Source: Halomarina pelagica (GTDB taxonomy: Archaea > Halobacteriota > Halobacteria > Halobacteriales > Haloarculaceae). From it: a stretch of DNA of 64,000 bases. Positions within the stretch are counted from its first letter, which is position 1, and every line of letters begins with the position of its first letter. The notes below the pieces were generated by a model. It had not been told where the DNA came from. It ran no database searches and was given only the letters and a program-made list of their open reading frames with translations. Below, one piece after another: positions 1 through 64,000 of this stretch. The position numbers and the translations under genes were made by a program. The stretch lies in contig NZ_CP100454.1 in the NCBI RefSeq assembly GCF_024228315.1, positions 1,178,001-1,242,000 of the forward strand, given 5' to 3'.

Positions 1-1
1 G

Positions 2-1525
2 GGCGACCGCGTCATGTTCGCCGGGGCGGACGTGGCGGCGGGCGAGCGGGCGCTCGGCCCCGGGACGCGGCTCACCCCGCGCGAGATCGGCCTCCTGTCG
101 GCGCTCGGCGTCGAGGAGGTGCCCGTCCGCGCGCGGCCCCGGGTGGGGATCGTCTCGACCGGCGACGAACTCGTGCGCCCGGGGGAACCGCTCTCCAGCG
201 CCGCCGGCGAGATCTACGACGTCAACAGCTACACGATCGCCACCGGCGTCGAGGAGGCCGGCGGGGAGGCCGTCCTCTACCCGCACGCCGGCGACGACTA
301 CGACCAGATGGAGCGGTTGCTCGTGCGGGCCGCCGAGGAGTGCGACCTCGTACTCTCCTCCGGGTCGACGAGCGCGAGCGCCGTGGACGTCATCTACCGA
401 GTGGTAGAGGAGCAGGGCGAACTCCTGCTCCACGGCGTCGCCGTCAAGCCGGGCAAGCCGATGCTCGTCGGCCGCCTCGAACGGTCGGCGTACGTCGGCC
501 TCCCCGGCTACCCCGTCTCCGCGCTCACCATCTTCTCGACGTTCGTCGCGCCCGCGATCCGGCGCGCGGCGGGCGTCCCCGAACCGGCGGCGGCGACCGT
601 CGAGGGGCGGATGGCGACCCGGGAGCGCTACGCCGAGGGACGGCTGCGGCTGATGCCCGTCGGGCTGGTCGAGAGCGGGCCGACCGTGTCGGCCCGAGAC
701 GGGGGCGGTGAAACCGCCGGGGACGACGGAGGCGACGGCGCGGGCGAGACGCTCGTCTACCCGGTCGACAAGGGGAGCGGCGCGACGACGAGCCTCGTGG
801 AGGCCGACGGCATCGTCGAGATGCACCCCGACACGGGCTACCTCGACGCCGGCGAGCGCGTCGAGGTGCGCCTGTTCTCGCCGGACGTGCGCGTCCCCGC
901 GCTCTTCGCCGTCGGCGAGGACGATCCCGCCCTCTCGCGCATGCTCGATCGGATCGACCGACCCCGGTTCATCGCGTTCGGGAGCCGCGAGGGGTTGCGC
1001 CGCCTGCGCAACGGCGTCCCCGACGTGGCGGTGACGACCGTCGGCGGTGCGCCCGGCTTCGAGACGGCCGAACTCGGGTCGTGGACCCGCGAGTGGGGGC
1101 TCGTCGTCCCGGCCGGGAACCCCGACGGCGTGACCGGTCTCGCCGACCTCGTCGACCAGGACCTGCGCTTTATCAACCGCACGTCGGCGTCCGGCCTGCG
1201 GACGAGTCTGACGGAGGCGCTGGCCGACCTCGCCGAGGAGCGCGGCGCGAGCCGACACGACGTCGTCGACGCTATCGACGGGTTCGAGGCGGGCGTCCGC
1301 GCCCACGAGAGCCCGGCGCGGAAGGTCCTCGCGGGGGACGCCGACGTCGGCCTCGGCCTGCGGGCGACGTCGGCGCGGCTCGACGTGGACTTCGTCCCGG
1401 TCGGGACGGAGACGGTCCGCGCGTTCTCGACCCCGGATCGCGCGGGGAAGCCGGCGGTGCGGGCGCTCGCCGCCGCCATCGACGACGGCGACGCGTTCGA
1501 CGACCTCCCCGGTTACGACGGCTGA
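2..1525 (+). CDS. MoeA-like molybdopterin biosynthesis protein fused to a substrate-binding domain (5' partial)
   Basis: The reading frame is open from base 2, so the true start lies before the window; the ATG at 14 is internal to the conserved GDRVMFAGADV stretch. The first half is a MoeA/MogA fold with GIVSTGDELV, SSGSTS, VKPGKPMLVGRL and GLPGYPVSAL, the family that inserts molybdate into molybdopterin. From about residue 290 a second domain (FAVGEDDPALSRML, FIAFGSREGLRRL, INRTSASGLRTSLTEAL) resembles the periplasmic-binding-like PBP domain often fused to archaeal MoeA, which is thought to sense or bind molybdate or tungstate. The fusion is known in archaea. An acidic Gly-rich linker lies around residues 220-240. 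Confidence 0.88.
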   Translation, partial: GDRVMFAGADVAAGERALGPGTRLTPREIGLLSALGVEEVPVRARPRVGIVSTGDELVRPGEPLSSAAGEIYDVNSYTIATGVEEAGGEAVLYPHAGDDYDQMERLLVRAAEECDLVLSSGSTSASAVDVIYRVVEEQGELLLHGVAVKPGKPMLVGRLERSAYVGLPGYPVSALTIFSTFVAPAIRRAAGVPEPAAATVEGRMATRERYAEGRLRLMPVGLVESGPTVSARDGGGETAGDDGGDGAGETLVYPVDKGSGATTSLVEADGIVEMHPDTGYLDAGERVEVRLFSPDVRVPALFAVGEDDPALSRMLDRIDRPRFIAFGSREGLRRLRNGVPDVAVTTVGGAPGFETAELGSWTREWGLVVPAGNPDGVTGLADLVDQDLRFINRTSASGLRTSLTEALADLAEERGASRHDVVDAIDGFEAGVRAHESPARKVLAGDADVGLGLRATSARLDVDFVPVGTETVRAFSTPDRAGKPAVRALAAAIDDGDAFDDLPGYDG

Positions 1526-1546
1526 GCCGGCGAGCGCCCGCGCGCT

Positions 1547-2203
1547 TCAGTCGCTCGCGGGGGGCTCGTCGATCAGTTCGTCCAGTCGCGTCACCCGGCG
1601 GTCCCCGAGGACGCACAGTCCGCGGCGGTCGTGGCCGTGGCGCTCGACGTGGATCCCGTCGAGCCCCGCGTTCCACGCCGCGCCGACGTCCTGCGGGCCG
1701 TCGCCGACGAGGACGCCGCGCTGGCCGTCGGCGGCGTCGACGCCGAGTCCCGCCATCGCCGTCCTGACGGGCGCTGGATCCGGCTTCCAGCCGAGTTCGT
1801 CCGTGCAGCAGACGACGGCGTCGAACCAGTCTGCGATCCCGAGGTGGGAGAGCGCCGCGTCCGTGAGCCACTGCTGGGAGTGGGTGACGAGGCCGGTCGG
1901 TCGGGCGAGTTCGCCGACGAAGGCGGCGTCGTCGTAGAGGTAGGAGTGCTCGGCGCGAGCGATCGGATCCTCGACCTCGTGGAAGACCGTCCAGAAGCTC
2001 GTCGGGTCGAGACCGAGCGCCGCAAGGAACTCGCTGCGCGTGCCGCCGAGGCCGTACCAGATCGCCTCGGCCTCTGCCTCCGAGAAGCCGTAGCCGACCC
2101 GGTCGCCGACCTCGCGCATCACCTCGTGGAGGTAGCCGCGCTCGACGTCGATGAGCGTCCCGTCGAGGTCGAGCAGCCAGAAGTCGTACGAAGTGGCCGA
2201 CAT
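1547..2203 (-). CDS. HAD superfamily hydrolase
   Basis: This 218-residue protein has haloacid dehalogenase motif I as LLDLDGTLID near residues 10-19, with nucleophile Asp12 and acid/base Asp14. A cap region follows, then motif II (GLVTHSQQWL), motif III Lys in GWKPDPAPV and motif IV GDGPQDVGAA. The family hydrolyses phosphate esters, often phosphoglycolate or other small phosphometabolites; the substrate cannot be told from sequence. It converges with the MoeA-like gene, with 21 bases between the stop codons, and is transcribed away from the LWR-salt gene's 3' end. Confidence 0.85.
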   Translation of the reverse strand: MSATSYDFWLLDLDGTLIDVERGYLHEVMREVGDRVGYGFSEAEAEAIWYGLGGTRSEFLAALGLDPTSFWTVFHEVEDPIARAEHSYLYDDAAFVGELARPTGLVTHSQQWLTDAALSHLGIADWFDAVVCCTDELGWKPDPAPVRTAMAGLGVDAADGQRGVLVGDGPQDVGAAWNAGLDGIHVERHGHDRRGLCVLGDRRVTRLDELIDEPPASD

Positions 2204-2231
2204 TGAGGGCCGTCACCTACGGTATCGAACG

Positions 2232-2624
2232 CTATGAGCCTTCCGGACGCACGTGGACGGAACTCCCGAGGTAGTTCCTGATCACCGCCTGTGGCGTGTC
2301 GGCGTTACCGAACGTTCCGCGGGGGAGTTCCTCGGCGATGGCCTCCTTCAACGCCGCGAGGTGCTCCGCGCCGGTCCGCAGTTCGCGGAACTCGATCGAC
2401 TCGACCGGGACGCCGAGCGCCTCCTCGGCGAGTTCGCGGAGGTGCGCGGGGTCGTTCGCCTCGCCGCGCCAGAGGTTGTCCCGGAAGAAGAGCCAGCCCT
2501 CCTCTCCGGGTGGATCGGCGGCGCGCTCCATCGTCGTCTCGAACGTCCGCGGGGCGAGCGCGACGTTCTCGGCCCGCGGGTCGAGGCGGAACCGCACCCG
2601 GAAGACGTACGCGGCGTCAAGCAC
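2232..2624 (-). CDS. LWR-salt protein (haloarchaeal, function unknown)
   Basis: A 130-residue protein containing the DNLWRGE motif after which the haloarchaeal LWR-salt family is named. The chosen start is GTG at 2624, reading VLDAAYVFRVRFRLDP, because it lies two bases after the stop codon of the pterin dehydratase gene, an arrangement expected of translational coupling. An upstream in-frame extension to 3014 runs antiparallel through that gene and is not credible. The sequence is a compact mix of strands and helices with no signal peptide. Its role is unknown. Confidence 0.75.
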   Translation of the reverse strand: MLDAAYVFRVRFRLDPRAENVALAPRTFETTMERAADPPGEEGWLFFRDNLWRGEANDPAHLRELAEEALGVPVESIEFRELRTGAEHLAALKEAIAEELPRGTFGNADTPQAVIRNYLGSSVHVRPEGS

Positions 2625-2626
2625 GG

Positions 2627-2902
2627 CTAGGCGAGGTCGTCGAACCGGGCCGCGAGGTCGACGTCCTTTCCGGTGATGCCGCCCTCCTCGTGGCTCGTGA
2701 GGCGGACCTCGACCTCCCGCCACCCGATGGTGATCTCGGGGTGGTGGAACGCCTCCTCGGCGAGGCCCGCGATGCCGGCGGCGAAGCCGACCCCCGCGAG
2801 GTAGGCGTCGAACTCGAACGTGCGGACGAGTTCGTCGCCCTCGCGTTCCCAGTCGTCCGGCGCGCGCTCCTGGATCTCCTCGTCGCTCAGCAGGTCTGCC
2901 AT
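2627..2902 (-). CDS. 4a-hydroxytetrahydrobiopterin dehydratase (pterin-4a-carbinolamine dehydratase)
   Basis: A 91-residue protein, the usual length for the PCD/DCoH family. The signature E-x3-H-H-P is present as EEAFHHPEITIGW (His53, His54, Pro55), followed by His71 and Asp80 at the expected spacing. The enzyme dehydrates 4a-hydroxytetrahydropterin during pterin recycling or related chemistry. No aromatic amino acid hydroxylase is visible in the window, so its physiological partner is unclear. It is first in a two-gene unit with the LWR-salt protein. Confidence 0.9.
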   Translation of the reverse strand: MADLLSDEEIQERAPDDWEREGDELVRTFEFDAYLAGVGFAAGIAGLAEEAFHHPEITIGWREVEVRLTSHEEGGITGKDVDLAARFDDLA

Positions 2903-3123
2903 GGGCGGGGGTACGGCCGCGACCCCGATAAGCGTGGGTGGCGGGGGGAAGGGGGAGACAGGGGCGGGGGCGGGGGGCGAACAGGCGGCGCGCTCGGCCG
3001 GTCGGCGGACTCACCGGCCCGACGACGCCGCGGGCGGGCGCGCCGCGCTCCCGCTGACCGCCCGCGGCCGGGGTCAGGTCACGGGGACGCTGGTCCCGTT
3101 CTCGGATAAGAAGGTTCGCTCGA

Positions 3124-4590
3124 TCAGTCCGCTCGCAGCCCCTCGAAGTAGACGGCGCGCCGCTCCGTCTCGGCGGGCGTCGTCACGAGCGAGACGCCCA
3201 GGGTGAGCAGGAGGCCGAGCCCCATGCCGACGATCGACCCGCTCCAGCCCGCGTAGCTCCCGGGCACCTGCGCGAGGAAGACGCTCGCCAGGTAGAACGC
3301 CTGGCTGCCGACGATACCGGCGGTGATGCCGGCGCGCGTGGTGCGCGTCCAGTAGAGCGCGACGACGACGGGCAACGCGAGCTGGGCGAACCCGCCGAAG
3401 GCCGTGTCGCCGATCTGCAGGAGCGTCGCGTTGGTGTGTAGGCTGAGGACGAACGCGCCGAGCGCGAAGGCCACGACGCCGAGGCGGGCGACCAGCGCCT
3501 CGCGGTCGGACGCGCCGACGAGCGGTCGGTAGAGGTCCCGCGTGAGGTACGACGACCCCGAGAGGAGCATCGAATCGGAGGAGGACATCATCGCGGCGAG
3601 CGCGCCCGCGATGACGACGGCCGCGAACCACGGGGCGGTGTACTCCCCGAGGAGGATCGGGAGGACGTTGCTCCCCTCGGGCACCTGCACGCCGAGGCCC
3701 CTCGCCCACGCGCCGAGCATGAACGCGGGGACGAACAGCAGGAGGACGAGGACGGGCCACAGGCTGAAGGTGCGCTGCAGCGTCTCCTTCGACCCCGCCG
3801 CGAAGAAGCGCTGGTTGATCTGGGGGAACATCGTGACGCCGAAGGCGATGCTCACCGCCGTCGAGACGACGTACTGCGGCGTGTACGCGCCCCCGCCGAG
3901 GGCGAGGAATTCGGGGGCAGCCTCGCCCATGCGGGCGGTGGCGACGCCCGGTCCGCCCACCTCGGCGAGCACCCAGAGGACGGCGAGCCACACGACCGAG
4001 AGCATGAACGCGCCCTGGAGCGTGTCGGTCCAGGCGACCCCGCGCATCCCCGAGATGGCGACGTAGAGGATCATGAACAGCGTGATGACCAGCGCGCCGG
4101 CCCAGTACGGCACCGCGCCGTCCGTGAGCGCTTCGAGGGCGATGCCCGCGCCGCGCTGCTGGAGCATCACGTAGGGGAACAGCCAGAAGAGGCTGATGCC
4201 GGCCACGAGGCCGCGGAGGGGCTTCGAGCCGAAGCGATCGCCGAGCATCTCCCCGAGCGTGACGTACCCCCGCGTGCGTCCGACGAGCCACTGCTTGTAG
4301 CCGACGACGTACCAGAGGACGGCGAACAGGAGGCCGTCCATCACGCCCATGACGAGGATCCACTCGGGGCCGATCGAGTAGGCGATGTTCGGCCCGGCGA
4401 AGAAGGTGAACGCCGAGAGGAGCGTCGCGAACGTCGTGAACAGCAGCACGACCGTCCCGAGCGTCCGGCTGGCGAGGTAGTAGTCCTCCGCGGTGTCCTC
4501 GGTGAGGCGGTACGCGACGACGCCGACGGCGAGCGCGATCCCGAGGTACGCCCCTACGATTGCGAGTTGCAGGTGGAGTCGCGCGATCAC
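3124..4590 (-). CDS. sodium:solute symporter family protein
   Basis: A 488-residue integral membrane protein with about thirteen hydrophobic segments. FTFFAGPNIAYSIGPEWILV, SSSDSMLLSGSSYLTRDLY and the closing short loops match the SSS (SLC5) family, which uses a sodium gradient to import small organic solutes such as carboxylates, proline, pantothenate or sugars. The substrate cannot be assigned. The start overlaps the last four bases of the upstream DUF3311 gene, so the two are translationally coupled; DUF3311/SSS pairs are common in prokaryotes and the small protein probably assists the transporter. Confidence 0.9.
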   Translation of the reverse strand: MIARLHLQLAIVGAYLGIALAVGVVAYRLTEDTAEDYYLASRTLGTVVLLFTTFATLLSAFTFFAGPNIAYSIGPEWILVMGVMDGLLFAVLWYVVGYKQWLVGRTRGYVTLGEMLGDRFGSKPLRGLVAGISLFWLFPYVMLQQRGAGIALEALTDGAVPYWAGALVITLFMILYVAISGMRGVAWTDTLQGAFMLSVVWLAVLWVLAEVGGPGVATARMGEAAPEFLALGGGAYTPQYVVSTAVSIAFGVTMFPQINQRFFAAGSKETLQRTFSLWPVLVLLLFVPAFMLGAWARGLGVQVPEGSNVLPILLGEYTAPWFAAVVIAGALAAMMSSSDSMLLSGSSYLTRDLYRPLVGASDREALVARLGVVAFALGAFVLSLHTNATLLQIGDTAFGGFAQLALPVVVALYWTRTTRAGITAGIVGSQAFYLASVFLAQVPGSYAGWSGSIVGMGLGLLLTLGVSLVTTPAETERRAVYFEGLRAD

Positions 4591-4826
4591 GCGCGATCAC
4601 CCCCCGGTCGATCGGTCTCGACGCCGACGCCCCACGCTCGACGGGCGAACGTCCGGAAGACGACCGCCGCGAGCACCATCCAGCCGACGTGCCACCAGAG
4701 CCACACCGGCAGGCCGAACGCGACGGCGCTGTCGCGCCAGAGGAACCACGGCACGCCGAGGGCGACGAGCGTCGTCAGTACCACCGCCCAGAGTATCACC
4801 GCTCGCTGCTTGGTCATCGGTGGCAC
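4587..4826 (-). CDS. DUF3311 domain small membrane protein
   Basis: A 79-residue protein with two transmembrane segments (AVILWAVVLTTLVALGVPWF and a second containing WLWWHVGWMVLAAVVF) and a basic tail. This layout and its position immediately before an SSS symporter match DUF3311. The downstream symporter starts inside its stop codon (four-base overlap). Translation may start at the listed ATG or at the internal ATG at 4817 (MTKQRAV), which would remove three residues. Confidence 0.8.
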   Translation of the reverse strand: MPPMTKQRAVILWAVVLTTLVALGVPWFLWRDSAVAFGLPVWLWWHVGWMVLAAVVFRTFARRAWGVGVETDRPGGDRA

Positions 4827-4882
4827 CGGTTGTCGACAGAGGGACGTAAATGTTGCTGTTCACCAACGATAGCAGAATTTGA

Positions 4883-5104
4883 AGAAGAATTATCTTCGAA
4901 CCCCCCGATACAGCGGTACTTCGTTCAGTAGGTCCGCGCGCCGTTCGGTACTCGCCGTTCGGGTCGGAGGTGGACGACGCCGTCCGCGCGATCGACGCCG
5001 GTGACGGGGCGCTGACTCCCGAGGTCCGCGACGGCCACCGTCCCGAGGTTCACCACCGCGACGACCTGCCCGACAGGGTTGTTAACTTATTCGCCGAAGA
5101 TTAG
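4883..5104 (+). pseudogene. possible 3' remnant of a protein gene
   Basis: Between the DUF3311 gene and the P-type ATPase lies an open frame of about 73 codons, without a convincing start codon, ending at TAG 5102-5104. Its last two thirds (SEVDDAVRAIDAGDGALTPE ... LPDRVVNLFAED) have the composition and codon use of a haloarchaeal protein rather than of random sequence. I do not recognise the family. It may be a gene fragment left by a deletion, or chance. Confidence is low. Confidence 0.25.
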
Positions 5105-5128
5105 CAATGATTCAGCTTACATCGGCCA

Positions 5129-5135
5129 TTTATAA
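5129..5135 (+). promoter_or_regulatory. TATA box of the metal P-type ATPase gene
   Basis: TTTATAA lies 40 bases before the ATPase ATG, which predicts a transcription start around 5155-5160 and a short leader. The surrounding 60 bases are markedly AT-richer than the flanking coding DNA. Confidence 0.5.
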
Positions 5136-5174
5136 CAGCTAGGTTAATACTCGGGCGTCGACTACACACGGCTA

Positions 5175-7778
<2,604 letters not shown>

Positions 7779-8259
7779 CGACTGCCTACCGCCCGCTCGC
7801 GGTCAGCGCGTCCGTCCGAAAGGTTGGGGTCGTCCGGCGCTGCTCGAAAACGTCCTCGCGAAGTCGTCGCGACGATCTACTCACCGACGATCCACGGCCG
7901 ACGCTACGGCGACGGTTGATGGGTCGAGCGCCGGAAAACCCCCGAAGGGGGAAACGGTGGGCGGTACACGACGCGAGCCCCATGACAGGTCGCGCGAAGC
8001 GAGGCGACGGGGTGATCCGTCGGTCTCGTGGCTTCGTCGTGCGCTGTCCGGTGAGGTGATACCAGACCTCACGTACCTCGACAGCGTCCCACGACGGTCC
8101 GATCACCCGCCCGGTAGTTTGGTATAGGCCATCTACCGGCGAATATGTGTGCGTTATTCGATACGTGTCGCGGGGCGGAGCGGGCATCGACGGTCTGCCG
8201 ACGGTGGCGACGACCGCGGGTGGACGGTGTCGCATCCTTTATACGGGTATCAGCGACAA
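7779..8259. other. gene-free stretch with inverted repeats
   Basis: No convincing coding frame on either strand between the ATPase and the dnaG promoter. The segment has several local inverted repeats, for example GTGAGGT near 8051 pairing with ACCTCAC near 8066, and a CCCCC/GGGGG stem near 7939-7951. I could not match it to RNase P RNA (no GAGGAAAGTCC) or SRP RNA (no GGAAGGGAGCA). It may hold an unannotated RNA or decayed sequence. Confidence 0.3.
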
Positions 8260-8266
8260 TTTATAT
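8260..8266 (+). promoter_or_regulatory. TATA box of dnaG
   Basis: TTTATAT 102 bases before the dnaG ATG, placing the transcript start near 8290 and giving a leader of roughly 75-80 bases, long for a haloarchaeon. A second TATA-like TTTATAC lies at 8238-8244. Confidence 0.5.
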
Positions 8267-8294
8267 CTATACCATGCCTGCGCGCATGGGCAAT

Positions 8295-8336
8295 CGAGCG
8301 GGCACCCCCCGCTCGGGCGCGGCCACCGGTCGCGCC
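8295..8336 (+). promoter_or_regulatory. two back-to-back hairpins in the dnaG leader
   Basis: Bases 8295-8302 pair perfectly with 8308-8315 (8 bp, CGAGCGGG stem, 5-base loop). Immediately after, 8316-8324 pair with 8328-8336 (9 bp with one G-T, 3-base loop). Both lie between the TATA box and the dnaG start codon, so they would form in the 5' untranslated region. Confidence 0.5.
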
Positions 8337-8367
8337 GTCACGATCACATCCATCACACCATCACGCC

Positions 8368-9792
8368 ATGCACGACACCGCGAAATACCTCATCCACACG
8401 AACATCACTGCGGACGGGGTGGTCGAGCGCAGTGACGTCGTCGGGGCCATCTTCGGCCAGACCGAGGGCCTCCTCGGCGACGACCTCGACCTCCGCGACC
8501 TGCAGGACGCCTCGAAGGTCGGCCGGATCGACGTCGAGGTCGACTCACGAAACGGACAGTCGTTCGGCACCGTCACCATCGCGAGCGGACTCGACCAGGT
8601 CGAGACGGCCATCCTCGCCGCCTCGCTGGAGACCATCGAACGCGTCGGTCCGTGCCGCGCCTCCCTCGAGGTCGAACGCATCGAGGACGTCCGCGCCGCG
8701 AAACGCCGGACCATCGTCGACCGCGCCAAGGAACTGCTCGGGGAGGCCTTCGACGGCTCGATGCTCACCAGCGAGGAACTCGTCGAGGAGGTCCGCCGAT
8801 CGATCCGCGTCGAGGACATCACCGCCTACGAGGGACTGCCGGCCGGTCCCCGCGTGGGCGACAGCGACGCGATCATCGTCGTCGAGGGGCGCGCCGACGT
8901 CCTGACCCTGCTCCGCTACGGCATCAAGAACGCCGTCGCCGTCGAGGGGACGAACGTCCCCGAGGCGGTCGCCGCGCTGACCGAGAACCGCACCGTCACC
9001 GCCTTCCTCGACGGGGACCGCGGGGGCGACCTCATCCTGAAGGAACTCGCCCAGGTCGGCGACGTGGACTACGTCGCCATCGCGCCCGCCGGCCAGAGCG
9101 TCGAGGACCTGGACCGGAGCGAGGTGATGCGCGCGCTCCGCGAGAAGGTCCCCTACGACTCCGTCAAGGACGCCAGCACGCCGCGCGAGGCCATCGCCGC
9201 GACCGACGGGAGCGCCCGCCCCGCACCGCCGGAGGCGACGCCCGCCCCCGCGACCGACGAACCGGACGACGGCGGAATCGAGGCGGACCGCCCCGCGACG
9301 CCCGACTCCCCGCCCGACTCCTCGCGCGGAACCGACCGGGCTGTGGGCGGAACGGTCGCGACTGACGCGGAGGCCGACGAAGGACGGGAAGCGTCGTCGA
9401 CGGAGTCGGAAGCGTCGACGGAGTCGGAGGCGTCGCCCGAGAAACGGGAACCGTCGGAGGAGCCGGACGAGCAGGATCGAGCGGAGGAACCGGAGACGCT
9501 CCGCGGTCACGTCGCGGCGGTCGTCGGGGGCGAGACGGGCGCGGTCCGCCTGCTCACCGCCGAGTTCGAGACGCTCGAGGAAGCGCCCGCGGCGGAGGCG
9601 TTCGACCGCGTGAAGGACGCGGAGACGGTCCCCGCCGCCGTCGTCCTCGACGACGAGTTGACCCAGCGCGTCCTCGACGTCTGCGCCCAGCGGGGCGTCG
9701 ACCAGGTGGTCGCCCGCGGCGCGGCGCAGTTCGTGAAGCAACCGACCGCGGTTCGCGTGCGGACGGCCGACCAGTTCGAACCGCCGGAGTGA
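8368..9792 (+). CDS. dnaG: archaeal DnaG primase
   Basis: A 474-residue archaeal DnaG. The N-terminal region starts MHDTAKYLIHTNIT and is typical of the family; a TOPRIM domain with catalytic acidic residues is seen in IIVVEGRADVLTLLRYGIKN and TAFLDGDRGGDLILKEL. In archaea DnaG associates with the exosome RNA-degradation complex and also has primase activity. Between the TOPRIM domain and the conserved C-terminal region lies a long acidic, Ser/Glu-repeat linker (STESEAS repeats), common in haloarchaeal copies. The start at 8368 was chosen over an upstream in-frame ATG at 8149, which would add 73 unconserved residues and precede the promoter. Confidence 0.92.
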   Translation: MHDTAKYLIHTNITADGVVERSDVVGAIFGQTEGLLGDDLDLRDLQDASKVGRIDVEVDSRNGQSFGTVTIASGLDQVETAILAASLETIERVGPCRASLEVERIEDVRAAKRRTIVDRAKELLGEAFDGSMLTSEELVEEVRRSIRVEDITAYEGLPAGPRVGDSDAIIVVEGRADVLTLLRYGIKNAVAVEGTNVPEAVAALTENRTVTAFLDGDRGGDLILKELAQVGDVDYVAIAPAGQSVEDLDRSEVMRALREKVPYDSVKDASTPREAIAATDGSARPAPPEATPAPATDEPDDGGIEADRPATPDSPPDSSRGTDRAVGGTVATDAEADEGREASSTESEASTESEASPEKREPSEEPDEQDRAEEPETLRGHVAAVVGGETGAVRLLTAEFETLEEAPAAEAFDRVKDAETVPAAVVLDDELTQRVLDVCAQRGVDQVVARGAAQFVKQPTAVRVRTADQFEPPE

Positions 9793-10836
9793 CTAGCCGT
9801 ACCCCTCCGCGTGGACGTGCCGCTCGGGGACGCCGACCGCCTCGGCGACGTCGACCAGTCCGTAGGCCATCGCGCTGACGCCGCAGGCGTAGACCTCCAC
9901 GCTCCCCGGGTCGATGCGCGCGTCGACGCCGACGACCGGTTCGACGCCGAGGTACGCGTCGAGGTCGGTCGGGAGGTCCCCCGCGACCGCCCCGGCGTCG
10001 AGGTACTTCGTCAGCGCGTACTGGACGTAGTCGGTCTCGCCCTCCCAGTCGGTGAGGTAGCCCTCCCGGGAGAGCGTCGGGACGAAGTGGAAGTTCTCGC
10101 GCTCGTCGTCGAGCGCGGCGAACGCGTCGCGGTAGGGAAGGTCGTCCTCCCAGGCGGCCCCGAGAAAGAGCCACACGTCGCGCCGGTCGCCGCCGTGCTC
10201 GTCCCAGCCCTCCTCGAAGACGTAGTCGATCATGCTCTTGAACGGCGCGACGCCGGTCCCGGTGGCGAGAAAGACGAGGTCGCGCTCGGAGGGCGACTCG
10301 AGGAGGAACTCCCCGTTCGGGCCGCGGATCGCGAGGTTGTCGCCCGGCTCCAGGTCGTCGCAGAGCCAGGGCGTGAGCGTCCCGTCGGGGACCCGCCGGA
10401 CGCACAGCTCCGTCTCGTCCGCGTTGGGCGAACTCGCGATGGAGTACGGCCGCGACACGTCCCGGTACCTGAGGGTGACGTACTGCCCGGGCCGGTAGTC
10501 GAAGGGGTCGTCCGTCCGGAAGCGGACCGAGACGAGCATCGGATACGGGCGCTCGTAGCGCTCCCGGAGGCGGTCGAGGCGACGCTCGAGGTCGCTTCCC
10601 TCCTCGGGGGCGAGCACCGCTCGAAGGCGCGCCCAGTCCGGCCGGTCGCGCGTCCACTCCCCCGACGCCAGCCACTCGTCGCAGTTGTGCACGTCGAGCA
10701 GGCGTTCGAGGGCGTCGAGGACCGCCTCGCGCCGGTCCCGGTCCATCGCCGTGACGTCGGTGACGGTGGCGGCCTCCGAGACGAGGGGAAGCTCCTCGAC
10801 GGCCTCGTGCTGGTCGTTGTGCGGCCTGACGGCCAT
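9793..10836 (-). CDS. ferredoxin-NAD(P)+ reductase family oxidoreductase
   Basis: A 347-residue protein. After about 95 residues of unassigned N-terminal helices, the FAD-binding barrel shows YRPGQYVTLRY and RPYSIASSP, followed by IRGPNGEF, and the NAD(P)-binding half shows TGTGVAPFKSM, WLFLGAAW and VYACGVSAM. It would transfer electrons between NAD(P)H and a one-electron carrier. No iron-sulfur domain is fused. It converges with dnaG (stop codons adjacent). Confidence 0.85.
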   Translation of the reverse strand: MAVRPHNDQHEAVEELPLVSEAATVTDVTAMDRDRREAVLDALERLLDVHNCDEWLASGEWTRDRPDWARLRAVLAPEEGSDLERRLDRLRERYERPYPMLVSVRFRTDDPFDYRPGQYVTLRYRDVSRPYSIASSPNADETELCVRRVPDGTLTPWLCDDLEPGDNLAIRGPNGEFLLESPSERDLVFLATGTGVAPFKSMIDYVFEEGWDEHGGDRRDVWLFLGAAWEDDLPYRDAFAALDDERENFHFVPTLSREGYLTDWEGETDYVQYALTKYLDAGAVAGDLPTDLDAYLGVEPVVGVDARIDPGSVEVYACGVSAMAYGLVDVAEAVGVPERHVHAEGYG

Positions 10837-10919
10837 GCGTCACGGTTCACACGCCGGGGAGAAAGTCCTGCTGCCCGCCTCCCGTGCCGTCACGCTCCGT
10901 CGCGCCACCGTCGCGTCCG

Positions 10920-11390
10920 TCACTCGTCTCGCCGCTCCCCGTCCCCGATCGGCCGGACGAACTGGAGCCCGTCCCGGGGACCGTCGGCGTCGGGGGCGTC
11001 GTAGAAGTCGGGGAGTCGCCGCTCGGCGTCGAAGCCGGCCGACTCGTAGAACCGTCGCGCGCGCTCGTCGTCGACGCGGGCGGTGAGCGTGACCGCCGCC
11101 CCGGCCGCGCCCGCGCGCTCGCAGACCGCGTCGAGGAGGCGCGTCCCGATCCCCTCCCGACGGCGATCCGGCGCGACCGCCAGCTCGGCGAGGTACCACC
11201 GCTCGCCGGGGACGACGAGGGCGTACCCCGCGGGCTCGGATCCGGACACCTCCGCCACGAGGCAGACGGCGGCCCCCTCGACGCCCGCGTCGAGCAGTTC
11301 CGGTTGCGGTTCGGCGAGCGAGGCGCGCTGGACGGCGCGGAGTCGGGACCGATCGGCCGGCGTCGCCTCGCGGACGGTGGGTTCGGTCAT
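10920..11390 (-). CDS. GNAT family N-acetyltransferase
   Basis: A 156-residue acetyl-CoA-dependent acyltransferase. The central AELAVAPDRRREGIGTRLLD is the acetyl-CoA pyrophosphate loop (R/Q-x-x-G-x-G/A) and ARRFYESAGFDAERRL is the usual C-terminal strand-helix. The N-terminus starts VREATPADRSRLRAVQ. It resembles RimI-type enzymes but the substrate is unknown. It is 12 bases downstream of the DUF92 gene on the same strand and probably cotranscribed. Confidence 0.82.
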   Translation of the reverse strand: MTEPTVREATPADRSRLRAVQRASLAEPQPELLDAGVEGAAVCLVAEVSGSEPAGYALVVPGERWYLAELAVAPDRRREGIGTRLLDAVCERAGAAGAAVTLTARVDDERARRFYESAGFDAERRLPDFYDAPDADGPRDGLQFVRPIGDGERRDE

Positions 11391-11402
11391 GGTTCGAGCG
11401 TG

Positions 11403-12755
11403 TCAGAGGGCGACGGGCCCGACGGCGACCGCGAGGCCGCCCGAGACGAGCGCGCCGACGAGCGTCGCGAGGAAGTTGACGCCCTGGTTGTCGATGACGC
11501 CACCGTTGCGCTCGACGGTCGCCCCGAGGACGCTGTCGACGGTCATGCCGACGAAGCCGGCGGCGACGATCACGAGCGTCGGGAGGGGACCGAGACCGAA
11601 GAAGACGGCGGCGATCCCGGCGACGATGCACGCGCCCCCGAGGCCGGCGATCACGCCCTGCCAGGTGACGCCCCCGTCGGTGCCCGGTTGGACGCGTTCG
11701 AGGGTGGTGATGAGCCGCGGGTCGTCGTAGAGGCCGCCGATCTCGCTGGAGAGCGTGTCGCCCATCGCGGCGGCGACGGCCCCGGAGAAGGCGAAGAAGA
11801 AGACGTACTCGGGGAGGCCGATCATCGGGCTCATCGCCGCCCCGAGGACCGCCGCGAGCGCAACGGCGGAGTTCGCGAGGACGTTCCCGCTCCCGCGCGC
11901 GCCGTCGTCCCCCTCGGCGAGGCCGCGCTCGCGCTTCTCCTCGTAGCGGAACTTCGTCGAGAGGCCGCCGATGCCGAAGAAGGAGACGAGCACCGCGAGC
12001 CAGCCGTAGCTACCGAGGATGACCGTGAGAAAGGCGAGGAAGACGCCCGCGAGCATCCCCGTGATCGAGGCGGTCTTGAGCGCGTAGGAGACGTACCCCA
12101 GGACGACGGTGATCGCGAGCCCCGCGAGGACCTGCGTCGGGTCGAGCGCGAGCGAGAGGTCGGCGAACAGCCACAGCACCAGCCCGACGGTGAGCATCAC
12201 CAGCGGATCGTCGCGCTCGAAGAGCATCGACCGCAGCAGCGCCGCGAGGAGCGCGCCCGTCGCGGCCAGGAACAGCGCCGTCGGCGGGTCGAACCCCGTC
12301 GAGACGTCGAGCGCCGCGGCGGCGAGTTGCCCGAGGACGCCCGCCCCGAACGCGCCGACGGCGAACGCGCCGACGGCGACGAAGGCGTCCGCCGTCGCCT
12401 CGCGCGCGCCCGCCTCGGCGAGCACGCCGACGACCAGCAGGAGGACGGTCGCGACGTACACCGCGACGGGCATGCCGAAGCGGAGCGAGAGCAGCGCGAG
12501 GCCGGCACCGGCGAGCGAGAACCCGGCGAGACCGTAGAGGCGGCCCTCCTCGTAGTCGCCCGGCCGGGCGAACAGCTCGAACAGACGACCGCCCTGGTCG
12601 ACGGCCGTGAGGGCGAACAGCGCGACGAGCACGAAGGGGAGCGTCGACGCGACCATCGCGACCCGGGCGTCGACGCGTCCAACGAGCGCGGGCGCGACGA
12701 GCGAGAGCGTCCCGACGACCGCGAACGCCCCCGCGCGCCGGACGGTAGGAACCAC
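11403..12755 (-). CDS. DUF92 (TIGR00297) family integral membrane protein
   Basis: A 450-residue protein with roughly twelve transmembrane segments. The C-terminal half has the DUF92 core: GGLSTKFRYEEKRERGLAEG, GRGSGNVLANSAVA-like sequence (here ARGSGNVLANSAVA), AAMGDTLSSEIG and VQPGTDGGVTWQG. The family includes members thought to act as phytyl-phosphate or CTP-dependent kinases (VTE6-like), so a role in polyprenyl phosphate metabolism is possible; it lies divergent from cis-prenyltransferase genes, consistent with that but not proof. Confidence 0.82.
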   Translation of the reverse strand: MVPTVRRAGAFAVVGTLSLVAPALVGRVDARVAMVASTLPFVLVALFALTAVDQGGRLFELFARPGDYEEGRLYGLAGFSLAGAGLALLSLRFGMPVAVYVATVLLLVVGVLAEAGAREATADAFVAVGAFAVGAFGAGVLGQLAAAALDVSTGFDPPTALFLAATGALLAALLRSMLFERDDPLVMLTVGLVLWLFADLSLALDPTQVLAGLAITVVLGYVSYALKTASITGMLAGVFLAFLTVILGSYGWLAVLVSFFGIGGLSTKFRYEEKRERGLAEGDDGARGSGNVLANSAVALAAVLGAAMSPMIGLPEYVFFFAFSGAVAAAMGDTLSSEIGGLYDDPRLITTLERVQPGTDGGVTWQGVIAGLGGACIVAGIAAVFFGLGPLPTLVIVAAGFVGMTVDSVLGATVERNGGVIDNQGVNFLATLVGALVSGGLAVAVGPVAL

Positions 12756-12868
12756 GCCCTCCGATTCCCCCGACTCGCACTTAATCCTCTCGGGAAGGGG
12801 TGACTGTCATCGCCCGGCGAAGGGGCCGTCCCGTGAGGCTTAGGTCGGTCGACCGTAAACGGGAGCGC

Positions 12869-13477
12869 GTGGGACTCTACGACCGGTACCTCGCCGCCCG
12901 CGCGCGGCGGAGCGACGCCGACTCGCCGCGCACCATCGCGCTCGTCATCACCGAGCGCGACCTGCTCGAGCCGGGGGCCTACGGGACGCTCGAGTCGTTC
13001 CTCGGGTGGGCGTTCGACTACGGCGCGGAGCGCGTGATGGTGTACGTCTCGGTGCTCGACGAGGCCGTCGTGACGACGCTCCGGGGGTCGCTCGAGCGCA
13101 TCGACGCGCCCCGGGCGCTGGCGGTGCGCGGTCCCGGCGACGACGAGCGCGCCGACGCCCCCATCCAGGTGAGCATCGGGCTCGGCGGGAAGGCGGAGTT
13201 CGCGAACGCCGTGCGCGACGTCTCGCGGGCGGTCGAGCGCGGCGACCTCGCGAGCGGCGAGATCGCGGAGGAGCACATCGAGGCCGCCCTCGTCTTCCCG
13301 ACCGCGCCCGACCTGGTCATCAAGACGGGCGCGGAGCGCCTCTCGGACTTCATGATCTGGCAGTCGGTCTACTCCGAACTCTACTTCACCGACGTCAACT
13401 GGCGGGACTTCCGGAAGCGGGACTTCCTCCGCGCGGTGCGCGACTACCAGGACCGACAGCGGCGGTTCGGACGCTGA
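12869..13477 (+). CDS. cis-prenyltransferase-family paralogue lacking the catalytic motif
   Basis: A 202-residue member of the undecaprenyl diphosphate synthase family. The start is GTG 12869 (VGLYDRYLAARARRSD); an upstream ATG at 12800 adds residues that look non-coding. The conserved C-terminal part is present (DLVIKTGAERLSDFMIWQSV, YSELYFTDVNW, FLRAVRDYQDRQRRFGR), including the RRFG terminus. The N-terminal substrate-binding motif HxAxIxDGNRR of true synthases is replaced by RTIALVITERDL, so the catalytic Asp and Arg pair are gone. It is probably a non-catalytic partner of the complete synthase at 14875-15792. Confidence 0.78.
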   Translation: MGLYDRYLAARARRSDADSPRTIALVITERDLLEPGAYGTLESFLGWAFDYGAERVMVYVSVLDEAVVTTLRGSLERIDAPRALAVRGPGDDERADAPIQVSIGLGGKAEFANAVRDVSRAVERGDLASGEIAEEHIEAALVFPTAPDLVIKTGAERLSDFMIWQSVYSELYFTDVNWRDFRKRDFLRAVRDYQDRQRRFGR

Positions 13478-13624
13478 GCGCCAGCGAAGCGTCCGAACGT
13501 CGTCGCGAGCGAGGTGGTGGCCGACGCCGAAGGACCTCCGACGCTCGGCGCGTCGAGGTCGAGGTAATGTCGCCACACACGAAAGAGCAGAAAGTACACA
13601 ACCTCCCAGTGTGACAGGGTACCC

Positions 13625-13837
13625 ATGAACGCCCACGTCGACGTACCCCTCGGCCGCATCGCCCCGCAGCTACTCGCACTGCTGACGTTTCCGCTCGTCT
13701 TCTACTTCGTGGTGACCTCGAGCCTCGATCAGTACGCCTCCCTTCCGCTGGCCCTGTTCGCCTCGTGGCTCGTGTACTACGCCGTCTCGAACCGCGAGGA
13801 ACTCCTCGCGAGGGTGAGCGATCGCGGACGGGGGTGA
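13625..13837 (+). CDS. small two-helix membrane protein
   Basis: A 70-residue protein with two hydrophobic segments (LLALLTFPLVFYFVVTS and LPLALFASWLVYYAVS) and a short basic tail. I do not recognise a family. It lies between the prenyltransferase paralogue and the patatin gene on the same strand, 12 bases before the patatin, so it is likely part of that transcript. Confidence 0.6.
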   Translation: MNAHVDVPLGRIAPQLLALLTFPLVFYFVVTSSLDQYASLPLALFASWLVYYAVSNREELLARVSDRGRG

Positions 13838-13849
13838 GGGTCGCGACCG

Positions 13850-14860
13850 ATGAGCGACGACGACCCGACGAAGGTCGCGATCGCGTGTCAGGGCGGCGGG
13901 AGCCACACCGCGTTCACGGCGGGCGTGCTCCGGCGACTCCTCCGCGAGCGGCCCTCGGACGTGGAGATCGTCGGGCTGAGCGGGACGTCCGGCGGCGCGA
14001 TCTGCGCGCTCGCGGCGTGGTACGGCCTGCTGACGGACGGAGAGGGGCGGGCCGTCGACCTGCTCGAGTCGATCTGGGACGACCTCGCCGCCGACGGCCT
14101 CGCGGAGCGGTCGGCGAACGCGCTGCTCGTCTGGACCTCGCGCGCGCTCGAGAGCGGGCTCCCGATCCCGCAGTTCAGCCCCTACCACGTCCCGACCGCG
14201 GCGCTCGGACGGGATCGGCTCCGCGACGTGCTCGAGGCGCACGTCCGCTTCGATCGGCTCCCGGCGCTCGTCGACTCGGCGTCCCCGACGCTCCTGATCG
14301 GGACGGTCGACGTCAACAACGGCGAGTTCAAGACGGTCGTCAACGAGGGGATCACGGCCGACGCGGTGCTCGCCTCCGCCGCGGTGCCGACCCTGTTCGA
14401 GGCGGTGCGACTCGAGCGGACGGCCCCGCACCTCGATCCGGACGTGTACGACGGCGACCTCCACTGGGACGGCCTCTTCTCGCAGAACCCGCCGATCAGG
14501 GAGTTCCTCGACGTCCCCGACGTCGCCGAGGAGAAGCCCGACGAGATCTGGATCGTCCGGATCAACCCCAAGGAGCGGCGGGGCGAGCCGACCTCGCTCG
14601 AGGAGATCGCCGACCGCAGGAACGAACTCGCCGGGAACCTCTCGCTCGAACAGGAGGTGGGCTTCATCGAGCAGGTCAACGAGTGGCTCCGGGCCGACCC
14701 GCCGAAGCTCCGCGGCGAGTACAAGCCGATCGAGATCCGGTGGATCGAACTCGACGAACGCCTCTCGACGGCGTCGAAACTCGACCGGAGTCCGGCGTTC
14801 CTCCGCGACCTGATGGCGGAGGGGGACGCGCGGGCGGAGCGGTTCCTGGATCGGCGGTAG
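13850..14860 (+). CDS. patatin-like phospholipase family protein
   Basis: A 336-residue lipid acyl hydrolase. The oxyanion-hole glycine-rich segment is CQGGGSHTAFTAGVL (about residue 12), the nucleophile elbow GxSxG is GLSGTSGGAICALAAW (Ser about residue 45), and the catalytic Asp is in WDGLFSQNPPI, where the usual DGG is DGL. RINPKER follows, as in bacterial relatives. It would hydrolyse membrane lipid acyl esters or other esters; haloarchaeal lipids are ether-linked, so the natural substrate is uncertain. It is convergent with uppS. Confidence 0.87.
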   Translation: MSDDDPTKVAIACQGGGSHTAFTAGVLRRLLRERPSDVEIVGLSGTSGGAICALAAWYGLLTDGEGRAVDLLESIWDDLAADGLAERSANALLVWTSRALESGLPIPQFSPYHVPTAALGRDRLRDVLEAHVRFDRLPALVDSASPTLLIGTVDVNNGEFKTVVNEGITADAVLASAAVPTLFEAVRLERTAPHLDPDVYDGDLHWDGLFSQNPPIREFLDVPDVAEEKPDEIWIVRINPKERRGEPTSLEEIADRRNELAGNLSLEQEVGFIEQVNEWLRADPPKLRGEYKPIEIRWIELDERLSTASKLDRSPAFLRDLMAEGDARAERFLDRR

Positions 14861-14874
14861 GGCGAGAGGCCGGC

Positions 14875-15792
14875 TCAGTCCGCGGTCAGTTCGATCTCGA
14901 CCTCCTCGACGCGCTCGTCGGAGAGGTCGATGTCGGCGTTCTCGCTGCGCAGGCGGCCGAGCAGTCGCTGGCGTTCGTCCGCGCCGACGGCCTTGAGCAG
15001 GGCGACGGCGCGCTCCGCGCGCGTGCGCTGCCAGGACTCGCGGCGCGACTGGTAGGTGCGGACCGCCCGGAGGAAGTCGACGCGCGAGAACTCCGGCCAG
15101 TAGGGCGCACAGAAGAAGACGGCGGCCTCGTTGCCGTTCGCGTGCCAGGGGAGGAAGTTGCTGGTGCGCTCGTCGCCGCCGGTGCGGATGATGAGGTCGA
15201 CGGCGCGGGCGGGCCGTTCGGAGAGTCGCTCCTCGATCGTCGAGACGTCGACCGCGTCGCTCGACAGGTCACCGCGCTCGACGGCAGCGGCGATGTCGCG
15301 GGCCGCGCCGAGCAGTTCGGCGCGGCCACCGTAGCCGAGCGCGACGTTGAGGTACTGGCTGTCGTAGCCCTCGGTCTGCGCCTCGGCGTAGTCGACGGCG
15401 GTGCGGACGCGCTCCGGCAGGCGGTGGAGCTGTCCGATCGCGCGGACGCGCACCCGCTCCTCGTGGACCCTCGGCTCGTCGGCGAACTGGTAGAGCTTCT
15501 CCTCGATGAGGTCGAACAGCTCGGCGCGTTCGGCGGGCGGGCGGTCGAAGTTCTCCGTCGAGAAGGTGTAGAGGGTCAGTTCCTCGATGCCGAGGTCGGC
15601 ACACCAGTCGAGCATCGCCTCGGCCGTCTTGGCCCCGGCGCGGTGACCCGCGGCGCTTCCCTGTCCGCGCCGGTCGGCGTACCGGCGGTTGCCGTCCTGG
15701 ATGACGGCGACGTGTGTCGGCACGCCGGAGAGTTCGCGTTCGAGAAGTCGCTCGTAGAGACCTCGCACCGCTCGCCGCAGCCGCCGAACCAT
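14875..15792 (-). CDS. uppS: polyprenyl diphosphate synthase (cis-prenyltransferase)
   Basis: A 305-residue cis-prenyltransferase. The catalytic motif is HVAVIQDGNRRYADRRG (Asp33), then LYTFSTENFDRP and DLIIRTGGDERTSNFLPW. It condenses isopentenyl diphosphate onto an allylic primer to make the long polyprenyl carrier that, in haloarchaea, becomes dolichyl phosphate for protein N-glycosylation. The usual C-terminal RRFG is absent: the equivalent region reads YQSRRESWQRTR and continues into an extra acidic tail. The gene is divergent from the cold-shock gene. Confidence 0.9.
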   Translation of the reverse strand: MVRRLRRAVRGLYERLLERELSGVPTHVAVIQDGNRRYADRRGQGSAAGHRAGAKTAEAMLDWCADLGIEELTLYTFSTENFDRPPAERAELFDLIEEKLYQFADEPRVHEERVRVRAIGQLHRLPERVRTAVDYAEAQTEGYDSQYLNVALGYGGRAELLGAARDIAAAVERGDLSSDAVDVSTIEERLSERPARAVDLIIRTGGDERTSNFLPWHANGNEAAVFFCAPYWPEFSRVDFLRAVRTYQSRRESWQRTRAERAVALLKAVGADERQRLLGRLRSENADIDLSDERVEEVEIELTAD

Positions 15793-15858
15793 AGGCGTGT
15801 GATTTTCTGCGGGAGGTATGAGTCTTTTGACAGAGGTCGGTCGGGGGCGGGCCGTAGC

Positions 15859-15867
15859 CTTTTACTA
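15859..15867 (+). promoter_or_regulatory. TATA-like box of the cold-shock gene
   Basis: CTTTTACTA lies about 30 bases before the cold-shock ATG at 15893, the distance expected for a leaderless or nearly leaderless haloarchaeal transcript. Confidence 0.4.
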
Positions 15868-15892
15868 CGATGACGACGAGAGGGATAGTGTA

Positions 15893-16087
15893 ATGGCGAC
15901 CGGTACGGTTGACTTCTTCAACGATACGGGCGGTTACGGCTTCATCACGACAGACGAGTCCGACGAGGACGTGTTCTTCCACATGGAGGACGTCGGCGGA
16001 CCGGACCTCGAGGAGGGCCAGGAGGTGGAGTTCGAGATCGTGCAGGCCGACAAGGGCCCGCGAGCGAAGAACCTGAAGCGACTGTAG
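15893..16087 (+). CDS. cold-shock domain protein
   Basis: A 64-residue single-domain cold-shock protein, a five-stranded barrel that binds single-stranded RNA or DNA. MATGTVDFFNDTGGYGFI carries RNP1 and VFFHMEDV carries RNP2. The internal ATG at 15893 is used because family members begin MA(T/K)GTV; an in-frame upstream start at 15818 would precede the likely promoter. It is strongly acidic, as usual in haloarchaea. A short hairpin with a T run follows the stop codon. Confidence 0.92.
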   Translation: MATGTVDFFNDTGGYGFITTDESDEDVFFHMEDVGGPDLEEGQEVEFEIVQADKGPRAKNLKRL

Positions 16088-16090
16088 ACG

Positions 16091-16111
16091 AAACGGCGGT
16101 AGACCGTTTTT
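16091..16111 (+). terminator. hairpin and T-run after the cold-shock gene
   Basis: AAACGG at 16091-16096 pairs with CCGTTT at 16104-16109 around a 7-base loop, followed by further T residues. It starts four bases after the cold-shock stop codon. Confidence 0.45.
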
Positions 16112-16220
16112 GTGCTCCCGTCGGCGTCGGTCACGACGGCTCCGGCCGGGAGTCGACCCGAGGACGTCCCCGAGCGGATGCGACCGTGAGGCGTAAGCCG
16201 CTCGCCGGCGAGCGTCCCGC

Positions 16221-16616
16221 ATGGACGCGATCGACGACGACCTGTACGCGCGCACCAAGGCGCTCCTGGAACCGGGCGACATCGAACTCAACGGTCTCAT
16301 CCTCCACACCGACCTCACGGGCGACGACGAGTCGCGACTGCACGAGACGACCCTCGAGGTGGGGGACGTCATCGCCGACCACGCGGGGAAGGGCGACTGG
16401 TACGTCTACTCCGGCAACGACGACTCGCGCTTCGGGTTGAACCAGCACCAGGGGCTCACCATCGCGGAGGACGAGTTCGTCTGGGAGTGCCAGCAGCTCC
16501 TCCGTGACGGGACCTTCGACGTGGTGTTCTACTACGAGGCGGACGCGGACCAGTCCGCCATCGTCGCGGCCGTCGAGAACCTCGGGTATCGCGTCAGCAG
16601 CGTCGAGGGCGACTAG
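16221..16616 (+). CDS. conserved haloarchaeal protein, probably DUF5778
   Basis: A 131-residue soluble acidic protein starting MDAIDDDLYARTKALLEPGD. The opening and the ELNGLILHTD segment resemble the haloarchaeal DUF5778 family; I recall this from the pattern of the sequence and cannot confirm it. It has no signal peptide, membrane segment or recognisable catalytic motif. It seems to be a single-gene unit. Confidence 0.65.
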   Translation: MDAIDDDLYARTKALLEPGDIELNGLILHTDLTGDDESRLHETTLEVGDVIADHAGKGDWYVYSGNDDSRFGLNQHQGLTIAEDEFVWECQQLLRDGTFDVVFYYEADADQSAIVAAVENLGYRVSSVEGD

Positions 16617-16755
16617 CCGCGACGCCGGATACCCGGACGCCGGGATCGCTACGTTCCGACGAGTGCACAGTTACGGGGGAGTACGATCCGACGAGAGTCG
16701 CCGCGCCGGGGACGCGGCTCGACGAGTTCGCGGCGCTCCGCACCGTCGGCGACGC

Positions 16756-16914
16756 CTAGGCGCAGTCGGGACAGCGCCCGTTCCACTCAGACCGGTTCGC
16801 CGGCCCGACGACGCCCTCGATACGCAGGTTCCTCCAGCCCTCGGCCCGCGCCTCGTGCTCGTCGACGAACTCCGCGCCGCGCCCGCAGTTGTCGCAGATG
16901 ACGAAGACACTCAC
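16756..16914 (-). CDS. small zinc-ribbon protein
   Basis: A 52-residue protein with two CxxC knuckles (ICDNCGRG near the start and GRCPDC at the end) that should bind one zinc ion. The start is GTG 16914 (VSVFVICDNC); the much longer in-frame extension upstream is low-complexity and precedes the TATA box at 16938-16945. Tiny two-CxxC zinc fingers are numerous in haloarchaea and mostly of unknown role, likely protein or nucleic acid binding. Confidence 0.65.
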   Translation of the reverse strand: MSVFVICDNCGRGAEFVDEHEARAEGWRNLRIEGVVGPANRSEWNGRCPDCA

Positions 16915-16937
16915 GGTACGTGGTATCTCGCCCCGAC

Positions 16938-16945
16938 GTATATAG
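16938..16945 (-). promoter_or_regulatory. TATA box of the small zinc-ribbon gene
   Basis: On the minus strand CTATATAC lies 24 bases before the GTG start, which supports that start and a leaderless transcript. Confidence 0.5.
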
Positions 16946-17116
16946 CCGTCACGTTCGGCGCGTCGGCGCGGGGGACCGTCGCACGGCCCGTAGTCCGTAG
17001 AATCGAAAGCTGAGATCGGGTGACGCCGTCGTATCGGAGGGGGAACGGGATTAAGCCGCGCGCGCCTCCGTCTAGGTGCAGTCGGGGACCGGCTGCGAAC
17101 ACCGAGGTGAGAGATA

Positions 17117-17482
17117 TTGACAACCACGTTCGACAGCGAGAGAATCGCCACGCTCGCGCTCCTCGTGCTCGGGGCGCTCATCCTCCTGCCCGCGCTGTTC
17201 GCGGGCGTCGGGATGATGGGCGGCGGAACGCCGATGATGGGGTGGGGGTACGGCCGCGCGTCCGGCTGGATGTTCACCGTGGGGTGGATCGTCCAGCTCC
17301 TCGTTCCCCTGGCGCTCGTCGGGTTCGCGTACCTGCTGTACCGCGCGGCGACGGGCGGGCCCGACCGCGGCGCGGGCGGACGCGACCGCGTCGTTGAGGA
17401 ACTGCGGTCCGCCTACGCCCGCGGCGACCTCACGGACGACGAGTTCGACCGACGACGGGAGCGGCTCTCCCGGGAGGAGTGA
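17117..17482 (+). CDS. SHOCT domain membrane protein
   Basis: A 121-residue protein with two transmembrane segments (IATLALLVLGALILLPALF and a second around WIVQLLVPLALVGFAYLL) separated by a Met/Gly-rich loop (GMMGGGTPMMGWGYG). It ends in a SHOCT motif, LRSAYARGDLTDDEFDRRRE, a short helix pair common in prokaryotic membrane proteins and thought to mediate oligomerisation. The listed start is TTG at 17117, the first in-frame start; no better candidate is seen before the first helix. The Met-rich loop could bind a soft metal. Confidence 0.7.
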   Translation: MTTTFDSERIATLALLVLGALILLPALFAGVGMMGGGTPMMGWGYGRASGWMFTVGWIVQLLVPLALVGFAYLLYRAATGGPDRGAGGRDRVVEELRSAYARGDLTDDEFDRRRERLSREE

Positions 17483-17675
17483 TCGACGCGGACCGCGGGG
17501 TTCGAACCGCGCGCGGCCGATCGCGTCCCGCTTCGTTCCTGGCGACTCGGCTTCACGTAAGGATGAGCGTCACCGACGACCGTGACGGCCCGAGAACATC
17601 GCGAGCGCCGCGCTGACCGCGACCGCCGCGACCGCCGAACTCATCTTCGTCGCGCGCCTACAAGGAACGTACACG

Positions 17676-18116
17676 ATGTCGTCCGCCCCGTACCTCGCGT
17701 GGACCGCCTTCGGCGTGCTCGGGACGCTCGTCGTGACCGCGGCGGCGTGGGAGTTGCTCCGCCAGGCCGCGCCCGCCGTCGCCGCCCGGTCCGGCTACGT
17801 GGAGCGCTTCGCGGTCTTCGGGCAGGCGCTCGACGGCGTCTCGACGCTCGTCGGCGTCGACGCCCTCTCGTTCGTGGAACTGGTCCCGATCTCGCGGGCG
17901 ATCCTGGAGGTCGCGGCGGGGCTACCGACTGCGCCGCTGTTCGGCACCGGCTGGCTGTTCGTGCTGGTGAAACTCGGCGTCGCGCTCGCCGTGGTGGTCG
18001 CCGTCGCCGACCTCCGCGGCTCCGACGACGACTACCGCCGGGCCGTGCTGATCGCGGCGGGCCTCGTCGGACTCCTCCCCGGCCTGAGCAACCTCCTGCT
18101 GTACGCGACGGCGTAG
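17676..18116 (+). CDS. DUF63-like membrane protein, about half the usual family length
   Basis: A 146-residue protein with about four transmembrane segments. FGQALDGVSTLVGVD, FVELVPISRAI, GTGWLFVLVKLGVAL and GLVGLLPGLSNLL correspond to the C-terminal half of the archaeal DUF63 family, whose members are normally about twice as long. The 194 bases upstream are too short to hold the missing half and contain a promoter-like CTACAAG. It may be a stable short form or a truncated gene. Function is unknown. Confidence 0.6.
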   Translation: MSSAPYLAWTAFGVLGTLVVTAAAWELLRQAAPAVAARSGYVERFAVFGQALDGVSTLVGVDALSFVELVPISRAILEVAAGLPTAPLFGTGWLFVLVKLGVALAVVVAVADLRGSDDDYRRAVLIAAGLVGLLPGLSNLLLYATA

Positions 18117-18198
18117 CTCGACGCACGGCCCCGCGGCGTCGAGACGCCGCGGGCGTCCGAACGGGGCGCTTATACGCCGGTAGCCCGGACGATCGGAC

Positions 18199-19278
18199 AT
18201 GACTACGGCCGAGCGGTTGGATCGCGTCGACCGGGCGATCGTCAACGCCTATCAGGGCGGGTTCCCGGTCGTCGAACGACCCTTCGAACCGGCGGCGGCG
18301 GCCCTCCGCGACCGCGGTATCGAACTCTCGGCGGACGACCTCCTCGCGCGGATCCGACGCCTCGACGAGGGAGGCGTCCTGACGCGGTTCGGCGCGCTCG
18401 TCGACGCCGAGGCCATCGGCGGGACGGCGACGCTCGTGGCGATGCACGCGCCCGAGGAGCGGTTCGACGAGGTGGCCGACCTGGTGAACGCCCACCGCGA
18501 GGTGGCGCACAACTACGAGCGCGAACACCCCCACCTCAACATGTGGTTCGTCGTGAGCGTGGCGGGCGGGGACGGCGAAACCGCGAGCGACCGGGTCGAG
18601 GCGGTCCTCGCGGACATCGAGGCCGAGACGGGGCAGCCGACGTACGACATGCCGAAGCTGCGGGAGTTCCGCGTCGAGGCGAAGTTCCTCCTCGACGGTC
18701 CCATTCCGGAGGGCGACGTGGACCTCTCGCACCTCGGGCCGGCGGTGGAGCCGTCGGGGCGGACGACCCTCACGCCCGCCGAGCGCGACCTCGTCCTCGA
18801 GATCCAGGGCGGCCTCCCGCTCACCGCGACGCCGTACGCCGACGTCGCGGACGCGATCGGCCGTGACCCCGAGTGGGTCGTCCGGACGATAAAGCGGTTC
18901 GACGCAGAGGGGAAGATCAGGCGCGTCGGCGTCGTCCCCAACCACTACGCGCTCGGCTACACCGAGAACGGGATGACGGTCTGGAACGTCCCCGACGGGG
19001 TCGTCGAGACCGTCGGCCCGGCGGTCGCGTCGCTCGACTTCGTCACGCACTGCTACCAGCGACCGCGCCACGAACCCGTCTGGCCGTACAACTTCTTCGC
19101 GATGACCCACGGCCGCTCGGAGGAGGAGAGCCGGGAACGGATCGAGCGGGTGCACGAGGTCATGAGCGAGCACTGGGACGTGGGCGAGGACGACTGGGAC
19201 ACGCTGTTCTCGACGCGCATCCTCAAGAAGACGGGCATCCGGATGGCAGAACGGGCGGAGGCCAACACCCGACCGTGA
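18199..19278 (+). CDS. siroheme decarboxylase, fused AhbA/AhbB-type (Lrp/AsnC fold)
   Basis: A 359-residue protein made of two tandem Lrp/AsnC-like units (residues about 1-165 and 185-350), each with a winged-helix start and a ferredoxin-like half. Such proteins are often labelled transcription regulators, but the second unit has CYQRPRHEPVWPYNFFAM and the first YEREHPHLNMWFVV, the pattern of siroheme decarboxylase subunits AhbA/AhbB, which convert siroheme to 12,18-didecarboxysiroheme on the alternative heme pathway. The gene order with a siroheme-forming dehydrogenase and hemA, all coupled by overlaps, supports the enzyme role. Confidence 0.82.
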   Translation: MTTAERLDRVDRAIVNAYQGGFPVVERPFEPAAAALRDRGIELSADDLLARIRRLDEGGVLTRFGALVDAEAIGGTATLVAMHAPEERFDEVADLVNAHREVAHNYEREHPHLNMWFVVSVAGGDGETASDRVEAVLADIEAETGQPTYDMPKLREFRVEAKFLLDGPIPEGDVDLSHLGPAVEPSGRTTLTPAERDLVLEIQGGLPLTATPYADVADAIGRDPEWVVRTIKRFDAEGKIRRVGVVPNHYALGYTENGMTVWNVPDGVVETVGPAVASLDFVTHCYQRPRHEPVWPYNFFAMTHGRSEEESRERIERVHEVMSEHWDVGEDDWDTLFSTRILKKTGIRMAERAEANTRP

Positions 19279-19961
19279 TCCCGCTGCTGCACGACTTCAC
19301 CGGTCGGCGCGTGCTCGTCTTCGGTGGGGGACGCGTGGGCGCGCGGCGCGCGCGCACCTTCGCACGCGAGGCGGAGGTCGTCGTCGTCAGCCCCGCCTTC
19401 GTCGGTGACGGAGACGGGGAGAGGGAGGGGGACGAACCGGGCGACGAGAGGGGGTACGGCGACGCGACCCTGGTTCGGGCCGCACCCGCCCCCGACGACG
19501 TGCCCGCGTGGTTCGACCGCGTCGCGCCCGCGCTGGTCGTGGCGGCGACCGACGATCCCTCCCTCAACGACGCGATCGCGGCCGAGGCTCGCGCGCGCGG
19601 CGTGCTCGTCAACCGGGCGGATCGCGCCGGGGGACGGGATCTCGGCGGCGTGGCGATTCCCGCGACGGTCCGCGACGACCCCGTCGTGGTCGCGGTCTCG
19701 ACGGGTGGGCGGAGCCCCGCGCTGAGTCGGGTCCTCCGCGAGCGGATCGAGCGCGAGATCGACGGCGCGGGCGACCTCGCGCGCGTCACGGGTGACCTGC
19801 GCGAGCGGCTTCGGGACGACCACCCGCCCGACGAGCGGCGGGCGGCGGTACGGGCGGTCGTGCGATCGGACCGCGTTTGGAAGACTTTAGGTGGAGGAGC
19901 GGATAAGACGGAGACGATAGTGGACGAAATCGTCTCCGCTGAACTCGGTGAGTCGACATGA
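19275..19961 (+). CDS. precorrin-2 dehydrogenase / sirohydrochlorin ferrochelatase
   Basis: A 228-residue protein starting with GTG 19275, which overlaps the stop of the preceding gene (GTGA). It begins VIPLLHDFTGRRVLVFGGGR, an NAD-binding Rossmann motif, and later shows VVAATDDPSLNDAIA, VLVNRADRAGG and VVAVSTGGRSPALSRVL, as in the CysG N-terminal half (Met8p fold). It oxidises precorrin-2 to sirohydrochlorin and may insert iron to give siroheme. Its product feeds the siroheme decarboxylase encoded just upstream. Confidence 0.86.
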   Translation: MIPLLHDFTGRRVLVFGGGRVGARRARTFAREAEVVVVSPAFVGDGDGEREGDEPGDERGYGDATLVRAAPAPDDVPAWFDRVAPALVVAATDDPSLNDAIAAEARARGVLVNRADRAGGRDLGGVAIPATVRDDPVVVAVSTGGRSPALSRVLRERIEREIDGAGDLARVTGDLRERLRDDHPPDERRAAVRAVVRSDRVWKTLGGGADKTETIVDEIVSAELGEST

Positions 19962-21331
19962 CGATCGGACGTGGCGTGATAACCGGCGTGAGCGTCTCCC
20001 ACCAGCGTGCGGACCTCGACGCGATCGAGGCGGCGAGCGCGACGGGACAGAGCGCCGTCGTCCGCTCGCTGCTCGCCACGCCGGGCGTGACGGAGGCGTT
20101 CGCCCTCCAGACGTGTAACCGCGCCGAGGCCTACGTCGTCGCCGACGCCCCGGAGACCGGACGAGCCGCGCTGAGCGAGGTCGTGACGGACGTCTCCGCC
20201 GACGCGGTTCGCTCCCTCACCCACGAGGAGAGCCTGCGCCACCTCATGCGCGTCGCCTGCGGGCTCGAATCGCTCGTCGTCGGCGAGGATCAGATCCTCG
20301 GCCAGCTGCGCGACGCCTACCTCGACGCCCGCGAGGCCGGAGCGGTCGGGCCCATGCTGGAGGACGCGCTGATGAAGGCCGTGCACGTGGGCGAGCGGGC
20401 GCGGAGCGAGACGGCGATCAACGAGGGGGCCGTCTCCCTGGGGAGCGCGGCGGTCCGCGTCGCCCGCGGGGAACTCGACCTCGGCGACGCGACGGCGCTC
20501 GTCGTGGGGGCGGGCGAGATGGGGACGCTCGCCGCCCGCGCGCTCGCGGAGGAGGCGGGCCGCCTGCTCGTCGCCAACCGCACGGTCGACCGCGCGGAGT
20601 ACGTCGCCCGCGCGCTCGGCGGCGAGACGGCCGCCCTCGACCTCGCGGCGCTCCCCGTCGCCGTCGACGAGGCCGACGTCGTCGTGACGGCGACGGGGGC
20701 CGACAGCCACGTCCTCGACGCGGACGCGCTCTCGAACGCGGGCGAGACGCTGGTCATCGACCTCGCGCAACCCCGAGACGTGGACCCGCTCGCCGACGGC
20801 CTCTCGCACGTCACCGTCTACGACCTCGACGCCCTCCAGTCGGTGACCGACCGGACGGCGTCCCGGCGCGAGGACGCCGCGCGCGAGGTCGAGGCGATGA
20901 TCGACCGCGAGTTCGAACGCCTCCTCTCGCAGTACAAGCGCAAGCGCGCCGACGAGGTCATCGCCGCCATGTACGAGGGGGCGGAGGCGATCAAGGGCCG
21001 CGAGGTCGGGCGGGCGCTCTCCCGCCTGGAGGCGACCGACGACGCGTTCACCGACGAGCAGCGCGAGGTCGTCGAGTCGCTCGCGGACGCGCTCGTCGGC
21101 CAGATCCTCGCCTCGCCGACCAAGAGCCTCCGCGACGCCGCCGAGAAGGACGACTGGAGCACGATCAACACGGCCCTCCAGCTGTTCGACCCGCACAACG
21201 AGCGGCCGGTCGGCGCGCCCGACGACGGGACCTCCGGGACGGTCCCCGACGCCGTCTCGATCGACGACCTCCCCGAACCCCTCCGCGAGGAGATGCCGAC
21301 GGCCGTCCTCGAACAGCTGAGCGACGACTGA
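19958..21331 (+). CDS. hemA: glutamyl-tRNA reductase
   Basis: A 457-residue glutamyl-tRNA reductase, the NADPH-dependent first committed step of tetrapyrrole synthesis from Glu-tRNA. The catalytic Cys is Cys53 in FALQTCNRAEAYVV; GLESLVVGEDQILGQLRDAY and NEGAVSLGSAAVRVAR are family signatures, followed by the NADPH site VVGAGEMGTLAARAL. The start ATG overlaps the upstream stop (ATGA), so three tetrapyrrole genes form one coupled operon. The extended C-terminal tail after residue 415 is acidic and variable. Confidence 0.95.
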   Translation: MTIGRGVITGVSVSHQRADLDAIEAASATGQSAVVRSLLATPGVTEAFALQTCNRAEAYVVADAPETGRAALSEVVTDVSADAVRSLTHEESLRHLMRVACGLESLVVGEDQILGQLRDAYLDAREAGAVGPMLEDALMKAVHVGERARSETAINEGAVSLGSAAVRVARGELDLGDATALVVGAGEMGTLAARALAEEAGRLLVANRTVDRAEYVARALGGETAALDLAALPVAVDEADVVVTATGADSHVLDADALSNAGETLVIDLAQPRDVDPLADGLSHVTVYDLDALQSVTDRTASRREDAAREVEAMIDREFERLLSQYKRKRADEVIAAMYEGAEAIKGREVGRALSRLEATDDAFTDEQREVVESLADALVGQILASPTKSLRDAAEKDDWSTINTALQLFDPHNERPVGAPDDGTSGTVPDAVSIDDLPEPLREEMPTAVLEQLSDD

Positions 21332-21469
21332 CGGCGGGCTGACCGTGGACTGACGCTGGACTGACCGTGAACTGACGCTGGACGACGGACGGCTGGCACC
21401 GACGCGCGCTGGACTGCGGACGGGGAGACGGAGGAGAGGACAGCGAGGGCGTCGACGGTTACTGGGCGT

Positions 21470-21814
21470 TCACTCGAGTTCGTACACCATGATCCAGCCG
21501 TCGCTCCGGATCCTGACGAGGTAGTCGCGGTATCGGAACTCCACGTTACCGAACCCGGCGCGGGACGCGCCGGCCACCTCCGGCCCGAAGAAGGCGTCCT
21601 CGATCGCCACCACGTCCACGCACTCGTACAGGGACGGGGATCGCACCTCGACCGGAGGGACGTCCTCGGCCGCCGCGACGGCGTAGACGATCTCGACGGT
21701 GAGTTCCGTATCGCCGTCCGGGTCGTAGGGGCGCTGATGGACGAGTGTTCGGGCGGTGGGAGACCCGTCGGTCGCTCCGCCGCCGTCGGTCCGACCGTCA
21801 CTCGTTCCCGGCAT
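21470..21814 (-). CDS. HalOD1 output domain protein
   Basis: A 114-residue protein. After a Gly/Asp-rich N-terminus, the domain TELTVEIVYAVAAAEDVPPV ... LYECVDVVAIEDAFFG ... FRYRDYLVRIRSDGWIMVYE matches HalOD1, a small haloarchaeal domain often found as an output module of signalling proteins. Standalone copies are common. Its first 17 bases overlap the end of the upstream DUF7344-type gene, so the pair is probably one operon. Confidence 0.82.
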   Translation of the reverse strand: MPGTSDGRTDGGGATDGSPTARTLVHQRPYDPDGDTELTVEIVYAVAAAEDVPPVEVRSPSLYECVDVVAIEDAFFGPEVAGASRAGFGNVEFRYRDYLVRIRSDGWIMVYELE

Positions 21815-22256
21815 CGAACTCCCTCCGTGCGTGGCTCTCCTGACCGGCGTCGAGACTCGCGCCGACCCCTTCGAGGGCGGCCAGCACCTGCGAGGCGTGC
21901 TCCCCCCGACCGATCGTCTCGGCCTCTCGGTCGAACGTGACGATCCCGTCCTCGACCAGTTTCGGGACGTGCGCGTGGTAGAGCGAGATGTACACCCGGT
22001 CGCGCGCCTCCCCCGTGACCGCCTCCTCGGCTATCTCGTCCTCCCAGGCGGCGATCTTGGTCGCGAGGTCGGTGAGCGTCCATCGCGATCGTTCCTTCAG
22101 CGTGTAGAGGAGATACCGCCGCCGCGAGTGAGCGAGCGCCCGAAACACGTAGTCCAACTGTAAGACGCCGAGCGGAACGGCCCCCTCGTCGGTACCCTCG
22201 ACGGACCGTCCCGTCTGTGCTCCTTCCCCCTCTTCATCGGGGTTTCGATCCTCCAT
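21798..22256 (-). CDS. DUF7344-type winged-helix protein
   Basis: A 152-residue protein. LDYVFRALAHSRRRYLLYTL, LTDLATKIAAWE, VYISLYHAHVPKLVEDGIVTFD form a winged-helix fold typical of the haloarchaeal DUF7344 domain, which is usually found with HalOD1 proteins and is probably a DNA-binding or signal-output module. The start at 22256 (MEDRNPDEEG) was chosen; the longer in-frame extension crosses an 11-base G/C homopolymer and looks non-coding. Confidence 0.75.
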   Translation of the reverse strand: MEDRNPDEEGEGAQTGRSVEGTDEGAVPLGVLQLDYVFRALAHSRRRYLLYTLKERSRWTLTDLATKIAAWEDEIAEEAVTGEARDRVYISLYHAHVPKLVEDGIVTFDREAETIGRGEHASQVLAALEGVGASLDAGQESHARREFDAGNE

Positions 22257-22267
22257 ATCGCCCGATT

Positions 22268-22278
22268 GGGGGGGGGGG
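22268..22278. repeat. 11-base G homopolymer (C run in the leader of the DUF7344-type gene)
   Basis: An uninterrupted run of 11 G on the plus strand. Relative to the minus-strand gene it is a C run 12-22 bases upstream of the ATG. Confidence 0.9.
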
Positions 22279-22449
22279 AGTGAAATCAGTTCGCACGAGA
22301 TGGATCGAACGGTGTATGTACGGATCGGAGTACCGACGGGGACACCGACCGTTCTCGATGCCCGAAACGGGCACCGTGTCGGTTCGGAGCGGACGGCCGT
22401 CCGGACGCCGACCCGTGAGCGTTTTACGTCACTCGCGGGACGGACAGGT

Positions 22450-23031
22450 ATGCCCGGACCGGTCTTCCTGGAGGGCGAGGCGGTCACCCTCCGGCCGATA
22501 GAGGAGGAGGACGTCGAGTTCCTCCAGCGATGCATGAACGACCCGCGCGTCTGGCGTTACGCGCTCGACGTGAACCCCACGAACCGCGTGCAGACGGAGG
22601 CGTTCTTCGAGGACGTGCTCTCCGGCGACGACGGCGTCCACTGCCTCGCCTGCGACGGCGACGAACCGCTGGGCGTCGTCTCGCTGACCGGCTCTCGCTA
22701 CGGCCCGGACGAGACGGCCCGGGCGCGCGCCGCGGAACTCGCCTACTGGTTCGCGCCCGAACGCCACGGTCGGGGGTACGGCTCCGACGCCGCCGCGACG
22801 ATGGTCCGGTACGCCTTCGAGGACCGGAACCTCCGGCGCGTGAGCGCGCGCCTCGGGAGCTTCAACGACGCCTCGGCGGGCCTGCTGGAGTCGCTCGGCT
22901 TCGAGCACGAGGGCACCCTGCGGGAGGCGGCGTGGTTCCGCGGCGAGTACCACGACGTGCGCTGGTACGGCCTCCTGCGCGAGGAGTGGCGGGCGCGGGA
23001 GGAGGGACCGCGACCCGACGACGGTACGTGA
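22450..23031 (+). CDS. GNAT family N-acetyltransferase, RimJ/RimL type
   Basis: A 193-residue acetyltransferase. The opening GEAVTLRPIEEEDVEFLQRC, the acetyl-CoA loop FAPERHGRGYGSDAAATMV and the ending VSARLGSFNDASAGLLESLGFEHEG-like region (LGSFNDASAGLLESLGF) fit the RimJ/RimL or SpeG-like subgroup that acetylates protein N-termini or small amines. The start at 22450 gives MPGPVFLEGE, as in relatives; an in-frame ATG at 22300 is too far upstream. It is divergent from the DUF7344/HalOD1 operon. Confidence 0.85.
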   Translation: MPGPVFLEGEAVTLRPIEEEDVEFLQRCMNDPRVWRYALDVNPTNRVQTEAFFEDVLSGDDGVHCLACDGDEPLGVVSLTGSRYGPDETARARAAELAYWFAPERHGRGYGSDAAATMVRYAFEDRNLRRVSARLGSFNDASAGLLESLGFEHEGTLREAAWFRGEYHDVRWYGLLREEWRAREEGPRPDDGT

Positions 23032-23141
23032 CGAGCGTCCGTCGCGGGCTCCCGCCGTTTCCGGTACCGCTCTCCGCGCTACTGCCGTCGAATCGTCGTC
23101 GTTACGCTCGAATAGCAGCGGTCGTCGTCCCCTGACGACCG

Positions 23142-23558
23142 ATGTCGAACCCCAAGACTTACCGGCTCGCCGGCCACCTGGGTCAGGGTATGACCGACGT
23201 GATATTGGCCGAACAAGAAATCGAACCCGGACGGACGGAGGACGCCGTGGCCCTGTTCGAAGAGATCGGCCGAGTGAGAGACGCCGATGACGTGATGTCG
23301 GCCCTGGAGAGAGAGGGCGTCCACACGGAGTCCGCGTTTCTCCGGCGAACTGACGAGGCCGACTACGTACTGTACTACATCGAAGCCGAGGACGGTGAGC
23401 AGGTGTACGACGTCTATCGGGACATCGTGACGGACCCCGAGGGAGAAGCGGAGGGGCTCGCGGAATTCGTCCGCGAGTTCAACGACGTAATGGCGGGCGA
23501 ACCGTCCGTGGTCGAGGCCGACCTCCTCTATCACCTCGTGACTCCCGACCGTCCCTGA
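23142..23558 (+). CDS. conserved small protein, possibly DUF6176
   Basis: A 138-residue soluble acidic protein. VILAEQEIEPGRTEDAVALF, then a central segment ending VLYYIEAEDGEQVYDVYRDI, suggests a dimeric alpha-beta barrel fold such as the archaeal DUF6176 family; this match is from memory. Translation may start at 23142 or at the internal ATG at 23190 (MTDVILAEQE), which better matches the family start. No catalytic motif is visible. Confidence 0.55.
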   Translation: MSNPKTYRLAGHLGQGMTDVILAEQEIEPGRTEDAVALFEEIGRVRDADDVMSALEREGVHTESAFLRRTDEADYVLYYIEAEDGEQVYDVYRDIVTDPEGEAEGLAEFVREFNDVMAGEPSVVEADLLYHLVTPDRP

Positions 23559-23651
23559 GTTCGGGAGGCGACGGACGAATCCGCCACGGAGGGGGCGCTG
23601 GCCCCGTCGTGACGGTAGGACGTAGCGCACTCGTGCGGGCAAAAGCTACGT

Positions 23652-23813
23652 TCAGCCCTGGAGAGCCGAAACCCCGTACTCGACAACGACGCGCTCGACG
23701 ATGCCGCGCGAGCGCCGAGCCGGTATCGTCAGTTCCGTGAGATCGTCCTGGTGTTCACCCTCATAGACGTAGAGCCGCCGTGTGAACCGCTGTAACCGTA
23801 AATTAGCGTCTGT
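23652..23813 (-). pseudogene. possible gene fragment in an intergenic stretch
   Basis: The 306-base gap between the genes at 23558 and 23865 holds no complete gene, but on the minus strand 54 codons are open to a TGA at 23652. The peptide (RRLYVYEGEHQDDLTELTIP and ERVVVEYGVSAL) looks protein-like, has no start codon and is cut off by a stop upstream. It could be the 3' end of a decayed gene. Family unknown. Confidence 0.25.
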
Positions 23814-23864
23814 TCAACACGGCAGAAGACACCAATTCAAGACGACCAGGCACCTAGCTCAGGT

Positions 23865-24392
23865 ATGCCTTTATCTACCATGGACAAACGCGCCTTCCTG
23901 AGAGCGGTCGGTGCGCTCTTCGCGGGGGTCGCGTGGAGTTCGAGAGCTACCGGTCGGGCTCGAGCCGACGACATCGTCGAGTTCCGGCGTGGACCGACCG
24001 ATCGGTGTACCCGCTTCGTCGAGTACGAGGAACGTGACGGAGAGGAGTTCGAACACTGTGACGGACCCGACAGGGAATTCACCGAAGAGATCGACGACGA
24101 CGGCGACGAGGAGCAGACGGAGGTCGAGCGGAACGGGCCGGTCCGCCGGACGACCGAAGAGGAGGACGGCGAGGGGGAGGAACGGATCTACGACGAGAAC
24201 GGAACCCTCCGGTTCCGGCGAAAGGAGGACGACGACGGCGACGAGCGGACGTGGCGGTTCGACGAGAACGGGACGCTTCGCGTGTCCGAGGAGAACGACG
24301 AGGACGGCGACGACAGCCGCCGTATCTACGACGCGAACGGCGCTCTCGTCGACTCACACCGGGACGACGACGACGACCTCTTCGACGACTGA
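23865..24392 (+). CDS. exported highly acidic protein with repeated DENG motifs
   Basis: A 175-residue protein. If translation starts at the second ATG (23880, MDKRAFLRAVGALFAGVAWS), it has a clear N-terminal signal sequence ending near ATGRARA. The mature part is dominated by Asp and Glu and contains three copies of a short unit: YDENGTLRF, FDENGTLRV and YDANGALVD, spaced about 26 residues. The unit recalls YD or MORN_2-like repeats. No family was recognised; a surface-exposed, possibly calcium-binding protein is a guess. Confidence 0.6.
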   Translation: MPLSTMDKRAFLRAVGALFAGVAWSSRATGRARADDIVEFRRGPTDRCTRFVEYEERDGEEFEHCDGPDREFTEEIDDDGDEEQTEVERNGPVRRTTEEEDGEGEERIYDENGTLRFRRKEDDDGDERTWRFDENGTLRVSEENDEDGDDSRRIYDANGALVDSHRDDDDDLFDD

Positions 24393-24581
24393 AGGCGGAG
24401 TCCGAGTAGCGTCAACCGGTTCTGTCGAGTCCGGACGCGGCGACAGAGTTGCCTATCGCTGGGTCCCGTTCACCCGGCAGTCGTCGTCTCTTCGACTGGA
24501 CCGTCTCCCTGTGCGCGACGGCGTACCGATACGTGTTCTTCGGGGAAACTGCTATATTCGGTCACGTCCGTATCGGTTCGT

Positions 24582-24905
24582 ATGCCGGTCGGAGAGACCA
24601 TCCTGCTCGGGTTCGCGACCGGTCTGTGTCTCCTGTTCGCGTGGGCGATCGACCGCCACGGTGCCGTCTCCCTGATCGCCGGCTACCGAGCGGGCGAGTT
24701 CTCCCCGGCACGGGAGCGGGAACTCGCGGTCGACGTGCGGAACGTGCTGCTGGCCGTCGCGGGACTTCTCGGACTCCTCGTCGTCGACGCGTGGACCGGT
24801 CGCCTCCCGTGGGCCGGCGAACTCGTGACGATCGGAACCCTCCTCCTCGCCGGGTGGATCGTCTGGAAATACAACGTGGGAAACGATGAGACGGAAACGA
24901 TCTGA
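24582..24905 (+). CDS. small membrane protein, DUF3784-like
   Basis: A 107-residue protein with three transmembrane segments (ILLGFATGLCLLFAWAI, VLLAVAGLLGLLVVDAW, LVTIGTLLLAGWIVWKY). The motif SLIAGYRAGEFSPARE after the first helix recalls DUF3784, in which a similar AGY motif follows the first helix. Function unknown. Its end overlaps the possible start of the next gene. Confidence 0.6.
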   Translation: MPVGETILLGFATGLCLLFAWAIDRHGAVSLIAGYRAGEFSPARERELAVDVRNVLLAVAGLLGLLVVDAWTGRLPWAGELVTIGTLLLAGWIVWKYNVGNDETETI

Positions 24906-25173
24906 CGCGGACGACGCTCCGATGTCGGCGGCCGACCCCCGGGGAAACGAGCCGTTCTACGTCGACCCGGACTGTTCGACCTGCGGGACGCGACTCGTCC
25001 TGCTCGACGTGCACCGGCAGAGCGACGTCCCGGTCGAGCCGGGGGAGATCTGGCACGACGAGTGGTGGTGTCCGGCGTGCGAGGACGGGATTCACATGGA
25101 CTGGCCCGAGTCCGCGTTCGAGCGACTGACGGAGCTATCGGAGGCGGAGGCGAGACCGTTCGAGGAACTGTGA
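24886..25173 (+). CDS. small zinc-binding protein
   Basis: A 95-residue acidic protein with two CxxC pairs (DCSTCGTRLVLLD and WWCPACEDGIHMDW) predicting one zinc ion. The first in-frame ATG at 24886 overlaps the preceding gene by 20 bases; the ATG at 24922 (MSAADPRGNE) avoids the overlap and is about as likely. I do not recognise a named family. It is the last high-GC gene before the AT-rich island. Confidence 0.6.
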   Translation: MRRKRSDADDAPMSAADPRGNEPFYVDPDCSTCGTRLVLLDVHRQSDVPVEPGEIWHDEWWCPACEDGIHMDWPESAFERLTELSEAEARPFEEL

Positions 25174-25191
25174 GTTGCTGAGGGTAATCCG

Positions 25192-25598
25192 GTCGATAAG
25201 GAACAAGTCGAGTTCGTTCTGAACTATCTAGGATGGTTTGTGGACGCCTCTATGCACCGTTGCTGTCGGTTCTCTGGCGGTGTGGCGTACGCTCAGGGAC
25301 AATCAGGGCCTTCGACGTCGAGGACTACGACCGGGAGAACGAGTGGCTTCGTGCTGTCCACCGGGAAGGCACACCGCTCAAGAACAAGGAGAGGAGAGAG
25401 CGGCTGATCGCCCTAAGCCTGGATACCTGCCAAGTCTTGAACGACTACGTTGACCACACTCGGCACGACGTCACTGGCAAGGTAGAGCGAAATCCCTTGT
25501 TTGCCACTCAGTTTTCTTGGAGAAAGCAGGAGGTATTTGGCCACAGAATAAAGCGAAGTGGCTTCAGCGCCGCCTCACAGAATGTCCAGAAATTCTAG
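25192..25598 (+). pseudogene. decayed tyrosine recombinase / integrase (frameshift, truncated)
   Basis: Two overlapping frames together spell a haloarchaeal XerC/D-like integrase. From 25192 one frame reads VDKEQVEFVLNYLGWFVDAS; near 25253-25262 the similarity moves to another frame that reads LLSVLWRCGVRSGTIRAFDV, then EDYDREN and GTPLKNKERRERLIALSLDT. A single indel explains this. The C-terminal catalytic HxxR and Tyr box is missing: after DPLF-like NPLFATQF the sequence degenerates and stops at 25598. It marks an old integration event at the left edge of the AT-rich island. Confidence 0.75.
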
Positions 25599-25990
25599 AA
25601 TTTTCGTCATTTGTGGCAAGAATTAGGCATTGACAGGGCAATCGAGGTTGTCACCCTCTCGATTGGCAACGCTTGGGCATCTACTTGTGACAACCTTGCT
25701 TGGTCAGTAGCGGCAACATCTCGCCACAGAACTGAACGATATCGTAATTACTGGCCGTTGGAATTTGGGGGCACTGCCAACCAATCAGTTTCCGTTCTGT
25801 AGTAAAATGAATCGTGTGGGCGGCTTCCTGACGATTTCCATTTGTTGACAAGTGGTAACCGTCAATGGACTCGGGTAGGTTCGTCAAGTTGACTGCATAG
25901 TGCAACAGCGGCGGCAGTGATTTTAGGAAGAGTTAGAGACTAATGGTACACTATGACCGTTCGATCAAAAAGTACCACTGCGTATGAGTA
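25599..25990. other. AT-rich stretch without a confident gene
   Basis: Lower GC than the flanking chromosome. It holds a 74-codon minus-strand frame (listed separately) and otherwise only short frames. Probably debris left by mobile DNA. Confidence 0.4.
25681..25905 (-). CDS. possible small hypothetical protein or gene fragment
   Basis: A 74-codon frame with protein-like composition (SIDGYHLSTNGNRQEAAHTI, then FTTERKLIGWQCPQ). No family was recognised and no promoter or partner is evident. It may be a fragment of a larger decayed gene; the opposite strand also has an open frame here. Confidence 0.25.
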   Translation of the reverse strand: MHYAVNLTNLPESIDGYHLSTNGNRQEAAHTIHFTTERKLIGWQCPQIPTASNYDIVQFCGEMLPLLTKQGCHK

Positions 25991-25998
25991 GATATATC
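25991..25998 (+). promoter_or_regulatory. TATA box of the island operon
   Basis: GATATATC lies about 35 bases before the ATG at 26030 and would start transcription near 26018-26022, giving a very short leader. Confidence 0.5.
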
Positions 25999-26029
25999 AT
26001 CTCATGGGTGTTCAGATAAGAACAACGAC

Positions 26030-26656
26030 ATGGTGAATGGCGTCTTCACGAAGTGGCTATCCAGCAGTACACCAAAATTGGATAAGCTGCTTAAGGTCCC
26101 ATTCGACTATCAACCAGAGGCTGAGGACGAATGTGTGATCTACTGTATCTGGATGGCACTACATTACTTTAAAAACAAACACCCAAATGTAGATCTCAGA
26201 AAGGCTACGGAATCACTATCGCCAGACGAAATCATGGAAGACATGACGATCGTAGAGGGAGGATGGAAGCCGAACCAAGACGAGCTCACGGTCGTTTCCG
26301 AGCGGACAAATACTCTGCAGTTCAGTCTCAATGCTTGGCAGGACGGCGCTCCTAAATCTCTATTCAGCATGGTGAAAGAGAACATACAAAACGAGCGACC
26401 AATCATTCCGTTCATCAATGGCTCCCGATTACGGGAGAAGACACGGGAAAATGACGGTGTTCATGCGGTCGTTGCATCTGGCTATAGCCTGCCTCAGGAC
26501 GGAGACGAATTTGTAGCAATCCACGATCCATGGGGATATCCAGAAGACATCGTAGAGAGGCAGAAGTTAGAAGATGCTTGGGACCCGTGGTTCAATCAAG
26601 TACTCACAGTATCCCTCTCAAGAAGAGGCTCGAAAATCGTGGGTGGAAATAAATGA
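26030..26656 (+). CDS. C39-like (papain-fold) cysteine peptidase domain protein
   Basis: A 208-residue soluble protein. The N-terminal VPFDYQPEAEDECVIYCIWM, with Gln28 and Cys35 starting a long helix (MALHYF), resembles the oxyanion Gln and catalytic Cys of C39-like peptidases; GVHAVVASGY supplies His145 and AIHDPWG Asp166, in the order and spacing of that fold. Such domains cleave peptides, often at double-glycine sites. There is no transmembrane or ABC part and no signal peptide, so it acts in the cytoplasm. It is first in an operon; the next gene's ATG overlaps its stop (ATGA). Base composition is AT-rich, unlike the flanking chromosome, pointing to transfer. Confidence 0.7.
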   Translation: MVNGVFTKWLSSSTPKLDKLLKVPFDYQPEAEDECVIYCIWMALHYFKNKHPNVDLRKATESLSPDEIMEDMTIVEGGWKPNQDELTVVSERTNTLQFSLNAWQDGAPKSLFSMVKENIQNERPIIPFINGSRLREKTRENDGVHAVVASGYSLPQDGDEFVAIHDPWGYPEDIVERQKLEDAWDPWFNQVLTVSLSRRGSKIVGGNK

Positions 26657-27621
26657 GTATCGAACAAGCCAACATCTCGGAAGATGATGCGCGCAAGAAG
26701 GCAGAGTACATACTCAGGTTCAAAATCGGACCACAATACAGTTTAGGCGATATAGAAGTAAATGGGTCTGACTTCGTGTTCCCTATCTTCATTAGTCCAC
26801 CCAGAGTGATCTTTGACGAGCTTCGTCAGAACCCAGTTGACGTGGATTATCTTGATCCAACTAGGGTCGGTAAAATTCGGGTTAGCAAAAAGGGAGAGAC
26901 GGAATATACCCACCCACAAACCGTTTACAGGAGAGTACGCGACTATGAGAAAGAGATCCAACAAGCGGTAGAGAAAGCGCTCATCAGCTCTGCGGCAAAG
27001 GACTTCACTCAACTTCCTTTCCCCGAAAACCGATACGCGCCTGTCGAGGATATCCTTGCAGAGGTGATCCTTCGCAACACTGTACCACTTGATGAGATTG
27101 AAGCTCTGGATTCGCCAGATGACAATGAACGTGGTAAATATGCAAAGTACGTTGAGGAGCTAGAGAGTATTGATTTACTCAAGACACGAGACGGAGTTGT
27201 GGGTGCTGGCAATTTCCTTAAAGAAGCGCGTAGGGATAATGATAAAAATCACGAGATTCTAAATACAGCTCTCGCACATTACTTCCGTGAAAACGTGAAT
27301 GATCTTGAAAAGATACACGGTGTGTTAGGTCCTTATTTAGCAGTAGCTGGGTTCTATTACCGTTTGGCGATCGAGTCAGACACACTTCCAAAGGTTGATG
27401 AAAGTAGTCTACGAGATGCTTTCGAAAAACACTACCAAGGCAAAGGCCGTCAGACCGATCTGAAGCTATTCAAACTTTCTCGCTACCTGCTTCATTTAGA
27501 GCGCGCAGGTATCCTCAAACCGATTACGCAGTCCAACCGCCGGGTATGGTATGGGGTCGATAAGATCAAGGACGATTTGGAAGAACAAACACACTATGTC
27601 GGCGCAATAACTGCGGTATAG
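26653..27621 (+). CDS. uncharacterised protein with winged-helix-like domains, partner of the C39-like peptidase
   Basis: A 322-residue soluble protein. The N-terminal 110 residues look like a strand-rich domain (YSLGDIEVNGSDFVFPIFIS, GKIRVSKKGETEY). A winged-helix-like region covers about 128-185 (YAPVEDILAEVILRN, KYVEELESIDLLKTRDGVVG), then a helical middle, and a second winged-helix-like region ends the protein (LFKLSRYLLHLERAGILKPI, RRVWYGVDKIKDDL). I do not recognise the family. The 4-base overlap with the peptidase gene implies translational coupling and a shared function: it may bind DNA, or present a cleavage site or scaffold for the peptidase. Confidence 0.65.
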   Translation: MSIEQANISEDDARKKAEYILRFKIGPQYSLGDIEVNGSDFVFPIFISPPRVIFDELRQNPVDVDYLDPTRVGKIRVSKKGETEYTHPQTVYRRVRDYEKEIQQAVEKALISSAAKDFTQLPFPENRYAPVEDILAEVILRNTVPLDEIEALDSPDDNERGKYAKYVEELESIDLLKTRDGVVGAGNFLKEARRDNDKNHEILNTALAHYFRENVNDLEKIHGVLGPYLAVAGFYYRLAIESDTLPKVDESSLRDAFEKHYQGKGRQTDLKLFKLSRYLLHLERAGILKPITQSNRRVWYGVDKIKDDLEEQTHYVGAITAV

Positions 27622-27625
27622 TGCG

Positions 27626-27814
27626 CTACAATAAGTGTTCACAGACTGCAACGATAAACGCAGGAACTCCCGCGGAGAGTGCGAACACCAACATAATCTC
27701 TTTCGAATAATTGAACTCTAGACCATCTTCGCGCAGATAAGACAAGACAGCCACAATAATAGTTGATAACGGCCCCCAGAAAGTATAAAAAATTGCCAAA
27801 GAGGTACAGCACAT
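27626..27814 (-). CDS. tiny two-helix membrane protein
   Basis: A 62-residue protein with two hydrophobic segments (SLAIFYTFWGPLSTIIVAVL and IMLVFALSAGVPAFIVAV) around a charged loop. It starts one base after the stop of the 87-residue gene, so the two are read from one transcript. Its stop codon lies five bases from the stop of the convergent winged-helix protein gene. AT-rich. No family recognised. Confidence 0.5.
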   Translation of the reverse strand: MCCTSLAIFYTFWGPLSTIIVAVLSYLREDGLEFNYSKEIMLVFALSAGVPAFIVAVCEHLL

Positions 27815-27815
27815 T

Positions 27816-28079
27816 CTACAACCACCCTAATTGTGACAACAAGGCGGGGATTTGAAGTAAGATCGCCAAAAAATATCCGATATACTGTGGCTCAATACGT
27901 GAGCGAAGGGAACTGGCTGATTCATCAGGTGGCCGGCTTCCTACTGGGATTTCGCTTGGGTGCGATGGTGGGGAATCACTGATTGTACTCTCGGTGGAAC
28001 TAGCAGCCCGGTAGTAATCAAGACTTGCAGTTATTAAGAGCAGTAGCCCCCCAAGAATCGAAAGATCAAGATAGGCCAT
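27816..28079 (-). CDS. small membrane protein with a Ser/Pro-rich central loop
   Basis: An 87-residue protein with an N-terminal hydrophobic helix (LSILGGLLLLITASLDYY), a hydrophilic loop rich in Ser, Pro and acidic residues, and a second helix (YIGYFLAILLQIPALLSQLG). It is followed one base later by the 62-residue membrane protein. The pair could be two halves of an older four-helix protein split by a frameshift, or a genuine two-subunit membrane component. Confidence 0.5.
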   Translation of the reverse strand: MAYLDLSILGGLLLLITASLDYYRAASSTESTISDSPPSHPSEIPVGSRPPDESASSLRSRIEPQYIGYFLAILLQIPALLSQLGWL

Positions 28080-28400
28080 AGGATGTGGATAGACTAAGAA
28101 TATATCAATTTACTCAATCCATGTCGATTAGGAACCTGAATACACTCGATTACAAATCCAATCGAAGATGTAATGTTGCTGTTGAGCCACTGGCGACCCG
28201 CCTTCTTGCTTAGTCAAGAACAGCAACGCCACTTCTCTCTAGCAGAATCACCGGTTCATGTTGAGTCGGTCCCGGACGAGCAAAGCAGTGAGCCTTGATA
28301 AGAACTATTACGCCACCTGGCCACGTATCTACAGAACCCCTTGACGGCACGGGGAGAAACACCAACGATGTGTGTATCAATGGCCAAGTTCCAGAGACTA
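28080..28400. other. right edge of the AT-rich island, no gene
   Basis: No coding sequence was identified. It contains an inverted repeat (28175-28183 with 28219-28227) and returns to high GC after about 28430. Likely IS debris or an integration junction. Confidence 0.4.
28175..28227. repeat. inverted repeat with GTTGCTGTT arms
   Basis: GTTGCTGTT at 28175-28183 and its exact complement AACAGCAAC at 28219-28227 enclose 35 bases. The same 9-mer, also preceded by AAT, occurs at 4852-4860 beside another suspected gene remnant. Confidence 0.5.
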
Positions 28401-28408
28401 TTTAAATA
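28401..28408 (+). promoter_or_regulatory. TATA box of the DUF6293 regulator gene
   Basis: TTTAAATA lies 29 bases before the ATG at 28430, predicting a leaderless transcript and supporting that start. Confidence 0.6.
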
Positions 28409-28429
28409 CTCACCGACGCCGTAAGGCGT

Positions 28430-29470
28430 ATGCAGACCCACATCGTCCCGGTCGGGTTCGACTACGACCGGCTCATCGCGCCGCTCGTCCGGGATCGGCT
28501 CGACGTGGACCGCGTCATCCTGCTCGAGGGCGCGGTCGGCAGCGAGGCCAACGTCGAGTACTCCCGGAACCTCGCGCGGAAGCTGGAGAAGGACTTCTCG
28601 AACCTGATGGGTGCCGACACCGAGCGCTTCCTCATCGAGGACGTGTACGACTACGACGCCGCCTTCGAGCAGGCGTACGATCTCATCAACGCCGAACTCG
28701 ACCGGGGGACCGAAGCCGAGTCGGGCGACGGCGCGAGCGAGGAGGGTGAGGGCGGCGAGGACGCCGAGGACGAGATCTGGGTGAACATCGCGTCGATGCC
28801 CCGCACCGTCTCGTTCGCGTTCGCGACCGCCGCCCACTCCATCGGCGTCGAGCGCGAGGCCGACCGCGACCGGATCCACACCTACTACACCGCCCCCGAG
28901 AAGTACCTCGAGACCGAACTCGCGGAGGAACTGCGCGCCTGCGTCGATCTCCTCGACGACCTCGACGCGGTCGAAGGCGGCCCGGAACTGGACGCGCTCG
29001 ACGCGCGCGTCGCCGAGCGCCTGGGGAGCGCCCGCGACCTCCTCTCGGAGTTCGACGAGCGGGGGACCACCATCGGCGCGAAGCGCATCGGCGCGGGACA
29101 CGTCGTCGAGTTGCCGGTCGCCTCGTTCTCGTCGGTGAAGCCGTTCGAGGAACTCATCCTGTTCACGCTGGGCGAGCACGGCGAGTTCGAGTCGGTGAGC
29201 GAACTCGCCGGGACGCTGGCGCGCGAACTGGGCGAGGAGTACACCGACAGCTTCCGCTCGAAGGTCATCTACAACGTCGATCGACTCGGCCCGGGCGGGA
29301 AGGGCTACGTCGAGCAGGACGAGCGGGGGAAGTCCTACCGGACCAGGCTGTCGCGGATCGGCGAACTCTGGGTGCGGGCGCACTCCGACCGGCGCGCGGA
29401 GGGGCGGTCCGGGGGGCGGTCCGACGAAGGACCCGGGGGTGGCGCGGGCGCGGACGCGGACCGGGAGTGA
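28430..29470 (+). CDS. DUF6293 / HFX_2341 family transcriptional regulator
   Basis: A 346-residue protein. Residues 1-150 form a Rossmann-like domain (HIVPVGFDYDRLIAPLVRDR, VNIASMPRTVSFAFATAAHS) resembling the CARF-type sensor domains seen in Csa3-like regulators. The C-terminal part (FSSVKPFEELILFTLGEHGE, SELAGTLARELGEEY, RIGELWVRA) is a winged helix. Haloarchaeal homologues are annotated as transcription regulators and occur widely. An acidic insertion interrupts the first domain. Targets and any nucleotide ligand are unknown. Confidence 0.8.
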   Translation: MQTHIVPVGFDYDRLIAPLVRDRLDVDRVILLEGAVGSEANVEYSRNLARKLEKDFSNLMGADTERFLIEDVYDYDAAFEQAYDLINAELDRGTEAESGDGASEEGEGGEDAEDEIWVNIASMPRTVSFAFATAAHSIGVEREADRDRIHTYYTAPEKYLETELAEELRACVDLLDDLDAVEGGPELDALDARVAERLGSARDLLSEFDERGTTIGAKRIGAGHVVELPVASFSSVKPFEELILFTLGEHGEFESVSELAGTLARELGEEYTDSFRSKVIYNVDRLGPGGKGYVEQDERGKSYRTRLSRIGELWVRAHSDRRAEGRSGGRSDEGPGGGAGADADRE

Positions 29471-29476
29471 CCGGGC

Positions 29477-30226
29477 TCAGCGTCCGCGCAGTCGGAGTTG
29501 CAGCTTCTCCACCCGCGTCGCGAGCGCGAGGAAGACCGGGAGGATCGTGAACAGCACCGCGCCGAGCGCGGCGACCTGGAGGGCGGTCACGCCGAGCCAC
29601 GGGGCCGCGTCGGGGAGCGGCAGGAGCGTGTGGTGGGGGTCGCCGACGACCGGATAGAAGTAGTCGACGACGAGGTCGACCGTGTACCAGAGCGTGGCGA
29701 CGGCGATCGCCCACACGGGGAACGCGGCGTAGCGGTGGACGACGAACGCCTGGACGACCATCGCGAGGTGACTCCAGAAGAGGAAGTTGTACATCGGGTC
29801 CCACGGCGCGTAGCCCCACTCGGGGAAGAAGGCGACGAGGACGTACGGCGTCCAGAGGCCGAGCTTGATGCAGCCGAAGAAGGCGAGCGCGTTCAGCGCC
29901 TCGTTGTTCCGCCCGAGCTTCCAGGCGGCGATCGAGAGGGCGATCAGCAGCGTCGCGAGTGGGCTGTCGGGGACGAACGGCCACATCTCGACCGGCGTCA
30001 GGGAGAACTGCGGCCCGTAGTACCAGAAGCCGAAGGCGGTCCCGACGAGGTTGATTCCCACGACGACCCACGCCAGCCGCAGGCCGAGGTCCTCCAGCAG
30101 CGCCGGGAGGGGCGCGACGTAGCGAGGGAGCGGTTCGCGCTCGGGGAGGTCGCCCTCGCGGGCGAACGCGCGCAGGCGCTCGGCGACTGCGTCCGCGCGC
30201 GAACCGAGCGCTCCGGAGATCGACAT
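29477..30226 (-). CDS. DUF1405 family membrane protein
   Basis: A 249-residue protein with about seven transmembrane helices. [40 protein letters not shown] and [20 protein letters not shown] are typical of DUF1405. The start at 30226 ([14 protein letters not shown]) was chosen; the longer frame continues through the pdxS gene on the other strand. Function unknown. It converges with the DUF6293 gene and diverges from pdxS. Confidence 0.8.
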
Positions 30227-30329
30227 GGGAGGGAGTGCGGAGGCGGGGAGAAAAACGCTGCCGATCGGTCCGCCCGGCGCGAGCGGTCGAAGGACACGCG
30301 TTAAGTGCACTCCATTCGCAGGGTCGGGC

Positions 30330-31238
30330 ATGAGCGACGCGACGAACCTGGAGGACTTGAAGCGCGGGACGGACCTCGTGAAGCGCGGGTTCGCGAAGAT
30401 GCAGAAGGGGGGCGTCATCATGGACGTCGTCACCCGCGAGCAGGCGCGCATCGCGGAGGACGCGGGCGCGGTGGCCGTGATGAGTCTGGAGGCCGTCCCC
30501 GCCGACATCAGGAAGCGCGGCGGCGTCGCCCGGATGGCCGATCCCGCCGCGCTCGGCGAGATCATCGACGAGGTCTCGATCCCCGTGATGGGCAAGTGCC
30601 GCATCGGACACGTCACGGAGGCGCAGATCCTCGAAGCGACGGGCGCGGACATGCTCGACGAGTCCGAGGTCCTGACCCCCGCCGACAACGAGTACCACAT
30701 CGAGAAGCGGGCGTTCACCGCGCCGTTCGTCTGCGGCGCGCGGAACCTCCCCGAGGCGCTCCGGCGGATCGACGAGGGCGCGGCCATGATCCGCACGAAG
30801 GGCGAGGCGGGCACCGGCGACGTCAACCAGGCGGTCACCCATCAGCGCGCGATCAAGAGCGCCATCCGGGAACTCGAGGGCAAGACCGCGGAGGAGCGCG
30901 AGAAGTGGGCGCGCGAGCACGAAGCGCCGGCCGACCTCGTCCACGAGACGGCGGAGATGGGCCGCCTGCCCGTGGTGAACTTCGCCGCCGGGGGGATCGC
31001 CACGCCCGCCGACGCCGCGCTCATGATGCACCACGGCTGCGACGGCATCTTCGTCGGGTCGGGCATCTTCGGCGCGGAGGACCCCGAGGCCATGGGCCGG
31101 GCCATCGTCGAGGCCGTCAACGAGTGGGACGACCCCGAGCGCCTCGCGGAGATCGCCGCGGGCATCGGCCGCGGCATGAAGGGCCAGTCGAACGTCGGCA
31201 TGCGCGAGGAGGAGAAGCTACAGGGCCGCGGCGTCTGA
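30330..31238 (+). CDS. pdxS: pyridoxal 5'-phosphate synthase, PdxS subunit
   Basis: A 302-residue TIM-barrel lyase that makes pyridoxal phosphate from ribose 5-phosphate, glyceraldehyde 3-phosphate and ammonia delivered by the PdxT glutaminase. Signatures are [59 protein letters not shown] and [16 protein letters not shown]. The ATG at 30330 gives the usual start [13 protein letters not shown]. No pdxT is adjacent. Length is normal for archaeal PdxS. Confidence 0.95.
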
Positions 31239-31271
31239 TCGCGGATCGCGGGTCGCGGGTCGCGGATCGGA
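31237..31271. repeat. 7-base tandem repeat after pdxS
   Basis: Five consecutive 7-mers of the form G(A/G)TCGCG, the last one GATCGGA, beginning inside the pdxS stop codon. Confidence 0.7.
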
Positions 31272-31353
31272 CTGGCGGGCGGCTCCTCCCCGACGCCGAC
31301 GAGGAGCGGCGACGCGCCCCGACGCTCGACGCTAGGCTCTCGGCTCCCGGTGC

Positions 31354-32217
31354 TCACTCCGACCCGGCCGTCCGGACGGTCAACACCGGAGCCGGACAGG
31401 TCCGAACCGTCTTCTCGGTGACGCTCCCGAGCAGGTAGCGCTCGATGCCGCTCCGGCCCTGGGTGCCCATCACGACGAGGTCGACGTCGTTCTCGCCGAC
31501 CGCGTCGAGGATCGCCCCGTGCGGCGGTCCGTACTCGACCGACGTGCGCACCTCGATGCCGTCGTCGCGGAGGGTCGTCGCGAGTTCCTCGACCGCCGTC
31601 TCCGCGGCCGCTTCGAGCGAGGCGACGAGGGCGTCAGAGCGGACGTCGAAGCCGAGCGTGGCCGTATCGACGGCCGAGAGCACGTGGACGGTCGCGTCGT
31701 ACGCCGTGGCGATGGTGCGCGCCCAGTCGGCCGCGGCGGCGGCCCGCTCGCTCCCGTCGGTCGGGACGAGGAGCCGCTCGTACGGCTCGTACCGATCGTC
31801 GTCGGACGGCCGGACGGTGAGCACCGGGGCGTCGGAGAGCCGGACGACGCGCTCGGTGACGCTCCCGAGCAGGTAGCGCCTGACGCCGGTCCGTCCGTGG
31901 GTGCCGATCACCACGAGGTCGATCCCCCTGGCGGCCGCGTACTCGCGGATGGCGCGGTCCGGAACGCCGACCGTGACCTCGCCCGTCGCGGGGACGCCCG
32001 CGGCGTCCGCGCGCTCGACGGCGGCGGCGACGATCGCGTCGCCGCGCTCGCGCAACGGATCCTCCCCGAGGCCGAGATCGAGCGACCGCTCGTCCACGAC
32101 GTTGAGGACGACGAGTTCCGCGTCGAAGCGGTCCGCGACGGCGAGCGCGTGCTCCGTGGCGACCGCCGCGCCGTCGCTACCGTCGGTCGGGAGGAGGATG
32201 CGTTCGAGCGTGGGCAT
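31354..32217 (-). CDS. tandem universal stress protein
   Basis: A 287-residue protein of two UspA domains. The first begins LERILLPTDGSDGAAVATEH and ends GTHGRTGVRRYLLGSVTERV; the second begins YERLLVPTDGSERAAAAADW and ends GTQGRSGIERYLLGSVTEKT. Each carries G-x2-G-x9-G(S/T), the ATP-binding pattern. UspA proteins are cytoplasmic stress factors of mostly unknown mechanism. It is divergent from another UspA gene at 32376. Confidence 0.92.
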   Translation of the reverse strand: MPTLERILLPTDGSDGAAVATEHALAVADRFDAELVVLNVVDERSLDLGLGEDPLRERGDAIVAAAVERADAAGVPATGEVTVGVPDRAIREYAAARGIDLVVIGTHGRTGVRRYLLGSVTERVVRLSDAPVLTVRPSDDDRYEPYERLLVPTDGSERAAAAADWARTIATAYDATVHVLSAVDTATLGFDVRSDALVASLEAAAETAVEELATTLRDDGIEVRTSVEYGPPHGAILDAVGENDVDLVVMGTQGRSGIERYLLGSVTEKTVRTCPAPVLTVRTAGSE

Positions 32218-32375
32218 GGTCTCTCGGACTTCGAGTTGGGCACGCGCGGTAATCAGTGTTCGTCGGCGGGTCCCGTTCGATCACGACGGGAGGACGGTTC
32301 GGACCCGGAGACCGTCCGAGAGGCGGCGTGGGGCACTGACGGCGGGTACTTACGCCGGCCCGCCGTAGTCGGCGC

Positions 32376-32804
32376 ATGTACCGGCGGGTACTGATCGCCA
32401 CCGACGGGAGCGAGGCCGCGGCGCGGGCCGCGACGCACGCCGTCGCCCTCGCTCGTCGCTGCGACGCGACGCTCCACGCGCTGTCCGTCGTCGAGACCAG
32501 GACCGCCTACGACAACGCCATCGTCGATCCCGAGGTCGTCCGCGAGAACCTCAGAGCGGAGTCGGAGGCCGCCGTCGCCGCCGTCTCCCGGCGAGCCGAG
32601 TCCGCGAACGTCCCGGTCGAGGCGACGGTCGAAGCCGGCGTCCCCCACGAGGTGATCGTCGACTACGTCGATCGGGAGGCGATCGACCTCGTGGTCCTCG
32701 GGGCGAAGGGGAAGTCCGCGTTCAAGACGGCGCTCCTCGGGAGCGTGACGGAGGCCGTGCTCCGGTCGGGGACCGCGCCCGTGCTCGTCGTCGACGGCGC
32801 GTGA
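32376..32804 (+). CDS. universal stress protein
   Basis: A 142-residue single UspA domain, starting MYRRVLIATDGSEAAARAAT, with the nucleotide-binding end LGAKGKSAFKTALLGSVTEA. The ATP-binding Gly residues are kept (G-x2-G variant GAKGKS). Divergent from the tandem UspA with a shared intergenic region of about 160 bases, so the two may be co-regulated. Confidence 0.92.
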   Translation: MYRRVLIATDGSEAAARAATHAVALARRCDATLHALSVVETRTAYDNAIVDPEVVRENLRAESEAAVAAVSRRAESANVPVEATVEAGVPHEVIVDYVDREAIDLVVLGAKGKSAFKTALLGSVTEAVLRSGTAPVLVVDGA

Positions 32805-32822
32805 CGCGGCTCCGGAGCGCGG

Positions 32823-33269
32823 TCAGGCGTCGAAGGGGCGGGGGCAGCGCTCGGCCCGTCGAACCTCGTCGGGCTTGTCGAGTTCGGCGTACCGCCGCCC
32901 GAGCGCCTCGGGGGACGCGAAGACGGGGACCGAATCGATCAGCGCGCGGCCGTCGGCGGTGAGGCGGTAGAAGACGTAGGGAAGCCCCTCGCGGCGCTCG
33001 CCGGGCGGGAGTTCGCCGCGCTCGATCAGGCCGGCCTCCTCCAGCCGCGAGAGCTGTCGGTACAGCGTCGCCGGGTCGAGGGCGGAGGTCCAGCGCAGTT
33101 CCGCCTTGGAGGGCGCGCGGTGCGGGTGGGCGACGATGGCCTCGAGCAGCCGGAACCGCCGTTCCTCCATCGCGACCTCCAGCCGGGCGCGCCGTCGGTC
33201 GGTCTCGGCGCTCAGCGCGGAGAACGACTCGCGAGAGAGACCCCTCTGCGGGGCTTCGGTCGAAGACAT
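32823..33269 (-). CDS. winged-helix transcriptional regulator (PadR/MarR-like)
   Basis: A 148-residue protein. EERRFRLLEAIVAHPHRAPS, then WTSALDPATLYRQLSRLEEAGLIERG is a winged helix, with the wing GLPYVFYRLTADGRAL. The start at 33269 (MSSTEAPQRG) fits the promoter-like TAGTTAATC (plus strand, 33292-33300) 23-31 bases upstream; the in-frame extension to 33326 would start before it. Targets unknown. It converges with the UspA gene at 32376. Confidence 0.75.
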   Translation of the reverse strand: MSSTEAPQRGLSRESFSALSAETDRRRARLEVAMEERRFRLLEAIVAHPHRAPSKAELRWTSALDPATLYRQLSRLEEAGLIERGELPPGERREGLPYVFYRLTADGRALIDSVPVFASPEALGRRYAELDKPDEVRRAERCPRPFDA

Positions 33270-33401
33270 GGACCGGCCTACGGAAGGGGGGTAGTTAATC
33301 GCTGCTACTCGGTTCCGCCCCGTCACGCCGGCACGCGGTACGTGTTCCGCGGCCGCACGGCTCGGGTCGGTCGTCGTGGGTCGGGCCGGGAGGTCCGGTC
33401 G

Positions 33402-34592
33402 CTACTGCTCTGCGGCCGGCGTCTCGGCCGCCTCGCCGTTCGCGCCGTCCCCGCCGGCCGACTCGCTCCCACTCTCGCCCTCGATGAGCGCTTCGAGCGG
33501 GTTGTCCTCGATGTCCAGCGGGAGGTCGACGCGACCCCGTCGGCGCGAGGACTCCCAGGCGGCGAAGGCGAGTTCCGTCCCGGCGAGGGCGTTCCGCCCC
33601 GAGATCTCGGGTTCACGGTCCTCGCGGAGCGCGCTCACGACTTCCTCGATGGCCCGCTCGTAGAAGGTCGTCTCCTTGAACCGCCGGGCGGAGACGCCGG
33701 GGATGCGCTCGGCGAGGAGGATCGCCCCGGCGCGGGCCTTCCCGTAGCTGGGCGCGTGGATGCTGTCGCCCGTGCTCACGGTCTTCCACTTGCCGCCGTC
33801 CTTGCGGTAGCGGAGCGCGGGGCCGCCGTCGACGCCCATCTCGATGACCCCGTCGGTCCCGACGAGGCGGTGGTAACAGCCGATCACGTCCTTGCCGTCG
33901 CCCGTGGCGGCGACGCCGTAGACGCCGTTCTCGTACTTCCACTGGACGAAGCCGTGGTTCTCGTTGTGCGCGCCGAACCAGACGTTCTCCTCGCGGAAGT
34001 CGATGCCCCCGAGCACCCACTCCGCCTCGGCGTCGTCGGTGTAGTACCGGCAGAGGTCGAACTGGTGGACGCCCGCGTCGAAGAGGTTGTCCTCGGCCCA
34101 CTCGATGCGGACGAGGTCGCCGATCGTCCCGTCAGCGAGGAGGTCCTTCGCCTCGCGGAACGGCTCGCCGAAGCGGCGCTGGTTGTCGATGGTGAGCTGG
34201 ACGCCCTCGTCGTCGCAGGCCTCGAGCATGCGCTTGCAGTCGCCCCAGGTGGTCGCCATGGGTTTCTCGCAGTGGATCGCCCGCGGGACGCCGCTCTCCG
34301 CGCAGCCGACGACGATCTCGGCGTGGATCGCGGGGGGGACGCAGACGCTCACGACGTCCGGTTCGGTCGCGCGGAGCATCTCCTCGTAGTCCTCGAAGAC
34401 GTTGCCGGGGGGGATGTCGAAGTGGTCGGCGAACGCCTCTGCGTTCTCCCGGACGATGTCGGCGCAGGCGACGAGTTCGCAGTCGTCGAGGCGCTGGTAG
34501 CCCGGCGCGTGACGGTACGCCATCGCGTAGCCCGTCCGTCCCTTCTTCTCCGGGTTCGCCCCGGTTCCGATGATCGCGACGCGGTATCCCAT
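33402..34592 (-). CDS. Gfo/Idh/MocA family oxidoreductase
   Basis: A 396-residue NAD(P)-dependent dehydrogenase. The N-terminal dinucleotide site is GYRVAIIGTGANPEKKGRTG and the conserved catalytic segment is HCEKPMATTWGDCKRM (E-K-P); the C-terminal domain has VRIEWAEDNLFDAGVHQFDL. The family oxidises sugars, inositols or sugar-nucleotide derivatives. It sits 64 bases downstream of a glycosyltransferase on the same strand, suggesting a role in sugar modification or glycosylation. The C-terminus is acidic and low in complexity. Confidence 0.88.
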   Translation of the reverse strand: MGYRVAIIGTGANPEKKGRTGYAMAYRHAPGYQRLDDCELVACADIVRENAEAFADHFDIPPGNVFEDYEEMLRATEPDVVSVCVPPAIHAEIVVGCAESGVPRAIHCEKPMATTWGDCKRMLEACDDEGVQLTIDNQRRFGEPFREAKDLLADGTIGDLVRIEWAEDNLFDAGVHQFDLCRYYTDDAEAEWVLGGIDFREENVWFGAHNENHGFVQWKYENGVYGVAATGDGKDVIGCYHRLVGTDGVIEMGVDGGPALRYRKDGGKWKTVSTGDSIHAPSYGKARAGAILLAERIPGVSARRFKETTFYERAIEEVVSALREDREPEISGRNALAGTELAFAAWESSRRRGRVDLPLDIEDNPLEALIEGESGSESAGGDGANGEAAETPAAEQ

Positions 34593-34655
34593 TGTAACGC
34601 GATCCTAGATTCCCACGGACATGACTATGACGAGACTAACGCGAGTAGGCGACGA

Positions 34656-35714
34656 CTATCGATCCGCAGCGCCGCGCTCGTAGGTTCGGGCCGTCTTTCG
34701 CGCGATCGTCTCCCAGTCGAACTGGCGCACTTTCTCGTAGTTGTACGCGCCCATGCCGTCGAGGTCGGCGTCGAGGGCGGCCGTCAGCGCGTCGCGGAGC
34801 CCGTTCCGCTCGTCTGGATCGTACGCGAAGCCGCCCTCCTCGTCGAGGAGGTCCGCGACGCACCCGCGGCGCGGCGCGACGACCGGGCGACCGAACGACA
34901 TCGCGAGCAACGCCGTCCCCGAGGTGAGCACTTCCTCGAACGGAAAGACCGTCACGTCGGCGGCGTTCATGTACAGCTGGATGTCGTCGTCCGGCACGAA
35001 CTCGAGGACGGGCAGCACCCGATCGTCGGTCGCCGCGAGGTCGAGGATCTGATCGCGGAGGGTGTCGTTCCACGGGCTTCCGACGACCAGCAGGCGCGCG
35101 TTCTCGTCCTCGAGGCAGCGGAACGTCCGGATCAGCTTGAGGACGTTCTTGTAGGGACGGATGAGCCCGAAGTAGAGGAAGACGCGCGCGTCCTCGTCCA
35201 GGTCGAGCGTCTCGCGGGCGGTCTGCCGATCGACCTCGTTCCGGTAGCTCCCGATGTAGTTGCCGTGGGGGACGATCTCGATGCGCCGGGCGACGCGCTC
35301 GGGGAGGTCGTACTCCTCGACGATGAGGTCGCGCGCGTTCGGACAGTGGACGATGACGCGATCGCAGAGGCGCGCGGTGACGTGACGGACCGCGTGCTCG
35401 ACGCGCGGCGAGCGCCGCTCGTGGTCGGCCAGGTTGTGGACCGTCCAGACGACCTCGACGCCCAGCAGGCGGAGGACGAGCAACTCGACGAGCAACCGGA
35501 GACCGAGTATCGCGGTCACTACCGGCCGCTCGGTGACGAAGTACCGGTGGAGCCAGTGGACGTGAAACACGTCCGGTCGACCCTGTCGATACACCGCTTC
35601 GAGCAGCGGAAAGGGACGGTCGCACTGGCTCAGATGCACGTCGTAGCCGCAGTCGGCCAACCCGTCTCGAAGCTGTCGCTGGTAGGAGTTGCTGCTGCTG
35701 TAGTCCGGGTACAT
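34656..35714 (-). CDS. GT4-type glycosyltransferase
   Basis: A 352-residue retaining glycosyltransferase of the GT-B fold. The N-terminal half includes VFHVHWLHRY and VVWTVHNLADHE; the donor domain has FLYFGLIRPYKNVLKLI, DVTVFPFEEVLTSGTALLAM (the E-x7-E motif) and RPVVAPRRGC. It would transfer a sugar from a nucleotide or dolichol donor. The ATG at 35714 (MYPDYSSSNSYQ) is preferred over a GTG at 35750 because a TATA box lies at 35755-35760. Upstream of the Gfo/Idh gene. Confidence 0.87.
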   Translation of the reverse strand: MYPDYSSSNSYQRQLRDGLADCGYDVHLSQCDRPFPLLEAVYRQGRPDVFHVHWLHRYFVTERPVVTAILGLRLLVELLVLRLLGVEVVWTVHNLADHERRSPRVEHAVRHVTARLCDRVIVHCPNARDLIVEEYDLPERVARRIEIVPHGNYIGSYRNEVDRQTARETLDLDEDARVFLYFGLIRPYKNVLKLIRTFRCLEDENARLLVVGSPWNDTLRDQILDLAATDDRVLPVLEFVPDDDIQLYMNAADVTVFPFEEVLTSGTALLAMSFGRPVVAPRRGCVADLLDEEGGFAYDPDERNGLRDALTAALDADLDGMGAYNYEKVRQFDWETIARKTARTYERGAADR

Positions 35715-35754
35715 CAACACAGACCGCTCCGATGAACTCTCCCCCAACACACTC

Positions 35755-35760
35755 GTATAA
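35755..35760 (-). promoter_or_regulatory. TATA-like box of the glycosyltransferase gene
   Basis: TTATAC on the minus strand lies about 41 bases before the ATG at 35714. Further upstream the sequence is AT-rich (AAAACTTATTATCGG near 35780-35790). Confidence 0.4.
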
Positions 35761-35951
35761 GCCCTCGATTAGCGCCGATAATAAGTTTTTATCGCTGGGA
35801 ATCTCATACCCCGCGTGTCGTTCTCGCGTCGAGTAGGGCGGTTTCGGGGCCGGAACGGCGACGACGCCGTCACTTCGGCGAACTCCCGCCCGTCGAGCGA
35901 CGGATCGACCCACCCCTATAATTCATGATGGACCGGATCGAGTGACGAACC

Positions 35952-36479
35952 ATGACACTCATCGAACGGAACGGATTCGTCGTCGTTGAGCGGAACGAGT
36001 ACGTCGCCGCGCTCCTCAGCGGGACTCTCGCGGGGCTCGTCTTCGCCAGCGTCCTGCTGGCGCTCGCGCCGTCGCGGGTGCGGACGCTCGGCGCGCTGTT
36101 CGCCCCCGGCGCGTCGACGCTCGCCGGACTCCTCGGCTGGCTCGGCGTGGGGACCGCCCTCGGGGTCGGGTTCGCGCCCGTCGCCGCGCGGACGCTCGAC
36201 GCGTACCTCGCGCGAACGATGCGGCTGACCGCGACGTCCGCCGCGCTCCGGCGCGTCCTCCGGCCGCTGATGGAACGCTCCGCGTTCGCCACCGTCGGGG
36301 CCGGTCTCGGCGCGCTCTACGGGCTCGCGATCGTCGGACTGTACCTGGCGCTCCCCCCGCTCGCGGCCGCCGTGATGGGGGGCTCCGTCCCGCTGATCGA
36401 CGCGGGGCTCCTCGCCGCGCTCGTCTACGGCCCGATGCTCGGCGCGGGCTACGGCTACGTGCGCTCCGTCTACCGGTAG
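35952..36479 (+). CDS. hypothetical membrane protein
   Basis: A 175-residue protein with about four hydrophobic segments (VAALLSGTLAGLVFASVLLA, LAGLLGWLGVGTALGVGFA, VGAGLGALYGLAIVGLYLAL, LAALVYGPMLGAGYGYV). I do not recognise a family. Its last ten bases overlap the end of the convergent homoserine kinase gene. It is a single-gene unit. Confidence 0.6.
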   Translation: MTLIERNGFVVVERNEYVAALLSGTLAGLVFASVLLALAPSRVRTLGALFAPGASTLAGLLGWLGVGTALGVGFAPVAARTLDAYLARTMRLTATSAALRRVLRPLMERSAFATVGAGLGALYGLAIVGLYLALPPLAAAVMGGSVPLIDAGLLAALVYGPMLGAGYGYVRSVYR

Positions 36480-37348
36480 ACGGTGGCCCCGTCGCCGACG
36501 CACGTCCGGTAGGCCTGCGACTCGATCCCTCGCTCCTCGAACGCGTCGATCATCGAGACGGCGACGGCGCGCTGGTCGCTCCGCCGGCACACGGCGATGA
36601 CGGTCGGTCCCGCGCCGCTGATCGTGACCCCCGTCGCGCCCGCGGCGCGCGCCGCCGCGCAGACCTCGTCGTAGCCGTCGATGAGGTCCGCCCGGGCGGG
36701 CGTCACGACCGGGGCGTCCATCCCGCGACCCACGAGGGCGGGGTCGCTCCGGGCCATCCCCGCGACGAGCGTCGCCGCCCGGCCGACGGTCTCCACGAGG
36801 TCGGTCATCGAGACTCCGTCGGGGACGACCTTCCGGGCGTCGCGCGTCGAGACGACGATGTCCGGGAGGCACGCCACGAGCGAGAGGTCGGCGTCGATGC
36901 GCGTGACGCCCTCGTCTGTGACGACGGTGAACCCCCCGAGGATCGCCGGGGCGACGTTGTCCGCGTGGGCCGCGCCGGAGACGACCGCCTCGCCCTCGGC
37001 CGCGACGGGGACCAGTTCCTCGCGGGAGCGACCGCGGTCGTAGAGTTCGTTGAGGGCGACCGCGGCGGCGGCGGCCGAGGCCGCGGACGAACCGAGCCCC
37101 GACGCCGGGCGCACGCCCTTGTCGATCCGGATGCGGGCGGGCGCGGAGAGCGCCTCGGCGACGGCACCGACGGTGTTTCGCTTCGGGTCCTCGGGGATGT
37201 ACCGGGACCCGACGCCCGTCACCTCGATCGTCGTCCGCTCGGCCTTCTCGACCCGGACGACGTCCGCCGGGCGGTCGAGCGCGACGCCGAAGACGTCGAA
37301 CCCGCTACCGAGATTGGCGCTCGTCGCGGGGGCCCGGACGGTCAGCAT
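36470..37348 (-). CDS. thrB: homoserine kinase
   Basis: A 292-residue GHMP kinase that phosphorylates homoserine in threonine synthesis. The opening LTVRAPATSANLGSGFDVFG is typical; the ATP-binding glycine-rich loop is RPASGLGSSAASAAAAAVA, and the third motif is GVTISGAGPTVIAVC. The ATG at 37348 is used, as family members start just before TV(R/K)APA; an upstream ATG at 37363 adds five residues. No threonine synthase is adjacent. Confidence 0.92.
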   Translation of the reverse strand: MLTVRAPATSANLGSGFDVFGVALDRPADVVRVEKAERTTIEVTGVGSRYIPEDPKRNTVGAVAEALSAPARIRIDKGVRPASGLGSSAASAAAAAVALNELYDRGRSREELVPVAAEGEAVVSGAAHADNVAPAILGGFTVVTDEGVTRIDADLSLVACLPDIVVSTRDARKVVPDGVSMTDLVETVGRAATLVAGMARSDPALVGRGMDAPVVTPARADLIDGYDEVCAAARAAGATGVTISGAGPTVIAVCRRSDQRAVAVSMIDAFEERGIESQAYRTCVGDGATVYR

Positions 37349-37483
37349 GGCTTCCGCTTCCAACAGCGGAGAGAAAAACCTAGCGGAGTGCGAGACGGCG
37401 GGTTCGTTCGAACGCTAACCGCGTTACTGATCCCCGAGGCGTCCCCGACAGAGTTATCCCGGCGACGTCACGAACTATGTACA

Positions 37484-37798
37484 ATGAGTACTACAGAGGA
37501 GGAACGGGATTCAAAGTCAGAGGTCGTCTCTGTGTCACGGCACGGCCAGGCGACGATCCCGAAGAAGTTCCGCGAGAAACTGGGCATCGAAGCGCCGGGG
37601 CGGGTCCGGTTCCGGGAGAACGACGAGGGCGAGGTCACGGTCGAGCGCGTTCCCTCGGCGAGTGACATGCGGGGGTACGCGAAGCATCGGGGGGACGCGA
37701 CGACCGACGAACCCGCGACTGCGTTACTGCGCGAAAAGCGCGAGCGAGATCGAGAGACTCGCGAGGCGACGTTCGAATCCGGAGATAGCGACGAATGA
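37484..37798 (+). CDS. AbrB/MazE-type antitoxin
   Basis: A 104-residue protein. VVSVSRHGQATIPKKFREKL and RVRFRENDEGEVTVERV form a swapped-hairpin AbrB domain that binds DNA as a dimer. The C-terminal half (AKHRGDATTDEPATALLREK) is an unfolded toxin-binding tail. It overlaps the start of the PIN-domain gene by four bases (ATGA), so it is the antitoxin of a type II VapBC-like pair and should repress its own promoter. Confidence 0.85.
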   Translation: MSTTEEERDSKSEVVSVSRHGQATIPKKFREKLGIEAPGRVRFRENDEGEVTVERVPSASDMRGYAKHRGDATTDEPATALLREKRERDRETREATFESGDSDE

Positions 37799-38214
37799 CG
37801 CCCCCGGGGCGAATCGTGTTCGACGCTGAACCGATCGTCGCACACGCGGACGGCGAACCGGGAAGCGGCACCGTCGAAGCATTTCTCTCCGCCGTCGAAG
37901 ACGGCGAATCGACGGGGTTCGTGAACTACGTGAACATGACCGAGGTCAGGTACATCCTCGCCCGCAAGTACGATCGGAGGACCGCGGACGAGTACCTCGA
38001 CTGGCTAGTCAGTTTCGGGATCGTCCCCGTCGGGATCGAGGAGATCTGGGAGACTGCGGCCGAGTTCGTCCTCGACGTCAACCCGGCACTCGGTGACTCG
38101 TTCGCCCTGGCGACGGCGACCGCGAAGGACGCGACGCTGCTCGCCGGCGGCGACGGCGATTACGACGGCGTCACCGACGTTCCGATCGAATGCTTTCGGG
38201 ACGGACCGGCCTGA
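37795..38214 (+). CDS. PIN-domain ribonuclease toxin, VapC family
   Basis: A 139-residue PIN domain. The metal-binding acidic residues are Asp10 (RIVFDAEPIV), Glu50 (NMTEVRY), Asp101 (PALGDSFALATA) and a late Asp near 120-124 (GGDGDYD), in the usual order. VapC toxins cleave specific tRNAs or rRNA and are held inactive by their antitoxin. Translationally coupled to the AbrB-type antitoxin just upstream. Confidence 0.87.
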   Translation: MTPPGRIVFDAEPIVAHADGEPGSGTVEAFLSAVEDGESTGFVNYVNMTEVRYILARKYDRRTADEYLDWLVSFGIVPVGIEEIWETAAEFVLDVNPALGDSFALATATAKDATLLAGGDGDYDGVTDVPIECFRDGPA

Positions 38215-38256
38215 TTCGGGAGCGTTCATGGTGCTCCGCTACGAGGACGAGCACGC

Positions 38257-39159
38257 ATGACAGACAGACGCACGATAGATGACTCGTCGGTCGTCTACGC
38301 CTTCTCGCCCGACCTCGAGCCGACCGTCACCGTGGAGCCGGGGGCCGCGCTCACCGTCGAGACGCGCGACAGCCTCGAGGGGGCCATCCAGCGCGACGGG
38401 GACCTGATGGACTCGGTGCCCGAGGAGGTCAACGCCGCGACCGGGCCGATCGCCGTCGAGGGGGCAGAGCCGGGCGACGCCCTCCGGGTGGAGATAGAGG
38501 AGATGCGCCCGAACGAGGACCGCGGCCGCGCCGTCACGATCCCCGGCTTCGGACTCCTCCGGGACGACCCCGAGGTGGCCCACCCCCACACACGCGTCAC
38601 GCCCGTCGAGGACGGCGCGCTCCGGTTCGGCGACCTCTCGGTGCCGCTCGACCCCTGTATCGGGACGATCGGCGTCGCCACCGCCGACGAGGAGTACACG
38701 ACGCTCGTGCCCCACGACCACGGCGGGAACCTCGACACGACCGACCTCCGGGCGGGGGCGACGGTCTACTTCCCGGTCTTCCAGCCGGGCGGCCTGCTGG
38801 CGATGGGCGACTGCAAGGCCGCGATGGCCGACGGCGAGCACTGCGGCACCGGCGCGGAGATCGCCACCGAGATCGACGTCACCCTCGGCGTCGTCGCCGA
38901 CGCCCCGCTCTCGCGCCCGCTGATCGAGACGGACGACGCCTGGAAGTTCCTCGCCAGCGCGGAGACGCTCCAGGCGGCCTGCGAACTGGCCGTCCGCGAC
39001 GCGAGCGAGGCGCTCGCCCGGGCCCACGGCGTCGAGTTCACCGACGCCTACCTGCTCGCCAGCCTCGTCGCCGACCTCGAGATCAGCCAGGTGGTCGACC
39101 CGCTGAAGACCGTCCGCTGTGCCGTCCCGAAGGCGTCCCTCGCGGACCCGCTCGACTGA
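38257..39159 (+). CDS. acetamidase/formamidase family protein
   Basis: A 300-residue amidase of the FmdA family, which hydrolyses formamide or acetamide to ammonia and the acid. Family signatures are TGPIAVEGAEPGDALRVEIE, PCIGTIGVA, VPHDHGGNLDTTDLRAGATV and MGDCKAAMADGEHCGTGAEI. In the last motif the more usual GD-x-HA reads GDCKA, a point to check. Length is usual. It follows the VapBC pair but with a 42-base gap, so probably a separate unit. Confidence 0.85.
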   Translation: MTDRRTIDDSSVVYAFSPDLEPTVTVEPGAALTVETRDSLEGAIQRDGDLMDSVPEEVNAATGPIAVEGAEPGDALRVEIEEMRPNEDRGRAVTIPGFGLLRDDPEVAHPHTRVTPVEDGALRFGDLSVPLDPCIGTIGVATADEEYTTLVPHDHGGNLDTTDLRAGATVYFPVFQPGGLLAMGDCKAAMADGEHCGTGAEIATEIDVTLGVVADAPLSRPLIETDDAWKFLASAETLQAACELAVRDASEALARAHGVEFTDAYLLASLVADLEISQVVDPLKTVRCAVPKASLADPLD

Positions 39160-39197
39160 AGAGAAAGGCACATACGGCGGACCTCGAAACTCCCGGC

Positions 39198-40541
39198 ATG
39201 ATCGGCATCGTCGGCGGCGGCCTCGCCGGACTGGCGGCCGCCCACCGGTTGCGTCGAGCGGGCCGCGAGGTGCGCGTCTTCGAGGCGGCCCCCGAGGTCG
39301 GCGGCCTCGCCGCGACGTACCCGACCGCGGGCGACCCCGTCGAGCGCTTCTACCACCACCTCTCGAAGTCGGAGACGGCGATCGTCGACCTCGCGACGGT
39401 GGTGGGCGTCGGCGACCGGATCGAGTGGCGCGTCGGGAAGAACGCCTGCTACGTCGACGGGACCGTCTACCCGCTCGACGCGCCGTGGGAGGTCCTCGCC
39501 TACCCGGAGCTGAGCCTCTACGACACGCTCAGGCTGGGGCTGCTCACGCTCGGCGTCGACGTGCGCGGCGGTCGCCCCCGGCGGAACGCCTACGACGACC
39601 TCGCGGCGTTCGACGACGTTCCGGTCCGGGAGTTCCTGCTCGAACACGCCACGGAGGGCGTCTACGAGCGCTTCTTCGAGCCGCTGCTGGACGCGAAGTT
39701 CGGCTCGCGCAAGGACGACGTGAGCGCCGCCTGGCTCCTCGGCCGGATCCGGTTCCGCGGCGAGCGCGACCCCCTCAGGGGGGAGGTCCTGGGCTACGTC
39801 GAGGGGGGGTTCGGCGTCCTGCTCGACGCGCTCGTCGAGGCGGTCGGCCGCGAGAACGTCGTCACGGGTGCCAGGGTGACGGAACTCGACTACCGCGACC
39901 GCGTCGAGTCGCTGACCGTCGAGACGCCGGACGGCGAGGAGACCCACGACGTGGAGGCCGTGGTCGTGGCGACGATGCCCGACGTGCTGGAGGCGCTCAC
40001 GGGCTACGCCTGCGGGATCGACTTCCAGGGCTCGGTCTGCGCCCTGCTCACGATGGAGGAGGCGCTCACCGACACCTACTGGCTCAACGTCGCCGACGAG
40101 GCACCGTTCGGCGCGCTCGTCGAACACACGAACTTCGTCCCGCCCGCGCGCTACGGCGGCGAGCACCTCCTCTACGTCGCGAGCTACGTGCAGGACCTGA
40201 CGGAGGAACGCTGGACCCTTGACGACGACGCCCTGCGCGAGCGCTGGCTCGCGGGCATCGAGGACCTCTTTCCCCGGTTCGACCGCGGCGCGGTGACCGA
40301 CGTCCGCGTCGCGCGCAACCCCCGAACCGCCCCCGTCTACGAGTGCGGGTACCTCGACGCGGTCGTGCCCTACGACCTCGCGGAGGAGGTGGCGGCGGGG
40401 GTCTACTACGCCGGGATGGCGAGCCGCGCGCAGTACCCCGAGCGGTCCCTGGACGGCGCGGTGCGGGCGGGCTACGAGTGCGCGGACCGGATCGAGCGGG
40501 AGGGCGTGGCGATCGGAGCGACGCCCCGCGGGCGTCGCTAG
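39198..40541 (+). CDS. FAD-dependent amine oxidase / protoporphyrinogen oxidase-like protein
   Basis: A 447-residue flavoprotein. The FAD-binding start is IGIVGGGLAGLAAAHRLRRA with VFEAAPEVGGLAATYP following; the middle has HHLSKSETAIVDLATVV, GGFGVLLDALVEAVG, and the end YAGMASRAQYPERSLDGAVR. It belongs to the large NAD(P)/FAD oxidoreductase group with amine oxidases, phytoene desaturases and UDP-galactopyranose mutases. The substrate is unknown. The neighbouring ferredoxin gene is convergent. Confidence 0.85.
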   Translation: MIGIVGGGLAGLAAAHRLRRAGREVRVFEAAPEVGGLAATYPTAGDPVERFYHHLSKSETAIVDLATVVGVGDRIEWRVGKNACYVDGTVYPLDAPWEVLAYPELSLYDTLRLGLLTLGVDVRGGRPRRNAYDDLAAFDDVPVREFLLEHATEGVYERFFEPLLDAKFGSRKDDVSAAWLLGRIRFRGERDPLRGEVLGYVEGGFGVLLDALVEAVGRENVVTGARVTELDYRDRVESLTVETPDGEETHDVEAVVVATMPDVLEALTGYACGIDFQGSVCALLTMEEALTDTYWLNVADEAPFGALVEHTNFVPPARYGGEHLLYVASYVQDLTEERWTLDDDALRERWLAGIEDLFPRFDRGAVTDVRVARNPRTAPVYECGYLDAVVPYDLAEEVAAGVYYAGMASRAQYPERSLDGAVRAGYECADRIEREGVAIGATPRGRR

Positions 40542-40601
40542 GAGCAGTCGCGGGCCGGGAGTGGGAGCGGGGGCGGGACGGGAGCGGGGGCTGACGGCGG
40601 G

Positions 40602-41243
40602 CTACCCCTTCGGGTACGCCTGCTCGAACGGGCGGGGCGGCAACCGGAGTTCCTCCAGCCCCGGCCGGTGTTTGACGTTGTAGACGACCCGCAGTTCGTC
40701 CGTGACCGGTACGCCGTTGCAGGACAGCCGGATACCGCGGTCTAGCATCTCGGCGGGGAGGATGTGATCGACCGGCATCGCCAGTTCCCCGTCCATCATC
40801 GCGACCGCGCAGTTGGCGCAGGCCCCGCCTCGACAGGCGTACGGCCACGCGAACCCGCGGTTCTCGGCGGCCTCGAGGAGCGATTCGTGGGGTCGGACGA
40901 GGAACCGACCGTAGTCCGCCGGATCGAGCCCCCGCGAGGAGGCCTTCTCGAACAGTTCGTCGTCGTCGAGGTCCCAGCCGTGATCGTCGAGCACCTCGTA
41001 GTTGAGGTACTCGACCCTGGTCTCCTGCCGCTCGTCGGTCGCCTCGCGGTCGCTCTCGGCGTCCGGCATCTCGCCGTCCCGTCCCGACCGAACGTGGTCG
41101 TACGCCGCCAGGACGACACGAAGCTCGCGCGCCGACCCCCCCTGATCCGGGTGCGTCTCCTTCACTCGTCGTCGGTACGCCTCCACGATTTCGTCGTCGT
41201 CCGCATCCGGATCGATCCCGAGAACGTCGAACGGGGAACTCAC
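40602..41243 (-). CDS. 2Fe-2S ferredoxin with an N-terminal J-domain
   Basis: A 213-residue fusion. The N-terminal 50 residues are a DnaJ domain (SPFDVLGIDPDADDDEIVEA; the HPD motif is present as THPDQGG). The C-terminal half is a plant-type [2Fe-2S] ferredoxin with cysteines in YACRGGACANCAV and SCNGVPV. The known haloarchaeal ferredoxins also carry an acidic N-terminal insertion. J-domain-fused forms occur in haloarchaea; the J-domain may bring Hsp70 (DnaK) to the ferredoxin or to a partner. Electron partner unknown. Confidence 0.88.
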   Translation of the reverse strand: MSSPFDVLGIDPDADDDEIVEAYRRRVKETHPDQGGSARELRVVLAAYDHVRSGRDGEMPDAESDREATDERQETRVEYLNYEVLDDHGWDLDDDELFEKASSRGLDPADYGRFLVRPHESLLEAAENRGFAWPYACRGGACANCAVAMMDGELAMPVDHILPAEMLDRGIRLSCNGVPVTDELRVVYNVKHRPGLEELRLPPRPFEQAYPKG

Positions 41244-41366
41244 ACGTAGCGATAGGAAAATGAGGCGGATAAATCCTCCCCCCGACCGCGAGATTCCCGG
41301 CCGGGGGCCCGCTCTGCGTCCCCGGTAACCGAGCCGAGCGCCGCCCCCGATCGGAGCGACGGACGC

Positions 41367-42629
41367 TCAGCCCGAGAGCGACTCGCAGGCGACGCCGTCG
41401 CCGTCGCCGTCGAGCCGGTGCGGATCGCCGGCGGTGAGGTACTCCTGCGCCTCGGACTGGGTGTCGAAGTCCGAGCAGTCGTAGTCCCGCTGTCCGTCGC
41501 CGCCGGACGGCGTGGGTTCAGGGGTGGGTTCGGGCGTCGGCGTGGGCGTCGGCTCCGGCGTGGGTTCGGGCGTCGACGTGCGCGGCGGCTCGTAGTTCCA
41601 GAGTCCGACGTCGTCGGCCTGGGCGGCCCGTTCCGCGCTCGCGAACGCGTCCCGCTTCGAGAACGACGAGTCGTACATCCGGGCGTACCCCTGCTCGATG
41701 AGCTGGCGGTTCACGTTGGTCCCGTCCTGCTCGTAGACGTAGACGAGGAGCCGACCGTAGGAGCCGCGGCGGTCGGCCCGCGGGTCGGTGGCGATGCGGA
41801 CCGGGTCGCCGCCGACCCGGGAACGGGCGAACTCGCTCGCCTTGTGCCCCCAGTCGCGCAGCCACCGCCTGCCGTCCTCGGTGTTCGGGATCCCCTCGAA
41901 CTCGGCCGGATCGGTCGCGGTGTGGACCTCGGGGGTGTCGACGCCGAGCAGGCGGACGTCCTCGGTGTGTCCGTCGGGGAAGCGCACCTCGTAGGTGTCC
42001 CCGTCGACGACGCGGACGACCTCGACGGTCCACTCCGTCTCCCCGGAGGAGTCGGGGGCGTCGTCCGCGTCCGACCCGCCGCCGTCTCCCGCGCCGGCGT
42101 TCGATCCGTCCGGGAGGCTCTCGCAGGCGACGCCGTCGCCGTCGGCGTCCAGCCCGTTCGGATCGCTCGAATCGCGTTCGAGGGCCGCCTGCGCCTCGTC
42201 CTGCGTCGCGAAGTCGCCGCAGTTCAGGTCACCGTCGCCGGCGGTCCCGTCGCTCGAATCGTCGCTCGAATCGCCGTCCGATCCGCCGTCGGTCTCGTCG
42301 GACTCGGTCGCGGTCGAATCCGTCGCGGACGGCTCCGTCCCGGTCCCGTCGTCCGTCCCCGACGGCGTCTCCGTCGGCGCATCCGTCGCCGGGCCGTGCG
42401 TCGCGTTCCCGCCCGGCGTCGACGACGCGTCGGTGTCGAGCGAACTGTCGTTCGTCGTGTTCGTGGAGTTCGTCGAGTTCGTCGACGGATCCGAGTCGAC
42501 GTCGTCGCTCGACGGCTGGGGGTCCGGGGTCGTCTCGTTGGCCCCCGGCGTCCCCGAGCAACCGGCCAGAACGAGCAGGCAGACGAGCGCGAGCGCGAGC
42601 ACGTCGGCCCGCCGTGAGAGATCGATCAT
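41367..42629 (-). CDS. lipoprotein thermonuclease with two Excalibur domains
   Basis: A 420-residue secreted protein. The start at 42629 gives a signal peptide and lipobox ([10 protein letters not shown]), so it should be lipid-anchored outside the membrane. A Ser/Thr/Asp-rich linker ([11 protein letters not shown], many N-glycosylation sequons) leads to an Excalibur domain ([20 protein letters not shown], ending [11 protein letters not shown]), then a staphylococcal nuclease domain ([34 protein letters not shown]), then PTPEPTPEP repeats and a second Excalibur domain ([17 protein letters not shown]). Excalibur domains probably bind calcium, which SNase also needs. Confidence 0.85.
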
Positions 42630-42726
42630 TGACGATCGAATCACCACCCGCCGGTACAATATATGTTGTGGGAATTACATTAATCCGTGACTGTCACGGT
42701 ATCGTGTTCGAACGGCGGAGAGGGCG

Positions 42727-43335
42727 TCAGTCGGCGTCCGCCCCATCGTCCTCGTCGCCCACTCCGGGGGCGTCGCGCACGCTCACGTCCGCCGGTTCCT
42801 CGCCCCCGCCGACGGTCACGTCGCCCGTCCCGTCCTCGACGTACACGTCGTCGGAGAACCCCGCGACGGCGTTCTCGTAGGCGGGGTCGTCGAGCTTCTC
42901 CGGCGTCGGCGGGGCCTCGGGGACGCCGTCGGGGGGACGGAACTCCCCGAGCGGGTCGTCGATGGTGATCCCGTGGCGCTCGAAGAACTCGCCGTAGCGG
43001 CGGTAGTGCTCCTCGAACTCCTCGGGCGGGATCTCCATCATCTCGGTCCAGCCGTGGTTGAAGAAGTCGAAGTTCGCCTGGAGGTGGGTGATCTCGCGCG
43101 CCTCGGCCTCCGAGTAGCCCGCGGAGAGCGCCGCGACGTAGGCGTCCATCGTGGCGTCGAAGAACCCGTCCAGGTGATCGCGGCGCTCCTCCCGGCGCGA
43201 CTCCGCTGCTTTCCCGAGGAAGATCCGCGTGTGGAGCTTCACCAGTCCGTAGGTGGCGACCGCGCCGACGCCCGGCGTCGTCAGCGCCTTCTTCGCGGCC
43301 CAGTGACGGGGGTTCTGTCGGAGTTTCATCGACAC
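42727..43335 (-). CDS. DUF6149 family protein
   Basis: A 202-residue soluble acidic protein, mainly helical. KLRQNPRHWAAKKALTTPGV, DHLDGFFDATMDAYVAALSA, EAREITHLQANFDFFNHGWT match the haloarchaeal DUF6149 pattern as I remember it. The acidic C-terminal tail is variable. Translation may start at 43335 or the ATG at 43329 (MKLRQNPRHW). It is divergent from the oxidoreductase at 43460. Function unknown. Confidence 0.72.
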   Translation of the reverse strand: MSMKLRQNPRHWAAKKALTTPGVGAVATYGLVKLHTRIFLGKAAESRREERRDHLDGFFDATMDAYVAALSAGYSEAEAREITHLQANFDFFNHGWTEMMEIPPEEFEEHYRRYGEFFERHGITIDDPLGEFRPPDGVPEAPPTPEKLDDPAYENAVAGFSDDVYVEDGTGDVTVGGGEEPADVSVRDAPGVGDEDDGADAD

Positions 43336-43459
43336 GTGTTTGGAATGCGACGGTATTCAATGTTCGGCAGATCCGCCGGACGGCGGCGCAGTGTACCCGT
43401 TTCGCTCGCGAATTAAACAGATAGCAATCCACATTAAGGGGGCAGACTAACCGACGGCC

Positions 43460-44719
43460 ATGAGCACGTCGCACGTGATTATCGGCGATGGCATCGCGGG
43501 GAGTTCCGCCGCGGAGACCGTCCGCGAGGCCGACCCGGACGCCGACATCACCGTCATCACCGACGAGGGAGAGGCCCTCTACAACCGCATTCTCATCAAG
43601 GAGTTCGCGAAGGGCAAGATGCCCGCCGGTCCGATCTCGATCCACGACGAGAACTGGTACACCGACCGCGACATCGACCTCCAGCTCGACACCCACGTCA
43701 CCGACGTCGACACCGACGCCCACGAGATCCACACCCACCGGGGTGACGTCATCGAGTACGACGCGCTCCTCATCGCCACCGGCGGCACGCCGACCCAGCT
43801 CCCCGTCCCCGGGAGCGACGCGGAGGGCGTCCACCACTTCTGGACGTTCCAGGACGCCCGGGCGATCAAGGAACACGCGGAGGAGGCCGAGACGGGTGCC
43901 GTCATCGGCGCGGGGCTGCTCGGCATCGACCTCGCGGCCATCTGCGGCGCGCAGGACGTGAAGGCGAACTACCTCATGCGCGGCAACGCGTGGTGGCGCT
44001 ACGCGCTCAGCGAGGAGGGCGCGGAGATCATCCACGGGGCGCTCCGCGAGAACGACGTCACGCCCGTCTTCGGCAGCGGCGTCGATCACTTCGAGGTGGA
44101 CGACGGCCACGTCACGGGCGTCGTCGACCCGAACGGCGAGCACTTCGACGCGGACTTCGTCGGCGTCGCCATCGGACTGAACTACAACACGGAGTTCCTG
44201 CAGGGCAGCGGCATCGAGCGCACCGACAGCGGCTCGATCGTCACCGACGAACACATGCGCACGAACGTCGAGGACGTCTACGCCGCCGGCGACCTCACCT
44301 ACTTCTACGACGTGCTCATCGAGGAGATGGCCCAGAACGGCGCGTGGGGCAGCGCCAAGGAGCAGGGGTCCATCGCGGGGACGAACATGGTCCACGACCA
44401 GCACGGCGACGGCGAGGAGGCGACCTTCGAGTGGGTCTCCTCGTACTCCATCACGCACTTCGACTTCCCGTTTCTCTCGTTCGGCCACCCGACCATCGGC
44501 GACGACAGCGTCGAACGGAAGTACTCCGACACGGAGTGGCGCCGCGTCGCGATCAAGGACGGCAAGGTCGTCGGCGGCGTGCTCATCGGCGACCTCGCGC
44601 CGCAGTCGAAGCTGAAGCGACTCGCGCGCGACCGCGTGGACGTGAGCGAGACGAAGGAGTTGCTCCTGGAGGAGACGATCGACCTGGAGAACTTCGAGGC
44701 ACCCGAGGCCTCCAGCTAG
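43460..44719 (+). CDS. NAD(P)/FAD-dependent oxidoreductase
   Basis: A 419-residue pyridine nucleotide-disulfide-type flavoprotein. It starts TSHVIIGDGIAGSSAAETVR (FAD site), has YDALLIATGGTPTQLPVPG, a second nucleotide site (GAVIGAGLLGIDLAAICGAQ) and an FAD-closing motif VEDVYAAGDLTYFYD. It resembles rubredoxin reductase-like or nitrite reductase-associated flavoproteins, but has no iron-sulfur part and no clear redox-active Cys pair. Partner unknown. Confidence 0.85.
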   Translation: MSTSHVIIGDGIAGSSAAETVREADPDADITVITDEGEALYNRILIKEFAKGKMPAGPISIHDENWYTDRDIDLQLDTHVTDVDTDAHEIHTHRGDVIEYDALLIATGGTPTQLPVPGSDAEGVHHFWTFQDARAIKEHAEEAETGAVIGAGLLGIDLAAICGAQDVKANYLMRGNAWWRYALSEEGAEIIHGALRENDVTPVFGSGVDHFEVDDGHVTGVVDPNGEHFDADFVGVAIGLNYNTEFLQGSGIERTDSGSIVTDEHMRTNVEDVYAAGDLTYFYDVLIEEMAQNGAWGSAKEQGSIAGTNMVHDQHGDGEEATFEWVSSYSITHFDFPFLSFGHPTIGDDSVERKYSDTEWRRVAIKDGKVVGGVLIGDLAPQSKLKRLARDRVDVSETKELLLEETIDLENFEAPEASS

Positions 44720-44808
44720 GCCGGGGTCCCGCGCGGTTCGGACCGATCGGTCCCGTCACGCCGTGTTCGGACCGAAGTGATTTTGCGCGCGGCGGGTTAC
44801 GGAACCGT

Positions 44809-45222
44809 ATGAACGGCGGTGGCTCCTCAGACATGACGCTCGCCTTCGAACTGGAGGCGCTACAGCGACTCGCGGACCCCGAGGCGGTGTTCAGCGACGC
44901 CCGGACGTGGACGAAGTACCTCGGCGTCGTCAGCGAGAAGCCGACCTACGTGGTGACGAACTTCACCCGCAAGAACCGCATCCGCCAGGACTTCTTCTCC
45001 GGCCCGCGAGGCAAGCGGGAGAGCCTGGAGAACGTCAAACGGCAGTTCGACACCGACCGCCACGTCTTCGTCGGCACCTCGGCGGAGGACGAGGCGCTCG
45101 CCGAGGCGGTCGACTGGGAGTACCTCCCGCTCGAGACGGCCGCCGAAGCCGCGGGGTGGACGATCGGCGACCCGGAGCAGCCGACGACCGCGAGCGGGGA
45201 GTCGCGCGACGACTGGCCCTGA
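44809..45222 (+). CDS. conserved haloarchaeal protein, possibly DUF7124
   Basis: A 137-residue soluble protein. DMTLAFELEALQRLADPEAV, RTWTKYLGVVSEKPTYVVTN, FVGTSAEDEALAEAV form a compact alpha-beta fold similar to proteins annotated DUF7124 (from memory). The ATG at 44809 is taken; an alternative is the ATG at 44833 (MTLAFELEA). No catalytic motif is visible. The 90 bases after the previous gene suggest an independent unit. Confidence 0.6.
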   Translation: MNGGGSSDMTLAFELEALQRLADPEAVFSDARTWTKYLGVVSEKPTYVVTNFTRKNRIRQDFFSGPRGKRESLENVKRQFDTDRHVFVGTSAEDEALAEAVDWEYLPLETAAEAAGWTIGDPEQPTTASGESRDDWP

Positions 45223-45243
45223 CGGCGACGGACATACCTGAAT

Positions 45244-45250
45244 CTTTATA
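45244..45250 (+). promoter_or_regulatory. TATA box of the DUF7847-like membrane gene
   Basis: CTTTATA lies 25 bases before the ATG at 45275, the spacing of a leaderless haloarchaeal transcript. Confidence 0.55.
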
Positions 45251-45274
45251 CGTTTTCCCGACCCGAAACGCGGT

Positions 45275-46126
45275 ATGGCCCTGGATATCGGTTCTGCGCT
45301 GTCCGAGGGAGCGAGTCGCGCGTTCGAGCGGAACGGCCTGCTCCTCCTCGCCCTCTTCGCGACGCTCGGCGTCGTCGCGGGACTCGCGGGCGACGTCATC
45401 GCGAGCGAGTTGCTGCGACAGTTCGTCGAACTCGCGACCGAAGCGGCCCGCGAGCAGGGCGACCCCGCGGCCGCCCGGGAGTTCCGACAGAGCGTCCCGC
45501 GCGTAGATCCGATCGTCACGATGCCGATCGGCGCGGCGGTCGTCCTGGCGCTCGCCGCGTTCGTCCTGAACGAGGCGGCCCGCATCGTCGCCGACCGAAC
45601 GTTCGTCAGCGACGCGACCGAGACCCTCTACGAGCCGACCCGGAACCTCCCGCTCGCGGTCGTCAACGGCGTCGTCGCGGTCATCGTCGTCGGGTTCGTC
45701 ATCGTCGCCGGGTTCTCCGTCGGACTGCTCGGGCTGCTCGTCGGCGGTCCCATCCTCGCGACGTTCCTCGGCGTGAGCCTCTTCTTCGTCCGTCAGGAGA
45801 TCGCCGTCGAGGACAAGAACTTCGTCGACGCGCTCGTGGGTAGCTGGGCGCTCGCGAAGGGCGACCGCCTCGAACTATTCGTGCTGGCGCTCGCGCTGCT
45901 CATCGTGTCGCTCCTCGTCGGGGGCGTCCTCGGGTTCGTCGTCGGGCTCCTGCCGGCCCCGATCGCGCTCGTGGGGAACGCGATCGTCAGCGCTGGCGTC
46001 GGCGTCTTCGCCAGCGCCGTCGTCGCCGACGCCTACCGTCAGCTCGTTGCCGCGAAGCGCGACGGCGACGCGGCGACGGACGATCGACTGCCCGACGCCG
46101 AGGAGTGGAACGACCCGGCCTGGTAG
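45275..46126 (+). CDS. DUF7847-like haloarchaeal membrane protein
   Basis: A 283-residue protein with about six transmembrane segments (LLLLALFATLGVVAGLAGDV, MPIGAAVVLALAAFVLNEAA, LAVVNGVVAVIVVGFVIVAG, LGLLVGGPILATFLGVSLFF, LELFVLALALLIVSLLVGGV, plus a last one near ALVGNAIVSAGVG). DIGSALSEGASRAFERNG and FFVRQEIAVEDKNFVDALVG recall DUF7847 and related DUF4013-like families. Function unknown. A short acidic gene follows. Confidence 0.65.
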   Translation: MALDIGSALSEGASRAFERNGLLLLALFATLGVVAGLAGDVIASELLRQFVELATEAAREQGDPAAAREFRQSVPRVDPIVTMPIGAAVVLALAAFVLNEAARIVADRTFVSDATETLYEPTRNLPLAVVNGVVAVIVVGFVIVAGFSVGLLGLLVGGPILATFLGVSLFFVRQEIAVEDKNFVDALVGSWALAKGDRLELFVLALALLIVSLLVGGVLGFVVGLLPAPIALVGNAIVSAGVGVFASAVVADAYRQLVAAKRDGDAATDDRLPDAEEWNDPAW

Positions 46127-46164
46127 GCGGAACGCCTTACTTCCGACCCGACGTACGGACGCCC

Positions 46165-46410
46165 ATGGCAGATCGGAGGAACGTCGACGTCGACGTCGAG
46201 GTGGAGGTAGAAGTGGACGAGCGGGAACTCGAGATCGAGGTCGGCGAGACGCGGACCGCGGAGGCAGAACTGGAGGTAGACGGCCTCTCCATCGAGGTTG
46301 AGATCGAGATCTCGGTCGAAGGTGACGAGGGAAATGACGACGAAGAGGACGAAGAGGACGAGGACGACGAAGAAGACGGAGACGAGGACGACGAAGAAGA
46401 CGAGGAATGA
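46165..46410 (+). CDS. small extremely acidic protein with alternating strand pattern
   Basis: An 81-residue protein. The first 50 residues alternate hydrophobic and charged residues (VDVDVEVEVEVDERELEIEV, then GLSIEVEIEISVEGD), the signature of amphipathic beta strands. The tail is almost entirely Asp and Glu. It starts 39 bases after the membrane protein gene, with no obvious promoter of its own, so it may be cotranscribed. No family recognised. Confidence 0.5.
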   Translation: MADRRNVDVDVEVEVEVDERELEIEVGETRTAEAELEVDGLSIEVEIEISVEGDEGNDDEEDEEDEDDEEDGDEDDEEDEE

Positions 46411-46519
46411 GACGGGAATGAGACGGGGAGGGCGACGGTGAGAGCGAAGCGGGCGACGCCTCGTCGCGAACCGCCGCGCAAGCGCGGCGCTTAACAGCGA
46501 GACGGCGTAAGCTCTCTGT

Positions 46520-47050
46520 ATGTCTGAACCTCGCGTGCCGGGCGGCCGCGGAGCCGAACTGTCGTTGCCCTGTGGCGAGTCCGTCGCCGTCCACGACCTC
46601 GACATGGGGATGCGGGAGTTCGCCTGTCCCTGCGGCGCGACGCACGCCGTCGTGATGGACATGCACCCGCTCGGTCGATGGGTTCCGGAGGACCTCGTCG
46701 CGGTGCTGCGCGAGACGGTCGGGACCTCGACGGGCGACGAGTTCGACACCATGCACGTCATGGGGATGGTGCTGGAGGAGTTCCCCGAGGCCGTCGTCAG
46801 CCTGGACGCGAGCGAGGACGGGCACGTCGGCTTCGCGCTCGTCTGGGTGACCGACTTCGACGCCCGTCGCCTGCACGAGATCGTCGTCGAGTTGCTCGTC
46901 GAGCTGATGGAGCACGCCGTCAGCCACGCCCGCGACGATCGCGCGATGACCGAGTTCGAAGAGCAGATGCTCCAGTTCGACGTGAGCGCGTTCGTCGAGG
47001 AGTACCGCGCCCAGCGCGACTTCGAGGACGAGTTCGATCGGCCGGCGTGA
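46520..47050 (+). CDS. DUF5815 family protein
   Basis: A 176-residue protein. GAELSLPCGESVAVHDLDMG and FACPCGATHAVVMDMHPLGR contain a Cys/His cluster (CG, CPCG, H) likely to bind metal; the rest is acidic and helical (HVMGMVLEEFPEAVVSLDAS). This fits the haloarchaeal DUF5815 family as I recall it. Function unknown. A small HTH-like gene follows. Confidence 0.7.
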   Translation: MSEPRVPGGRGAELSLPCGESVAVHDLDMGMREFACPCGATHAVVMDMHPLGRWVPEDLVAVLRETVGTSTGDEFDTMHVMGMVLEEFPEAVVSLDASEDGHVGFALVWVTDFDARRLHEIVVELLVELMEHAVSHARDDRAMTEFEEQMLQFDVSAFVEEYRAQRDFEDEFDRPA

Positions 47051-47111
47051 CCGTCCAACCCTTTACGCGTACGGCCCAACGGTTATCACCCCCCACCGAG
47101 TGTGCACCCAC

Positions 47112-47339
47112 ATGCCCACGCGCCGCGGCGAGTTCGAGCGCATCCGGTCCGTCCTCGCGGACGCAGACGACCGAGAACCGCTGACCGCGCGTGAGATCCT
47201 CGACCTGCTGGAGGCCCACGGCGAGTCGTTCGAGAGCGCCCACCGGGTCGCCACGGTGCTCGGCAGACGCGAGGGAACCGACGTCGAGGTCATCCGCGAC
47301 CGGCCCTATCGCTACCGCGTGATCGACGGGACGGACTGA
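47112..47339 (+). CDS. small helix-turn-helix-like protein
   Basis: A 75-residue protein from the ATG at 47112 (MPTRRGEFERIRSVLADADD). TAREILDLLEAHGESFESAH, then VATVLGRREGTDVEVIRDRP resembles a winged-helix core. Four residues more would be added by the ATG at 47100. I do not recognise a named family. DNA binding is inferred only from the predicted helices. Confidence 0.5.
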   Translation: MPTRRGEFERIRSVLADADDREPLTAREILDLLEAHGESFESAHRVATVLGRREGTDVEVIRDRPYRYRVIDGTD

Positions 47340-47663
47340 ACTCCCTCGACGGCACGTCGTTCCCCGCCGCTTCCCGACTCGTTCTGCGTACCGCGTGCCG
47401 TCCTCCCCGGCGGTACCCCCATCGGTTCCCCGCCGGTTCGTGTCTCCCGTCACTCCGCGTTCGTGTTCCTCGTCCGCTTCTGTGTTCCTCGTCCGTTCTA
47501 TTCCTCGCGTGCGCACGCAAAAACCGTGAGAACGACGCACGGCCGCAAACGCCCCGATGAGGGGGATCGCTGCGGACCGCGTAGCCGTCAGGGGGCGTTC
47601 GCGAGCGCCGACGCCCGTTCCGAAATTCGTAATCCGATTTCGTGATTCGTAGCGATTCGTCGG
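47340..47663. other. gene-free stretch before carB
   Basis: No gene on either strand. It holds a 14-base direct repeat GTGTTCCTCGTCCG (47463-47476 and 47482-47495, 19-base period) and, at its end, three ATTCGT hexamers upstream of the carB TATA box. Confidence 0.5.
47625..47660 (+). promoter_or_regulatory. three phased ATTCGT repeats upstream of carB
   Basis: ATTCGT occurs at 47625-47630, 47645-47650 and 47655-47660, so copies are 20 and 10 bases apart (same face of the helix). The last ends four bases before the TATA box; a regulator site is likely but unproven. Confidence 0.4.
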
Positions 47664-47671
47664 ATTTATTA
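47664..47671 (+). promoter_or_regulatory. TATA box of carB
   Basis: ATTTATTA lies 25 bases before the ATG at 47696, so the message is probably leaderless. Confidence 0.6.
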
Positions 47672-47695
47672 CGATGTACCGAGTCCGACCGTGTA

Positions 47696-50600
47696 ATGAG
47701 CGACGAGGACGAGCTACGCTCGGCTGACGCCGGGACGGAGCCAGAGGAACGGACGATCCTGCTCATCGGAAGCGGCCCGATCCAGATCGGGCAGGCGGCC
47801 GAGTTCGACTACTCCGGCGCGCAGGCCTGCCGCGCACTCGAAGAGGAGGGCGCGCGAGTCGTCCTCGTCAACTCCAACCCCGCGACGATCATGACCGACC
47901 CCGAGATGGCCGACAAGGTGTACATCGAGCCCATCACGACCGAGGCCATCGCGGAGATCGTCCGGAAGGAGCGGCCGGACGGCGTCATCGCGGGGCTGGG
48001 CGGTCAGACCGGGCTGAACGTCACCGCCGAGCTCGCGGAGGAGGGCGTCCTCTCCGAGTACGACGTCGAGATCATGGGGACGCCCCTCGACACCATCTAC
48101 GCGACCGAGGACCGCGACCTCTTCCGCCAGCGGATGGAGGACATCGGCCAGCCCGTCCCGCGCTCGACGACGATCGCGCTCGAGGAGGGCGAGTCGGTGA
48201 CGAACCTCGACGAGGCGGCGCTCCACGAGCGCGTCGACGAGGCCGTCGAGTCGGTCGGCGGGCTTCCGGTCATCTCGCGGACCACCTACACGCTCGGGGG
48301 GAGCGGGTCGGGCGTCGTCGAGGACATCGAGGAGCTGTACGAGCGCGTCCGCAAGGGCCTCCGCCTCTCGCGCAACAACGAGGTCCTCATCACCGAGTCG
48401 ATCGCGGGCTGGATCGAGCTGGAGTACGAGGTGATGCGCGACGCCGACGACTCCTGCATCATCATCTGCAACATGGAGAACCTCGACCCGATGGGCATCC
48501 ACACGGGCGAGTCGATGGTCGTGACGCCGTCGCAGGTCATCCCCGACGACGGCCACCAGGAGATGCGCACCGCGGCGCTCGACGTGATCCGCGACCTGGG
48601 GATCCAGGGCGGCTGTAACATCCAGTTCGCCTGGCGGGACGACGGCACGCCGGGCGGGGAGTACCGCGTCGTCGAGGTGAACCCGCGTGTGTCCCGCTCC
48701 TCCGCGCTCGCCTCGAAGGCGACCGGCTACCCCATCGCCCGCGTGACGGCGAAGGTCGCGCTCGGAAAGCGCCTCCACGAGATCGAAAACGAGATCACCG
48801 GCGAGACGACCGCCGCCTTCGAACCCGCAATCGACTACGTCGTCACGAAGGTCCCCCGGTGGCCCAAGGACAAGTTCGGCGACGTGGACTTCACGCTCGG
48901 CACGGCGATGAAGTCCACCGGCGAGGCGATGGCGATCGGGCGGACCTTCGAGGAGTCGCTGCTCAAGGCCCTCCGGTCGAGCGAGTACGAGCCGAACGTC
49001 GACTGGGCGGCGGTGGGTGACGAGGAACTCGAGGCCGACTACCTGGAGACGCCGACGCCCGACCGGCCCTACGCCGTGTTCGAGGCGTTCGAGCGCGGCT
49101 ACACCGTCGAGGAGGTCGTCGAGCTGACCGGCATCCACACGTGGTACGTCGAGCGCTTCGCGCGGATCGTCGAGGCCACCGAGGCCGCCTCGCGGGGCGA
49201 CTTCGCGCCCGCCGCGAGCGCCGGCTTCACCAACCACGAGATCACGGCGCTGGCCGGCGGCGAGTTCGGCGACACGCACGCCTCCTGGCTCCCGACGGTC
49301 GGCCCGGACGACGCGGAGCCCGAGGCGCGTCCCGACGGCGCGGGGGCGACGGTCGACGAGGTGGAGGCCGACGTGCCCGGGCGCACGTACAAGCAGGTCG
49401 ACACCTGCGCCGGCGAGTTCGCCGCCTCGACCCCGTACTACTACTCCTCGCGCCAGCCCGAGTGGTTCCGGGGGCCGTACGAGGGCGAGGCGGCCGCCGG
49501 CGAACTCCGCGTCGACCGGGACGTGGAGAGCGTCGTCGTGGTCGGCGGCGGGCCGATCCGCATCGGCCAGGGCGTCGAGTTCGACTACTGCGCCGTCCAC
49601 GCGGTGCGCGCGCTCCGCGAGATGGGTAGCGAGGCGCTATACGCCTCGCACGATTCGAGCGGGGAACGCCCGCGAGACCACATCGACGCCCACGTCGTGA
49701 ACAACAACCCGGAGACGGTCTCGACCGACTACGACACCTCCGACGGCCTGTTCTTCGAGCCGATCACCGCCGAGGAGGTCGCCGACGTGGTCGAGGCGAC
49801 CGGGGCCGACGGCGTGATGGTCCAGTTCGGCGGGCAGACCTCCGTGAACATCGGCGCGCCGCTGGAGGCTGAACTCCGGCGTCGGGGCCTCGACTGCGAG
49901 GTCCTCGGGACGAGCGTCGACGCGATGGACCTCGCGGAGGACCGCGACCGGTTCAACCGCCTGATGGACGGCCTCGGCGTCAGCCAGCCCCGCGGCGGCA
50001 CCGCGACGAGCGAGGCGGAGGCCCTCGAACTCGCTCACGACATCGGTTACCCCGTCCTCGTCCGCCCCTCCTACGTCCTCGGCGGCCGCGCGATGGAGGT
50101 CGTCTACGACGACGAGGAACTCTCGACCTACATCGAGGAGGCCGTCCGCGTCAGTCCCGAGAAGCCCATTCTGATCGATGAGTTCCTCGAGGACGCGGTC
50201 GAACTCGACGTTGACGCCGTGAGCGACGGCGAGGACGTGCTCATCGGCGGCATCATGGAGCACGTCGAGAGCGCCGGCGTCCACTCCGGCGACTCCGCCT
50301 GCGCCATCCCGCCGCGTTCGCTCGGCCGGGAGGTCAACCGTGAGGTCCGCGAGGTGACCGAGAAGATCGCCCGCGCGCTCGACACGGTCGGCCTGCTGAA
50401 CGTGCAACTGGCCGTGAAGGACGGCGAGGTGTACGTGCTGGAGGCGAACCCGCGCGCCTCGCGGACGGTCCCGTTCGTCTCGAAGGCGACGGGCGTCCCC
50501 ATCGCCAAGCTCGCGGCGAAGGTGATGGCGGGCGCGTCGCTCGCCGACCTCGACGCCGAGGAGCGGGTGCCCGTTCACACCAGCGTCAAGGAGGTCGTCC

Positions 50601-51043
50601 TCCCGTTCGACCGCCTGCCCGGCTCCGATCCGCGCCTCGGACCGGAGATGAAGTCCACCGGCGAGGTGATGGGGACCGCGCGGTCCTTCGGCAAGGCCTA
50701 CGACAAGGCGCAGGACGCGACGAACCGGCCCGTCCCGACCGCGGGGACGGCCATCGTCGACCTTGACGTGGACGGGTTCGAGGAGTTCTTCGACCTGCTG
50801 GAGATCGAGGGCGCGGCGGCCCGCCGCGAGGCCGTCCGCGAGGGCGAGGTCGACCTCGTCGTCTCGCGCGACCGGCCGACGCTCGAGGCGTGCGTCGAGG
50901 AGGCGGTCACGTACTTCTCGACCGAGGCGAGCGCCGAGGCCGCGCTCGACGCCATCCGCGCCCGCGACGACCCGCTCGACGTACAGAGCGTCGACGAGCG
51001 CCCGACGCGGGTCGAGCGCTGGGGGCAGCCGAAGGCGGAGTAG
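47696..51043 (+). CDS. carB: carbamoyl-phosphate synthase large subunit
   Basis: An 1115-residue protein that makes carbamoyl phosphate from ammonia, bicarbonate and two ATP, for arginine and pyrimidine synthesis. Two homologous halves each have an ATP-grasp domain: the first begins LLIGSGPIQIGQAAEFDYSG and has LGGSGSGVVEDIEELYERV, the second VVGGGPIRIGQGVEFDYCAV and PSYVLGGRAMEVVYDDEELS. The C-terminal allosteric domain is short but present. The start ATG at 47696 fits the TATA box; a longer in-frame ORF is unlikely. The glutaminase subunit gene carA is not in the window. Confidence 0.95.
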   Translation: MSDEDELRSADAGTEPEERTILLIGSGPIQIGQAAEFDYSGAQACRALEEEGARVVLVNSNPATIMTDPEMADKVYIEPITTEAIAEIVRKERPDGVIAGLGGQTGLNVTAELAEEGVLSEYDVEIMGTPLDTIYATEDRDLFRQRMEDIGQPVPRSTTIALEEGESVTNLDEAALHERVDEAVESVGGLPVISRTTYTLGGSGSGVVEDIEELYERVRKGLRLSRNNEVLITESIAGWIELEYEVMRDADDSCIIICNMENLDPMGIHTGESMVVTPSQVIPDDGHQEMRTAALDVIRDLGIQGGCNIQFAWRDDGTPGGEYRVVEVNPRVSRSSALASKATGYPIARVTAKVALGKRLHEIENEITGETTAAFEPAIDYVVTKVPRWPKDKFGDVDFTLGTAMKSTGEAMAIGRTFEESLLKALRSSEYEPNVDWAAVGDEELEADYLETPTPDRPYAVFEAFERGYTVEEVVELTGIHTWYVERFARIVEATEAASRGDFAPAASAGFTNHEITALAGGEFGDTHASWLPTVGPDDAEPEARPDGAGATVDEVEADVPGRTYKQVDTCAGEFAASTPYYYSSRQPEWFRGPYEGEAAAGELRVDRDVESVVVVGGGPIRIGQGVEFDYCAVHAVRALREMGSEALYASHDSSGERPRDHIDAHVVNNNPETVSTDYDTSDGLFFEPITAEEVADVVEATGADGVMVQFGGQTSVNIGAPLEAELRRRGLDCEVLGTSVDAMDLAEDRDRFNRLMDGLGVSQPRGGTATSEAEALELAHDIGYPVLVRPSYVLGGRAMEVVYDDEELSTYIEEAVRVSPEKPILIDEFLEDAVELDVDAVSDGEDVLIGGIMEHVESAGVHSGDSACAIPPRSLGREVNREVREVTEKIARALDTVGLLNVQLAVKDGEVYVLEANPRASRTVPFVSKATGVPIAKLAAKVMAGASLADLDAEERVPVHTSVKEVVLPFDRLPGSDPRLGPEMKSTGEVMGTARSFGKAYDKAQDATNRPVPTAGTAIVDLDVDGFEEFFDLLEIEGAAARREAVREGEVDLVVSRDRPTLEACVEEAVTYFSTEASAEAALDAIRARDDPLDVQSVDERPTRVERWGQPKAE

Positions 51044-51073
51044 GCCGAGGCGGAGTAGGCCGAGGCGGACGAG
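51028..51073. repeat. 15-base tandem repeat at the carB stop codon
   Basis: A 16-base unit ending in the carB stop codon (51028-51043) is followed by two 15-base units of GCCGAGGCGGAGTAG type (51044-51058 and 51059-51073). The second copy lacks the stop. Confidence 0.7.
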
Positions 51074-51207
51074 GCCAAAGCGAACGGCGGGGAGACGGCG
51101 ACCCGGCGACCGAGGCCGACCCCCACCGTCAAGCGGCGGACGTGATGTAGTTCAGATGATGCGAACGGCAAAAATCGTTATCCGTTGCTTCTCCTAACGT
51201 CAGGGTA

Positions 51208-52158
51208 ATGAGTTCCGACAAATCGCGCCGAACGCCGGGGCGCGCCTCTCGATCGTCGCGCTCGCCGTCACGCGGAGGCGGAGGCGGAGGCGGAGACGGG
51301 GGCGGAGACGGAGGCGGCGGCGGAAGAGGCGGAGGCGACGACGAGTCGATCCTGGAGGACATCGGCGGTATCACCGTCATCGTGGTCGCCATCGCGGTGC
51401 TCCTCATCGCCATCGCCGCCATCGGGTTCTGGGTCATCCCGTCGTTCTTCGGCGACGGCGGGGACAACGCGACCAACGCCACGAACGTCACCAACAACAC
51501 CACGAACGTCACCAACAACACCACGAACGTCACCAACAACACCACGAACCGTACGGCGACCGACGCGCCGGCGACCACCGAACCGACGGAGGAGCCGACC
51601 GAGGAGCCGACGGGGACGCCGACGGCGACGCCGGAGCCCACGCCGACGGAGACGCCCGAACCGACACCTGAACCCACGCCCGAGCCGACCCCCGAGCCCA
51701 CGCCCGAGCCGACGCCCACGCCGACGCCCGAACCCACCCCCGAACCGACGCCGGAACCGACCCCCACGCCGACGGAGACGCCGTCGGGGAACGGGACGAA
51801 CAGTACGGGCGGAACGAACGGTACCGGTGGGACGAACGGTACCGACGGAACCAACACCACCGGCGGGGCGAACAGCGTCAGTGGGACAAACGCCATCGGC
51901 GGGACGACCAGCGCCGGTGAGACGGCCCGTACCAGCAGGGCGAACGGTTCCGGCGAAGCGAACGGGAGTAGCGGGGCCAGCGGCCCCGGTGAACCGAACG
52001 GTTCCAGCGGGACGGACGGTCCCGGTGGAACGAACGGCAGCGGCGGGAGCAATAGCACCGACGGGAGCAATAGCACCGGCGGAGCGAGCGATTCCGGCCG
52101 AACGAACGACACCAGTGGAACGAACAGTTCCGGCGTCGAGAACGGCACGACGGCGTGA
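51208..52158 (+). CDS. mucin-like single-pass surface protein rich in N-glycosylation sequons
   Basis: A 316-residue low-complexity protein. A short basic, then Gly-rich N-terminus is followed by one hydrophobic segment near residues 55-80 (ITVIVVAIAVLLIAIAAIGF). Outside are a run of NATNATNVTNNTT-type units giving about twelve consecutive N-x-T sequons, then a PTPEPTPEP stalk, then a long GTNGT/GSNST region with many more sequons. It should be a heavily N-glycosylated, surface-anchored protein. The N-terminus may be cytoplasmic. Family unknown; the repeats could be expanding and contracting. Confidence 0.6.
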   Translation: MSSDKSRRTPGRASRSSRSPSRGGGGGGGDGGGDGGGGGRGGGDDESILEDIGGITVIVVAIAVLLIAIAAIGFWVIPSFFGDGGDNATNATNVTNNTTNVTNNTTNVTNNTTNRTATDAPATTEPTEEPTEEPTGTPTATPEPTPTETPEPTPEPTPEPTPEPTPEPTPTPTPEPTPEPTPEPTPTPTETPSGNGTNSTGGTNGTGGTNGTDGTNTTGGANSVSGTNAIGGTTSAGETARTSRANGSGEANGSSGASGPGEPNGSSGTDGPGGTNGSGGSNSTDGSNSTGGASDSGRTNDTSGTNSSGVENGTTA

Positions 52159-52167
52159 TCGCCGCCG

Positions 52168-53670
52168 TCAGTCGTCGCCCGCGGCCTCGGCCTCGACATC
52201 GACGGTCGGCGCGCCGTCGAAGCCCTCCGTGAGATCCGCGTCGCGCCACGTTCCCCGCAGGAACCAGAGGTAGGCGACGACGCCGCCCGCCACGTTGGAG
52301 ACGGCGAAGGACACCCAGAGGCCGAACTCGCCGAGCGCGTCGGCCGCGACCCACGCCATCGGGAGCCGGATCACGCCGAGCATGACGATGGCGACGGCGG
52401 CCGCGATGAGCGTCTTCCCGGCCCCCCGGAACCCGCCGCTGTAGGAGCGCATGACGCCGATGAAGCCGAACGTCGGCGCGGTGATGCGGAGGAAGTCGGT
52501 CGCCACTGCGACGACGGCCGGGTTGTCGGTGAACACCGCCGCGATGGGGGCCGCGGCGAGGAAGATGGCGAGCCCGAGGGCCGTGAGCGTCACGAGCATC
52601 ACCTTCGCGCCGTAGTGGTTCGTCCGCTCGGCGCGGTCGAGGTTCCGCGCGCCGATGTTCTGGCCGGTCATCGTCTCGACGCCCTGCGAGAAGGCGATGG
52701 CGGGGAGGAAGATCACCGAGAAGACCCGCGTGCCGATGCCGAAGGCGGCGACGGTCGTCGTCGGGAACGCGGCGATGATGAACAGCATGAGGTTCACCGA
52801 GAGCGCGCGGCCGGTCCCCTCGACGCTCGCGGGTAGCCCGATGTCGAGCAGCCGCCGGGCGTACCGCCGCTCGGGCAGGAGTTGCCCGAGACGGATCCGC
52901 ACGCCACGCTCCCCCCGGAACATGATGCCGATTCCGACGGCGAACGCCAGCGCGCGGCTGAAGACCGTCGCGATGGCGGCCCCCTCGATCCCCGCCCCCG
53001 CGAAGCCGGTCCGGGCGAGGAGGGTCGCCTCGAGGCCGCGCGCGCCCAGGTAGCCGAACAGCGGGTTGTCGTCGAAGCCGAAGATGAAGATCGGATCGAG
53101 CGCGATGTTGAGCACGACCGACCCGAACATGACGAGCATGGGGGTGACGGTGTCGCCGTAGCCCCGCATCAGCGAGACGAACACGGCGAAACCGAAGACG
53201 AACAGCAGGCCCAGCGAGTACACCTGCATGTAACCGGTCGCCAGCGGGACGACCTCGGGTGCCGCCCCGAGGATCCGGAGGAAATCGTCGACCGCGACGT
53301 ACCCGAGCGCGCCAAGCAGCAGGGAGACGACGACGGTGAACCCGACGGTCTGGGAGGCGGCGTACTCGGCCCGCCGCGGCTCCTCCGCGCCGGTGTACTG
53401 GGCGACGAGGACGCTCCCGGCCACCGACAGCCCGAGCGCGAGCGCGATGAGTAGAAAGACCATCGGGAAGGCGAACGTGATCGCCGCCAGCGCCTCGGTG
53501 CTGTACTGGCCGAGCCAGAACGTGTCCGCGAGGTTGTACGCCGTCTGCAGGAGGTTCGTGATGACGATGGGGACCGAGAGGTAGAGCAGCGGCTTCGCGA
53601 TGCTCCCGGAGGTGAGGTCGAGTTCCTCCCGGTCCTTGAACAGCGACCCGAGTCGATCGCGGACGCTCAC
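52168..53670 (-). CDS. MATE family efflux transporter
   Basis: A 500-residue membrane protein with twelve hydrophobic segments in two homologous halves. LLYLSVPIVITNLLQTAYNL, FWLGQYSTEALAAITFAFP, VLVAQYTGAEEPRRAEY, DPIFIFGF and the second-half GVETMTGQNIGARNLDRA are typical. It would export drugs or metabolites using Na+ or H+. The GTG at 53670 (VSVRDRLGSLF) overlaps the stop of the TetR gene, so both are one transcript; the in-frame extension to 53823 runs inside the TetR gene and is rejected. Confidence 0.9.
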   Translation of the reverse strand: MSVRDRLGSLFKDREELDLTSGSIAKPLLYLSVPIVITNLLQTAYNLADTFWLGQYSTEALAAITFAFPMVFLLIALALGLSVAGSVLVAQYTGAEEPRRAEYAASQTVGFTVVVSLLLGALGYVAVDDFLRILGAAPEVVPLATGYMQVYSLGLLFVFGFAVFVSLMRGYGDTVTPMLVMFGSVVLNIALDPIFIFGFDDNPLFGYLGARGLEATLLARTGFAGAGIEGAAIATVFSRALAFAVGIGIMFRGERGVRIRLGQLLPERRYARRLLDIGLPASVEGTGRALSVNLMLFIIAAFPTTTVAAFGIGTRVFSVIFLPAIAFSQGVETMTGQNIGARNLDRAERTNHYGAKVMLVTLTALGLAIFLAAAPIAAVFTDNPAVVAVATDFLRITAPTFGFIGVMRSYSGGFRGAGKTLIAAAVAIVMLGVIRLPMAWVAADALGEFGLWVSFAVSNVAGGVVAYLWFLRGTWRDADLTEGFDGAPTVDVEAEAAGDD

Positions 53671-54272
53671 TCCGCGACGACCTCCCGTCCGTTCCCGTCG
53701 GCGAGCAGCGACGACTCGACGTACTGCCACAGCATGCGCCGCGTTCCGTCGAGGGGGTACTCGACGGCGACGTAGCGGCTCCGCGCGCCGTTGAGGACGG
53801 TCACGAGGAACTCGGCGGTGCAATCGGGATCGACGTCCGCCGCGAAGTGGCCCGACTCGACGCCCTCCCGCAGCACCCCCTCGATGCGGTCGTGCATGAG
53901 GCGGTCGAACTTCGTGAGCTTCTCGCGGAACGTCTCGTCGTACGGTCCCTGCGCCTTGATCTCGAGGATCGCCGTCTGGAACTGCTGGTGGGTGTTCTCG
54001 TCTCTCGGGGTGAGGAGGTAGTCGAGCAGCGCCGTCAGCTCCTCGATCGGGTCCTCGCCCGTCGGCTCCGCGATCCGCTCGGCGAAGGAGTCGTACAGGT
54101 AATCGAGGAAGGCACAGAGCAGGTCGTGCTTGCTGTCGTAGTAGTAGTGCAGCGTCGCCTTGCTCTTCGTCGACTCGTCCGCGATGTCCTGCATCCGCAG
54201 GGACGCGTAGCCGTGCTTGCAGAGCGCGCGGTAGGTCGCGCCCATGATCTCGTCTATCGTCTCGTCGGTCAT
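53667..54272 (-). CDS. TetR/AcrR family regulator
   Basis: A 201-residue repressor. The N-terminal helix-turn-helix spans YASLRMQDIADESTKSKATL then HYYYDSKHDLLCAFLDYL; the rest is a helical ligand-binding domain. It precedes the MATE gene with a four-base overlap, so it probably senses the exported compound and represses the operon. Two palindromes lie directly upstream of its start codon, the expected operators. Confidence 0.9.
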   Translation of the reverse strand: MTDETIDEIMGATYRALCKHGYASLRMQDIADESTKSKATLHYYYDSKHDLLCAFLDYLYDSFAERIAEPTGEDPIEELTALLDYLLTPRDENTHQQFQTAILEIKAQGPYDETFREKLTKFDRLMHDRIEGVLREGVESGHFAADVDPDCTAEFLVTVLNGARSRYVAVEYPLDGTRRMLWQYVESSLLADGNGREVVAE

Positions 54273-54282
54273 GGTGGAGGGG

Positions 54283-54302
54283 GGCCGGTCGATCGACCGG
54301 CC
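54283..54302. promoter_or_regulatory. perfect 20-base palindrome upstream of the TetR gene
   Basis: GGCCGGTCGATCGACCGGCC reads identically on both strands and ends 10 bases before the TetR start codon on the minus strand. With the palindrome at 54316-54335 it is the likely operator of the TetR/MATE unit. Confidence 0.6.
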
Positions 54303-54315
54303 GGTTCGATACCCT

Positions 54316-54335
54316 AACTGACTGGCCGGTCAGTT
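54316..54335. promoter_or_regulatory. near-perfect 20-base palindrome overlapping the TATA box
   Basis: AACTGACTGG/CCGGTCAGTT, with one mismatched pair, overlaps the minus-strand TATA box at 54333-54340. Binding here would block TBP/TFB. Confidence 0.6.
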
Positions 54336-54340
54336 AAATA
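54333..54340 (-). promoter_or_regulatory. TATA box of the TetR/MATE operon
   Basis: TATTTAAC on the minus strand, 61 bases before the TetR start; the operator palindromes fill the interval. Confidence 0.5.
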
Positions 54341-54503
54341 CGTTCGGTTCGCGATAGGTGCGCCCCCCGTTGCTCCGCCGCACGGCCGCCCGGTACGCTC
54401 CCGGAGGACGGTCGGCGGTGGCGGTGGCCGCGATCGCGGTGATAGGGATTGCGGTGGCCACGAGTGCGGTGGCGGTGGTCGCGGTGGCGGCGGAAGGGGC
54501 GAC

Positions 54504-55436
54504 CTACGGGAGTCGGTCGCGCGCGGCCTCGAAGCGGTCCCCGAAGGAGACGCCCTCGCGGTCGAGCAGCGTCGCGGCGGGGCGTTCGTCCTCGCCGTCG
54601 ACCTGCACGCGCGCGAGTTCGACGACGCCCTCCCACGCGCCGACGCCGAGTGCCCCGCCGTCCCGGTAGAGCAACTCGCCGGGCGCGCAGAACACCCGCT
54701 CGTCGGACGGGGGGTCCGCCGCCCAGAGCGTCACCCGCCGGCCGTGCAGGTACGAGAACGCGCCGGCGTGGGGGCGACTCAGCCCCCGGATCCAGTCGTG
54801 GACCTCGCCCGGCGAGCGGGTCCAGTCGACGAGTCCGTGTCGCGGGTCGCGCTTCGGCCACCAGGTCGCCTCGTCCTCGTCCTGCGGCGTTCGCGGCACC
54901 TCGCCGCGTTCGAAGGCCGGGTAGTGCGCCCGGATCGACGCCCGGGCGGCCTCGACGACCTTCTCGCGGAGCGCGGCCGCGTCGTCCGTCGGTTCGATCT
55001 CGATGGACCGCTGGCCGACGAGGTCGCCCGCGGTGGGGTCCTCCGCGAGGTGGAACAGCGAGAGCGCCGTCTCCTCCAGCCCCTTGATGAGACTCCACGC
55101 GACGGGGTCGTGACCCCGACCGCGCGGGAGCGGGGCCGGGTGCACACCGAGCGCGGCGACGGACGCCAGTTCGAGTATCGTCTCGTCGACCAGGCGCGAC
55201 CACCCCACGGCGAACAGCAACTCGGGGTCGCACCCGTCGATGCGCGACCTCGGTTCCGGCGCGTCGACGCTCACCTCGTAGAGCGGGACGTCGTGGCGGT
55301 CGGCGAACGACGGGAGGTCGACCGCGGCGTCGGCGGACGGCCGGGTGAACACCCCTCGAACGTCCGCCCCGAGGTCGATCAGTTCGTCGAGGCAGGCGAG
55401 GCCGACCTCGTCGTTCGTGAGGAAGACTACGCGCAT
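54504..55436 (-). CDS. formyltransferase family protein
   Basis: A 310-residue protein of the 10-formyltetrahydrofolate-dependent formyltransferase fold. VVFLTNDEVGLACLDELIDL opens it; ALGVHPAPLPRGRGHDPVAW and the Asp of LAEDPTAGDLVGQ form the active site. The usual Asn-x-His is Gly-x-His here (LGVHPAPLP), as in some sugar formyltransferases rather than Met-tRNA formyltransferase. The C-terminal domain resembles the FMT C-terminal barrel. Substrate unknown; archaea do not formylate initiator tRNA. Confidence 0.78.
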   Translation of the reverse strand: MRVVFLTNDEVGLACLDELIDLGADVRGVFTRPSADAAVDLPSFADRHDVPLYEVSVDAPEPRSRIDGCDPELLFAVGWSRLVDETILELASVAALGVHPAPLPRGRGHDPVAWSLIKGLEETALSLFHLAEDPTAGDLVGQRSIEIEPTDDAAALREKVVEAARASIRAHYPAFERGEVPRTPQDEDEATWWPKRDPRHGLVDWTRSPGEVHDWIRGLSRPHAGAFSYLHGRRVTLWAADPPSDERVFCAPGELLYRDGGALGVGAWEGVVELARVQVDGEDERPAATLLDREGVSFGDRFEAARDRLP

Positions 55437-55690
55437 GCTCGGGACGGTGACTGCGGTTCGATCTCGACCGGGCCCGCCCGGACGGTGATCGCGGTCATCC
55501 GTTCCCCGTTAGGGAGGCGGTACCATAGTTAGCGACGGGTTTTCACCCGCACCGGAACCGAGCGGACGCTCCGCGTGCGAGGGTCGGTGGTCTCTCACGC
55601 CGCTCGGATCGCCGGACGGTAGTGTCCGTCCGTCGTGAGCGAAACGGGATGTGCCTGCGGACGCAAATCCCAGCGGAGACTCAGAGAGAG

Positions 55691-56959
55691 ATGGTGGTCG
55701 GACTACTGATCGTCGGACTGTTCGTGGCCGCGTTCGTCGGATACAACATCGGCGGTTCCTCGACGGGGGTCGCCTTCGGTCCGGCGGTGGGAAGTCGGAT
55801 CGTGGGTACGGTCGGCGCGGCGGCCCTGTTCACCGGCTTCGCGTTCTGGGGGGGCTGGACCGTCGGCCGGAACGTCGTCGAGACGATGAGCGAGGGGATC
55901 GTGCCGGCGAGCCAGTTCACCCTCGAAGCGAGCATCGCCGTGCTGTTCTTCGCCGGGTTCGCGCTGCTGATCTCGAACCTGTTCGGCGTCCCCGCCTCGA
56001 CGTCGATGACCGCCGTCGGCGCGATCGTCGGTCTCGGGGTCGCGACCGACACGCTCGACGAAGCCGAGATGTTCGTCATCGTCTCGGCGTGGATCGTCGC
56101 CCCCCTCACGGCCTTCTGGCTCGGCGTGATCGTCGGACGGTACCTCTACCCGCACCTCGACGCTCGCTTCTCGTTCGGCCGCATCGAGAGCGGCCTGCTC
56201 AGGCTCGACCGATCGGGGACCGTGCCCCGCCCGGCGCTCGGCGAGGACGTGACCGGGCGTAACGTCGTCGGCGCGGCGCTCGTCCTCGCCATCTCCTGCT
56301 ACATGGCGTTCTCGGCGGGGGCGTCGAACGTGGCGAACGCCGTCGCGCCGCTCGTGGGCAACGGGGCCATCACGATCGACGAGGGGATCGTCCTCGCGAT
56401 CGCCGCCATCGGACTCGGCGCGTTCACCATCGCCCGCCGGACGCTCGCGACGATCGGGGAGGGGATCACCGACCTGCCGATCCTGGCGGCGCTCGTCGTC
56501 TCGGTCATCGGCGCGACCATCATCACGGTGCTCTCGCGGCTGGGCATCCCGGCGAGCCTCGCCGTCAGCACCACCTCGTGCATCATCGGACTCGGCTGGG
56601 GGCGCGCGAGTCGGGCCGTGACGGTTGCCGAGGTCGCGACCAGCGCGGTGCAGGGCGGGGACGGCCCCGACCTCTCGGCGGGCGCGCTCGTTGCCGACGC
56701 CGAGGGGGAGGTGCCGCCTGGACCCACCGTCGGCGACATCGCCACCGGCGAGGCGGACCCCGAACCGCCAATCGAGCGCGAGGAGGCCCCGTCGAGCGTC
56801 CCCCCGATCGGCGAGGAGGACGCCGGCGAACTCGCCGGCGAGGACCTGTTCGACCCGGCCGCGACGGCCCGCATCGTCGTGCTCTGGATCCTCTCGCCGA
56901 CCCTCTCCGCGGTCGGCTCCTACCTCCTGTTCGAGTTCGTGCTGCGGACGGGGGCGTGA
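55691..56959 (+). CDS. PiT family inorganic phosphate transporter
   Basis: A 422-residue membrane protein with about ten transmembrane segments. The paired family motifs are AFVGYNIGGSSTGVAFGPAV near the N-terminus and MAFSAGASNVANAVAPLVG in the second half. Such proteins import phosphate with Na+ or H+. A large cytoplasmic acidic loop separates the last two helices. The ATG at 55691 is preferred over 55622, which would add an unlikely hydrophilic leader. A UspA gene follows. Confidence 0.9.
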   Translation: MVVGLLIVGLFVAAFVGYNIGGSSTGVAFGPAVGSRIVGTVGAAALFTGFAFWGGWTVGRNVVETMSEGIVPASQFTLEASIAVLFFAGFALLISNLFGVPASTSMTAVGAIVGLGVATDTLDEAEMFVIVSAWIVAPLTAFWLGVIVGRYLYPHLDARFSFGRIESGLLRLDRSGTVPRPALGEDVTGRNVVGAALVLAISCYMAFSAGASNVANAVAPLVGNGAITIDEGIVLAIAAIGLGAFTIARRTLATIGEGITDLPILAALVVSVIGATIITVLSRLGIPASLAVSTTSCIIGLGWGRASRAVTVAEVATSAVQGGDGPDLSAGALVADAEGEVPPGPTVGDIATGEADPEPPIEREEAPSSVPPIGEEDAGELAGEDLFDPAATARIVVLWILSPTLSAVGSYLLFEFVLRTGA

Positions 56960-57029
56960 CCCCCGGCGTCGGGGGATCGTCCCGACTGCGTGATAAAACG
57001 TTTAGCGCGGCGAAGCCGTGACGTCGGTC

Positions 57030-57476
57030 ATGGGTGAGCACATCCTCGTTCCGACCGACGGGTCGCCGGAGGCCGAGCGCGCGTTCGAGTACGCGCTGAC
57101 CCTCCCGCACGACGAACTCACCCTCATCACGGTGATCAACCCGTTCGACGTCGACCCGATCAAGCCCGGCTACCAGTCGCCGCTCGGGAAGGCGGGGATG
57201 CCCGCCTTCTCCCAGGAGTGGTACGAGAACGTGCGCGACGACGCGAAGGGGATGCACGAGGAACTCCGCGAGCGGGCCGACGACCCGGACGCGGTCGGGA
57301 GCGTCGTCAGGTTCGGCCAGCCGACCCGGGGGATACTGAGATACGTCGACGAGGCCGACGTGGATCACGTCGTACTCGCGAGCCGGGGCAAGCGCGACCT
57401 CTCGAAGCTGTTGCTCGGTAGCGTCGCGGAGACGGTCGTCCGTCGGTCGCCCGTCCCCGTGACCGTCGTCCGGTGA
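57030..57476 (+). CDS. universal stress protein
   Basis: A 148-residue UspA domain starting MGEHILVPTDGSPEAERAF and ending ASRGKRDLSKLLLGSVAETV. The ATP motif is slightly altered (ASRGKRDLSKLLLGS). It is 70 bases downstream of the PiT gene and has its own promoter-like GATAAAACGTTTA near 56991; PiT/UspA neighbours are frequent in haloarchaea. Confidence 0.9.
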   Translation: MGEHILVPTDGSPEAERAFEYALTLPHDELTLITVINPFDVDPIKPGYQSPLGKAGMPAFSQEWYENVRDDAKGMHEELRERADDPDAVGSVVRFGQPTRGILRYVDEADVDHVVLASRGKRDLSKLLLGSVAETVVRRSPVPVTVVR

Positions 57477-57513
57477 CCGTCCGTCCGGTGACCGTCGTCC
57501 GCGTCGGCGAGCG

Positions 57514-58023
57514 CTACTCCTCGAGGAGGGAGTCCACGAGTCGCGCGAACCGGCTGACCATCCGCTCGGGGAGCGACGGGGACAGGTCGGTGAGCAGGCG
57601 CGCCGTCGCCTCCGGCCGGGCGACGACGAGCGTGACCCGACGGCCGTCCCGGACCTTGTCTACGATTTCGCGCTCCGTGAGACGGTCGAGGTGCCACTCC
57701 AGCGTACTCCGGGCGATGTCGACCGCGTCCGCGACCGCGTCGGGCGACGCGGGACCGGCCTCGAGCAGGAAGACGACGACGTCCCGGGCCGTCTCGCGGC
57801 GCAGGAGGGCGAGCGCGCCGCGCTCCCACGGCCCGTACGCCGGCGGGTAGTAGTGCGTCTGACCGTAGAGGCGCGCCTCGACGACCGCCCCCTGACCGAG
57901 CAACCGTCTGAGGTGGTACTGGACCTGTCCCGGCGCGAGGTCGAGGTTCCGGACGACGGCGTTGAAGTGGACGCCCGGGTTGGTCCGCACGTGGTCCCGG
58001 ATACGGGTTCGCTGGCGTGTCAT
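57514..58023 (-). CDS. winged-helix transcriptional regulator
   Basis: A 169-residue protein. TRQRTRIRDHVRTNPGVHFN and LDLAPGQVQYHLRRLLGQGA are a first winged helix; IARSTLEWHLDRLTEREIVD a second. This tandem-winged-helix layout is typical of haloarchaeal regulators encoded next to small membrane sensors. It overlaps the DUF7471-like gene by four bases. Target unknown. Confidence 0.78.
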   Translation of the reverse strand: MTRQRTRIRDHVRTNPGVHFNAVVRNLDLAPGQVQYHLRRLLGQGAVVEARLYGQTHYYPPAYGPWERGALALLRRETARDVVVFLLEAGPASPDAVADAVDIARSTLEWHLDRLTEREIVDKVRDGRRVTLVVARPEATARLLTDLSPSLPERMVSRFARLVDSLLEE

Positions 58024-58358
58024 GGATCGTGATCGAACTGTCGAGCGACCGTCCGCGCGTAGTAGACCGCGCCGACGACGAGGGCGACCATCAGCGCGTC
58101 GAGCGCGTGCTCGACGAGGTGGTGGTCCGTCGTCGAGACGTGGCCGGTGATCGAGAGCCCCGCGACGACCGACCGCGCGAGCAGCGCGGCGAGCGCGAGG
58201 GCGACGAGCAGGTACGACCGCGACTGCCGCCTGCGGAACGCCGCGACGCCGAGGCCGAGCAGCGCCGCCGAACCGAGGGCCGCGAGCGTGAGCACCGCCG
58301 CGAAGGCGAGGGCCGCGTCCGCCGACGGATCGGCGTGCATCCACACCTGCGATCTCAT
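58020..58358 (-). CDS. DUF7471-like small membrane protein
   Basis: A 112-residue protein with three transmembrane segments (AALAFAAVLTLAALGSAALL, YLLVALALAALLARSVVAGL, ALDALMVALVVGAVYYA). It starts with DPSADAALAF and is translationally coupled to the downstream winged-helix regulator. The pair probably senses a membrane or external signal. DUF7471 is my best family guess. Confidence 0.65.
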   Translation of the reverse strand: MRSQVWMHADPSADAALAFAAVLTLAALGSAALLGLGVAAFRRRQSRSYLLVALALAALLARSVVAGLSITGHVSTTDHHLVEHALDALMVALVVGAVYYARTVARQFDHDP

Positions 58359-58467
58359 CGGTGCACCTCGACGCTCGAACCGTACATGCGCGTCGGTTCG
58401 CCGGGGCGGCCGCGATCGGGCCGACCGCCGGCGGTCCGGTCGCGACCCGTCGACCGCGGCCGACGGC

Positions 58468-58989
58468 CTATCGGCGGCAACCGACGACGGTCACCTCGTC
58501 CGTGCCCGAGTAGCCGTGTTCGCCGCCCGCGCGCTCCGTCCAGCGGAGTTCGGCCGCGTCGTCGGCCGCGTCGAACCCGGCCTCGTCCGCGCGGAAGAAC
58601 AGGAGGAGGCTCTCGCGACCGTCGCCGTCGAGGTCGACGGGGCGGCCCGCCCGGACCGGGCGCGCGCCGCCGCCGTCCGCGAGGACGTCGGGCGCGCCGA
58701 ACCGGTAGTGCTCGGGGCGCGTCGTCGGGTCGAAGACGACGCGCTCACCGTCCCGCTCGAACGTCGTGCGACGGACGGCGACCGGGACGAGGCCGCGTCC
58801 GCGCGCGGGGACGACGTTCCGGTCGCTCCCCGGGCGAACGTCGATAGCGAGTCGGTCCGGGAAGTGGGCGGCGGCGACCCCGCTCAGCGCCGGAACCGCG
58901 GCCGTCGCGGCGAGCGCCCCGGCCCCGACGCCGAGCAGTCGCCGTCGGGTCAGCTCCGCACGTGATTCGCGCCTTTCGGGCTCGGACAT
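58468..58989 (-). CDS. Tat-exported protein with an IDIKPGS-type domain
   Basis: A 173-residue protein. The N-terminal LTRRRLLGVGAGALAATAAV is a twin-arginine signal ending near SGVAAAHF. The mature domain starts LAIDVRPGSDRNVVPARGRG and continues LVPVAVRRTTF, DPTTRPEHYRFGAPDVL, DLDGDGRESLLLFFRADEAG, an extracellular beta-sandwich-like domain widespread in bacteria, with a DxDxDG calcium-like loop. It lies beside the NicO transporter, so a metal-related role is possible. Confidence 0.75.
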   Translation of the reverse strand: MSEPERRESRAELTRRRLLGVGAGALAATAAVPALSGVAAAHFPDRLAIDVRPGSDRNVVPARGRGLVPVAVRRTTFERDGERVVFDPTTRPEHYRFGAPDVLADGGGARPVRAGRPVDLDGDGRESLLLFFRADEAGFDAADDAAELRWTERAGGEHGYSGTDEVTVVGCRR

Positions 58990-59068
58990 GTGCTCGGTAG
59001 TGCCGACGGCTCGACGATGGGCGTTCTGGTCCGATCGTCGAACGGCGGCGGCCACCGGTACGGCGCGC

Positions 59069-59752
59069 TCAGAACGGACCGAGGGCGGCGACCTGCTCGG
59101 AGAGCAGCAGGAAGCCGACGCCGACGCCGAGCGCGCCGGCCGCGAGGCGGAGGACGGAGGCGAACGCCGTGTCGAGCGTCCGGTCCCAGAGGACGGAGAC
59201 GACGCCCATCGTGAGGACGGAGAGCGCCGAGAACGCGAGGAGGAAGGCGAGCGCCGTTTCGACCGTCGGCGCGGTCGACGCGAGGACGATCACGAGCGCG
59301 CCGCTCCCGGCCAGTCCGTGGAGGACGCCGACGAGGAACGAGTCGCCGTGGAGGTGGCGGTGGGACAGCCCGAACGACGCGCCCCCGACCCGGAGGTGGG
59401 CGTGGACCGCGCGCAACCCGTGGGAGTGCCGGTAAGCGTCGAGCACGCCGAGCGCGCCGAGGAGCATCCGCCCGCCGAGGGCGACCAGGACGACGCCGAC
59501 GACGACCTCGAAGACGCCGGCGACGGCGTGGGGCACCCGGAGGCCGAGCCAGGCGAACGCCAGCCCGACGGCGAGGATCGGCAGGGCGTGGCCGACGCCC
59601 CACGAGACGCCGACCGCGCCCGGGGTCCGTTCGGTGCCCTCGTCGCGGACGAGCGTCGCGACGGCGGCGAGGTGGTCGGTTTCGAGCGCGTGACGGACGC
59701 CGAGGACGCTCCCCGCGGCGAGCGCGGCCCCGATCGACGTGGCGACGGACAT
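59069..59752 (-). CDS. NicO/HupE-like divalent metal transporter
   Basis: A 227-residue membrane protein with about six helices. The first helix ends GVRHALETDHLAAVATLVRD, the HxxxxDH signature of nickel/cobalt transporters of the NicO family, and a His-rich stretch (YRHSHGLRAVHAHL, SHRHLHGDSFLVGV) follows. It probably moves Ni or Co across the membrane, in or out. It is upstream of the Tat-exported protein. Confidence 0.85.
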   Translation of the reverse strand: MSVATSIGAALAAGSVLGVRHALETDHLAAVATLVRDEGTERTPGAVGVSWGVGHALPILAVGLAFAWLGLRVPHAVAGVFEVVVGVVLVALGGRMLLGALGVLDAYRHSHGLRAVHAHLRVGGASFGLSHRHLHGDSFLVGVLHGLAGSGALVIVLASTAPTVETALAFLLAFSALSVLTMGVVSVLWDRTLDTAFASVLRLAAGALGVGVGFLLLSEQVAALGPF

Positions 59753-60128
59753 GCGTGTTCCTCTCCGTGGGTCGGCGTTTCAACCTACCGAAGGACCGGC
59801 GGCGCTCGACGGTCGAGCGAGTCGTTACTGATCGAAAGGCCGCCCCGCGGTCCCGGGGGCCGGTCCCGCGCGGCCGAGCCGCGGATCGAGAGCGTGCGGC
59901 TACGTTCCGAGGGTACCGCGCGGGGCGGGGCGACTGCACACGAAATCGAATCGTCCGGCGTGCGAACCGTTACCCATGGTCTCCTCTCCACCGGACGTTC
60001 TCCACCGAGGAGTATCTAATGATAAGCGTTACGGATCCGGCGTCTTGGGCCGGGAGAACGCGCCGACCCGGCGGGGCGCTCGTCGAATCGGCTGCCGGGT
60101 CGGACCGGCCGCGGAGCGCGAGCGCCGA
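59753..60128. other. gene-free stretch between NicO-like and Nramp-like genes
   Basis: No gene with supporting features on either strand. It is GC-rich with scattered short inverted repeats; nothing further is identified. Confidence 0.5.
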
Positions 60129-61973
60129 TCACCGGGAGCGTCCGCGCGCCGCCGCGCCGTCGACGGTTCCCTGCGACCGGAGCTTGTGTCCCGCGGTGCG
60201 AACCACCGTGTACCCCTGCACGAGGGAGAACGCGAGCCAGAGGAGGTACCCGCCGGGTGCGCTGCCGACGACGGTGACGCTCGCGTGGAACGCGACGGTG
60301 TCGAAGGTCGCCGCGATAGTCCGATCGACCAGCAGGACCGAGAAGTAGCCGAAGAAGGCCGCCGCCCACCACATGGCGACGACGCGCGGCCAGCCCGGCC
60401 GGACGGGTTCGGGGAGGCGCGTCACGTTGATCACCTGCGTCAGGACGATGTACGGCCACATCATCAGCCCCGACATGGCCCCGCCGACGACGAGGAGGCT
60501 GAACGGGTCCTCGACGGGGACCGGCAGGACGAGGATGAGGACGCCCCAGCCCGCGAAGACGGTCAGCAGGACCCAGAAGATCCGCGGGAGGCTCCAGCCG
60601 GCGGTCCGGCCGTAGCTCTCGTAGACGATGTCGGCGCTGTTCCGGACGAAGGACTCGACGATGGCGAACTCCGTGGTGAAGAGCGCGAGGAAGAGCACGA
60701 CGTAGATGAGCGCCCGCCCGAGGCCGCCCACGGCGGGGGCGATCTGGAGGAGCCACATGTCGACGCCGCTCGCGTCCGTCCCCGCCGCGAACGCGCGCGC
60801 GACGGCCATGAGCGCCGTCGCGCCGACGAGCAACCCGAGCACGAACGTCAGGAGGTGTTCGAGCCGGGCGACGCGCCACCACTCGCGCCAGCGAGCGACG
60901 TTCGTGCGCGTCGGCCGGAAGAAGAACCCGTCGCGCTGGACGGGTTCGGGGTCGTCGCCGATGAGCGGGTTCTTCACGCGACCCTGGTACCGACCCATTC
61001 CGTACCCCTTCTCGCGAACCCAGAGGCTCTGAGAGAGGTTGAGGTACCCGCCCGCGCCCGCGTACGCGAGCCCGCCGAGGAAGACCGCGATGTCGCGATC
61101 CGGCGGGAGCGTACCGACGCCGACGGCGGCGGTCGGGATCGCGGCGAGTTCGTCTGTCGGGGCGACCACGACGAACAGCAGCAGCGCGAACGCGATGGCG
61201 AGCGCGACGAGGACGATCTGGAACCGCTCGACGACGTTGTACACGAGCGGCGTGAGCTGGTACGTCAGCCAGATGAACGCCATAAGCAGGACGCCGAGGG
61301 TTCGCCACCCGACGAGGGTGACGCCGACCCCGGGGAGCCGGTAGTGGCCGAGGGCGAGCCCGGCGGCACCGATCTTCGCCGCGCTCGCGGCCCACCCGGG
61401 CCAGCCGAGGCTGACGAACCCGGCGACGAGGAAGAACCACGGCCAGTACGGGTGGACGCGGTCGTACGCGCGGAAGATACTCTCGCCCGTCGCGAGCGTC
61501 CAGCGCTGGATCTCGGTGTTGACGACGAACTGGGTCAGCACGCCGACGAAGAACGCCCAGTAGAGCGCCCACCCGTGCTGGGCGACGAGCAGCGGCCAGA
61601 ACAGCGTCTCGCCGCTGCCGAGCGACGCGCCGAGCATGATGGCGCTCGGCCCGACGACGTGACTCACCTCGGGGACCTTCGGGAGGTCGAGGAGGCGAAA
61701 GCGGCCGCCGGTCCCCCGATCCGGGTACTCGTCGCCGTCGGGGGCGGTCTCCAGGTTGTCGTAGGCGACGGGAACGTACACCGAACCGCGGTACTCCGAT
61801 CCGGCGTCGGAGGCGTAGACGTCCGACGCCGCGATCCCGCCACCCCCGTCGCTACGGTCGGTCCCGTCCGGGGTCGTCCCGTCGGCATCGTCCGCGTCGC
61901 TCCTGTCGCCCGCGTCGCTCTCCTCGCTCTCCTCGCTCTCCTCGGTCGATCGGTTCGGTGGGTTCGAGGTCAT
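60129..61973 (-). CDS. Nramp-related divalent metal transporter
   Basis: A 614-residue membrane protein. About 95 hydrophilic, mostly acidic residues precede twelve or so transmembrane segments. GPSAIMLGASLGSGETLFWP occupies the position of the Nramp helix-1 DPGN metal site but lacks DPGN, so it belongs to the Nramp-related, non-canonical branch. Other cores are FRAYDRVHPYWPWFFLVAGF, GLAYAGAGGYLNLSQSLWVR and LFLALFTTEFAIVESFVRN. The metal is unknown and may not be Mn or Fe. Confidence 0.75.
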   Translation of the reverse strand: MTSNPPNRSTEESEESEESDAGDRSDADDADGTTPDGTDRSDGGGGIAASDVYASDAGSEYRGSVYVPVAYDNLETAPDGDEYPDRGTGGRFRLLDLPKVPEVSHVVGPSAIMLGASLGSGETLFWPLLVAQHGWALYWAFFVGVLTQFVVNTEIQRWTLATGESIFRAYDRVHPYWPWFFLVAGFVSLGWPGWAASAAKIGAAGLALGHYRLPGVGVTLVGWRTLGVLLMAFIWLTYQLTPLVYNVVERFQIVLVALAIAFALLLFVVVAPTDELAAIPTAAVGVGTLPPDRDIAVFLGGLAYAGAGGYLNLSQSLWVREKGYGMGRYQGRVKNPLIGDDPEPVQRDGFFFRPTRTNVARWREWWRVARLEHLLTFVLGLLVGATALMAVARAFAAGTDASGVDMWLLQIAPAVGGLGRALIYVVLFLALFTTEFAIVESFVRNSADIVYESYGRTAGWSLPRIFWVLLTVFAGWGVLILVLPVPVEDPFSLLVVGGAMSGLMMWPYIVLTQVINVTRLPEPVRPGWPRVVAMWWAAAFFGYFSVLLVDRTIAATFDTVAFHASVTVVGSAPGGYLLWLAFSLVQGYTVVRTAGHKLRSQGTVDGAAARGRSR

Positions 61974-62163
61974 CTATCGACCTCGGCGTTCGAGCGCGCC
62001 GCCGACCGACCTCGAGCGGCGCGGCGGACGAGGGCGACGCGACCGATGCGCCGTCGGGGGGAGCGTCGACGGGAGGTACTCACACACATCGGCTATCGTG
62101 CGCGTGGATCCGCGCGTTACGTACCGTCGCGGAGGCGGTGCGGTTATATCTACCTAACCGGGG

Positions 62164-62733
62164 CTAGCCGCCCAGGAAGTGCCAGATGTGCCCCCGTTCC
62201 TTCGGCGGGTCGACGCCGGGGAGGTCCTTGAGGGCGGGCTGGATCGCGTTCCACCACCCCTCCGCCGTCTCGTACCCGGCGGGGTTCTCGGGGAACACGT
62301 CGCGGAGGAAGTCCGACTTCTTCGCGCTCGGGTGTTCTCTCAGGTACTCGTAGGCGGTTCGGAGGGCTCTGCGCCGGTCGGCGAGGGTCTCGCCGGTGCC
62401 GGGGAGGTCGACCTCGCTGGTGACCTCCCGCGGCGCGCCCGCGGCGCGCGACTCCCCGGTCGCGTCGCCGGAGCGCTCCATCGGGATCCACCACACGCGC
62501 CCCCGCGCGCCGATCTTCCGCGTCGCCAGGAGGTCGCGCTCGACTAGGTCGTTGAGTTTGTTGTGCGCCGTCCGGCGCGAACAGTCGAGCGCCTCCATGA
62601 CATCCGTCGCGGTCAGGGGGCGCGCGAGATCGTCGCGCCCCTCGAAGACCTCCAGGGCGGCCCGAGCGGGGATCCGGTCTGCGTACTGGCCGGACTCGTT
62701 TCTCTCCCGCTCGTCCGACGGTCGACTCGCCAT
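62164..62733 (-). CDS. winged-helix regulator with C-terminal conserved domain
   Basis: A 189-residue protein. RPLTATDVMEALDCSRRTAH and NKLNDLVERDLLATRKIGAR form a winged helix (wing RGRVWWIPM). The C-terminal domain (YEYLREHPSAKKSDFLRDVF, YETAEGWWNAIQPALKDLPG, HIWHFLGG) is found in haloarchaeal regulators. The ATG at 62733 (MASRPSDERER) is chosen because three promoter repeats lie just upstream. It is probably autoregulated. Confidence 0.72.
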   Translation of the reverse strand: MASRPSDERERNESGQYADRIPARAALEVFEGRDDLARPLTATDVMEALDCSRRTAHNKLNDLVERDLLATRKIGARGRVWWIPMERSGDATGESRAAGAPREVTSEVDLPGTGETLADRRRALRTAYEYLREHPSAKKSDFLRDVFPENPAGYETAEGWWNAIQPALKDLPGVDPPKERGHIWHFLGG

Positions 62734-62747
62734 GCCACATCCCACTA

Positions 62748-62799
62748 CACACGACTGCATAAGCCTTTGCACACGACTGTATCCCGGTGCACACGACTG
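62748..62799. promoter_or_regulatory. three direct repeats CACACGACTG
   Basis: The decamer occurs at 62748-62757, 62770-62779 and 62790-62799 (22 and 20 base steps), starting 15 bases before the minus-strand ATG. A TATA-like CTTATGC on the minus strand lies between the first and second copies. Confidence 0.55.
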
Positions 62800-63097
62800 C
62801 AGAGGGTGCGAGCGGGCGCGTGCGTATCCGTCGACGAGGGAGACGAGAGGCGGAGGGCTTTCGAAGAAATCGGCGGACGAAGCGGCCACATTCGTGTGTA
62901 CAGGTAACGGCAGACGTTCCGATCGTCGGCGGAACGAATCGTGCTCCCCCGCCGGCTCCTGTGAACCGCCCCTGGGATCCGGGGCTCCACAACGGAACGT
63001 CGGCCCGTCGGACCGCCCATCCGCGTCGCGACGGATCGACGACGCAGTACGCCGTTTTCCCGACAAACCTATCGAACTGACGACGACAATCGGTAAG
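62800..63097. other. gene-free stretch between divergent regulator and lactate permease
   Basis: No credible gene is seen on either strand; the frames here are shadows. The promoter repeats lie at one end and the permease TATA box at the other. Confidence 0.5.
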
Positions 63098-63104
63098 TAT
63101 AAAA
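63098..63104 (+). promoter_or_regulatory. TATA box of the lactate permease gene
   Basis: TATAAAA, about 89 bases before the preferred GTG start at 63187 and 53-59 before alternative GTG codons at 63151 and 63157. Confidence 0.5.
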
Positions 63105-63186
63105 CCGTACAGATTCGATGCCAGATTCATGCCAGTCGTGATCGAGAACCGTGGCTGTGCGACGGTCGGTTTCGAGGTGGAGTTCG

Positions 63187-64000
63187 GTGGCTAGCGCGGT
63201 CGAAATCGCGATGGCGGTCCTGCCGCTCGCCGTCATCGCGTATCTGATGGTCGGTCGGTACTGGCCCGCCACGCGGGCGATGCCCGTCGCGTGGTTCGTC
63301 GCGGTGGTCGTCGGCTTCGTCGGCTGGGAGATGACGCCGACGTGGATCGCCGCCGCGACGATAAACGGCTTCATCACCGCGGCGAACATCCTCTGGATCG
63401 TCTTCGGGGCGATCCTCCTGCTGTACACGCTGAAACAGACCGGGGCGTTCGACGCGATCAACGCCGGGTTCACCTCCATCAGCGAGGATCGCCGCGTGCA
63501 GGTCGTGCTGCTCGTCTTCCTGATGGGATCGTTCATCGAGGCCGCCGCCGGGTTCGGTACGCCCGCGGCGGTCGTCGGTCCCCTGCTCGTCGGGCTCGGC
63601 TTCCCGCCGCTCGCGGCGGTCGTCGTCGCGCTCACGGGGAACCTGATGGCGATCACGTTCGGGGCGGTCGGCACGCCGCTCATCATCGGCCTCCAGGACG
63701 TCTTCGAGACGGCGGGCGTCGAGACGCCCCCGGGGATGGGGGTCGAGCCGTGGATCGCCGAGATCGGCACGTGGGCGGCCACGTTCCACGTCGTCGTGGG
63801 GGTCTTCCTCCCGTTCATCGGCGTGGCGATGATGACGCGCTTCTTCGGCGAGGAGCGCTCGATCCGGCCCGCCCTCGAGGTGCTCCCGCTCGCGCTGTTC
63901 GCGTGGGCGTCGTTCGCCGTCCCCTACTGGCTCACGGCGTACCTCATCGGTCCGGTCTTCCCCGGCCTCATCGGCGCGATGGTCGGCATGGCCGTCACCG
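63187..64000 (+). CDS. L-lactate permease (3' partial)
   Basis: The frame runs off the end of the window after 271 codons. The GTG at 63187 ([20 protein letters not shown]) is chosen because family members begin about ten residues before the LPL helix; GTG at 63151 or 63157 is possible. The helices, [35 protein letters not shown] and [11 protein letters not shown] match LctP/LldP, which imports L-lactate or glycolate with a proton. At least eight transmembrane segments are visible. Confidence 0.88.

Follow-up and report, generated by a model that had tools for sequence, protein, structure and literature searches.

A conserved two-gene module of haloarchaea and related archaea, formed by a C39-like papain-fold protein and a partner of no assigned family

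What does a pair of overlapping, AT-rich genes in GC-rich haloarchaeal DNA do, and do the two genes stay together elsewhere? The pair lies in a window (the whole 64,000-nucleotide stretch of Halomarina pelagica DNA that was analysed), where gene A (GC 0.48) and gene B (GC 0.46) sit between flanks of GC 0.69 and 0.72 and share the bases ATGA at their junction, a 4 bp overlap. A preliminary description, made from the DNA letters, had reported two AT-rich genes overlapping by four bases within a mobile island, and both open reading frames (ORFs), the overlap and the base composition were found as described. The island contained the following features.

25180-28413, no strand: island holding an integrase fragment, A, B and two small membrane ORFs
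25233-25598, plus strand: tyrosine integrase fragment, 121 aa (Phage_integrase E 2.5e-4, below cut-off; phrog_216 E 1.6e-5)
26030-26656, plus strand: gene A, stand-alone C39-like papain-fold protein, 208 aa (Pfam PF13529, structure model, 3erv match)
26653-27621, plus strand: gene B, 322-aa partner without a family, beside A in all loci examined
27626-27814, minus strand: second small ORF with hydrophobic segments (hydropathy), which is possibly a gene of its own or else the remainder of the 27816-28079 ORF
27816-28079, minus strand: small ORF with hydrophobic segments (hydropathy), convergent to B and a possible third component, resembling the clade-I membrane gene described below collinearly but very weakly

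The closest relative, genome G439 (L094), aligned to the window up to position 25179 and resumed at 28414, with about 290 bp in between. Positions 25180-28413 are thus an insertion missing from the closest relative at this place, and this empty site and the integrase fragment together upheld the reported residence in a mobile island. Five more genomes of the genus were searched and matched neither A nor B, and the island had no DNA-level match in the plasmid collection. Just left of the island, most of window positions 23008-24917 was missing from the closest relative too, so variability here extends past the A-B insertion.

The Pfam family Peptidase_C39_2 (PF13529) covered residues 21-168 of gene A, scoring 34.4 bits where the cut-off is 24 (E 4e-8). 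The structure model of A (pLDDT 78.9, pTM 0.82; from a shallow input alignment of 7 rows taken from the window and related loci, as for B) had the C39-like peptidase 3erv as its top Foldseek match (E 4.1e-5), and 3erv was also the sole meaningful match when the gene A profile was compared with solved structures by sequence. The Foldseek list also included weak matches to UFM1- and ubiquitin-specific peptidases (E 0.003 to 0.02). Seven of ten relatives had a weak match to the Peptidase_C39 profile (PF03412). Among 10 homologues, Gln28, Cys35 and His145 were invariant and Asp166 nearly so; the corresponding codons were located as follows.

26111-26113, plus strand: Gln28, oxyanion-hole candidate (invariant in the 10 homologues)
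26132-26134, plus strand: Cys35, candidate nucleophile (invariant in the 10 homologues and in all complete clade-I proteins)
26462-26464, plus strand: His145, candidate catalytic base (invariant in the 10 homologues and in clade I)
26525-26527, plus strand: Asp166, third triad residue (Asp or Asn among relatives)

By predicted fold, profile match and residues, gene A is a member of Peptidase_C39_2 with a predicted proteolytic activity. The preliminary description had proposed a C39-like papain fold with these four residues and had named prediction of the fold beforehand as a refuting test; the papain fold was predicted, with 3erv as best match, and the four residues were conserved as given above. 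Its claim that A stands alone was borne out, the protein being single-domain with no ABC or membrane part. The label "unrecognised" given to the operon stood for B and for the pairing and failed for A, which Pfam names. Gene A as a classical exporter peptidase was rejected, there being no transporter.

Gene B had no meaningful family match in Pfam, NCBIfam, PADLOC or PHROGs and no meaningful match to solved structures by sequence. Weak hydrogenase and Abi_alpha matches, far below cut-off, were set aside. The model of B was of modest confidence (pLDDT 69.3, pTM 0.41). It comprised an N-terminal alpha/beta domain, a long helix at residues 88-115, a winged-helix-like region at about 125-186, a helical part, and a second winged-helix-like region at about 243-305. 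Within the confidence of this model, the two winged-helix-like regions and the unassigned N-terminal domain of the earlier account were seen.

26653-26910, plus strand: N-terminal alpha/beta domain of B, residues 1-86, faintly PepSY-like (model; sub-cut-off PF03413 matches in relatives)
27025-27210, plus strand: first winged-helix-like region, about residues 125-186 (model secondary structure; single winged-helix matches; acidic)
27379-27567, plus strand: second winged-helix-like region, about residues 243-305 (model secondary structure)

Foldseek matches of the B model were to single winged-helix domains only, none of those in the PDB falling below E 0.001, and the viral structure library gave much the same picture. 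The first winged-helix-like region was acidic, even in non-halophile relatives; the charge of the second was near neutral to basic in clade I. The PepSY profile (PF03413) matched the N-terminus of B in four of 13 relatives (best E 0.0027, all below cut-off) and was absent from the window copy. Secondary structure in this modest-confidence model was compatible with the PepSY arrangement of a helix followed by an antiparallel sheet, and comparison with the PepSY profile covered mainly one motif. The N-terminus of clade-I B proteins appears faintly to resemble PepSY, and the profile comparison is no more than suggestive. A conserved Gly-Gly site was looked for in B and none was seen.

Single-sequence searches found A in 10 of 391 genomes of the class and strong B matches in the same 10, adjacent each time. 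Of five weaker B matches, which pointed to a deeper family, L035, L036, L038 and L039 also had an upstream C39-like gene; the fifth (L037), which sits in an unrelated phosphatase-like protein, was taken as chance. With the B profile, matches came from 29 of 392 genomes of the order; A was upstream at each of the 18 further loci. The A profile matched in 31 of 391 genomes, its matches being the known B partners and a second copy in G280 that also had a B. Outside the class, B was found in six genomes from two other families of the phylum (E 1e-40 to 1e-54), and in each of these six loci A or its cut-off remnant lay upstream (at L118, A was missed by the profile search and read from the gene table). 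Altogether, about 8% of the haloarchaea sampled had the module, as did six archaea from outside the class.

All 39 B loci examined (identical L035 and L036 counted once) had A or a remnant directly upstream of B, the outcome of a second check proposed in the preliminary description, namely whether homologues keep both genes together. Incomplete A genes were found at L116 (cut by a contig end), L091 (ending early) and L170 (split). The 33 measured A-B junctions ranged from -4 to +5 bp, 19 of them at -4, in neighbourhoods taken from a simple ORF caller whose start codons and small genes may be wrong. The A and B trees had 23 of 32 splits in common, with a distance correlation of 0.89. A-B is a widespread conserved two-gene module of haloarchaea and related archaea.

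Several individual copies and collections added to this picture. A transposase gene at L039 (2482-5836) splits the C39-like gene A in two, with B still open. L035 and L036 were the same A-B locus with identical neighbouring proteins in genomes of different families (G269 and G334), reflecting either a recent transfer or contamination of one assembly. Genome G280 carried two pairs, one of clade I and one of clade II (L028, L170). At L091 and L092, from two genomes of one genus, the pair lay beside a phosphoribosylpyrophosphate synthetase gene, a placement by which some copies look settled and not mobile. The plasmid collection contained one B relative, in Haladaptatus. Phage records contained neither A nor B; in viral_contigs, alignment searches with A and with B and a single-sequence search with B gave no match, as did a single-sequence search of genome_contigs with A.

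The B tree revealed two clades. Clade I was comprised of the window, ten other haloarchaeal loci and the six loci from outside the class; clade II contained haloarchaea only. Cys and His were retained in 16/16 complete A proteins of clade I, with Asp or Asn as the last triad residue. Within clade II, 11 A proteins retained Cys, His and Asp. Two clade-II lineages were non-catalytic. In lineage 1 (L035, L038, L077, L078 and L079) Cys was replaced by Asp or Val and His was gone; in lineage 2 (L085, L088, L089 and L090) Gln was gone and His had become Pro, with Cys still present in L088 and L090. Given the well-supported branches of the tree, the active site must have been lost at least twice in clade II. 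Since the pair was kept through repeated loss, catalysis cannot be the sole function of A. The losses hint at a role as switch or sensor, not as a simple protease, and most A copies may cut while some may only bind. Catalytically dead papain-like domains that serve as scaffolds are known elsewhere (PMC10318531).

Genes beside the pair differed among these lineages. A small, related membrane gene lay directly after B in six clade-I loci (L030-L034 and L042), and a different membrane protein, convergent to B, was found at L028 and L029. The likeness of the window ORFs at 27626-28079 to the clade-I membrane gene was collinear and very weak. Non-catalytic lineage 1 had a convergent DUF2254-like membrane protein in all five loci. 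Non-catalytic lineage 2 had a divergent DUF2971-like gene next to A in all four loci, which was seen nowhere else.

L085:6506-7282, L088:9472-10359, L089:9700-10458 and L090:9621-10409, divergent: DUF2971-like gene (similarity below cut-off)

The third genes of these lineages occurred in 0/20 control regions, and most catalytic clade-II loci had no constant third gene. That a constant new neighbour accompanies active-site loss is a correlation, and only two events underlie it.

By PADLOC and Pfam, the 116 genes around 12 loci included type I and type IIG restriction-modification genes, a C5 methylase and seven integrases; PADLOC identified no restriction-modification genes among 116 matched control genes. 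Similarity searches placed restriction-modification genes within 8 kb of 8/32 haloarchaeal loci and of 0/20 controls (p 0.017), a count that leans towards this result because the queries were drawn from the test loci. Many clade-II copies sat among ordinary genes, and PADLOC had no model for A, B or the membrane ORFs of the window. Association of A-B with defence is therefore suggested, not established. Genes of the DUF7845 family lay near six pairs (L032 by Pfam; L028, L029, L034, L086 and L089 by similarity) and near 0/20 controls; they may mark a family of mobile elements.

The preliminary description had offered a protease-switched regulator, or an anti-phage or conflict system, as the inferred function of the pair, a claim complicated by the repeated active-site loss with the pair kept and by the many copies among ordinary genes. 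Our preferred reading, held somewhat more in doubt than in confidence, is that A-B is an intracellular two-gene regulatory switch: B would dock on A and would control a gene nearby. Genes so tightly coupled usually encode interacting proteins. A and B would associate, with B holding A in check, perhaps by way of the B N-terminal domain. The winged-helix-like parts of B would meanwhile contact DNA or some other partner, so that the operon or a nearby gene stays silent. A change in A would follow a trigger, e.g., a foreign element or a peptide ligand. In clade I and most of clade II, A would then lift the block by cutting B or a third protein; where the active site is missing, in two lineages, A would work through binding only. 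A regulatory role over peptidases has been proposed for PepSY domains (Yeats 2004, cited in PMC6393860).

The switch is favoured by the 39/39 pairing, the tight junctions, the congruent trees, the retained clade-I residues and the winged-helix-like regions of B, and also by the constant neighbour of each non-catalytic lineage and the membrane gene after B in six clade-I loci. That lineages lost the active site on at least two occasions and still kept the pair fits a binding or switching role. Against the switch stand the PepSY resemblance, which is below cut-off in relatives and absent in the window copy, the lack of a conserved Gly-Gly site in B and the lack of a constant third gene at most catalytic clade-II loci. 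The acidity of the first winged-helix-like region, even outside halophiles, argues against DNA binding by B.

Other readings explain parts of the same evidence. One is anti-virus defence, in which A-B would act as sensor or activator and the membrane protein or another neighbour as an effector that disables the infected cell. Island residence, several kinds of membrane gene beside the pair, and restriction-modification genes in the test set by both PADLOC and similarity counts point this way; the absence of PADLOC models for A and B, the many copies among ordinary genes, the origin of the queries behind the 8/32 count and the failure to see either protein in the phage and viral collections weigh against it, and we consider it unlikely on balance. 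The islands, the patchy distribution and the overlapping genes also fit a toxin-antitoxin pair, with A as a toxic peptidase and B, through a possible inhibitor domain and DNA-binding-like regions, as inhibitor and autorepressor. B exceeds the usual antitoxin size, however, and diverges less than A, and the pair was kept with a dead active site in at least two lineages; the active-site losses led us to mark the plain toxin reading down, and a toxin-antitoxin role appears quite improbable.

The same losses count against two further proposals. B might present A with a peptide substrate, in the manner of winged-helix RiPP recognition elements; a winged helix need not bind DNA, and the first winged-helix-like region of B is acidic. 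The parallel is lasso-peptide B1/B2, a winged-helix RiPP recognition element and a leader cysteine peptidase, in which a winged-helix partner likewise adjoins a cysteine peptidase (PMC13381572). The A-B pair differs in having no conserved precursor, cyclase or transporter gene beside it, and B has an extra N-terminal domain and two winged-helix-like regions, leaving peptide processing only a slim chance. Finally, A might remove a ubiquitin-like modifier as a housekeeping enzyme, with B as adaptor. The UFM1- and ubiquitin-specific peptidases among the Foldseek matches of A and the ordinary neighbourhoods of some copies are in keeping with deconjugation. Those structural matches are weak, though, and occurrence in under a tenth of genomes, together with island residence and the active-site losses, makes it very improbable.

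Comparison with known systems separates the family of A from the pair. Peptidase_C39_2 (PF13529, including 3erv) has the same fold, the same Gln/Cys/His/Asp pattern and a single domain without a transporter, whereas A is coupled to B, has lost the active site in some lineages and has no export link that was seen. Peptidase_C39 of bacteriocin exporters (PF03412) shares the fold and catalytic pattern of A, but A has no ABC or membrane part and B no conserved Gly-Gly site. The ImmA/ImmR pairs of integrative elements likewise join a peptidase gene to a DNA-binding-like partner on mobile elements; ImmA is a metallopeptidase and ImmR an Xre-type regulator. The A-B proteins are unrelated to these, their gene order is reversed and they include possible non-catalytic versions; A is C39-like, and B has no Xre-type or other family match. 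By analogy, A-B may work like ImmA/ImmR protease-repressor pairs, of which it is not a member. The family of A was already known; no description of B or of the A-B pairing was found in the papers searched.

A broader proposal, possible but on the doubtful side, would make A-B a kind of archaeal signalling module that has had no name so far. Its papain-fold protein, catalytic in most lineages and purely binding in others, would be under the hold of a partner with PepSY-like and winged-helix parts, and would in turn control interchangeable effectors, most of them membrane-bound, that serve in defence or in conflict with mobile elements. Overall, dozens of haloarchaeal and other archaeal genes that lacked annotation now have an identity that is coherent and can be tested. 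The strictly conserved pair, with an active site that was lost repeatedly, is a natural experiment on the papain fold as enzyme or sensor, and comparison of catalytic and non-catalytic versions, with their differing third genes, would tell the enzyme from the sensor.
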